From the IMG/VR virus record IMGVR_UViG_3300030419_003143, positions 1-26,854 of that record: a stretch of 26,854 bases of DNA; one strand, given 5' to 3'. Under the pieces are notes generated by a model, which was not told where the DNA came from, did no database searches, and saw nothing but the letters and a program-made list of their open reading frames with translations. This stretch comes from a virus. This document shows positions 1-26,854 of this stretch, in pieces (positions within the stretch are counted from its first letter, which is position 1; each line of letters begins with the position of its first letter). Position numbers and translations under genes: made by a program.

Positions 1-2
1 AT

Positions 3-362
3 AGATTCATTCACAGAAGAAAACAAATTCACGATAAATACACAAGAGGTTTAAAAAAATTAGGTTGGATTACCACTCCACCTAAATTTCCAAGTTATGT
101 AGAATCATCATATTATATGTATTGGATTCAATTGGAATCAGAAGATGATAGAAATGGTTTAGCCAAGTATCTGAAAGAAAATGGTATTTACACCACTTTT
201 AGATATTATCCTTTACATTGGGTAAAATATTATGATGACAATTCAGACTTACCTAACACAGAAACAGCTGCAAATACAACATTGTGTTTACCATTACATC
301 AGAGCTTAAGTTTTGATGATGTGAATCAAGTTATAGAAACAATAAGGAATTATAAAAAATGA
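3..362 (+). CDS. DegT/DnrJ/EryC1-family PLP aminotransferase, C-terminal part
   Basis: The reading frame is open from the window edge, so only the last 119 codons are present and the catalytic lysine region lies outside. The visible part matches the C-terminal domain of sugar aminotransferases: an R..I...Y...L helix, then a YYMYWIQL strand, a run like DDRNGLAKYLKENGI and the PLH signature. The family transfers an amino group from glutamate or glutamine to a keto-sugar nucleotide. The stop overlaps the next ATG (ATGA at 359-362), so it is translationally coupled to the glycosyltransferase. It most likely makes an amino sugar for a surface glycan. The exact sugar cannot be told. Confidence 0.85.
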   Translation, partial: RFIHRRKQIHDKYTRGLKKLGWITTPPKFPSYVESSYYMYWIQLESEDDRNGLAKYLKENGIYTTFRYYPLHWVKYYDDNSDLPNTETAANTTLCLPLHQSLSFDDVNQVIETIRNYKK

Positions 363-1597
363 AAACTCTTTTTGAAGAAATACCAAAAATAACTTTTGTC
401 ATACCCAGTAGAAACAATTTAGATTTATTGAAGTTAGCTTATAAATCTATTAGACATCTTGATAAAAAATATGAATATAATTTTCAAGGACATGGTTCAT
501 CCATAGAAGAAATAAAACATGAAATACTTGTCTTGAATGATGCTAGTGTAGATGGAACACAAGAATGGTTGGATTCACTCAATGATGAAAATTTAATTGT
601 TTATACAAATGAAGGACCTGAAAGGGTTGGTATCGTTGGTATGTTTGACAAGGGTATAGAAATGGCTAACACAGATATTATCTTTGCTTTTCATGCAGAT
701 ATGGTGGCTGGTAAAAACCTTGATATAAACATAACCAAACACCTTAAAAGAGGTAAAGTAGTTTGTGCTACAAGAGTTGAACCACCACTACATCCTCCTG
801 GACCTGAAAAAATAATAGAAAATTTAGGTGTAGAACCAGAGGATTTTGTTCTTGATAAGTGGTATTCAGTTGATGATGTTTTGTTAGAACAAAAAGATAG
901 AACAACAAATGGTATATTTGCACCCTGGTGTATGTACAAAGAAGATTTTCAGAATATCGGTGGACACGATGAATTATTTGCACCACAATCAAGAGAAGAT
1001 TCAGATTTGTTTAATAGATTTTATTTGAGTGGTTATGAACTAATTCAGTCTTGGGATGCTCTTGTATATCACTTTACGAGTCGTGGTAGTAGATACAATA
1101 AATACGCTGGTGGTGATACAGGTAAAGATTCACCAGAATGGCAACAGACCAACTCCAAAAATATGAGAAATTTTATTCGTAAATGGGGAACTAATGTACA
1201 ACACGATAAACATATGTTACCAATAGTTTCACCAAAATATAATATTGGTTTTGTTGTTAAGAATTGTACTGAACAATTGTTAGAGGTGTTAGAACCTTGG
1301 TGTTCTACAATTTATGTTGATAACAATTTTACAGATTATATAGCGAAGGAACAATCAAATACATTGTATGATTTAAGTAAAAGAGTGTTTAGTGTACACG
1401 CTGAAAAAACAGATGACATAATTGTTAGATTTGATGGAAGAAAATTAACAAATGATGGATTTCAGTTTTTGACACAATTATCAGAAATATTACAAGATAG
1501 TGGAGAAATTGGTAATATGGAATATAATATATTTGAAATATCAATAAATAATCTAAAAACTTATGAGAAAGAATTAATCAAATGCCATTCGATTTAG
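359..1597 (+). CDS. Family 2 (GT-A) glycosyltransferase with extra C-terminal region
   Basis: The N-terminal half is a GT-A fold: ITFVIPSRNN at residues 11-20, the DASVDGT nucleotide-binding loop at 61-67, and an HAD triplet at 112-114 where the metal-binding DxD usually sits. The last 130 or so residues are not a recognisable glycosyltransferase part. At 412 residues it is longer than a minimal GT2 domain. It overlaps both neighbours (ATGA at the start, 16 bp at the end), so the four genes form one operon. It probably transfers the sugar made by the flanking enzymes to host LPS, capsule or a virion glycan. Donor and acceptor are unknown. Confidence 0.85.
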   Translation: MKTLFEEIPKITFVIPSRNNLDLLKLAYKSIRHLDKKYEYNFQGHGSSIEEIKHEILVLNDASVDGTQEWLDSLNDENLIVYTNEGPERVGIVGMFDKGIEMANTDIIFAFHADMVAGKNLDINITKHLKRGKVVCATRVEPPLHPPGPEKIIENLGVEPEDFVLDKWYSVDDVLLEQKDRTTNGIFAPWCMYKEDFQNIGGHDELFAPQSREDSDLFNRFYLSGYELIQSWDALVYHFTSRGSRYNKYAGGDTGKDSPEWQQTNSKNMRNFIRKWGTNVQHDKHMLPIVSPKYNIGFVVKNCTEQLLEVLEPWCSTIYVDNNFTDYIAKEQSNTLYDLSKRVFSVHAEKTDDIIVRFDGRKLTNDGFQFLTQLSEILQDSGEIGNMEYNIFEISINNLKTYEKELIKCHSI

Positions 1598-2511
1598 AAT
1601 TAGATGAATATTACGAAGAAACTAAAATAAATAATAATCCCAAAAGATGTCTTGTGACTGGTGGTGCTGGATTTGTAGGAACTAATTTAGTCAATCGTTT
1701 AGTTGATGAAAGATACGAGGTAATTATTTTTGACAATTTATCAACTGGCAGTCAAAATAATATAAATAAAGAAGCTAAGTTGTTTTTGATAGATATTTCA
1801 CATAATGAATATTTCAAAGATGAAAAAATGGATGACATAGTTAGTGGTGTAGATGTGATATTTCATATGGCGGCGTTACCAAGAATAGGCCCATCATTTA
1901 AAAATCCAAAAGAGGTTTGTGATGTTAATGTTAGTGGAACTCAAAATATATTAGAGTTGGCTCGTAAGTATGAAATACCTGTTGTATATGCTGGTTCAAG
2001 TTCATTTTGGGGTGGTGTTTATAAAAATCCATATACATTTAGTAAATGGCAAGGTGAGGAACTTTGTAAAATGTATGAGAGAATATATGGATTAAATGTA
2101 ACCATATGTAGATTCTATAATGTTTATGGAGATTATATGCCAACTGAAGGTAGTTATAGAACTGTGTTACCTATATTTTTAGAACAATATAAAAATGGTA
2201 AACCTCTGACAATCACCGGTGATGGTGAACAGAGAAGAGATTTCACACATGTAGATGACATAGTTGATGCTATGATAAAAGTGGTTCAATTAAATAAATG
2301 GGGTAGTACTTATGAGTTGGGTAGAGGTATGAATCATTCTATAAATGAGGTGGTTGAGATGTTTGGAGCTATGGGTTCAGATGACATTACATATATAGAT
2401 GAAATACCTGGTGAAGCTAGAAACACATTGTGTAAATCAGAATTAGCTAGAAAAAAACTAAAATGGAATCCAAAAAATGACTTAAAAGATTGGATACAGA
2501 AACAAATATGA
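1582..2511 (+). CDS. NAD-dependent epimerase/dehydratase, extended SDR family
   Basis: A Rossmann glycine motif GGAGFVG lies at residues 27-33. The SDR catalytic pair is YTFSK at 151-155, preceded by a serine run (GSSSF). RRDFTHVDD is typical of UDP-glucose 4-epimerase and dTDP-glucose dehydratase relatives. About 20 residues precede the Rossmann strand. The start at 1582 has only a weak purine stretch ahead of it and lies inside the end of the glycosyltransferase gene, so coupled translation is likely. The stop overlaps the dehydrogenase ATG (ATGA at 2508-2511). It acts on a nucleotide sugar in the cytoplasm; whether it epimerises or dehydrates cannot be decided. Confidence 0.88.
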   Translation: MPFDLELDEYYEETKINNNPKRCLVTGGAGFVGTNLVNRLVDERYEVIIFDNLSTGSQNNINKEAKLFLIDISHNEYFKDEKMDDIVSGVDVIFHMAALPRIGPSFKNPKEVCDVNVSGTQNILELARKYEIPVVYAGSSSFWGGVYKNPYTFSKWQGEELCKMYERIYGLNVTICRFYNVYGDYMPTEGSYRTVLPIFLEQYKNGKPLTITGDGEQRRDFTHVDDIVDAMIKVVQLNKWGSTYELGRGMNHSINEVVEMFGAMGSDDITYIDEIPGEARNTLCKSELARKKLKWNPKNDLKDWIQKQI

Positions 2512-3371
2512 AAATAGGAATAGTAGGACAAGGTTATGTGGGAACTGCAGTTAAAACTGTATTTGAAAAACATTATGAAACAAATACATTTGATTTAAAT
2601 GGTAAATGTAATTGTAAAACTTTACATGAATTAGTAAATAATTCAGATGTTGTATTTGTATGTGTACCAACACCAATGAAAAAAGATGGTGGTTGTGACA
2701 CGAGTATAGTTGAAGATGTGGTTAGAGATATAAATGAAAATGTCAATTCTAATCAAGATGGTAAGATAGTAGCAATCAAATCTACGATACCACCAGGAAC
2801 AACAAATAGATTAAATAAAGAGTGTGAATACATATCAGTAATATTCAATCCAGAGTTTTTGACAGAGGCTAATTTTGTTGATGACTTTAAGAATCAGAAT
2901 AGAATCATAATTGGGGGACAAAGACCAGCAACAACAAAGTTAAGACAAGTTTATTCATTGGTGTTTCCAAATGTACCAATAATTAAAACTGGTTCTAAAA
3001 CAGCGGAGATGGTCAAGTATTTCACAAACATATTTTTAGCAACTAAAGTATCATTTGCAAATGAGATAAAGATGATATGTGACAAAATAAATATTGATTA
3101 TGACAAAGTTGTTGAATATTCATTATATGATACAAGAATAGGAAACTCACATTTAGCAGTACCCGGACCTGATGGTAAGGATGGTTTTGGTGGTAGTTGT
3201 TTCCCAAAAGATTTAAACGCACTATTGAAAGTTGGTAGGGATTTAGATTTAGATTTATTTACAATAAGGGGTACTTGGCAAACAAATTTAGATGTTAGAC
3301 CAGAACAAGATTGGAAAGAATTAAAAGGTAGAGCTGTAGTAGATGAAAATCAATTAAAGCTTGATTTGTAG
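2508..3371 (+). CDS. UDP-glucose/GDP-mannose dehydrogenase, short form lacking the C-terminal domain
   Basis: I start it at 2508, where ATGA overlaps the previous stop; this gives MKIGIVGQGYVGTAV directly at the Rossmann motif (GQGYVG, residues 7-12). FNPEFLTEA near 113-121 and the active-site cysteine C231 in FGGSCFPKD are present, so the two-step NAD-dependent oxidation of C6 to a uronic acid is chemically plausible. At 287 residues it ends soon after the catalytic segment and lacks the C-terminal UDP-binding domain of the usual enzyme of roughly 400-450 residues. It is either a compact phage form or impaired. It is the last gene of the glycan operon. Confidence 0.87.
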   Translation: MKIGIVGQGYVGTAVKTVFEKHYETNTFDLNGKCNCKTLHELVNNSDVVFVCVPTPMKKDGGCDTSIVEDVVRDINENVNSNQDGKIVAIKSTIPPGTTNRLNKECEYISVIFNPEFLTEANFVDDFKNQNRIIIGGQRPATTKLRQVYSLVFPNVPIIKTGSKTAEMVKYFTNIFLATKVSFANEIKMICDKINIDYDKVVEYSLYDTRIGNSHLAVPGPDGKDGFGGSCFPKDLNALLKVGRDLDLDLFTIRGTWQTNLDVRPEQDWKELKGRAVVDENQLKLDL

Positions 3372-3387
3372 TTTATGAAAATAAAGC

Positions 3388-3424
3388 TTGACTTACATAA
3401 CAAAATAAATGTATATTATATTAA
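3388..3424 (+). promoter_or_regulatory. Sigma70-like promoter without GTTACA boxes
   Basis: TTGACT (3388-3393) is preceded by AAGC and followed after exactly 18 bp by TATATT (3412-3417). The predicted start near 3424 leaves a short leader with an SD sequence (GGAG, 3428-3431) for the gene at 3440. The same AAGCTTG, 18 bp, TATATT layout recurs through the window. Confidence 0.7.
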
Positions 3425-3439
3425 TACGGAGATGAGAGA

Positions 3440-3562
3440 ATGCCACATATAAATCCAGATAGTTGGGATAGTGAACAAGAACAAAGAAAGCGTGATAAGA
3501 GAAATAAAAAACGCAGACAAAGAAAAGAAAATAACAAGAGGAAAAGAAAAGATAAATGGTAA
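3440..3562 (+). CDS. Very basic 40-residue protein
   Basis: This ORF follows a promoter and a GGAG Shine-Dalgarno at 8 bp spacing. The first 13 residues are neutral or acidic (MPHINPDSWDSEQ); the rest is almost entirely Arg, Lys, Asn, Gln and Glu. Such a tail suggests nucleic-acid binding, for example of RNA or of host transcription or translation components, but no family is recognised. It overlaps the lipoprotein ATG by 7 bp. Being first behind its own promoter suggests early, strong expression. Confidence 0.65.
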   Translation: MPHINPDSWDSEQEQRKRDKRNKKRRQRKENNKRKRKDKW

Positions 3563-3987
3563 AAAACATAATTTTATATATATTTATATATGTATTTTTG
3601 ATAGGATGTGGTGTAGAACCATATTGTGATGAATGTAAATTAGAATTATCAATTGAAAGTTTACAAATTGATGAAAACAATTATTATGTGTTAAATTTCA
3701 ATGATGATTATGTTCAAACATTTACGAAGATAAAAGCTGATGTTGGTAAGGATTATGAGTATGTTGAATGGACATCAAATACTCATTTTAAAGTAGAAAC
3801 ATTTGGTTATCAAGAGGAAGTAAATGTTGTAAATGGAGTAGGTTATTCAGATGAATATGGTTACGCTTATACAATGATGGGAGTTTATCAAAGTAACATA
3901 GGAGATACTGTAATTATTTATTGTGGTTATTATGATGATTATGGTGTACAATATTTAGATTCATTGGGGGTAATTATTAATGAATAA
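3556..3987 (+). CDS. Predicted phage-encoded lipoprotein
   Basis: The N-terminus has one lysine, a hydrophobic stretch of about 14 residues and a lipobox ending LIGC, so the mature protein would begin at Cys18 and carry lipid on a host membrane. The rest (143 residues in all) is rich in Tyr, Asp and Glu and looks like a beta-rich soluble domain of no recognised family. Phage lipoproteins of this size can block superinfection by masking receptors, which would be a fair guess here but is not shown by the sequence. It overlaps the next gene by 8 bp. Confidence 0.75.
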   Translation: MVKNIILYIFIYVFLIGCGVEPYCDECKLELSIESLQIDENNYYVLNFNDDYVQTFTKIKADVGKDYEYVEWTSNTHFKVETFGYQEEVNVVNGVGYSDEYGYAYTMMGVYQSNIGDTVIIYCGYYDDYGVQYLDSLGVIINE

Positions 3988-4189
3988 ATTAGGTTCTTAT
4001 ATAACGAAGCTTATGACAACGATTATTGAGGAAGAAGATTTTGTTAAAAATTTAGCTCTTGATGAGTTAAAAAAACTGAATAATGATATAGAGGGGTTTA
4101 TAAGAAAACACTCTCAAGAGGACAAAGACTTAGAAAAAAAAGAAAAACAACTTTTACAGGAGGACAAAGAAAATGTCAAAAATAAGTAA
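3980..4189 (+). CDS. Small charged helical protein, unknown function
   Basis: This 69-residue ORF starts inside the end of the lipoprotein gene. From about residue 17 on it is almost wholly Glu, Lys, Asp, Leu and Gln, with a spacing that predicts a long helix or coiled coil. No family is recognised. Its 3' end holds AGGAGG, the Shine-Dalgarno of the next small gene, so the two overlap by 17 bp and are probably coupled. Confidence 0.6.
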   Translation: MNKLGSYITKLMTTIIEEEDFVKNLALDELKKLNNDIEGFIRKHSQEDKDLEKKEKQLLQEDKENVKNK

Positions 4190-4340
4190 AGATGGTTACG
4201 AACAAATAAAAGTAATTAGAAACGCGTTAGATTCAATGTATGATAAACTTGAAGCTAAAGGTATATTTGATGAGTTTCAACAAGAGTTTGAAGCTATATC
4301 TGGTATAGTAGAGATGACAGGAAACTGGGAGGAAGTATAA
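4173..4340 (+). CDS. Small 55-residue protein, unknown function
   Basis: ATG at 4173 is preceded by a perfect AGGAGG (4158-4163) at 9 bp. The sequence (MSKISKDGYEQIKVIRNALD at the start) predicts two amphipathic helices and no membrane segment. The stop TAATG overlaps the next start at 4340. No family is recognised. The strong ribosome-binding site and tight packing support a real gene. Confidence 0.65.
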   Translation: MSKISKDGYEQIKVIRNALDSMYDKLEAKGIFDEFQQEFEAISGIVEMTGNWEEV

Positions 4341-4570
4341 TGGCAAACAATGACCAAGTAAATGATAGGTATAATCCACCAAGTAATTTGAGTAATGATT
4401 TTGAAGAATTTAAATTTGATGAACTTGAGGTGGGTGAATTGTTTTGGCAAACTGATAGACCAGAAGAAGCTAACCCTTGGAGAAAAGAAAATCAAACTCA
4501 AGGAAAGAATCTAAAAACTCAAAAAATTTATAATTTTAAACCAAAGACAAAAGTGTTTCAAAAAATCTAA
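4340..4570 (+). CDS. Small acidic-to-basic protein, unknown function
   Basis: The product has 76 residues. The first half is acidic and rich in Asn, Phe and Glu (FEEFKFDELEVGELF), the last 30 residues are basic. The start uses a TAATG overlap with the previous stop and GGGAGGAAG upstream; the stop overlaps the ATG of the next gene (TAATG at 4568-4572). No recognisable domain. Confidence 0.65.
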   Translation: MANNDQVNDRYNPPSNLSNDFEEFKFDELEVGELFWQTDRPEEANPWRKENQTQGKNLKTQKIYNFKPKTKVFQKI

Positions 4571-5070
4571 TGATAAATAGACCACTAAATATTCCTGGTA
4601 GGAGAAAAGTGGTTACCAAGAATATGATACTCGAAGCTCAAAAGCACACCAAGTCAAATATGGCAGCTGCGAGATGGATGGGTATACATTACTCTACCTA
4701 TAAAAAATACGCTAAAATGTATGGTGTATTTGACCAACATTTAAATAAAGATGGTAATGGTATAAAAAAAGGGTTTGGTGTCAGAACCGTAAATGTTGAG
4801 GATATCATATTAGGTAAAAGAAAACCACCACAGAGATGGTCACAATCTGTAGTCAAAGAGGAATTGATTGATAAAGGCTATTGGTTAGATGAATGTAGTA
4901 ATTGTGGATATAACGAAGTAAACATGTCAACAAATAAAACTTGTCTTGGAATAGATTTTGAAGATGGTGATTCAAAGAATTGGTTATTAGAAAATATAAG
5001 GTTGTTATGTGTAAATTGTTATCATTCTTTTAACGCTTATTTTCCAAGTTCTAAAAAGTTTTGTAAATAG
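4570..5070 (+). CDS. HTH plus degenerate HNH zinc-binding protein
   Basis: Residues about 15-52 look like a helix-turn-helix (NMAAARWMGIHYSTYKKYAK). Residues 109-150 resemble an HNH module: CSNC at 109-112, IDFEDGD at 128-134, ENIRLLC at 141-147 and a second CxxC at 147-150. The histidine expected after the Asp of the DH pair is Phe130, so the metal-dependent catalytic site looks lost while the zinc ribbon and the ENIR helix are kept. It may work as a DNA-binding regulator or be a decayed homing-type nuclease. It sits in the small-gene operon with a TAATG overlap upstream. Confidence 0.75.
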   Translation: MINRPLNIPGRRKVVTKNMILEAQKHTKSNMAAARWMGIHYSTYKKYAKMYGVFDQHLNKDGNGIKKGFGVRTVNVEDIILGKRKPPQRWSQSVVKEELIDKGYWLDECSNCGYNEVNMSTNKTCLGIDFEDGDSKNWLLENIRLLCVNCYHSFNAYFPSSKKFCK

Positions 5071-5079
5071 GAGAAAAAA

Positions 5080-5295
5080 ATGACTATTTTAGTAGATTAC
5101 AAAAAAAGAGAATTGACCATAGGTCAAAAAGTTAAGATTATTGAGGACATACCATCAGTAGATGGTATGTTATATGAAAACACAATCGTAAAAATAAGTG
5201 ATTTTGATGATAAAAACAAAACTATTAGAGTTACTGATTCTCTCGGTAAGGTTTGGTGGATAAATCCAGCCGTTGTTAGTGCGAGTTTTTTATAA
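5080..5295 (+). CDS. Small SH3/KOW-like beta protein, unknown function
   Basis: The 71 residues alternate hydrophobic and polar in short strands (TIGQKVKIIEDIPSVDGMLY, then IRVTDSLGKVWWINPAVV), which resembles small SH3-like barrels. Start at 5080 with GGAGAAAA upstream; the stop TAATG overlaps the next start. Family and partner are not known. Confidence 0.65.
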   Translation: MTILVDYKKRELTIGQKVKIIEDIPSVDGMLYENTIVKISDFDDKNKTIRVTDSLGKVWWINPAVVSASFL

Positions 5296-5543
5296 TGAGT
5301 AAAGACATATTGACAAAAGAACAAAAAGAAGAATTACAGAAGTTAGCTGATGAACTCAAAAATATAGCTGATGATGTAGTTGGTGAATATTTAGAAGTTC
5401 CCTCACAAATAAGTGGTAGTGTAGTTCAGATTCACGAAAATAGTCCATTTATGAACGAAATGTATAGTGAAACTGGGTGGAAGCATGTAATCCATGGTAG
5501 TGTTGAAGAAGCAATTGAAGCGATAAAAAATAAAAAAGCTTGA
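5295..5543 (+). CDS. Small acidic protein, unknown function
   Basis: The product has 82 residues, helical and acidic at the N-terminus (LTKEQKEELQKLADELKNIA). The C-terminal part may form a small alpha-beta unit. It begins in the TAATG overlap with the previous gene. Its last codons lie over the -35 element of the promoter at 5540, so the operon from 3440 ends where the next transcription unit begins. Confidence 0.65.
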   Translation: MSKDILTKEQKEELQKLADELKNIADDVVGEYLEVPSQISGSVVQIHENSPFMNEMYSETGWKHVIHGSVEEAIEAIKNKKA

Positions 5544-5576
5544 CTTGAATACCAAAAGTGTAGTATATTTATAGGT
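5540..5576 (+). promoter_or_regulatory. Promoter predicted to give a leaderless mRNA
   Basis: TTGACT (5540-5545), 18 bp, TATATT (5564-5569). The next ATG is at 5577, about where transcription should begin, and no Shine-Dalgarno lies before it. Confidence 0.7.
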
Positions 5577-5990
5577 ATGTTAGTTAAAGAATTTATATCA
5601 GAAACAAATAGAAATCAAATGATTTCCACTTTACTAAAATATCATAAAGTTGGTAATGTTAGGTTACGACATAAAGTTATGAAAGACCATGCTCATTATG
5701 ATGTAGATAGGGGTGTTTTAGAATTGTCTACAAAATATAAAACAATAAAAGGTCCAAATAAAATCAAAGAATTTCTAATCACAATAATACACGAAATATA
5801 TCATGCGATGGATGCTAAAAAATATGGTTGGAGAAAGTTCAAAGATATGTATGAGATGGAAATGAACTTACAAATAACTAATGGTAAAGATGAGTATAAA
5901 GATAATAAGTATGAGATAGCTGCTGAAGAGTTTGGTAAAAAGAATTGGAAAAAGTGGTATAGTAAATTTAAAAAAGATGGCCTATTATAA
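5577..5990 (+). CDS. Predicted zinc metallopeptidase with HEIYH motif
   Basis: Residues 72-76 read HEIYH within ITIIHEIYHAMDAKKYG, a classical HExxH zinc site followed by Asp79. A later AAEEF segment near residue 121 could supply the third ligand, as in SprT-like and related peptidases. The 137-residue length fits a single minimal catalytic domain. It is the only gene between its own promoter and the hairpin/promoter at 6024. The ATG lies at the predicted transcription start, so it may be translated leaderless. The substrate is unknown; host-protein turnover or phage-protein maturation are both possible. Confidence 0.78.
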   Translation: MLVKEFISETNRNQMISTLLKYHKVGNVRLRHKVMKDHAHYDVDRGVLELSTKYKTIKGPNKIKEFLITIIHEIYHAMDAKKYGWRKFKDMYEMEMNLQITNGKDEYKDNKYEIAAEEFGKKNWKKWYSKFKKDGLL

Positions 5991-5995
5991 GTTCT

Positions 5996-6067
5996 GTTAC
6001 AAATTGTTACAATTTAAATGAAGAAAAAGCTTGACTTATGTCAGGCTTTTTCCGTATATTATAGTGT
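5996..6067 (+). promoter_or_regulatory. GTTACA-box promoter 1 (25-bp spacing)
   Basis: GTTACA boxes start at 5996 and 6006. TTGACT is at 6031 (25 bp after the second box start) and TATATT at 6055-6060 with an 18-bp spacer. It is followed by the shared leader ATAGTGTATGATGAAAGAG. It drives the operon starting at 6104. Confidence 0.85.
6024..6051 (+). terminator. 12-bp hairpin overlapping a -35 element
   Basis: Bases 6024-6035 pair fully with 6040-6051 (one G-T pair) around a TTAT loop, with A5 on the left and T5 on the right arm. It has the shape of an intrinsic terminator for the metallopeptidase gene ending at 5990, yet it contains the TTGACT -35 of the next promoter. Confidence 0.6.
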
Positions 6068-6103
6068 ATGATGAAAGAGAATTTAAATAAAAAGGAAACA
6101 AGT

Positions 6104-6442
6104 ATGAAATTAAGTGAATGGTCTGATGACAAAAAGGTTTTAATGAATGGTTCTGACTATATAGAGTTAGAGAGTGTTGGTTCTGCTTTAACGAGTGAAC
6201 TTAATGTTTGTCCACTTATTGTGGGTGAGGGTATTGATATAGATAGTGGTGTTCATTTGTATGATGTATCTGATGAATGGTATTGTAATTTGAGTGATGA
6301 TGATTTAATATCATTCTTTGAGTTTATAGAAAATACAACTCATTTAATAGCTGATGTTTATATGGATTGGAAAACAAAGATATGGAGTATGTGGGAAGAA
6401 CATAATAATATTCTTATGAATTTAGATGACCCAAGGAGTTAA
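6104..6442 (+). CDS. Acidic 112-residue protein, unknown function, first gene of a GTTACA-box operon
   Basis: I choose ATG 6104 because AAAGGA (6091-6096) lies 7 bp upstream; an in-frame ATGATG at 6068 lies at the predicted transcription start and would add 12 residues. The protein is rich in Asp, Ser and Trp (YDVSDEWYCNLSDDDLISFF, MDWKTKIWSMWEEHNN) with no recognised domain. Its promoter places it in the same regulon as the nuclease, the structured RNA and the AAA+/VWA pair. Confidence 0.7.
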   Translation: MKLSEWSDDKKVLMNGSDYIELESVGSALTSELNVCPLIVGEGIDIDSGVHLYDVSDEWYCNLSDDDLISFFEFIENTTHLIADVYMDWKTKIWSMWEEHNNILMNLDDPRS

Positions 6443-6445
6443 GAT

Positions 6446-6571
6446 ATGAATGAATTAGAATGTCGTAATAAAGAGTGTGGAAATGTCGTGTGTTGTGATG
6501 AAGGTGTGGTTTCAGTAACTTGTGGTTATTGTTGCGCTACATTAGGTGTTAGTACGGAATGTGATGAATAA
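6446..6571 (+). CDS. 41-residue cysteine-rich mini zinc ribbon
   Basis: The start at 6446 has AAGGAG (6433-6438) 7 bp ahead. Six cysteines in CRNKEC, VVCCDE and CGYCCAT form at least two possible metal-binding pairs, as in small zinc ribbons. No catalytic domain is present, so binding to protein or nucleic acid is the likely role. It overlaps the next gene by 8 bp. Confidence 0.65.
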   Translation: MNELECRNKECGNVVCCDEGVVSVTCGYCCATLGVSTECDE

Positions 6572-7064
6572 ATTTTACAAAAAACCATCACCAGAAACTA
6601 TGAAAAAGAATAGAGAACTCTATAAAGAACTCTATCCTAAAGAATTAGCTTGGTGTAGGGAAAACATAGAACATTTCAAAAATGATAAATTCTTGTTTGA
6701 TATGTACACAATCTTAATCACAGGTTCTCGTAAGATGACACCGAAGATGATTGAAGCTGTAAGAAGAGCTATGGTTAATCCTCAATATGACCCAATCAAG
6801 ATGATTGAACGACAAGAGAAGATTAAACCAATAATGGAAAAGATTAACTTGGTGTTAGACATTGTGAATACGGTTGATTCTGGTAAGAATGAGTATTACC
6901 TAAAAACCTATTCAGCTAAACCATTTATGGAGTCTGTTACTAATCAGTTGAAAAGAAAAGGTAGTTTATCAGAAAAACAGATGAGTGCTATCAACAAGGT
7001 TTATAAGAAATATAAAATTAAAATGGATAAAATGTTAGGAAATGATGAAGAAAGTACCAACTAA
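6564..7064 (+). CDS. Lysine-rich helical protein, unknown function
   Basis: I start at ATG 6564 (MNKFYKKPSPETMKKN), which has CGGAA close upstream and couples to the previous stop; an earlier in-frame ATG at 6546 has no ribosome-binding site. The 166-residue product is basic and mostly helical, with Tyr, Lys and Met throughout (KQMSAINKVYKKYKIKMDKM at the end). No family is recognised. It lies in the GTTACA-box operon and its 3' end overlaps the next gene. Confidence 0.65.
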   Translation: MNKFYKKPSPETMKKNRELYKELYPKELAWCRENIEHFKNDKFLFDMYTILITGSRKMTPKMIEAVRRAMVNPQYDPIKMIERQEKIKPIMEKINLVLDIVNTVDSGKNEYYLKTYSAKPFMESVTNQLKRKGSLSEKQMSAINKVYKKYKIKMDKMLGNDEESTN

Positions 7065-7290
7065 AAGAAGACCAGCTAAAAGGACAGATAATCCAATAAT
7101 AAGTAAGTTGTTAAAATTAAAGTTTCGTATTAATGATACTGCTACAACTGAAGGTGGCTGGAGTGATGATATGTCAAATGATAAAAGGTATGTTCAAAGT
7201 TTGATAAATGACATCAGAAAACATAAATTTACAAAATTAGCAGCTGAAGATGGTCATTGTTGTAACGGATTGTGGAGAAAGTATGCCTAG
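7045..7290 (+). CDS. Small basic protein, unknown function
   Basis: Two in-frame ATGs occur at 7042 and 7045; AGGA at 7037-7040 fits the second slightly better. The 81-residue product begins with a basic segment (KRRPAKRTD) and ends with a possible zinc-ligand cluster (DGHCCNGLW). Both ends overlap neighbours, which supports a true operon gene. No function can be assigned. Confidence 0.6.
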   Translation: MKKVPTKRRPAKRTDNPIISKLLKLKFRINDTATTEGGWSDDMSNDKRYVQSLINDIRKHKFTKLAAEDGHCCNGLWRKYA

Positions 7291-7525
7291 TAAAAAAGGT
7301 AGTAACAGATTGATAGATATGATTACACGACCAGAAGAAAATGAGATTCTGAACAAGTTTTTGAGATTACACAGAATTATGGAAAGTGTCAAAGGTAATT
7401 ATAACATTGATGATTTTGAGATGAGATGGGTTCAGAGTAGACTAGATATGTTGGGTGACAAAAAGAAATTAACAAAAGATGATTTCTTACAAGCAAATTT
7501 ATATTGGAAAAAATACACTAAATAG
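7283..7525 (+). CDS. Small helical protein, unknown function
   Basis: ATG 7283 has GGAGA (7273-7277) in front and overlaps the previous stop by 8 bp; an upstream in-frame ATG at 7250 lacks a ribosome-binding site. The 80-residue product is charged and helical (RPEENEILNKFLRLHRIMES, and DDFLQANLYWKKYTK at the end). It shares its general helix pattern with the C-terminus of the protein at 6564-7064. No family is recognised. Confidence 0.65.
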   Translation: MPSKKGSNRLIDMITRPEENEILNKFLRLHRIMESVKGNYNIDDFEMRWVQSRLDMLGDKKKLTKDDFLQANLYWKKYTK

Positions 7526-7539
7526 GAGAAAGTAAAACA

Positions 7540-7752
7540 ATGACTTTGCAAGGTATAATAGATGAGTTAAAGAACATCAAAGAACAAGCTAGTAATGACG
7601 AAGAAATAGGTAAAGATAGTATTTTAGAAGCTATTACAGATATCATTCATGATGCTGGTGGTGATGGTTTAGATTTTGACATGGATTATGATGATGAGCA
7701 TTATGGTTCATTTGAAGAGGTAGATTTCAGTAGTTTAGCTGATATGGATTAG
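7540..7752 (+). CDS. Very acidic 70-residue protein
   Basis: The start has TAGGAGAAAG upstream. The second half is dominated by Asp, Glu and Gly (DGLDFDMDYDDEHYGSFEE). Small acidic phage proteins of this type often mimic DNA or bind basic host factors; that is a possibility only. It is followed 8 bp later by a mini membrane protein. Confidence 0.65.
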   Translation: MTLQGIIDELKNIKEQASNDEEIGKDSILEAITDIIHDAGGDGLDFDMDYDDEHYGSFEEVDFSSLADMD

Positions 7753-7760
7753 GAGAACAA

Positions 7761-7904
7761 ATGAAAATCAATTGGCCAATAGTTGGTACATGTAGTCTAT
7801 TTTTGGGATGCGTGTGGTTTTACGGATTCTTTCAGACAATAATGTGGTCTATAATAATGACATCATTGACCATAATTTATTTAAGATTAACTAAACGAAT
7901 ATAA
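7761..7904 (+). CDS. 47-residue protein with two membrane segments
   Basis: ATG 7761 has AGGAGA directly upstream. Hydrophobic segments at about residues 5-22 and 27-41 predict a helical hairpin in the inner membrane, ending in a basic RLTKRI tail. One of several mini membrane proteins in this window. No family is recognised. Confidence 0.62.
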   Translation: MKINWPIVGTCSLFLGCVWFYGFFQTIMWSIIMTSLTIIYLRLTKRI

Positions 7905-7916
7905 AGGGTATTACGA

Positions 7917-8165
7917 ATGGGTTTAACTAAAACAGGAATGTGGATTGTATGTACATTTGTTATAGCATTCATATATTGGGAAATCAACCGTGGCCATGGA
8001 GCTTATTTAAGTGATTGTCATTGGGCAGATATAAAAATCAATGCAAATAAAGTGATGTGTTTAGAATGTAAAAAATCATGTAAATTAGTACATGGTTGGG
8101 GTAATCGTTATGAGTTTGATATAAAAATTGTAAATGAAGTAGTAGAGGAAGCAATAAATGAATAA
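7917..8165 (+). CDS. Small single-pass membrane protein with CxxC motif
   Basis: Residues about 6-21 (GMWIVCTFVIAFIYW) form one membrane segment. The remaining 60 residues contain CLECKKSC, a likely metal-binding or redox pair, and an acidic end. Start at 7917 has AAGGG upstream. The stop overlaps the next ATG by 8 bp. Unknown function. Confidence 0.6.
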   Translation: MGLTKTGMWIVCTFVIAFIYWEINRGHGAYLSDCHWADIKINANKVMCLECKKSCKLVHGWGNRYEFDIKIVNEVVEEAINE

Positions 8166-8385
8166 ACAAGAAAAAGTAGAGTTAGGTCTAACGGATATAG
8201 ATGATATAGAACTATCTGGTAGATTCAATAAAAAAGATAAAGAAATCATATTAAAAATTATGAAGGTGTTAAAGATATGGGAAGACGCTGATATATTTAG
8301 CCTAAAGGTTAAGATGATGATAGCTGAACATATTCATAATGAAGTTAAAGATGATTACAGAGAAACAGCACCGAGGGGGTTATAA
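8158..8385 (+). CDS. Small helical charged protein, unknown function
   Basis: This 75-residue product starts within the end of the previous gene (GAGGAAGC upstream). It is helical and carries charged patches (NKKDKEIILKIMKVLKIWED). No domain is recognised. The GAGGGGG run near its stop is the ribosome-binding site of the next small gene. Confidence 0.6.
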   Translation: MNKQEKVELGLTDIDDIELSGRFNKKDKEIILKIMKVLKIWEDADIFSLKVKMMIAEHIHNEVKDDYRETAPRGL

Positions 8386-8387
8386 TA

Positions 8388-8564
8388 ATGACAGATTGGA
8401 AAGAATTATATTCAATTGAGTTACAGAAAAATATGAGATTGACAACTGAAAATGTATCACTGAAAAAGAAGTTATCAGATATAGGTGTAATTATAAAAGA
8501 AACACCAAACAATATGGAGCTTGGAGACATGATTAGGCAGTTGAGTTTTTTCGAGGATAAATAA
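8388..8564 (+). CDS. 58-residue coiled-coil-like protein
   Basis: ATG 8388 follows GAGGGGG at about 9 bp. Residues 8-32 (SIELQKNMRLTTENVSLKKK) have a heptad-like pattern suggesting a short coiled coil, then a small C-terminal segment. Unknown function; probably part of the same operon. Confidence 0.6.
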   Translation: MTDWKELYSIELQKNMRLTTENVSLKKKLSDIGVIIKETPNNMELGDMIRQLSFFEDK

Positions 8565-8621
8565 AGTGGTAAGGAAAATTTTTGTGATAACGAATATATA
8601 TATAATGGGAGACTCGTTCTA

Positions 8622-8747
8622 ATGATTTTAGAAGGATTTTTACTATTCGCAGAGGTACTCATATCAACATTGATAGTTATAGCTTTGCCAATAGTTTTCT
8701 TTGGTTTATGTTACGATAAGATAAAGGAAATGTTAGATGACGATTGA
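8622..8747 (+). CDS. 41-residue single-pass membrane protein
   Basis: GGGAGA (8607-8612) lies 9 bp ahead of ATG 8622. Residues 4-30 are almost wholly hydrophobic, followed by the charged tail CYDKIKEMLDDD. It overlaps the next gene by 11 bp. Size and layout resemble phage mini membrane proteins that act on host membrane functions; none is identified. Confidence 0.6.
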   Translation: MILEGFLLFAEVLISTLIVIALPIVFFGLCYDKIKEMLDDD

Positions 8748-8889
8748 AGAACTATTAGATAGAATTAATGAAATAAAAGCATCACTTGAAAATGTCGATG
8801 ACCCTTATGGTATAGAAGGTGCAATTGATGAACTATCCATTTTGGAAGATGACATAGAGCTTGATGGTATAGGAAACGAAAAACTTTAA
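8737..8889 (+). CDS. 50-residue acidic protein, unknown function
   Basis: ATG 8737 overlaps the previous gene; AAAGGAAA precedes it. The product starts MTIEELLDRINEIKASLENV and is strongly acidic with a helical pattern. Nothing in it points to a function. Confidence 0.58.
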   Translation: MTIEELLDRINEIKASLENVDDPYGIEGAIDELSILEDDIELDGIGNEKL

Positions 8890-8904
8890 CAATGAGGTTT
8901 ATAT

Positions 8905-9063
8905 ATGTGTGGAGTAGGAGAAATATTAATATCGGAAGAATGTGTTCTTTGTGGTATCGAAACAAAATACGATAATTTTGACCACATAGACGATAGAGAA
9001 CATTATGTAGAGGGAGCAGGACAGCTTTGTGAAAAATGTTGGAAGAAAACATATGATGACTAA
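8905..9063 (+). CDS. 52-residue zinc-ribbon protein
   Basis: The start has GAGG 7 bp ahead. Two CxxC knuckles lie at residues 13-16 (CVLC) and 42-45 (CEKC), 25 residues apart, a textbook spacing for a zinc ribbon. The linker is acidic. It ends ATGATGACTAA, overlapping the start of the membrane protein gene. Likely a binding or adaptor protein. Confidence 0.68.
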   Translation: MCGVGEILISEECVLCGIETKYDNFDHIDDREHYVEGAGQLCEKCWKKTYDD

Positions 9064-9343
9064 TTTTTTAACAAGTAAGTTGAATTTAATTATGTTGATG
9101 TGTTTGGGTTATATCACTATAGGTTATATGATGTACTTTATTGACATCACATTTTCTAAACAAGTCATGATGTTTGCGGTAATTTCCCTAATTCATTTTA
9201 TTGCTCATTTGATGGGCGTGAGTAGGGGAATAACATTTGCTACAATACATGCAAAAGAATTAAGCGCCTTCTTGAGACAGCTTGACAAGATGGAAAAGAC
9301 TGGTGAACCTTTTGACTTAGAAGAATTAAATAAAGATAAATAA
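9053..9343 (+). CDS. Membrane protein with two helices and a charged tail
   Basis: I place the start at 9053 (or 9056), with GGAAG (9041-9045) ahead. Residues about 10-30 and 35-55 are hydrophobic, followed by about 40 charged helical residues (FLRQLDKMEKTGEPFDLEEL) likely on the cytoplasmic side. The 96-residue product has no recognised family. An upstream in-frame ATG at 9029 has a poorer context. Confidence 0.63.
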   Translation: MMTNFLTSKLNLIMLMCLGYITIGYMMYFIDITFSKQVMMFAVISLIHFIAHLMGVSRGITFATIHAKELSAFLRQLDKMEKTGEPFDLEELNKDK

Positions 9344-9358
9344 AAGAGGAGATAAAAT

Positions 9359-9490
9359 ATGTGGTTTAGTTTTTTAATATTATTATTATTTGGTACGCCC
9401 TTGATGTTAGCGGGAATACTTTATGTGTTACTATCAAGGCATGAATGGTTAAAGGACTTTAGGATAGATGATTCAGACGATATTGTATGA
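9359..9490 (+). CDS. 43-residue single-pass membrane protein
   Basis: AGAGGAGA precedes ATG 9359. Residues 2-26 are hydrophobic (MWFSFLILLLFGTPLMLAGI) and the tail is acidic (DDSDDIV). The stop overlaps the next ATG (ATGA at 9487-9490), so translation is coupled. Confidence 0.62.
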   Translation: MWFSFLILLLFGTPLMLAGILYVLLSRHEWLKDFRIDDSDDIV

Positions 9491-9624
9491 TAGAAATAAT
9501 AGTGTCAATATTAGTATTAAGTTTTAGTGTAGTGTTGATATCAATTATTACAATAGAAGATGCTTTACATACAATAAGTAAGATGAACAATGATATACAT
9601 AAACATAAAACAGATGAAGATTAA
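9487..9624 (+). CDS. 45-residue single-pass membrane protein
   Basis: It starts in the ATGA overlap with the previous gene. Residues 2-23 are hydrophobic (EIIVSILVLSFSVVLISIIT), then a polar His- and Lys-rich tail. It pairs with the preceding mini protein in both size and topology, and the two may work together. It is the last gene before promoter 2. Confidence 0.62.
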   Translation: MIEIIVSILVLSFSVVLISIITIEDALHTISKMNNDIHKHKTDED

Positions 9625-9632
9625 GGAATGTT

Positions 9633-9694
9633 GTTACAATTTGTTACAATTAAAGCTTTGGTAATAATAACATAAAGTTTATATATTATAACAT
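9633..9694 (+). promoter_or_regulatory. GTTACA-box promoter 2 (15-bp spacing)
   Basis: Boxes start at 9633 and 9643. TTGGTA is at 9658 (15 bp after the second box start), TATATT at 9682-9687 with an 18-bp spacer. An ATG at 9695 stands at the predicted transcription start, in frame with the SD-led start at 9713. Confidence 0.82.
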
Positions 9695-9712
9695 ATGGTA
9701 AAGGAAAATAAA

Positions 9713-10462
9713 ATGAATGAATTGGTCAATGAGTTTTATAGTTTTAATAACACAACATCAGACACAATAGATTTAAGCGAAACAAATGGTTTATGGGAAG
9801 CTATTGTAAGATTGAAGAATGTTGGTAAAGCATATTCAGGTGATGGTTCAGAATTATTTGCTAACAATGACGGAACAGAATTTGAGAAAGAATTTGAAGA
9901 GTGTTTAAAATCAGTTGGTATAGAAGAACAAGATTCAATAGAAGTTATTGGTTATACTACAACAGACTTAAAAAGAATATTAAAACGACCAGATGATGTG
10001 TCGTTATGGGATAACTTGGAGTATCATTTTACACGAGTGTTTGAAGATAAGAATGTATTCATACCACAACCAGCTGGTGGTAATCACGAGCCGGACTTTA
10101 TAGTGTATTATGAAGGTAAGATATATCTATTTGAATGTAAGAAGAGTAACAACAAGACGCCATCGTATGGAGATAATGGTTGTCATCCAAGAGTGATATA
10201 TCTAATGAAGGGTAGATTAAAAAAACAACTAACTCATACTTGTTGGTTGGGTAGTGATTTGTTATCAGTTGAGGACTATGTACAAGGTTTAGAAGAAAGA
10301 GAAGAAGCTAAAGAAGCTATTAAACAGATACTAAAAGAATACTCAATGGTTAATGGTCGTGCTAGGTTGGGAACTAATCAAGATGTAGTTAATGTTATGG
10401 GAAACCCTGAAAGTTATCAGTATGAATTAAATGTTATGAATTATATATTGGGAGAGGTTTAA
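9713..10462 (+). CDS. PD-(D/E)XK-fold nuclease, orphan restriction-like
   Basis: I choose ATG 9713, with AAGGA (9701-9705) 7 bp upstream. The catalytic signature is PDF at 127-129 followed by the strand IYLFECKKS with E141 and K143, i.e. PD...ExK, and a basic patch before it (GGNHEPDF). Upstream glutamates in GTEFEKEFEE (54-63) could belong to the first core helix. The 249-residue length is usual for type II restriction enzymes and related nucleases. No methyltransferase gene is nearby, so it may cut host DNA that differs in modification from phage DNA, or act in repair. It is in the GTTACA-box regulon. Confidence 0.75.
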   Translation: MNELVNEFYSFNNTTSDTIDLSETNGLWEAIVRLKNVGKAYSGDGSELFANNDGTEFEKEFEECLKSVGIEEQDSIEVIGYTTTDLKRILKRPDDVSLWDNLEYHFTRVFEDKNVFIPQPAGGNHEPDFIVYYEGKIYLFECKKSNNKTPSYGDNGCHPRVIYLMKGRLKKQLTHTCWLGSDLLSVEDYVQGLEEREEAKEAIKQILKEYSMVNGRARLGTNQDVVNVMGNPESYQYELNVMNYILGEV

Positions 10463-10465
10463 GAT

Positions 10466-10711
10466 ATGGAAAAGTATAAGAACAAAGAAGGTATAAGTTT
10501 AAACTATGGTCAGAGTATGAATGGAGTTAATATTTCAAATAAGGGTAATATTAATTATAATCCTGATGTACATAAGGAACTGATTAAAGAGGTAGTAAGT
10601 GAAGCTATCAATATTCTGAATATGTACGATAAAAATTGTACTACAAGTATGAAGATGGCTATGACAAATACCAAAAAATTTTTACGAACTAATTTTGATA
10701 TAGGGAGATAA
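10466..10711 (+). CDS. Small protein downstream of the nuclease, unknown function
   Basis: The 81-residue product starts 3 bp after the nuclease stop with GAGAGG as ribosome-binding site. The first 33 residues are polar and Asn/Gly-rich (NYGQSMNGVNISNKGNINYN), the rest helical. Its place directly after the nuclease makes a partner or inhibitor conceivable, but nothing in the sequence proves it. Confidence 0.62.
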   Translation: MEKYKNKEGISLNYGQSMNGVNISNKGNINYNPDVHKELIKEVVSEAINILNMYDKNCTTSMKMAMTNTKKFLRTNFDIGR

Positions 10712-10712
10712 G

Positions 10713-10850
10713 ATGTTAGAACCTTTTGATGGCATGAAACAATACGAGGAGAAACGAGCTCGACAACACGAGTTTAGTTTGAAGATGGCTTTTTATAGTG
10801 TAGTAGGTATGTTAGTCTTAATGTTAATTCACTTTATTGTTCTTACATGA
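10713..10850 (+). CDS. 45-residue C-terminally anchored membrane protein
   Basis: AGGGAGA precedes ATG 10713. The first 24 residues are charged (MKQYEEKRARQHEF) and residues 25-45 hydrophobic to the end, predicting a tail anchor with the charged part in the cytoplasm. It overlaps the next ATG (ATGA at 10847-10850). Confidence 0.6.
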   Translation: MLEPFDGMKQYEEKRARQHEFSLKMAFYSVVGMLVLMLIHFIVLT

Positions 10851-11002
10851 AGATAGATGTGAGTATCAAACAAGCGGCTTATCTTTTGAGTGCGGTTGAT
10901 TGGGCTGTGGGGGATGGACTACACCCACCTGATAAGGAAGAATCCCAAGTTATTCTTTCTTTGAAAAATCACATACCACCGAATTGGGAGTGTGAAGACT
11001 AA
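10847..11002 (+). CDS. 51-residue soluble protein, unknown function
   Basis: It starts in the ATGA overlap with the previous gene and encodes a product beginning MKIDVSIKQAAYLLSAVDWA, with a GDGLHPPDKEE loop. Small alpha-helical proteins of this look recur in marine phages, but I cannot name a family. It is the last protein gene before the 1-kb non-coding region. Confidence 0.58.
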   Translation: MKIDVSIKQAAYLLSAVDWAVGDGLHPPDKEESQVILSLKNHIPPNWECED

Positions 11003-11221
11003 ATGATACTATGGTATACTATTGATGATGTTTGTGGTGGTGTGTTGTGGTAGAGAGTGGGGAAAGGTGGTGAAACCACATAATAATGAGTGTCTTTAGT
11101 GTTATAATTTAATATGATGAACTTTAAAATATATAGTACATATACATATTGTAGAATACAAATTTTTTGTGGAAAAAGATAGCATGGCTACGAATACTTG
11201 TATCATACATAGTCTATCGTT
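11003..11221 (+). other. Non-coding stretch upstream of the structured RNA
   Basis: No supported gene. It begins with a G-rich segment (about 11031-11075, runs of GG and GGGG with GGTGGTGAAACCAC, a short 5-bp hairpin), then AT-rich DNA. The only start codon in good position at 11003 gives 16 residues. It may be the untranslated end of the preceding operon. Confidence 0.4.
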
Positions 11222-11293
11222 GTTACAATTTGTTACAATTTAAATGAAGAAAAAGCTTGGCTCATATAGGCAAAGCTTCGTATATTATAGTAT
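11222..11293 (+). promoter_or_regulatory. GTTACA-box promoter 3 (25-bp spacing) for the structured RNA
   Basis: Boxes start at 11222 and 11232. TTGGCT is at 11257 (25 bp after the second box start), TATATT at 11281-11286, spacer 18 bp. Transcription should start near 11293, three or four bases before the closing helix of the RNA. No start codon with a ribosome-binding site follows. Confidence 0.85.
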
Positions 11294-11653
11294 CAGTTGA
11301 GGAAATAGTTTTTTGAAATAGATTTACCGGTGCGGGGGTTCAGTATGAGAATGACTGAACAATAGCTTTCCGAAAAGGTTATAAGGTGACATCGAGGCCT
11401 GTAGTGGGCGATACAAGGTACACATCTGTATGAGTATCACAGGAGTAACTCCCTTCGAGATGGACAATATAGAAATAAAAAGACAAACTTGTGTTTTTGG
11501 CTATATTTGTGGGTATACAAGAGCCCCACTCACAACAGAAGAACCCCCAATTATTGAGAGATACCCGCATACTTAAAGGTTGAAGACAGGTTGCGTCAAA
11601 GCTTAACCCACCTTTCAGTCCCTCCGGGTTCTCTCCTCAAGTTTCATTACACG

Positions 11654-11686
11654 GGGTGTGGTCTTTTATTCCTTTCTACCACACTC
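11654..11686 (+). other. Hairpin 1 of the structured RNA, loop TTCCTTTCT
   Basis: GTGTGGT (11656-11662) pairs with ACCACAC (11678-11684), extendable by two pairs. The 15-nt loop contains TTCCTTTC, complementary to GAAAGGAA-type ribosome-binding sites such as those at 6091-6097, 9700-9706 and 14177-14184. Confidence 0.7.
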
Positions 11687-11690
11687 TATC

Positions 11691-11729
11691 GGGCCCATCG
11701 TTTACTCCTTTCCGATGGGCTCTTTTTTT
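11691..11729 (+). terminator. Intrinsic terminator and hairpin 2 of the structured RNA
   Basis: A 10-bp GC-rich stem (11691-11700 with 11713-11722, one G-T pair), loop TTTACTCCTTTC (11701-11712), then T7 (11723-11729). The loop contains CTCCTTT, complementary to AAAGGAG. Confidence 0.88.
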
Positions 11730-11906
11730 GCTTAGAATTATAGTTGTATAATACAAGTATATCTTGGATTGTCCATCCCGTTCGCTCAAAGATAGTATAT
11801 TTTTTTATGCTCCTCGTAAAAAAAGGCTTGGCTTATATATGAAAATAGTCGTAAATTATAGGGGGCTATATATAAAAAAAAAAGTTAAACCATAACTTTA
11901 AGCGTT
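11730..11906 (+). other. Non-coding stretch between the structured RNA and the CobS-like gene
   Basis: No ORF is supported. It contains TATCTT...AAGATA (11760-11796) followed by a T-rich tract, which may be a second weak terminator; a simple promoter at 11828; and the hairpin AAAGTTA/TAACTTT (11882-11900) preceded by a long A run. Confidence 0.45.
11828..11864 (+). promoter_or_regulatory. Promoter without boxes and without an adjacent ORF
   Basis: TTGGCT (11828-11833) preceded by AGGC, 18 bp, TAAATT (11852-11857). A transcript would begin near 11864 (GGGGGCTATATATA) and read a short hairpin, then the next promoter. It could give a short RNA or add to the 12005 transcript. Confidence 0.5.
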
Positions 11907-11967
11907 GTTACATATTGTTACAATTAAAGCTTTGATATAACGATATAATCTCCGTATATTATAGTGT
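11907..11967 (+). promoter_or_regulatory. GTTACA-box promoter 4 (15-bp spacing)
   Basis: Boxes start at 11907 and 11917. TTGATA is at 11932 (15 bp after the second box start), TATATT at 11955-11960, spacer 17 bp. A 14-codon ORF beginning at the predicted 5' end (ATG 11968) is out of frame with the gene at 12005 and ends across its start. Confidence 0.83.
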
Positions 11968-12004
11968 ATGAGAAAGAGAAAATTAATCAATAAAGGAGCT
12001 TTAA

Positions 12005-13213
12005 ATGGCTAAATCAATATTACTACCAGATGTGGTGGTTAAAGTAGAGAAATCAGGGAATCGGTACAATGCCTATTCTTCTGATGGTGTTAAGTATACA
12101 TCAGAGATTACGACAGGATGTCGTAAAAATGCTTATAATGGTGATTATCTTTTAGGTCGGTTCGTTTCAACAAATGGTAATAAAGGTTACGCTTGGCGTC
12201 GTATTACTGATAAGGTGTTAGCAGCTATGGGTGAGAATCCTGTTGTTAATAATACACCTTCAGACGACAACACTCCATCTGTTGAAATACCAAGTGAACA
12301 CGCTGAAGTAATGGCGTTTATACATAATAGTTATGGATTGAAACCACGAGGCTTAATGATGTCTGAACTCAAGTGGAAATACTTGGTTCGTTCTGCTGTT
12401 CGTGGTAAGAACATAATGATGACTGGTGCTGCTGGTTGTGGTAAGACTATGGCTGCTAAAGCTCTTGTTAATTCACTTGACCGACCTGATTTCTATTTCA
12501 ATCTTGGAGCTACCCAAGACCCGCGTGGTACTTTGATTGGTAATACTCACTTTGAAGATGGTAAAGGTACTTACTTTTCAGAGTCATTATTCGTTAAAGC
12601 TATTCAGACTCCAAACGCTGTAATACTATTAGATGAGTTGAGTAGGGCTCACCCAGATGCTTGGAACATCTTAATGACCGTTCTTGATTATGGTCAGAGG
12701 TACTTACGATTAGATGAACAAGATACCCAAGCTACTATTAAGGTTGCTGATGGTGTTACTTTTATTGCTACTGCTAATATAGGTAATGAGTATACATCAA
12801 CACGACAACTTGACAAAGCGTTAATGGATAGGTTCACTATTGTTGAGATGGACTTACTTAATGAGTCAGAAGAAACTGAATTACTGAACTATATGTTCCC
12901 TAATGTGGATAGTGTAGTATTAGGTAATGTGGCTAAGATAGCCTCTCTTACTCGAAGCGAAGCGACATCAGATACGGCTCGTATTCCTTTCGGTATTAGT
13001 ACTCGTACTACGGTTGAGTTGTGTGGCCTACTATATGATGGTTTTACTCTTGAGGAATCAGCTTCGGTGTGTATCTACCCTCAATACGACAACGCTGGTG
13101 GTGTTGATTCGGAGCGAACCTTCGTGAAACAGATTGTTCAAAAGTTCTGTGATGACGGAAGCGATGATGACTTGTTCAACGAGGACGAAGTAGAGGCTGC
13201 TACCTCAATGTAG
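12005..13213 (+). CDS. CobS/MoxR-type AAA+ ATPase
   Basis: After a 130-residue N-terminal region come Walker A GAAGCGKT (141-148), Walker B VILLDE (206-211), sensor 1 FIATAN (253-258) and DRF (275-277), the order and spacing of MoxR/CobS-class AAA+ proteins. AAAGGAG at 11993-11999 is its ribosome-binding site. Such ATPases work as hexamers with a VWA partner to remodel proteins or insert metals; the likely partner is the CobT-like protein at 22597, which uses the same promoter type. CobS-like genes are known from marine myophages. Arginine codons are mostly CGN here, whereas neighbours use AGA, which suggests separate acquisition or selection for expression. A true role in cobalt chelation is doubtful. 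Confidence 0.88.
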   Translation: MAKSILLPDVVVKVEKSGNRYNAYSSDGVKYTSEITTGCRKNAYNGDYLLGRFVSTNGNKGYAWRRITDKVLAAMGENPVVNNTPSDDNTPSVEIPSEHAEVMAFIHNSYGLKPRGLMMSELKWKYLVRSAVRGKNIMMTGAAGCGKTMAAKALVNSLDRPDFYFNLGATQDPRGTLIGNTHFEDGKGTYFSESLFVKAIQTPNAVILLDELSRAHPDAWNILMTVLDYGQRYLRLDEQDTQATIKVADGVTFIATANIGNEYTSTRQLDKALMDRFTIVEMDLLNESEETELLNYMFPNVDSVVLGNVAKIASLTRSEATSDTARIPFGISTRTTVELCGLLYDGFTLEESASVCIYPQYDNAGGVDSERTFVKQIVQKFCDDGSDDDLFNEDEVEAATSM

Positions 13214-13239
13214 TTCTCGACTCGTAGAATGCGTTTTAA

Positions 13240-13262
13240 AAGGGGTTCTTTCTGAACCCCTT
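13240..13262 (+). terminator. Hairpin after the CobS-like gene
   Basis: AAGGGGTTC (13240-13248) pairs perfectly with GAACCCCTT (13254-13262) around TTTCT. The T-tract after it is poor (GTTGTATC), but its place 27 bp after the stop fits a terminator. Confidence 0.65.
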
Positions 13263-13395
13263 GTTGTATCATCTTGAAAAGGTTTTTCGGTTTTACAAAG
13301 CATTTAAATAGGTCGCTCCGACTCGTAAACATTTCGTGGTCAATTTTTTCACTTATAGTAAATTAATACACTAACAAGCGTTGCCGATTACACTT

Positions 13396-13457
13396 GTTAC
13401 ATATTGTTACAATTAACCTATTGACTTATATACCTTGTTATCCCTATATTATAGTGT
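13396..13457 (+). promoter_or_regulatory. GTTACA-box promoter 5 (15-bp spacing)
   Basis: Boxes start at 13396 and 13406; TTGACT at 13421 (15 bp after the second box start); TATATT at 13445-13450 with an 18-bp spacer. The leader that follows repeats that of promoter 1 over more than 30 bases. Confidence 0.85.
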
Positions 13458-13493
13458 ATGATGAAAGAGAATTTAAATAAAAAAGGAGTTTTA

Positions 13494-13814
13494 ATGAGCA
13501 ATAACAATAATAATAATAAGTATTCACTTGATTTTAATAATTTAGATAGTACACCAAGTTGTGATATATTTGGTTATATGATGTCTTCTATGTGTGTTAC
13601 TACTAATAGGACTGCTGTAGAAGTTGTTGGGAAATTGTTTGAAATAAAGAAAATAATAAAACCTGCTTTAGTTCCTTATATTGATACTATATTAGAGAAC
13701 ATTATTGATTATGGTGATATTGATGATTATATGAATCACCTTACTGATAATGTTAATGAGTTTATTACCTCTGATGGTGAATTAGTTTCAGTTAAAGATT
13801 TAAGTTGGTTATAG
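13494..13814 (+). CDS. 106-residue acidic protein, unknown function
   Basis: I choose ATG 13494, with AAAAGGAG (13481-13487 region) ahead; the in-frame ATGATG at 13458 is the predicted 5' end of the mRNA. The protein opens with an Asn run (MSNNNNNNKYSLDFNNLD) and has a helical middle (KLFEIKKIIKPALVPYIDTI) and an acidic end. No family is recognised. It is the first gene of a three-gene operon in the GTTACA-box regulon. Confidence 0.68.
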   Translation: MSNNNNNNKYSLDFNNLDSTPSCDIFGYMMSSMCVTTNRTAVEVVGKLFEIKKIIKPALVPYIDTILENIIDYGDIDDYMNHLTDNVNEFITSDGELVSVKDLSWL

Positions 13815-13822
13815 GAGAAAGC

Positions 13823-13936
13823 ATGTTATTTTTATTTATATTATTATTAGTTATATGTTTAAGTATTGGTAGTGCTATAGGTTCTTTATTTCCACCGCTT
13901 TGGAATTGGAAAAAATATATAAGGGAGAATGTTTAA
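13823..13936 (+). CDS. 37-residue mini membrane protein
   Basis: TAGGAGAAAG precedes ATG 13823. Residues 1-25 are hydrophobic (MLFLFILLLVICLSIGSAIG) and the tail has aromatic and basic residues (PPLWNWKKYIREN). The stop overlaps the next ATG (TAATG). Confidence 0.6.
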   Translation: MLFLFILLLVICLSIGSAIGSLFPPLWNWKKYIRENV

Positions 13937-14085
13937 TGGATACTTGTAGTATATGTAATTCAGAGTTTGAAGGTTTTGGTAACAACGCTGAACCTATTAA
14001 TAGTGGTAGGTGTTGTGATGATTGTAATTGGAGTTTAGTTATTCCAGCAAGAATAGGGGAGTTAGATTGTAACGAATTATATTAA
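13936..14085 (+). CDS. 49-residue zinc-finger-like protein
   Basis: ATG 13936 sits in a TAATG overlap with GGGAGA ahead. CSIC at residues 4-7 and CCDDC at 28-32 give two cysteine knuckles separated by a GFGNNAEPINSG loop. Small proteins of this form, with CxxC and NAxPI(N/S)xGxCCxxCN, recur in phages. Probably a structural zinc module with a binding role. Confidence 0.7.
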   Translation: MDTCSICNSEFEGFGNNAEPINSGRCCDDCNWSLVIPARIGELDCNELY

Positions 14086-14098
14086 CAACTTAAAACTT

Positions 14099-14170
14099 GT
14101 TACAACTTGTTACAATTTAATTATATAAAAAGCTTGGCTTGTATAGGTATTTATCCCTATATTATAGTGT
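14099..14170 (+). promoter_or_regulatory. GTTACA-box promoter 6 (25-bp spacing)
   Basis: Boxes start at 14099 and 14109; TTGGCT at 14134 (25 bp after the second box start); TATATT at 14158-14163, spacer 18 bp. An ATG at 14172, close to the predicted 5' end, is in frame with the gene at 14196. Confidence 0.84.
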
Positions 14171-14195
14171 AATGAGAAAGGAAAAAAATAAAGAA

Positions 14196-14594
14196 ATGAC
14201 AGAATTAACTTTTGAAAATGTACCAGAAATGACTTATTGGAAAAACCCAAAAACAGGCACTATATTAAGTTTGGGTATTTATAGAGAAGAATGGAGTAAT
14301 CCAAATCCAAATCGTTGTAATTTGACTACTACTAACACAAGATACGAATTAAGTTATTACTACACTTGGGATGAGATAGTTGAGAAATTTGAGTATTTAG
14401 GTGAGTGTAATGATAATGATTATTATCTTAATGTTATTGCTAATAAAAACCTTTATTGGAGATACAGACAAGCTAAAAAGGGTTTACCAAGTAGATTAAG
14501 ATATATTAAAAATGGTGGTGATAGCAATATGGTAAAAAGGAGTGTTGAAGAATATACCACTTGGATAAACGATTTTGAAAGTAAATTTAATTAA
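14196..14594 (+). CDS. 132-residue protein, unknown function
   Basis: I start at ATG 14196 (MTELTFENVPEMTYWKNP), behind AAAGGAAAA; longer starts run into the promoter. The protein is rich in Tyr, Trp and Asn and is probably alpha-beta. No domain is recognised. It is the first gene of a four-gene operon in the GTTACA-box regulon. Confidence 0.65.
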   Translation: MTELTFENVPEMTYWKNPKTGTILSLGIYREEWSNPNPNRCNLTTTNTRYELSYYYTWDEIVEKFEYLGECNDNDYYLNVIANKNLYWRYRQAKKGLPSRLRYIKNGGDSNMVKRSVEEYTTWINDFESKFN

Positions 14595-14607
14595 AAAGGA
14601 ACTTTAA

Positions 14608-14997
14608 ATGATTAACGGAATTAAACCAAATATATCAAAGACAACACCAACTGAAAAGACACCTACGACAAATGGGTTGTCATTTGATGATGCTATGGAT
14701 AACTTACTTGAAAAGATACAAGAAGATTACGCTAAAAGATATGGCTCGAATCACAAACCATTTAAGAAACTTGACCTATCACTTAAATTTGGTAGAAAAT
14801 TTGTTAAGGTTATAGAAGGTAGTAGTGTGTGGGGATTTGTATCATTAGTTAATGGAGAACATAAAGGTGCACCAATCTTTGTTGGTTCAATTATGAAAGC
14901 TGCTGGTTGGAGAACACCTGCTAAACATAGTAGAGGTTCTATCTTTGATTCAGAGATGCATAAGAGTTTCTCTTGGACTGGCCCGAATTATTTGTAA
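14608..14997 (+). CDS. 129-residue phage protein, unknown function
   Basis: AAAAGGAAC precedes ATG 14608. The N-terminus is Thr/Pro-rich, then a helix (FDDAMDNLLEKIQEDYAKRY), a beta region (GRKFVKVIEGSSVWGFVSLV) and a conserved-looking end (KAAGWRTPAKHSRGSIFDSE). The last part resembles a small uncharacterised phage family I recall from T4-like marine phages, but I cannot name it. It is followed without a gap by the Smr gene. Confidence 0.68.
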   Translation: MINGIKPNISKTTPTEKTPTTNGLSFDDAMDNLLEKIQEDYAKRYGSNHKPFKKLDLSLKFGRKFVKVIEGSSVWGFVSLVNGEHKGAPIFVGSIMKAAGWRTPAKHSRGSIFDSEMHKSFSWTGPNYL

Positions 14998-15201
14998 GTG
15001 GCTACTAAACAATTAGATTTACACGGAGTTAAACACGAGGAGGCTGAACGACTTGTTGAAAACTTTGTATTATTAAATAAACCACCTTTAAAGATTATCA
15101 CAGGTAACTCTGATAAGATGAGGAATATTGTACAATCAATTTGTGGTAAACATGGGATATGTTACGAGCGTTGGGATTGGGGAGAGTTTACAATTTTTTA
15201 A
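14998..15201 (+). CDS. Smr-domain protein, minimal
   Basis: It starts with GTG immediately after the previous stop, with no clear Shine-Dalgarno, so it is probably coupled. LDLHG at residues 6-10 and LKIITGNS near 32-39 are the two signature blocks of the Smr fold found in MutS2 and free-standing SmrA/SmrB proteins, some of which nick DNA or RNA. At 67 residues it holds only the core domain. In a phage it could act on branched DNA or on mRNA on stalled ribosomes. Confidence 0.75.
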   Translation: MATKQLDLHGVKHEEAERLVENFVLLNKPPLKIITGNSDKMRNIVQSICGKHGICYERWDWGEFTIF

Positions 15202-15226
15202 ACAATAGATAGAAGGAATTATAATT

Positions 15227-15379
15227 ATGGATTTAAAACTTATTTTATATTTAGCAACATTAGTATTATGTATAGTTAATTATGTATTGATACTTTATTC
15301 TAACAAATGGGATTTTGGTAAAACGGAATGTGTTGGTTGGTTTATGGCTGTACTTGGTTGGTTTAACGCATTGATGTAA
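15227..15379 (+). CDS. 50-residue membrane protein with two segments
   Basis: AGAAGGAA precedes ATG 15227. Hydrophobic stretches at about residues 4-23 and 34-50 predict two membrane passes with a short loop (YSNKWDFGKTECVG). It is the last gene of the operon before the RNA elements and tRNAs. Confidence 0.62.
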   Translation: MDLKLILYLATLVLCIVNYVLILYSNKWDFGKTECVGWFMAVLGWFNALM

Positions 15380-15390
15380 TAACTATAATT

Positions 15391-15492
15391 GAATAGGGAT
15401 ACACAACGGACAAGGCTTTGGCATCGAAGTAGGTTTTGTATCCTTTGCGGTGGAACTGGAAGATGGTGAGTGGTTGACCAGTATCCCTATTC
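15391..15492 (+). ncRNA. Structured element able to form two exclusive folds
   Basis: GAATAGGGATAC (15391-15402) is a perfect 12-bp inverted repeat of GTATCCCTATTC (15481-15492). The same left arm can instead pair with GTTTTGTATCC inside the element (GGATACACAAC at 15396-15406 with about 15433-15443, one mismatch). In that fold ACTGG/CCAGT closes a second hairpin and the right arm is free. It lies just after a gene and 6 bp before tRNA-Arg. It lacks tRNA D- and T-arm signals. It may be a switch, a processing signal or a separate small RNA. Confidence 0.6.
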
Positions 15493-15498
15493 TACTTT

Positions 15499-15572
15499 GC
15501 CCTCATAGCTCAGCTGGATAGAGCAACAGACTTCTAATCTGTAGGTCAATGGTTCGAATCCATTTGAGGGTA
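15499..15572 (+). tRNA. tRNA-Arg (anticodon UCU)
   Basis: A full cloverleaf: acceptor GCCCTCA/TGAGGGT (first pair G-T), D stem GCTC/GAGC, anticodon stem ACAGA/TCTGT with loop CTTCTAA, T stem AATGG/CCATT with loop TTCGAAT. The anticodon TCT reads AGA, the main arginine codon of most genes here. The 3' CCA is not encoded. Confidence 0.95.
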
Positions 15573-15576
15573 CAAA

Positions 15577-15649
15577 CGAGATGTAGCTCATTAGGTAGAG
15601 CAGTGGCCTTTTAAGCCATTGGTAATAGGTTCGATTCCTATCATCTCGA
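15577..15649 (+). tRNA. tRNA-Lys (anticodon UUU)
   Basis: A full cloverleaf: acceptor CGAGATG/CATCTCG, D stem GCTC/GAGC, anticodon stem GTGGC/GCCAT with loop CTTTTAA, T stem ATAGG/CCTAT with loop TTCGATT. It reads AAA and AAG; AAA is very frequent in this DNA. CCA is not encoded. Confidence 0.95.
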
Positions 15650-15788
15650 CAATAAGTAAAAATAAATTATTGGTTTTAATAATTTAATATATACTTATAA
15701 AGTAGATGTAAGTAAAATTACATTTCAATAATGTCTGTTTAATCACAGATAAAAATAAACTTAAAAATAAAAATAGGAGGACAATAAC

Positions 15789-16925
15789 ATGTCTACTAAT
15801 AACACATACGATTTTAATCGTGCCGCCAAGTCTGATGATTCCATCAGTAATTCATTCACAAAAGAACATCTTAAAATAGCAGAAAGTAATTTCTCACATA
15901 TTCAAGAAAATTGGGCTAATGGAATATTAAAAAATGACTATGAACATATTCAACTTAAAAAAACAAATCCACAAATAATAAAAAGAGAATATGTAAAGTT
16001 TGATTCAAATGGAACAAGATATCAACTCGCAAGGGTTGGTGGTCGTAATCCTAAAATTAATGACATAGGTATAAGTCTTAGTGATAGAGGATACATTTTA
16101 ACAGAACCAATGCCAATCTTATTTTACAATAATGATGAAAGTTATAATATCATAACGGGTATGACCAGAGATTATTGGTTAGACCAATATAATTTTGACA
16201 ATATGATAGCTTATGTATATGAAGCTAAACCTGGTGCAACTGAAGATGGAATAAAAAAGAATTTATCTGAAGCAGGTATCTATACAAATCCTAAAAATCC
16301 ACCAAGTGCTTCGGCTACACAAGCTGATATAATACAATATGGTGTTAAAGCTTGTGATAAAAAATGGATTCCAATATCTAATGTTTCAGAAGGTAAAGCT
16401 TATGACCTAATTAAAAAAGGTATTAAAAAAATGGTTAAACAAGCTGGATTGGGAGATAGAAAATTATCTTTTTGTGTACAAGCTATTTTAAATCAAGCGA
16501 AACATTATCAAGGTAGTGTGGTTTTACCATTCAATAATGATGATGCTAAAACATTTTTAATAGATAATAATTATAATAACATAAAAAATAAAATTAGATG
16601 GATAGTTAAATCATATGATATGCCCGAAGTGGCGATAGTCAGTGCTATTAAAGAAGCGGCACAATATCCCAATCATGAAGTTAGATTAGTTATTCATTGT
16701 GGTATATTAGGAGCTGATGCTAAAAATACATATGAAAAAAGAATGACTAAATTTTGGAATATGAAAGAAGGAATTTTAAATTCATTTCAACAAGTAATAT
16801 TTGATGGTCAATCTAAAAGTATAAAAAACTTTGTATTGTATGGTGGTGTACCACAAGTATCAAGTGAACACAATATGAAAAAAATAGTTAAATATAATCA
16901 ATTAGATGGTTCATTAAGTCAGTAG
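15789..16925 (+). CDS. ParB-like-domain protein
   Basis: Residues about 80-145 (NDIGISLSDRGYILTEPMPI, then YNIITGMTRDYWLDQ and IAYVYEA) resemble the ParB/Srx fold, in which a G-x-T-R segment binds nucleotide or DNA. The remaining 230 residues are helical and not recognised. The ribosome-binding site is near perfect (AGGAGGA at 15776-15782) after a long AT-rich leader, so it is probably made in quantity. ParB-like phage proteins serve as DNA-binding or nicking proteins. Hairpin 16938-16972 follows the gene. Confidence 0.62.
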   Translation: MSTNNTYDFNRAAKSDDSISNSFTKEHLKIAESNFSHIQENWANGILKNDYEHIQLKKTNPQIIKREYVKFDSNGTRYQLARVGGRNPKINDIGISLSDRGYILTEPMPILFYNNDESYNIITGMTRDYWLDQYNFDNMIAYVYEAKPGATEDGIKKNLSEAGIYTNPKNPPSASATQADIIQYGVKACDKKWIPISNVSEGKAYDLIKKGIKKMVKQAGLGDRKLSFCVQAILNQAKHYQGSVVLPFNNDDAKTFLIDNNYNNIKNKIRWIVKSYDMPEVAIVSAIKEAAQYPNHEVRLVIHCGILGADAKNTYEKRMTKFWNMKEGILNSFQQVIFDGQSKSIKNFVLYGGVPQVSSEHNMKKIVKYNQLDGSLSQ

Positions 16926-16937
16926 TAAAATAATGTT

Positions 16938-16972
16938 ATACGACCTATTGATAAAAAATCAGTAGGTCGTAT
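16938..16972 (+). terminator. 15-bp hairpin after the ParB-like gene
   Basis: Bases 16938-16952 pair with 16958-16972 (one T-G pair) around an AAAAA loop. There is no T-tract behind it, so it is either a terminator of a weak type, an RNA-stabilising hairpin, or an operator. Confidence 0.6.
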
Positions 16973-16986
16973 TATAAATAAAAAGC

Positions 16987-17022
16987 TTGTTTAATAATAT
17001 AAAAAGGTTGTATATTATAAAA
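16987..17022 (+). promoter_or_regulatory. Promoter predicted to give a leaderless mRNA
   Basis: TTGTTT (16987-16992) preceded by AAGC, 18 bp, TATATT (17011-17016). The ATG at 17022 is where transcription should start, and no Shine-Dalgarno lies in front. Confidence 0.68.
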
Positions 17023-17483
17023 TGCAAACATTCTTACCATACAAAGGTTTTGAGTTATCAGCTCAAACATTAGATTATAAAAGATTGGGTAAACAAAGAG
17101 TAGAAGCTTATCAGATTCTGAATGTTTTACTTGGTCGTGTAGAAACTACGGGTTGGATTAATCATCCCATCACAAAGATGTGGAAAGGTTATGAAAATGC
17201 TTTGAAGTTGTATACTAATACCATGATTGACGAGTGGGTATATCGTGGATATAATAATACAATGGTTAAAGAAGATATTGTAGGTAAAATAAAATATCCA
17301 CATTGGATAGGTTATGAGTTATTTCATTCATCACATCGAGCTAATTTATTGAGAAAGGATAAAGAGTTCTATTCAAAATATGTATGGAACGAAAATCCAT
17401 CTTCACCTTACGCTTGGTTTGATGTGGATAAAAAACAATGGTATTTACATATTGTGGATACTGGTATTAGGGAGTATGTATGA
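17022..17483 (+). CDS. MSMEG_6728-like / Pyr_excise-related protein
   Basis: The opening MQTFLPYKGFELSAQTLDYK, followed by RLGKQRVEAYQIL and later NHPITKMWKGYENAL and SSHRANLLRKD, matches a bacterial family annotated with the pyrimidine-dimer glycosylase group (MSMEG_6728 type). The 153-residue length is usual for the family. It overlaps denV by 4 bp, a neighbour with the same supposed activity, which supports a DNA repair role. The biochemical activity of this family is poorly established. The ATG at the predicted mRNA 5' end suggests leaderless translation. Confidence 0.78.
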   Translation: MQTFLPYKGFELSAQTLDYKRLGKQRVEAYQILNVLLGRVETTGWINHPITKMWKGYENALKLYTNTMIDEWVYRGYNNTMVKEDIVGKIKYPHWIGYELFHSSHRANLLRKDKEFYSKYVWNENPSSPYAWFDVDKKQWYLHIVDTGIREYV

Positions 17484-17893
17484 CAAGGATAAATATAATA
17501 GAACCTTCAGAACTAACAGACCAACATCTTATAGCTGAATATAGAGAGATAACAATGGTACCTGGTTCGTTAAAAAGAACTTTAGTTAGTAAAAGTGGTT
17601 ATCAAGAAAAGAAAGTACCTAAAAAATTTACATTGAACAATGGCCATGTTTATTTCTTTTATAATAAAGGTAAATATTTAGATGATAGATATAGACAATT
17701 AATTAAAGAAATGAAAAAAAGAGGCTTTAACCCTGACCCAAATAGAAAATTTCCTAAAGATATATTTAAGAATAATGGTTTATATAATGATTGGATTCCA
17801 ACTATTGAAGACCAAAAAATAATTAGACAAAGAATAGCTGAACGAATAGCTGCTAAACCAAATTGGTATAGGAAAACAGATGTGGTTAATTAA
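17480..17893 (+). CDS. denV: T4 endonuclease V-type pyrimidine dimer DNA glycosylase/AP lyase
   Basis: The protein starts MTRINIIEPSELTDQHLIAE, closely like T4 DenV, with the catalytic Thr2 (N-terminal amine after Met removal), Arg3, Arg22 and Glu23 in place. NNGHVYFFYNKGKYLDDRYR and the WY-containing end (KPNWYRKTD) also follow T4 DenV. At 137 residues it is the same size. T4 Arg26 is replaced by Met26, a difference at a DNA-contact position. It removes UV cyclobutane dimers by base excision, useful for a phage in sunlit water. It overlaps both neighbours (ATGA, and 14 bp downstream). Confidence 0.93.
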   Translation: MTRINIIEPSELTDQHLIAEYREITMVPGSLKRTLVSKSGYQEKKVPKKFTLNNGHVYFFYNKGKYLDDRYRQLIKEMKKRGFNPDPNRKFPKDIFKNNGLYNDWIPTIEDQKIIRQRIAERIAAKPNWYRKTDVVN

Positions 17894-18101
17894 TTGGATA
17901 TTATTAATAGGAAGTTACATATTTATAACTATAGTTATGTTATTCCAAGTAAAAGGTTGGTTTGGTTATATAGTCGGCACAATAACTTTAGTTGGTACAA
18001 TAGGTCTTATTTATCTATGGTCCACATGGCCCGAATCTCAATATACTCCAAAACAAGACTTGGTAAAGAAAAAACCAAAACGAGGGGGTAGATATTATTA
18101 A
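17880..18101 (+). CDS. 73-residue membrane protein with two segments
   Basis: Residues 2-22 and 27-48 are hydrophobic and the tail is basic (KQDLVKKKPKRGGRYY). AGGAAAACA lies before ATG 17880, inside denV. An overlapping ORF in another frame looks like a shadow. GAGGGGG near the end is the ribosome-binding site for the next gene. Unknown function. Confidence 0.63.
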   Translation: MWLINWILLIGSYIFITIVMLFQVKGWFGYIVGTITLVGTIGLIYLWSTWPESQYTPKQDLVKKKPKRGGRYY

Positions 18102-18280
18102 TGACAACACAAGAAAAAAAAGAAATGTTACCATACGCTTTATGGTTAAATTTATTTATAGGATTTTATAACTTATATCTATACGCACATAGTAGTTGGT
18201 GGTTTAATTTAATTATTGGTTCACTTAATATAGGTGTATGGGTATTTAATAGGAGAACAGCTTTTAAATTATGGAAGTAG
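18101..18280 (+). CDS. 59-residue membrane protein with two segments
   Basis: GAGGGGG (18082-18088) precedes ATG 18101, which overlaps the previous stop by one base. Segments at about residues 11-28 and 33-50 are hydrophobic and rich in Trp, Tyr and Asn. The product ends in a basic tail and overlaps the cysteine synthase gene by 10 bp. Confidence 0.63.
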   Translation: MTTQEKKEMLPYALWLNLFIGFYNLYLYAHSSWWFNLIIGSLNIGVWVFNRRTAFKLWK

Positions 18281-19140
18281 GAAAAACACCACTGATAAAA
18301 TTATCAGATAAATTATATGGTAAACTTGAAGCCGTCAATCCTGGTGGTTCAATAAAAGATAGACCTGTTAAATATATTTTAGACCACGCTGAAGAAAATG
18401 GATTACTTAAAAAAGGTGATACTATTGTAGAAGCTACAAGTGGTAACACAGGTATATCATTAGCTATGATGTGTGCAGAACGAGGATACAAATGTCAAAT
18501 TGTAATGCCATCGGATATGTCAGAAGAACGAAAGAAGATGTTAAAGTTTTTTGGCGCTAAACTAATAGAAGTTGACAAGGGTGATTTTGATAAAGCGATA
18601 GAATGGAAAAATATTTTAGTAAGAGAACAAAGATATTTCTCTTTGAATCAATTTGACAATCCATTAAATATTGAATGTCATAGAGAAACAACATGTAAAG
18701 AAATATTATTTGACACCATGTTAAAAGATTATGATTCGAACATATCAGCTTTTATTGGTGGAACTGGAACTGGTGGTACTTTAATGGGTATCCATCAGGG
18801 GTTTAGAGCTCACGGTATGAATACAAAGATTATAGCAGTAGAACCAGCTGAATCACCTGTAATGTCTGGTGGTGAAAAAGGACTTCATGGTATTCAAGGT
18901 ATTGGTGATGGCTCAAAGTTTTTAGTTGATTTAGATGTCGTAGATGAAGTGATAACTATATCCACAAATGAAGCTAAAATAAGAAGTAGAATGTTAGCGA
19001 GAGATAATGGTTTATTTGTTGGGATATCATCAGGAGCAAATGTATTAGCTGCTGAACAATGGATAGAAGAAAATAATCCTGATGGTATAGTAGTTACAAT
19101 TTTATGTGACAGAGGAGAAAGGTATTTTAGTGTCTATTAG
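18271..19140 (+). CDS. cysK: Cysteine synthase (O-acetylserine sulfhydrylase), PLP fold II
   Basis: The PLP lysine is K29 in NPGGSIKDRP, the phosphate- and substrate-binding loops are TSGNTG (56-61) and GGTGTGGT, and a late SSGAN block is present. The family joins sulfide to O-acetylserine to form cysteine. At 289 residues it is a little shorter than cellular CysK and ends with CDRGERYFS. It starts in GGAGAA context inside the previous gene. As a phage auxiliary gene it may supply cysteine or sulfur for the many cysteine-rich phage proteins, or support host sulfur metabolism during infection. CysK and CysM cannot be told apart here. Confidence 0.88.
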   Translation: MEVGKTPLIKLSDKLYGKLEAVNPGGSIKDRPVKYILDHAEENGLLKKGDTIVEATSGNTGISLAMMCAERGYKCQIVMPSDMSEERKKMLKFFGAKLIEVDKGDFDKAIEWKNILVREQRYFSLNQFDNPLNIECHRETTCKEILFDTMLKDYDSNISAFIGGTGTGGTLMGIHQGFRAHGMNTKIIAVEPAESPVMSGGEKGLHGIQGIGDGSKFLVDLDVVDEVITISTNEAKIRSRMLARDNGLFVGISSGANVLAAEQWIEENNPDGIVVTILCDRGERYFSVY

Positions 19141-19489
19141 TAATTACAAAGAAGAAAGACCATGGGGTTCATTTGAAAATTTACTTGATGAACCTTATTG
19201 TAAAGTAAAAAGAATAATTGTAAAACCAGGACAAAGATTAAGTTATCAGTATCATCACAAAAGAACTGAACATTGGGTTATAGTTCAAGGTGATGCTATA
19301 GTTACACTTGATGATGAGGAACATATATTTACAGAAGGTATGGTGGTAGAAATACCTGTAACGACTAAACATAGAGTTGAAAATAAATTTGATAAGAATT
19401 TAATATTCATCGAAACTCAAACAGGAACATATTTCGGAGAAGATGACATAGTGAGAATAGAAGATGACTACGGAAGAAATAATGAATGA
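19130..19489 (+). CDS. Cupin of the mannose-6-phosphate isomerase type II (ManC C-terminal) kind
   Basis: I choose GTG 19130 (MSISNYKEERPWGSFENLL), 7 bp after AAAGG and overlapping the cysteine synthase stop; a GTG at 19106 would add eight residues. PWGSF, GQRLSYQYHHKRTEHW and VTTKHRVEN are the conserved cupin blocks with the metal-binding His and Glu. It matches the isomerase domain of bifunctional GDP-mannose enzymes without the nucleotidyltransferase half. It may convert fructose-6-phosphate to mannose-6-phosphate and so belongs with the glycan genes at the left end. Confidence 0.85.
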   Translation: MSISNYKEERPWGSFENLLDEPYCKVKRIIVKPGQRLSYQYHHKRTEHWVIVQGDAIVTLDDEEHIFTEGMVVEIPVTTKHRVENKFDKNLIFIETQTGTYFGEDDIVRIEDDYGRNNE

Positions 19490-19839
19490 GGTTTAAAAAA
19501 GGAAATCGTTGGAGAGGTAGTAAAGGAAAAGTTAGATATAAGACTTGGCGTAAGAATGTGTTTGAACTAAATAAAAGAAAAGTCGGTCTATCTAAATATT
19601 ATGTATGTGTTAAATGTAATAAAAAAAGAAAGACAACAAGAGTATTACACGCACATCACATATTCAGTTGGGATAAGTTCGAAGATAAAAGATACGATAG
19701 AAATAACGGCGTTGTTCTATGTATTAAATGTCATAATGGATTTCACAGAAAATATAAATACGAAGCTCTCGATAAACCCAACTTACTGCTTGAATATCTC
19801 GGTGATAACAAAGCTGTAAAAGATTATATAAATGGGTAA
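19486..19839 (+). CDS. HNH endonuclease, small, free-standing
   Basis: CVKC at 41-44, LHAHHIFSW at 54-62, DRNNGVVLC at 71-79 and CIKCHNGFH at 79-87 make a complete HNH site with a zinc-binding CxxC...CxxC frame. The first 35 residues are basic and should contact DNA. It overlaps the cupin gene by 4 bp. Such genes in phages are often selfish homing nucleases without intron, or packaging-related nickases; position alone does not decide. Confidence 0.85.
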   Translation: MRFKKGNRWRGSKGKVRYKTWRKNVFELNKRKVGLSKYYVCVKCNKKRKTTRVLHAHHIFSWDKFEDKRYDRNNGVVLCIKCHNGFHRKYKYEALDKPNLLLEYLGDNKAVKDYING

Positions 19840-19912
19840 ATGTATATATACTCACAAAAAAAAATTTCAAAATTTTCTTCTTTACTTTTTTAGAGGTTTC
19901 GTTTTTTTAATA

Positions 19913-19930
19913 ACTATTTATAGTAAAGAG
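19913..19930 (+). promoter_or_regulatory. Second-class promoter element ACTATTTATAGTAAAGAG
   Basis: An 18-bp motif that recurs with one change at 26205-26222. It holds a -10-like TATAGT (19919-19924) and has no clear -35. It follows a T-rich segment GGTTTCGTTTTTTT, also shared with the other copy. It precedes the gene at 19965. Confidence 0.5.
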
Positions 19931-19964
19931 ATACAATAACAAGTGGGAGAAAGAGGTTAACTAT

Positions 19965-20525
19965 ATGGGTAAAAAACATAGAGTCAAGTACAGGATTATA
20001 CAAGAAACTCTTATGAGAGATTTAGTAGAATTTATAGATGAAATACAATTTGATGCTGCTAAAATAGATACTCCTGAAAATCATCACTTGATTAATTTAT
20101 GTAATTATTTAATATCATGTCTGATAAACGCTGATGGTTTTACTGAAGATTTTGGTAAAGACGATGATGAAGATAACATACATGATATTCCAGATGATGC
20201 TATTAAATGGGATTCTACTCCAACAGATTCTGTAGAATTTGAATTTAAATATTTGTCAGATGATGATTATGAAAAAATGATGAGTGAAGCTAGTAAAATA
20301 TTCAATAAGTATAATGATAAATACAGAGGTAAAACAAAAAGGGTAAATGGTAAAAGTAAAATATCACTTGAAAAATTTAAAAGAGAACTTTTAGCTGATA
20401 ATGATTTAACACCAGAAGAAAAGTTTGAGTTATATTATGATGAATATGATAAAAGGAAAAAGAAAAAAGGTTCATTAGATTCAATACTATTTGAATTAGG
20501 TATTAAAAAATCCAATAAAAAATAA
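19965..20525 (+). CDS. 186-residue charged protein, unknown function
   Basis: The first 60 residues form predicted helices (IIQETLMRDLVEFIDEIQFD), a very acidic loop follows (GKDDDEDNIHDIPDD), and the second half is helical with Lys/Glu patches. GGGAGAAAGAGG precedes ATG 19965. The gene stands between a second-class promoter element and the convergent minus-strand gene, whose end is one base away. Confidence 0.68.
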   Translation: MGKKHRVKYRIIQETLMRDLVEFIDEIQFDAAKIDTPENHHLINLCNYLISCLINADGFTEDFGKDDDEDNIHDIPDDAIKWDSTPTDSVEFEFKYLSDDDYEKMMSEASKIFNKYNDKYRGKTKRVNGKSKISLEKFKRELLADNDLTPEEKFELYYDEYDKRKKKKGSLDSILFELGIKKSNKK

Positions 20526-20526
20526 T

Positions 20527-21456
20527 TTAATCATACTCACATTGAGTTCCATCATCCCAACAAGCATTTGAATTATAATTGGCCGCGGCTGGGTCTGTAC
20601 AACCTAAATCTACTGACCCATGAGTACAATCGTCTGTAGATTGATTTAAAATCATCTGTACTGTATTCACCACATCAAGAACATCTACACTACCATTTTG
20701 GTTGACATCTAATCCATTAGCTATTAACTCTTCTTGTGTAATTCCATCGACCTGACTTAATACACCATTAACAATAGCCATCGCATCGAGAAGATTTACA
20801 CTACCATCTTGATTTACATCATATGGTGAATCACTATATTCACATTGAGTTCCATCATCCCAACAAGCATTTGAATTATAATTATCTGCTTGTGGGTCTG
20901 TACAACCTAAACCTGCTGACCCATGAGCAAACTCAGGGTCTGTACAATCTGTTGTAGATTGAGTTGGAGGTTGATATTGTATCCCACCTTCAACCATAAC
21001 TATTTGATTACCACCAGCCCAAGTTGGTGTTTGTGGTATCAATTGCGCGTCAATGATTGAATTAGCAGCTGCAATATAAACTTTAAATATGGGTACTTCA
21101 CCAAAATTCATATATCCCTCAGAATAGAAATAACCATCATTACCCATTATAGGTATATCTGTCATTGTTGATGTACTAACTACTTGACGAGCTCCTACAA
21201 GGACTCCAGATGGTGTAAAAGCACCAATCCAATCATCACTAGTTAGTGGAGTTTCTGTTGTTCTTATATAATAAAAACCTTGTGAGGTTGATAAACTAAA
21301 AGTTCCAAACGGCGTGTCATATTGGTTATCTGATTGTATTACGGGTGTATTATTACGAAGACTATAAGTTTTACTTTGAACTCTTGTAGAGTTAAATTTA
21401 GCTCTTTGTTGTCTGTTTATATTACGATTACCACTATTTGTTTTTCTATAAGCCAT
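20527..21456 (-). CDS. Dockerin- and GCTDP-repeat adhesin-like protein
   Basis: This is the only minus-strand gene. Residues 1-40 are basic without a signal peptide. Residues about 45-150 contain DDWIGAFTPSGVLVGARQ, a beta domain common in secreted proteins of marine Marinimicrobia and Bacteroidota. Then come GCTDP...NYNSNACWDDGTQCEY modules flanking two dockerin-like calcium repeats (DVNQDGSVNLLDA and DVNQNGSVDVLDV). The mixture suggests a virion-surface or adhesion protein captured from a host-like exoprotein. The lack of a signal peptide fits assembly on the virion rather than secretion. Confidence 0.8.
   Translation of the reverse strand: MAYRKTNSGNRNINRQQRAKFNSTRVQSKTYSLRNNTPVIQSDNQYDTPFGTFSLSTSQGFYYIRTTETPLTSDDWIGAFTPSGVLVGARQVVSTSTMTDIPIMGNDGYFYSEGYMNFGEVPIFKVYIAAANSIIDAQLIPQTPTWAGGNQIVMVEGGIQYQPPTQSTTDCTDPEFAHGSAGLGCTDPQADNYNSNACWDDGTQCEYSDSPYDVNQDGSVNLLDAMAIVNGVLSQVDGITQEELIANGLDVNQNGSVDVLDVVNTVQMILNQSTDDCTHGSVDLGCTDPAAANYNSNACWDDGTQCEYD
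20537..20580. repeat. 44-bp exact direct repeat, copy 1
   Basis: Identical to 20840-20883 and part of a longer imperfect repeat of about 100 bp that encodes the two GCTDP-type modules of the minus-strand protein. The DNA identity is far above what conserved peptides need, so the duplication is recent or homogenised. Confidence 0.9.
20840..20883. repeat. 44-bp exact direct repeat, copy 2
   Basis: Second copy of the repeat at 20537-20580, followed like the first by the 18-bp exact stretch GGGTCTGTACAACCTAAA. The two copies flank the dockerin pair, so recombination between them would delete it. Confidence 0.9.
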
Positions 21457-21512
21457 TTGATATCCTAATTATTATAATTTCATATATAAATATTAAATAA
21501 AAAAAATAAAGC

Positions 21513-21549
21513 TTGACACATATCATTTTTTATTTGTATATTTAAATAT
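21513..21549 (+). promoter_or_regulatory. Promoter predicted to give a leaderless mRNA
   Basis: TTGACA (21513-21518) preceded by AAGC, 18 bp, TATATT (21537-21542). The ATG at 21548 coincides with the expected transcription start. The 90-bp region is divergent, with the dockerin gene reading the other way. Confidence 0.7.
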
Positions 21550-22006
21550 GAATTTAGATAAGAAAATAGTTATATTTGATTTAGATGGTACTCTCGCGTT
21601 AATAGATAAACGGAGAATTATATCCACAAAAGATAATGGTAAAATTGATTGGGTTAAATTTCAAGACCCAAAGAACATTGATTTAGATTTACCAAATCAA
21701 CCAGTTATAGATATATCCAATATGTTGTTTACAAAGGGTTTCACAATTAAGATTCTATCAGGTCGTTCTGATGTAACAAAACAAGCTACAATGGATTGGT
21801 TGCTTAAACACGATGTTTGGTTTGATACTCTTACAATGCGACCTCAAAAACATCTGTTCATGCCAGACAACGATTTAAAACAAATGTGGTTAGATGATAT
21901 TGGTGTAGATAATGTTGCTATGGTATTTGACGACAGAAACCAAGTTGTTGATATGTGGCGAGATAATGGTCTTACTTGTTTCCAAGTTGCAAAAGGAGAT
22001 TTTTAA
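21548..22006 (+). CDS. HAD phosphatase, PseT (polynucleotide kinase 3'-phosphatase)-like
   Basis: DLDGTLA at residues 11-17 is the HAD nucleophile motif, LSGRSD motif II, and the end VFDDRNQVVDMWRDNGLTC with QVAKGDF closely follows the C-terminal phosphatase domain of T4 PNK (DDRTQVVEMWR..G..CWQVASGDF). The kinase half is absent, so this 152-residue protein would only remove 3'-phosphates from DNA or RNA ends, for repair or after tRNA cleavage. Leaderless start at 21548. It overlaps the next gene by one base (TAATG). Confidence 0.87.
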   Translation: MNLDKKIVIFDLDGTLALIDKRRIISTKDNGKIDWVKFQDPKNIDLDLPNQPVIDISNMLFTKGFTIKILSGRSDVTKQATMDWLLKHDVWFDTLTMRPQKHLFMPDNDLKQMWLDDIGVDNVAMVFDDRNQVVDMWRDNGLTCFQVAKGDF

Positions 22007-22497
22007 TGAAATGTAGTATGTGTGAAAAAAACATACCTAAAGAAAGAGTTGAATTTGGATTTACGATTTGTATCAAGTGTTCAACAGAAGAAAAGAAATT
22101 AGGACATATAATATATCCACATAAAACAGGTGCTTATATTCAAGTTGTTGATAAATCTACACACGAAGATTTAAACAGATTAGATAGACGAGGTGGTAGT
22201 TCTAAAACAGCTAGACAATATAAATCATTTAGTGTTAATAAACCAGAACCTAAAACATTTAGAGATAGAAAATGTAACAAGGTTTATACTAACTATGATG
22301 TAGCTCTTGAAAAGGTTAATGACTACTATGAAAAATGGGGTTATGAACCTACATTACAATATTTAAGAAAATTAAATAGTTCAGGTGATATACCACTATT
22401 AACACGAGTTAAGATACAAGATATTATTACAGAAAGATATTTAAATCCATCACCTCGAGCTCTTAAAAGAAAATTCAAATCTAATAATATTTGTTAA
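22006..22497 (+). CDS. Zinc-ribbon protein with helical C-terminal part
   Basis: ATG 22006 is in TAATG with AAAAGGAG ahead; a longer in-frame ATG at 21976 lies in the previous gene. CSMC at 3-6 and CIKC at about 22-25 form a zinc knuckle resembling the DksA/TraR-type or RNHCP-type ends (ERVEFGFTICIKCSTEEKK). The other 130 residues are basic and unknown. With 163 residues it is the largest of the cysteine-knuckle proteins here. It may bind nucleic acid or RNA polymerase. Confidence 0.7.
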   Translation: MKCSMCEKNIPKERVEFGFTICIKCSTEEKKLGHIIYPHKTGAYIQVVDKSTHEDLNRLDRRGGSSKTARQYKSFSVNKPEPKTFRDRKCNKVYTNYDVALEKVNDYYEKWGYEPTLQYLRKLNSSGDIPLLTRVKIQDIITERYLNPSPRALKRKFKSNNIC

Positions 22498-22499
22498 TT

Positions 22500-22560
22500 G
22501 TTACAAATTGTTACAATTTACCTATTGTATATTCCTCAAAATCTCCGTATATTTATATAG
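22500..22560 (+). promoter_or_regulatory. GTTACA-box promoter 7 (15-bp spacing)
   Basis: Boxes start at 22500 and 22510; TTGTAT at 22525 (15 bp after the second box start); TATATT at 22548-22553 with a 17-bp spacer. An ATGATG at the predicted 5' end (22561) is 36 bp before and in frame with the SD-led start at 22597, as in promoters 1 and 5. Confidence 0.83.
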
Positions 22561-22596
22561 ATGATGAGAGAGAAAAAAGATAACAAAAGGAGTTTT

Positions 22597-24699
22597 ATGA
22601 GTTTTAACTCAAAAGATTATAAAGGTTTTACTTTCCGTAGTGGGCCTGTAAAAAACAAGACTAAATCTTATTCTTCGTTTTGGGATGATTCGTCTGATGA
22701 TGTTGATGTAGATGAATTTCTCGGTAATGATGTTAATAAACCTAAAGGTAAAGATTTAGTTGCTTTGGCTGGTTATAAAAGAGCCATTAGTAACTTTGTT
22801 AATATTGTTACTGGTGATAACATTCCTGTTGTATTTAACTCTAAAGATGAAAGTTATACAGATGGTAATAAAGTTGTTATTGGTTCTAATATTGATGATA
22901 AGAAATTTGATGTGGCTGTTGGGTTGGCTCTTCACGAGGGTTCTCATATTAAACTTTCTGATTTTAATTTATTAAAGAATTTAGAGATGGAAATTCCTCA
23001 AGAACTTTTTGTTCTTGGTGAAAGTGTTGGTGTTCATAGACATGAAGTTATCACTACTGTAAAATCTCTATTAAATTATATTGAAGATAGAAGAATTGAT
23101 TCTTTTATTTTCAGAACTTCTCCTGGTTATAAAGGTTATTATCACTCTATGTATGATAAGTATTTTTATTCTAAACAAGTTGATAAAGGTTTACTATCTT
23201 CAGAGTTTAGGGTTGAAAATATTGAGTCTTATATGTTTAGGATTATTAATCTTCATAATTCTAATCGTCAGTTAGGTTCTCTTAAAGGTCTTAAAGAAAT
23301 TTATCACACTATTGATTTGGGTTCTATTCAAAAAGGTTTTATGAAAGATACTCGTGAAGCTTTCAATACTGCTTGTGAAGTTATGAATATTATTCTTTTC
23401 AGTATTGATAAGATTGAAACATCAGATGATGAATCAGAAGGTAATCAAAATGGTTCTGATGGTGATGATGAAAATCCTGGCGGTAATGGTTCAGGTGGTG
23501 GTAATACTATCTCCGATGAAGAACTTGAAGATATGATTGAAAATGGTAACATCGGTAGTGGTAATGGTACTCCTAATGATGATGGTTCAGAAGCTGTTGA
23601 ACTTTCAGATAGACAAAAAGAAATGTTGAGAAAAGCTTTTCAAAAACAAGAAAAGTTTCTTGATGGTGATGTTCAAAAAACTTTAATGTCTAAAAAAGAT
23701 AAAAAAGATATGTCAACTCTTGAGGAAAGTGGAGCGAGTTATGAACAAGTTGGTGAAGGTGTTCAAAAAGATTACTATGGTGATGCTGTTGGAAACGGAA
23801 CTAAATGCTTGGTTGTTAAAAAATTAACTCAAGCTCTGATTGATTCTAATACTTTTGGTTGTGCTAATAGTACTAATCAAAGATATTATAATAATAGTAG
23901 TTACAGAAATTACAACTTTGTTGAAGAAGGTTTGAGACTTGGTTCTGTTCTCGGAAGAAAACTTAAAGTTCGTGGTGAGGAAACTTCACTTAAATATTCA
24001 AGACAAGAATCTGGAAAGATTGATAAGAGAATGTTATCTGAACTTGGTTTCGGAAATTCAAATGTGTTCTCTCAAACTTTTATTGAAAGATTTAACAAAG
24101 CTTATCTTCATATTTCAGTTGATGCTAGTGGTTCTATGAATGGTGACAAGTGGAACAAAGCTATGACATCAGCGGTGGCTATGATTAAGGCTTGTGATAT
24201 GGCTGGTAACATTGATGTGGTTGTTTCAATTAGAACTACTAATTATAAATATGGTGATAGCGGTCAAGGTGTTCCATTAATTATGGTTTGTTACGATTCA
24301 AGAACTGATAAACTTGTTAAAGTTAAAAATCTTTTCTCGGCTCTTGATGTTGATGGTGTTACTCCTGAAGGTTTGTGTTTCGAAGCGATTCAAAAAGATT
24401 TGATTCCTGGAAATTCTAATCAAGATAGTTACTTTATTAACTTTTCAGATGGTCAGCCTTGGTTCAGTAATAAAGAAATTAGATATTCTGGAACTACTGC
24501 TGAAAATCACACTAAAAAGATGTGTAACAATATGAGAGCTATGGGTATTAGTGTGTTGAGTTACTTTATTGGTGGTAAGTACGAACAAGATGAAATGCCT
24601 GCTTTCAAAAAGATGTATGGTAATGATGCTCAATTTATTAACGCTACTAATATGATGGAAGTGGCTAAGACAATGAACAAAAAATTCTTGGAGAAATAA
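22597..24699 (+). CDS. CobT-like protein with HExxH metallopeptidase-like and VWA domains
   Basis: ATG 22597 has AAAAGGAG ahead. The 700 residues show an N-terminal HEGSH (113-117) with a later IEDRRID block (162-168) that could supply further zinc ligands, a Gly/Asp/Asn-rich linker (about 276-335), a CobT-like segment (SGKIDKRMLSELGF), and a C-terminal VWA domain with MIDAS DASGS (509-513) and NFSDGQPWF. It is the natural partner of the CobS/MoxR-type ATPase at 12005, which shares promoter type. MoxR-VWA pairs remodel or activate large protein complexes. A peptidase-like domain joined to the VWA hints at ATPase-driven proteolysis or maturation. Codons are strikingly T-ending (CTT, TCT, GGT, GTT). 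Confidence 0.87.
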   Translation: MSFNSKDYKGFTFRSGPVKNKTKSYSSFWDDSSDDVDVDEFLGNDVNKPKGKDLVALAGYKRAISNFVNIVTGDNIPVVFNSKDESYTDGNKVVIGSNIDDKKFDVAVGLALHEGSHIKLSDFNLLKNLEMEIPQELFVLGESVGVHRHEVITTVKSLLNYIEDRRIDSFIFRTSPGYKGYYHSMYDKYFYSKQVDKGLLSSEFRVENIESYMFRIINLHNSNRQLGSLKGLKEIYHTIDLGSIQKGFMKDTREAFNTACEVMNIILFSIDKIETSDDESEGNQNGSDGDDENPGGNGSGGGNTISDEELEDMIENGNIGSGNGTPNDDGSEAVELSDRQKEMLRKAFQKQEKFLDGDVQKTLMSKKDKKDMSTLEESGASYEQVGEGVQKDYYGDAVGNGTKCLVVKKLTQALIDSNTFGCANSTNQRYYNNSSYRNYNFVEEGLRLGSVLGRKLKVRGEETSLKYSRQESGKIDKRMLSELGFGNSNVFSQTFIERFNKAYLHISVDASGSMNGDKWNKAMTSAVAMIKACDMAGNIDVVVSIRTTNYKYGDSGQGVPLIMVCYDSRTDKLVKVKNLFSALDVDGVTPEGLCFEAIQKDLIPGNSNQDSYFINFSDGQPWFSNKEIRYSGTTAENHTKKMCNNMRAMGISVLSYFIGGKYEQDEMPAFKKMYGNDAQFINATNMMEVAKTMNKKFLEK

Positions 24700-24700
24700 A

Positions 24701-24907
24701 ATGAATAAAGAAGATAGAATGTATGAAGATGTACATAACTATACCAAATACAAATTGGTAGAAATGTTAATTAATAGAATGCATGATGATAAACTTGATT
24801 TAGATAATTTAAATTCTATTGAGGATTTAGCTGATGATGTCTTGAAAGTTTTATCTATTGCAGGTCTAAAATACTATAATCAAATGAAAGGAAATTTTAA
24901 TAAATGA
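24701..24907 (+). CDS. Small helical acidic protein, unknown function
   Basis: It starts one base after the VWA gene stop with TTGGAGAAA as ribosome-binding site. The 68 residues are helical with Asp/Asn/Leu repeats (KLDLDNLNSIEDLADDVLKV). The stop overlaps the nucleotidase ATG (ATGA). Co-transcription with the VWA gene suggests a possible accessory role. Confidence 0.65.
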   Translation: MNKEDRMYEDVHNYTKYKLVEMLINRMHDDKLDLDNLNSIEDLADDVLKVLSIAGLKYYNQMKGNFNK

Positions 24908-25464
24908 GAATAGGAATAGATTGTGATGGTGTATTAAGAGATTTTATACCTTGTCTTATAGATGGTATTAAAGAAACTCACCCCGAACATGCTGATAAAA
25001 TTCTAACTCCAACCTCTTGGGATTGGGAACAATGGTTACCATTCTGGACAGAAGAAGAAACTGAAAAATATGTTTTTGAAGATAACTTTTTAGATTTCTT
25101 TGGGCCGGATTGTCCACCAATCCAATCATCATTTGAAGATTGGAATAAGTTAAGAGCTTGGGCTATTGAGAATGACCACGAATTAATTTTAGTATCAGCT
25201 CAAAGAGAACATTGTGAAGAACCAACTACTGAATGGTTACAGCGATGGGGATTTGTGTTTGATGAAATTCATTATACTCACGACAAATGGTCGATTGATG
25301 TTGATGTTCTTATTGATGATTCTCCAGAAAAATTAAAAAAGTTCAAAGAGAGAAGTGTTAATTATGGAACTGCGATTTGTATGAATCAAACTTGGAACAA
25401 AGATGTCAGAGACAACTATATGAATATTGACAGATTGTCAGATATTATGACACGAGTTTTCTAA
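24904..25464 (+). CDS. HAD-family 5'(3')-deoxyribonucleotidase-like protein
   Basis: IDCDGVLRD at residues 5-13 gives the DxD nucleophile pair (D6, D8) and LIDDSPEKLKKF the late acidic motif. ILVSAQREHCEEPTTEWLQR fits motif II of the mitochondrial-type nucleotidase (NT5C) group. Such enzymes dephosphorylate deoxynucleoside monophosphates and shape the nucleotide pool; phages often carry one. The 186-residue size fits. It is coupled to the gene before it through ATGA. Confidence 0.8.
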   Translation: MRIGIDCDGVLRDFIPCLIDGIKETHPEHADKILTPTSWDWEQWLPFWTEEETEKYVFEDNFLDFFGPDCPPIQSSFEDWNKLRAWAIENDHELILVSAQREHCEEPTTEWLQRWGFVFDEIHYTHDKWSIDVDVLIDDSPEKLKKFKERSVNYGTAICMNQTWNKDVRDNYMNIDRLSDIMTRVF

Positions 25465-25537
25465 TAATTACTTCGGTATGGTTATTGTACATATATAGGT
25501 GTAGGTAATAAAATTAAATAAACATAGGAGAAAAAAA

Positions 25538-25900
25538 ATGTTACTAACTACAACTGACTTATTTAATAGTTTTTTTGATGACACATTCGCCATCAGAAAA
25601 ATGAATCAAAATCTTTCACCAAATTATAAAATAGAAACTGATGATGATGGTGTAACTCTTACGATGAATGTACCTGGTTACAATAAAAAACTAATTGATA
25701 TTTCTGTCGATGGTGATATACTTGTAATTGAAGGTAAAGCTAATTCAGGTGATACTGGTGGATTCTCTAAAAGATTTGACATGAATTATTCATTTGATGT
25801 TGAAAGTATACAAGCTACCGTAGTCGATGGTGTTCTTACACTCACTATTCCATATCTTGAAGAAGTCAAACCTAAAAAAGTTAAAGTCAAGGTAACCTAA
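25538..25900 (+). CDS. hsp20: Small heat-shock protein Hsp20 (alpha-crystallin domain)
   Basis: The 120 residues are an almost bare alpha-crystallin domain: YKIETDDDGVTLTMNVPGY, GDILVIEGKA and the end VDGVLTLTIPYLEEVKPKKV with the conserved A/G-x-L-x-L-x-P type strand. The N-terminal arm is short (about 28 residues). AGGAGAAAA precedes ATG 25538. Hsp20 genes are common in cyanophages and other marine myophages, where they may help virion or photosystem proteins fold. It is followed directly by a TTG-start ORF. Confidence 0.92.
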   Translation: MLLTTTDLFNSFFDDTFAIRKMNQNLSPNYKIETDDDGVTLTMNVPGYNKKLIDISVDGDILVIEGKANSGDTGGFSKRFDMNYSFDVESIQATVVDGVLTLTIPYLEEVKPKKVKVKVT

Positions 25901-26080
25901 TTGGAATTTATAAATTTTCAAAATAAGAGATGGGTGGTTGTCGGTAAAGCTGAGGGGAGGCTTGTTGATGACCACACCAAGCTCAAAAAAAATTATGGTT
26001 GTGATTTGGTTATAAAAAATAATCAAAATATATTTTATATGTTAAATGAGGTTATAGATGCAGAGTTCGAAGAATTATAA
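25901..26080 (+). CDS. 59-residue protein with a TTG start, unknown function
   Basis: Directly after the Hsp20 stop, TTG 25901 opens an uninterrupted frame with AAGG about 10 bp upstream. The product (MEFINFQNKRWVVVGKAEGR at the start, LNEVIDAEFEEL at the end) looks like a small alpha-beta domain. The rare start codon and the fit of the ORF to the whole gap support a real gene; without it about 400 bp would be empty. Confidence 0.55.
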   Translation: MEFINFQNKRWVVVGKAEGRLVDDHTKLKKNYGCDLVIKNNQNIFYMLNEVIDAEFEEL

Positions 26081-26160
26081 TTGATATTGAGATTCATTCT
26101 CAATCACTATCATCAATAAAGGTTATACGCAATAGGTTATATTGTTATCTTCATCACAAT

Positions 26161-26187
26161 AAAGGTTTCGTTTTTGAAACCTTTTTT
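26161..26187 (+). terminator. Intrinsic terminator after the Hsp20 unit
   Basis: AAAGGTTTC (26161-26169) and GAAACCTTT (26176-26184) form a 9-bp stem with a GTTTTT loop and a T6 run. It ends the transcript that includes Hsp20. Confidence 0.85.
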
Positions 26188-26204
26188 GTTTTCATAAATT
26201 TTAT

Positions 26205-26222
26205 ACTATTTATAATAAAGAG
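26205..26222 (+). promoter_or_regulatory. Second-class promoter element ACTATTTATAATAAAGAG
   Basis: It matches 19913-19930 except for one base and contains a perfect TATAAT (26211-26216). The predicted start, near 26222-26223, is the first base of the structured leader that follows. Confidence 0.6.
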
Positions 26223-26280
26223 GTCAGAGAAAAATGGGAATACAAAGGTTATCCCGCTGACCAAAGTATTCCTCTCTGAC
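26222..26280 (+). promoter_or_regulatory. Structured, possibly bistable mRNA leader
   Basis: GTCAGAGA (26223-26230) pairs with TCTCTGAC (26273-26280), and GGAATAC (26237-26243) with GTATTCC (26266-26272), leaving a 6-nt bulge. The loop contains CTGACC (26257-26262), which can pair with GGTCAG (26222-26227) and open the outer stem. It lies about 30 bp ahead of the secreted-protein gene. Confidence 0.6.
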
Positions 26281-26311
26281 TTTATAAATATTTATATAGA
26301 GGAGATGAATG

Positions 26312-26659
26312 ATGAAAAATTACTTACTAACTTTATTAATAACAATAGGTTTTATCTTCTCACAAGATTGTGAAGAACCAGTAAATGTCTGGTTTAAAAT
26401 TTCAAATGACCAAGCGAATAAAAATTATGGACAAGTGGTAGCTTTAGATATGAGTCGTGGATATTCATATTCAGATGGAATGGCTGTATATTTAATATTA
26501 ATTGATAAATATACGAATGAACAAATAATAATTACCTTTCCAATAGGTTATTGGGAAGCACCTGGTAAAGATGAAATACAGAAAGAATTTGATAGTTTAG
26601 AAGAGTACTTAAAAAATACTGAAGGTAGTTTAATACAAAAAAATAAAGTGGGAGAATAG
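26312..26659 (+). CDS. Secreted protein with cleavable signal peptide
   Basis: I prefer ATG 26312 (GAGGAG at 7 bp) over 26309. The product starts MKNYLLTLLITIGFIFSQ, a signal peptide whose FSQ ending resembles those of Marinimicrobia and related bacteria, then D-C. The mature part of about 97 residues has no recognised domain (VNVWFKISNDQANKNYGQVV). A phage gene with an export signal suggests action in the periplasm or on the cell surface. The next gene, a trypsin-like protease, starts 2 bp after the stop. Confidence 0.73.
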   Translation: MKNYLLTLLITIGFIFSQDCEEPVNVWFKISNDQANKNYGQVVALDMSRGYSYSDGMAVYLILIDKYTNEQIIITFPIGYWEAPGKDEIQKEFDSLEEYLKNTEGSLIQKNKVGE

Positions 26660-26661
26660 AT

Positions 26662-26854
26662 ATGGCAAAAGCTAGTAAAGAAATAATCCAAAAACACGAG
26701 CAGATGTTTTATCCGACAGTAAGGGTTAGAACAAAAAAGGCTGGTGGTTCAGGTACATTAGTTTATTCAAAAGAACACGATGAAGAAGTTTATACATATG
26801 TTATAACTAATCATCATGTAATTTCTGATAGTGTGAAAGTTGAAAAGAAATGGG
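26662..26854 (+). CDS. Trypsin-like (HtrA-type) serine protease, N-terminal part
   Basis: GGGAGAA precedes ATG 26662. The 64 visible codons include GGSGTLVYS and VITNHHVIS, the GSG-strand and the TNxHV catalytic-histidine block of trypsin/HtrA-like peptidases (His52). The Asp and Ser of the triad lie outside the window. No signal peptide is seen, so this is probably a cytoplasmic enzyme, possibly for virion protein processing or host degradation. Confidence 0.78.
   Translation, partial: MAKASKEIIQKHEQMFYPTVRVRTKKAGGSGTLVYSKEHDEEVYTYVITNHHVISDSVKVEKKW

Follow-up and report, generated by a model that had tools for sequence, protein, structure and literature searches.

The manA RNA (RF01745) was described in 2010 by Weinberg et al. 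as a likely cis-regulatory element and riboswitch candidate; it is known almost exclusively from marine metagenomes, and its pseudoknot is uncertain (PMC2864571). Rfam release 14.3 contains a correction of the entry, and the application of CaCoFold to the source alignment gave 48 significant pairs (PMC7779021). Cyanophage S-CREM1 harbors wcaG, manA and abiF RNAs within ~1 kilobase (PMC9964418), and a Bifidobacterium megaplasmid also carries manA (PMC10832533). We found no published description of the manA subgroup or of the hairpin (module B) reported here.

The window, i.e. the whole stretch of 26,854 nucleotides that was analyzed (IMG/VR virus record IMGVR_UViG_3300030419_003143), contains a structured phage RNA of ~435 nt in a transcription unit of its own. 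An earlier note, made from the sequence alone, had placed such an RNA at 11293-11729, and its promoter and terminator signals as well as covariation confirm it there. The features of the locus are as follows:

11221-11291, + strand: promoter copy with -35 box TTGGCT (11257-11262) and -10 box TATATT (11281-11286), a member of the promoter repeat family of the phage
11293-11729, + strand: predicted noncoding transcript, from ~7 nt past the -10 box to the T-run of the terminator (both ends predicted)
11325-11538, + strand: module A, divergent manA RNA (RF01745; covariance match 49.6 bits, E 1.5e-13; reciprocal model)
11334-11341, + strand: 5' strand of the subgroup-specific closing helix, GGGGGUUC, pairing with 11541-11548
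11541-11548, + strand: 3' strand of the closing helix, GAACCCCC, pairing with 11334-11341
11556-11638, + strand: module B, hairpin GAGAGA-U-ACCCG-CAUACUU...CAGUCCCUC-CGGGU-UCUCUC (covariation; without Rfam match)
11653-11687, + strand: module C, hairpin 1 with loop UUUUAUUCCUUUCU (comparison of hairpins among phages)
11691-11729, + strand: module C, hairpin 2 with loop UUUACUCCUUUC, which with T7 forms the intrinsic terminator (hairpin comparison, terminator search)
11903-11960, + strand: separate promoter for the next gene, which the promoter search places at 11932-11960 (promoter search and repeat family)
12005-13213, + strand: gene for a MoxR/CobS-like AAA ATPase (moxR), a neighbor outside the RNA

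The promoter claimed by the earlier note, whose -10 box ends at 11286, is a copy of a repeat family within the 37,474-base virus record. Further copies are located at 5995-6065 (85% identical) and 14097-14168 (81%), with shorter ones elsewhere. These two directly precede ORFs starting at 6068 and 14172, whose ATGs come a few bases past the -10 box, and this position makes both copies credible as promoters. Several ORFs of the window, near 5995-6068, 14097-14172, 13458, 22561, 9695 and 21548, start just a few bases past a -10 box and look leaderless. The strong terminator of the note, a hairpin at 11691-11722 followed by T7, proved to be the only strong intrinsic terminator found within the window; a suhB match at this site in a permissive Rfam scan was rejected (E 0.18). 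No convincing protein gene is present in 11293-11729, again as claimed, and internal ORFs on the + strand comprise at most 50 amino acids. Elsewhere the window contains auxiliary-type genes for a nucleotide-sugar epimerase/dehydratase (1582-2511, +), a PLP-dependent enzyme (18271-19140, +) and an NT5C-type deoxyribonucleotidase (24904-25464, +), as well as one long minus-strand ORF with a dockerin type I domain (20527-21456).

The folding energy of the unit is unremarkable (z -1.28; 12 of 100 shuffles fold as well), and free energy alone is uninformative here; the evidence that establishes its structure is covariation. Nothing in the leaders of the homologs corresponds to the outermost helix of the minimum free energy fold (TTGAGGA near 11297 with TCCTCAA near 11634). 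ARAGORN predicted no tmRNA, which would combine a tRNA-like domain with a tag reading frame, in the window, in agreement with the absence of tmRNA hallmarks noted before. The unit resembles GOLLD and ROOL in its phage setting and as a structured RNA of some hundred bases, but it differs in that the Rfam models of both give no match up to E 10, so the earlier failure to assign it to either stands. The nearest annotated phage records provided no useful relative. Among related phages, tmRNA genes are predicted in L142 (16511-16854), L162 (4193-4547), L166 (19271-19678) and L200 (17016-17425), and L143 has 26 predicted tRNA genes. A U6GAAA-like leader (11308-11317 in the window, and in homologs) precedes manA and other structured RNAs in many related phages.

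The default Rfam scan of the window reports two tRNAs only, and a permissive scan was needed to detect that 11325-11538 is a divergent manA RNA. The match, with its E-value calculated for the record, covers the full length of the model (positions 1-192). Its 49.6 bits lie just under the curated gathering score of 55.2 bits, which is a conservative threshold and not a structural feature, and the default scan therefore misses it. The manA model had no match in 14 control genomes. The "unknown class" of the earlier note is thus untenable for the 5' half, for which the covariance-model search returned a known family, an outcome that the note itself had listed as a refutation, and holds for module B, which is without a match in Rfam 15.

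Relatives of the phage were retrieved via its MoxR protein. Three of them (L148, L149 and L151) harbor the same RNA at the same place with 71-78% identity and manA matches of 34-38 bits. Four further copies of the subgroup (L240-L243) are located ahead of a different gene, with a promoter in between; judged by its sequence, this gene presumably encodes a T4 gp32-type single-strand-binding protein. The consensus fold of these eight homologs, including the window, has 57 pairs with 98.2% of cells paired, a value that leans towards the structure because the latter was derived from the same alignment. Stronger evidence comes from the 18 pairs that are changed on both sides in the eight sequences, more than in any of 500 shuffles or any slid control, which is the kind of covariation among homologs that the earlier note had named as a check. 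A reciprocal model built from the seven other homologs found the window at 160 bits and, in 30 canonical manA contigs, recovered ~10 known manA places (best E 5e-8) along with one doubtful extra match. The family tie accordingly holds both ways, from the Rfam model to the window and from the subgroup model to canonical manA. It rests on structure-aware models, since a sequence-only profile of the subgroup finds the window (8.6e-56) and does not find canonical manA.

Module A shares with RF01745 the phage setting, the conserved stretches UGACUGAAYAA, UAAGGUG and GGGUAUACA, and across model positions 1-192 the same helix order, with P3, the junction P4 enclosing three hairpins, P8/P9 and P10 seen in the cmscan alignment and the eight-homolog fold. 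It differs by an extra UUCAGU/ACUGAA hairpin and by the extra closing helix GGGGGUUC/GAACCCCC, which is kept in 8/8 homologs with one compensatory change (L151). P1 and the pseudoknot are weak, and the score lies under gathering. The pairs of the model's pseudoknot GGGAG/CUCCC, which joins the 5' region with the 3' end, fit poorly; alternative pairings are UGAG/CUCA in the window and UGAAA/UUUCA in L148, and they are absent from some homologs. The pseudoknot proposed earlier between 11403-11409 and 11523-11530 has 7/7 pairs in the window and just 3-5/7 in the homologs, hence it is not conserved. An initial short DNA pattern based on the GGGTATACA hairpin gave matches that were not manA according to Rfam and are due to chance.

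The filing of manA as a cis-regulatory riboswitch candidate (PMC2864571) leads to the main rival to an independent RNA operon, namely, a riboswitch-type attenuator in the leader of the next gene, in which manA would sense a metabolite and set terminator read-through into moxR/cobS. In the window, L148, L149 and L151 the unit does indeed precede moxR, with a terminator after the manA domain, and canonical viral manA copies are usually found a short distance ahead of a same-strand ORF, as expected of a cis element, which counts against the operon. However, module A is separated from moxR by a terminator and by the promoter of that gene, which is not the 5' UTR position of a cis-regulatory RNA. 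More than 460 nt plus module B separate manA from moxR, other phages fill its slot with a tRNA or a cloverleaf, and members of this subgroup in L240-L243 stand ahead of another gene, there too with an intervening promoter. Weighing both sides, we regard a cis-regulatory leader as rather unlikely. Module A also departs from canonical manA in being followed by module B and the terminator hairpins rather than by a closely placed gene.

The canonical viral copies were measured over 107 viral contigs (L020-L139 series). In 86 copies (~1 expected) a sigma-70 promoter that matches at 11 or 12 of 12 positions is located at the 5' end of the RNA, and in 65 (~10 expected) a T-rich run lies just past the 3' end. 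More distant relatives (L220, L221, L223, L224, L225/L229) exhibit a tandem manA pair followed by a large terminator; the next gene, which in L225 reads like Hsp20/IbpA, has a promoter of its own. Such tandem units (L220, L221, L223, L225) have in common with that of the window a U6GA-type leader, manA, a terminator and the separate promoter, but they differ by two manA copies, the absence of module B and another terminator.

Module B looks new, with nothing matching in a permissive scan of Rfam 15. BLAST with the 3' part of the unit revealed that 11614-11640 is common to phages without manA at that place. The general form of the hairpin is GAGA..N5-CAUACUU-variable-CAGUCCCUC-N5'-UCUCUCCUCA. 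N5 and N5' are perfectly complementary in 13/13 distinct copies, although N5 occurs in eight versions (ACCCG, ACCGG, ACCUG, ACCAC, ACGCU, GUGCU, ACCGC and GCCCG). In the alignment 97.3% of cells are paired and 26 are doubly changed; the covariation score amounts to 0.443, compared with 0.142 in shuffled alignments (0/500 reached it) and no more than 0.064 in slid ones. There is hardly any variation in the inner helix ACU/AGU (three pairs) or in the internal loop CAU/CCCUC. A model of module B found one strong copy per genome in 14 of 35 phage records, 10 of which had supplied its sequences. Its two weak matches in Bacteroidales contigs (E 0.005 and 0.009) are look-alikes with 2/5 stem pairs, a pattern search of cellular genomes returned only look-alikes with at most 3/5, and a pattern match in L234 is due to chance. 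A pairing of its CAUACU/CAGUC with AGUAUG/GACUG of manA was dropped, because module B persists in phages without manA.

Module B is located in the intergenic region ahead of moxR in 11 records, which counts against the operon. The slot before it is exchangeable, and it is occupied by manA in the window, L148, L149 and L151, by what reads as the 3' half of a tRNA-like element in L181, and by a tRNA-like cloverleaf in L142, L144 and L147. The promoter itself directly precedes module B in L153, and an ORF in L186. The cloverleaf (GCGG...CAAGAGAGATTC...GGGCAGTTCC...CCGCTC) was observed upstream of moxR in L142 (~9659), L144 (~9436 and ~9519), L145 (~9425), L147 (~9611) and L150 (~3319); ARAGORN made no call for it, and Rfam was blank in L144. 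Three further related records have module B at another place: a CobT-like VWA gene precedes it, and shortly after it comes the ribosome-binding site of a 5'(3')-deoxyribonucleotidase gene, an arrangement that looks cis-regulatory and again counts against the operon. It is absent in front of the nucleotidase genes of the phages of the window, L141, L144, L148 and L186. The location of module B away from moxR in these three records, the varying slot and the separate moxR promoter support an independent RNA operon. A function of module B at the DNA level, for example as a replication or packaging site with incidental transcription, would fit its single strong copy per genome in the records searched, but its orientation in the sense of the neighboring genes and its position inside predicted transcripts, at the three nucleotidase loci as well as the noncoding-RNA loci, make this very improbable.

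Bacterial sRNAs with C-rich loops that bind Shine-Dalgarno sequences exist. The unit resembles them in its constant CUCCUUU-type loops on changing stems and in the terminator as last hairpin; it differs by the attachment to manA and module B. The loops of the two terminal hairpins are close to UUAUUCCUUUCU and UUUAACUCCUUUU, with stems that differ from phage to phage, whereas the loops of their other terminators are short and different. The module C loops show complementarity to AAAGGAG, which is found upstream of 8.9% of the ORFs in these phages versus 0.3% of random places; the corresponding values for AGGAG are 24% and 1.4%. The recurrence of these loops on different stems and their match to the Shine-Dalgarno sequence of the phages support the operon reading; C-like hairpins are also present after moxR in L140, L142 and L147, which counts against it.

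A plain stable-RNA operon would have modules A and B processed out like phage tRNAs to act separately, with the module C loops representing a targetless style of terminator. The sharing of the slot with tRNA and tRNA-like elements is in line with this scenario, and so are the same hairpins that close operons without module B (L145, L150) or come after moxR. The unit and phage tRNA operons are both free-standing RNA transcripts, and a tRNA is part of the corresponding operon in L145 (tRNA-like in L181), but that of the window has manA and module B and lacks a tRNA. The constancy of the loops on changing stems and the different loops of the other terminators ask for some selected role, and we consider the plain stable-RNA operon improbable.

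On balance, the probable explanation is a modular phage noncoding-RNA operon with a ~435 nt transcript that combines manA, module B and the predicted anti-Shine-Dalgarno loops of module C. The phage promoter at 11221-11291 would make a single transcript that stops at the intrinsic terminator and carries the manA-family RNA, the new hairpin and the two CUCCUUU-type hairpins in this order. As moxR has its own promoter, the transcript probably works in trans as a free RNA rather than as a moxR leader. More speculatively, the exposed CUCCUUU loops (ACUCCUUU) might mask the AAAGGAG Shine-Dalgarno motifs in mRNAs of the phage or its host by base pairing and thereby dampen translation, and a ligand or protein bound by modules A and B might tune stability or activity.

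We tentatively propose, as quite possible, that module B is a small structured phage RNA of a new class, with a near-invariant CAUACUU/CAGUCCCUC loop in a freely covarying stem and one copy per genome, in a noncoding-RNA operon or an mRNA leader, and that manA acts in trans in these phages, as a free-standing RNA and not as the riboswitch of the next gene. The subgroup lies below the Rfam cut-off, hence default annotation misses it. Module B is a compact, strongly covarying RNA whose near-invariant internal loop lends itself to direct probing for a protein or ligand. The manA RNA has been a riboswitch candidate since 2010, and we found neither a ligand nor a proven target named in the literature; this locus, together with the tandem terminated units and the promoters before most of the measured viral copies, makes a free-RNA role of manA testable.

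Follow-up and report, generated by a model that had tools for sequence, protein, structure and literature searches.

Twin hairpins in a putative non-coding RNA of a T4-like phage carry conserved loops complementary to the Shine-Dalgarno sequences of an operator-defined gene set

An uncultured marine T4-like phage appears, judging from its sequence, to encode a non-coding RNA of ~430 nt (~11293-11729) that carries twin hairpins at its 3' end, and this RNA probably tunes the translation of the phage's own gene set. On balance, we favour the view that it is a regulatory RNA complementary to Shine-Dalgarno (SD) sequences, resembling RNAIII and CyaR in its action without being homologous to them, whose loops would pair with the SDs of its targets. 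Positions refer to the window, i.e., the whole stretch of 26,854 nt that was analysed, which belongs to a virus contig of 37,474 bases. An initial annotation of this window had proposed two hairpins with SD-complementary loops that might act on a common regulon or on host mRNAs. This interpretation is partly supported, and its conservation and regulon parts proved stronger than expected. The elements of the RNA are as follows.

11221-11237, plus strand: the RNA's own operator TGTTACAATTTGTTACA, one of seven copies in the window, upstream of the RNA promoter and 36 nt from its -35 element
11257-11286, plus strand: sigma70-like promoter TTGGCT-N18-TATATT, upstream of the non-coding RNA
11325-11538, plus strand: manA-like RNA domain (Rfam RF01745; covariance model 49.6 bits, E 2e-11)
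11556-11639, plus strand: second conserved structured element, GAGAGAnACCnGCATACTT...CAGTCCCTCnnGGTTCTCTCCTCA, found at nine loci, with two-sided changes in its closing helix
11653-11687, plus strand: hairpin 1, 10 bp, loop CUUUUAUUCCUUUCU, core UCCUUU at 11670-11675, without a U-tract
11691-11722, plus strand: hairpin 2, 10 bp, loop UUUACUCCUUUC, core at 11706-11711, terminator-like and followed by U7
11723-11729, plus strand: U7 tract, the presumed 3' end of the RNA

The transcript is predicted to start at ~11293, and the RNA is preceded by the same promoter layout in relatives. Its upstream domain matches the manA motif with a score just below the gathering score of RF01745 (55.2 bits), and the matches of relatives from the same phage group exceed this cut-off (70.8 and 66.9 bits). 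The second structured element was also found in L003, L004, L006, L009, L010, L013, L043, and L048, and its closing helix co-varies; an Rfam search with the relatives' copies returned no match. The original description of the manA motif presents it as probably belonging to 5'UTRs (PMC2864571), whereas in the phage RNA it is joined with other modules ahead of a terminator. In Synechococcus phage S-CREM1, a manA RNA (L082:10132-10643) adjoins tRNA-Leu and tRNA-Asn within a tRNA array. Such a location speaks against a riboswitch in a 5'UTR in this phage and agrees with a separate RNA. An 'abiF' hit located 3' of the S-CREM1 manA was rejected as an abiF RNA, its hairpin being unrelated, and no loop hairpin of the type described below was found in positions 1-150000 of S-CREM1.

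The same non-coding transcripts contain, in several relatives, a tRNA-shaped element of 71-72 nt (L004:2646-2716, L006:2423-2494 and 2505-2576, L007:2412-2482, L009:2598-2668, L012:2496-2567). All 22 of its 22 pairs are retained, 12 of them with two-sided changes, and its T-loop reads GGCAGUU. It yielded no tRNA call and no Rfam match (searched to E 1 for L004, L006, L009, and L012, and at the gathering score for L007). In G012 and G015, the counterpart nearest to this element is an ordinary tRNA-Gly(UCC), which adjoins manA.

Both hairpins were confirmed where they had been annotated, at 11653-11687 and 11691-11722. Folded jointly, they reach -30.5 kcal/mol (z = -6.5), a value equalled by none of 200 shuffles, and both loops remain unpaired when the whole RNA is folded. 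Hairpin 2 has the G+C-rich, perfect stem and the following U-tract of an intrinsic terminator; hairpin 1 does not. Loop 1 (AUUCCUUU) is complementary to SDs of the AAAGGAA type and loop 2 (ACUCCUUU) to those of the AAAGGAG type. A likeness of the loops to the 3' end of 16S rRNA had also been pointed out; the match is partial, and ATTCC and TTTCC variants are common.

The window carries a gene for a MoxR-type ATPase, and relatives of this gene come from T4-like phage contigs in IMG/VR, several of them with gp23. The major capsid protein of these phages is only ~52% identical to that of the nearest named phages, and the MoxR loci of the nearest named records, Mel-JY01 and LR756508, were found without the loop. 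Further MoxR queries largely retrieved the same contigs again. A bacterial origin of the loop was rejected, the matches to the loop word in bacterial genomes having no convincing stems. Two other features were seen 3' of MoxR. A long hairpin, CCUCCGAGGUUCU...GUUAAAAGGCCUCCGAGG, is found in L020, L024, L033, L039, L052, and L071, and sits before the loop hairpin where the latter is present. A CUCUCUC-like pyrimidine run directly precedes the hairpin that follows a small post-MoxR ORF in L027, L038, L040, L051, L054, L065, L067, and L068.

At the MoxR loci of relatives, the loop of the twin hairpins reappears on other stems, and the strongest word enrichment in the strong-hairpin loops of relatives is that of UCCUUU-type words. 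After removal of duplicates, 57 distinct UCCUUU-loop hairpins were collected, all 57 on the coding strand. This recurrence indicates that the likeness of the loops is not due to chance. UCCUUU was the search term of this collection, and the flanking loop bases are conserved as well (consensus UUUWYUCCUUUCU). The non-redundant set comprises 41 hairpins, one of which, in L045, looks incidental. Loop length ranges over ~10-23 nt, and the distance from core to stem varies. The twin arrangement is kept at six loci, where type AUUCCUUUCU prevails in loop 1 and type ACUCCUUU in loop 2. Across these orthologous hairpins, identity is 0.27-0.44 for the stem arms and 0.87-0.90 for the loops; the near-identical loops on unrelated stems first noticed in the window thus hold in relatives, where the loops do not vary freely. 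In 14 records totalling 1.28 Mb, 21 of 593 strong hairpins bear the UCCUUU loop: 10 follow MoxR, 2 follow gp32 (assigned by Pfam), 9 lie in the non-coding RNA, and none is found elsewhere.

The genes that the RNA might act on are defined by a tandem operator, TGTTACANNTTGTTACA, which occurs in seven exact copies in the window, versus 0.29 expected even with two mismatches allowed. These copies start at 5995, 9632, 11221, 11906, 13395, 14098, and 22499, upstream of seven transcription units; their distance to the -35 element that follows is mostly 26 or 36 nt, and the promoters end in TATATT. Six of them precede the following genes and the seventh precedes the non-coding RNA.

5995-6097, plus strand: regulon gene 6104-6442, with operator 5995-6011, promoter, and AAAGGAA SD at 6091
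9632-9706, plus strand: regulon gene 9713-10462, with operator 9632-9648, promoter, and AAAGGAA SD at 9700
11906-11998, plus strand: MoxR-type ATPase gene 12005-13213, with operator 11906-11922, promoter, and AAAGGAG SD at 11992
13395-13488, plus strand: regulon gene 13494-13814, with operator 13395-13411, promoter, and AAAGGAG SD at 13482
14098-14183, plus strand: regulon gene 14196-14594, with operator 14098-14114, promoter, and AAAGGAA SD at 14177
22499-22592, plus strand: regulon gene 22597-24699 (VWA-like MoxR partner), with operator 22499-22515 and AAAGGAG SD at 22586

These are the six genes whose SDs had initially been listed as belonging to one regulon; every SD was recovered to within 1 nt, and each gene, like the RNA, stands behind the operator. 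Membership of the regulon is most constant for MoxR and the VWA-like gene. The window also encodes, at 21548-22006, a polynucleotide kinase-type phosphatase domain (Pfam HAD_PNKP), possibly from an RNA-repair gene.

Across the whole window, AAAGGAR is found about as often as expected by chance (17 matches versus 14.4), and six of these matches serve as SDs for genes that come first after an operator. In genomes G000, G003, G007, G008, and G009, an AAAGGA SD was found for all 22 operator-linked first genes versus 44 of 359 other genes (Fisher's exact test, 6e-19, with orthologs counted although they are not independent). Three genomes fetched later (G025, G026, and G005) presented the pattern in 11 of 14 operator-linked calls, and for two of the three exceptions the operator has two mismatches and reads as the motif on the opposite strand. 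The commonest SDs of the pooled genomes are TAGGAG-like.

The loop base next to the core and the SD base of the regulon also track each other across genomes. The loop base at -1 (5' of the core) can pair with the SD base at +1 (3' of AAAGGA) in 11.8 of 12 genomes, where permutation gives 8.6 (p = 0.0013, or 0.005 without G-U pairs), in a post hoc test framed once the data had been inspected and covering 12 related genomes uncorrected for phylogeny. Nearly all regulon SDs are AAAGGAG in genomes that have ACUCC loops only, and the window, with both loop types, has three AAAGGAA and three AAAGGAG SDs. Genome G005 carries a rare AGUCC loop, the only one with G at -1, and its SDs are AAAGGAU, which would form a U-G pair. 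AAAGGAA SDs were predicted from the twin loops of G002 and G008 and were not seen there, and the conserved C that follows the core (UUUC) is mismatched to most SDs. Finally, a genome-wide scan for trans targets, the check suggested at the outset, gave modest pairing energies and no outstanding targets; SD sites were modestly enriched among the best sites, and the pairings were not concentrated on them.

RNAIII and CyaR act through hairpin loops that are C-rich or carry an anti-SD (PMC2837412). As in these RNAs, the phage hairpins present a conserved anti-SD sequence in an unpaired loop, and the candidate targets form a coherent set with complementary SDs. RNAIII of S. aureus is likewise a long RNA whose SD-complementary loops (hairpins 7, 13, and 14), some of them near the 3' end, are conserved as a signature (PMC2837412). 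The phage RNA differs from it in being phage-encoded, in exchanging its stems between relatives, in having a UCCUUU rather than a UCCC core, and in facing genes that share an operator and a distinct SD, with which its pairing is predicted. No sequence homology between the two was seen. Indeed, an Rfam search of the hairpin region up to E 10 returned no RNAIII and a weak suhB-type match alone (19.2 bits, gathering score 41), and homology to known RNAs sought over the twin hairpins was not found. RNAIII, to which the loops had been likened, is an analogue in principle and not a relative. CyaR of E. coli and other small RNAs with anti-SD loops share the conserved anti-SD in a hairpin loop (PMC2837412) and are not homologous as far as tested; the phage version rides on a manA-like RNA and has two loops.

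The main rival that remains is a shared protein reader. A phage or host RNA-binding protein might recognise the single-stranded UCCUUU loop as a 3'-end signal and thereby protect, process, or localise the MoxR mRNA, the gp32 mRNA, and the non-coding RNA. The animal histone stem-loop is a comparable protein-read 3'-end signal. Unrelated transcripts do end in the same loop, and a U-tract accompanies only 15 of the 41 non-redundant hairpins, which suggests that these are more than terminators. The loops in MoxR 3'UTRs do not change in step with the SD of the gene they come after, and the gp32 copies are associated with a different SD type (the two gp32 genes with a loop hairpin have a TAGGAG SD, TAGGAGAA). 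However, the variable loop size and core-to-stem distance are unlike those of typical hairpins read by proteins, and a protein reader leaves the match to the regulon's AAAGGA SD unexplained. We regard this explanation as rather unlikely, while keeping it in view.

Much less probable is a contact in cis, within the MoxR mRNA, between its 3'UTR hairpin and its own SD. The staphylococcal icaR mRNA has such a contact between its 3'UTR and SD (PMC3868564), and its 3'UTR motif complementary to the SD resembles the MoxR 3'UTR copies. Runs with 12-15 complementary bases in L044, L050, and L060, and the combination of an AAGGGT SD and loop UUACCCUU in L027/L030, would fit this explanation, as would an earlier permutation of MoxR loops against their own SDs (p = 3e-4). 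The permutation result weakens or loses significance at identities below 85%. Among 18 sister pairs, the loop fits its own SD better than the sister's in 8 cases and worse in 8, so that the co-variation with the gene's own SD expected of an icaR-type contact was not seen in the phage set. Because this contrast is null, the significant permutation probably reflects phylogeny and a few lineages, and MoxR loop pairing with its own SD was rejected as a general rule. Moreover, gp32 loops misfit their own SD, and pairing in cis is inapplicable to a separate non-coding RNA.

It is very improbable that the hairpins are plain intrinsic terminators whose loop was kept by chance or shared descent: the perfect stem and U7 of hairpin 2 would suit this, but the stems turn over fully while the loops persist, most copies lack a U-tract, and the other strong hairpins of the same genomes do not have the loop. 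We give equally little credence to a decoy RNA that would shield the ribosome from a host toxin nuclease by mimicking its rRNA targets, the UCCUU/UUCCU sites of the 16S tail and of helix 70 in 23S rRNA. UCCUU always lies within the core, and MazF-mt3 and MazF-mt6 recognise U^CCUU and UU^CCU in rRNA (PMC5408214), but no such toxin is known for the host, and the link between operator and SD is left unexplained.

Under the preferred explanation, a regulatory RNA acting on SDs in trans, the twin hairpins would serve as the effector module at the 3' end of a phage RNA that is transcribed on its own, under operator control, and terminated by hairpin 2. Each hairpin would present an open pyrimidine loop with a fixed UCCUUU core on an exchangeable stem, loop 1 pairing with the AAAGGAA and loop 2 with the AAAGGAG SDs of genes that share the RNA's operator. 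This pairing may lower, delay, or balance translation of the regulon (the MoxR ATPase, its VWA-like partner, and others), and the RNA, produced along with its targets, would act as a feed-back RNA. More tentatively, the regulon might possess its own SD type (AAAGGAR, versus the TAGGAG common in these genomes), which a co-transcribed RNA would read by twin loops fitted to the SD sub-types. A translation code of this kind, made by the phage and with co-evolving loops and SDs, is a possibility that we would not yet call likely; other lineages might use MoxR and gp32 3'UTRs instead.

If the preferred explanation is true, a lytic phage would co-ordinate a gene set at two levels, by one operator for transcription and by one SD type with a matching RNA for translation, and the sequence by itself would suffice to recognise this two-level link. 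For the manA RNA, which has been an orphan motif since 2010, this would provide a genomic context in which it belongs to a separate regulatory RNA and not to an mRNA leader.
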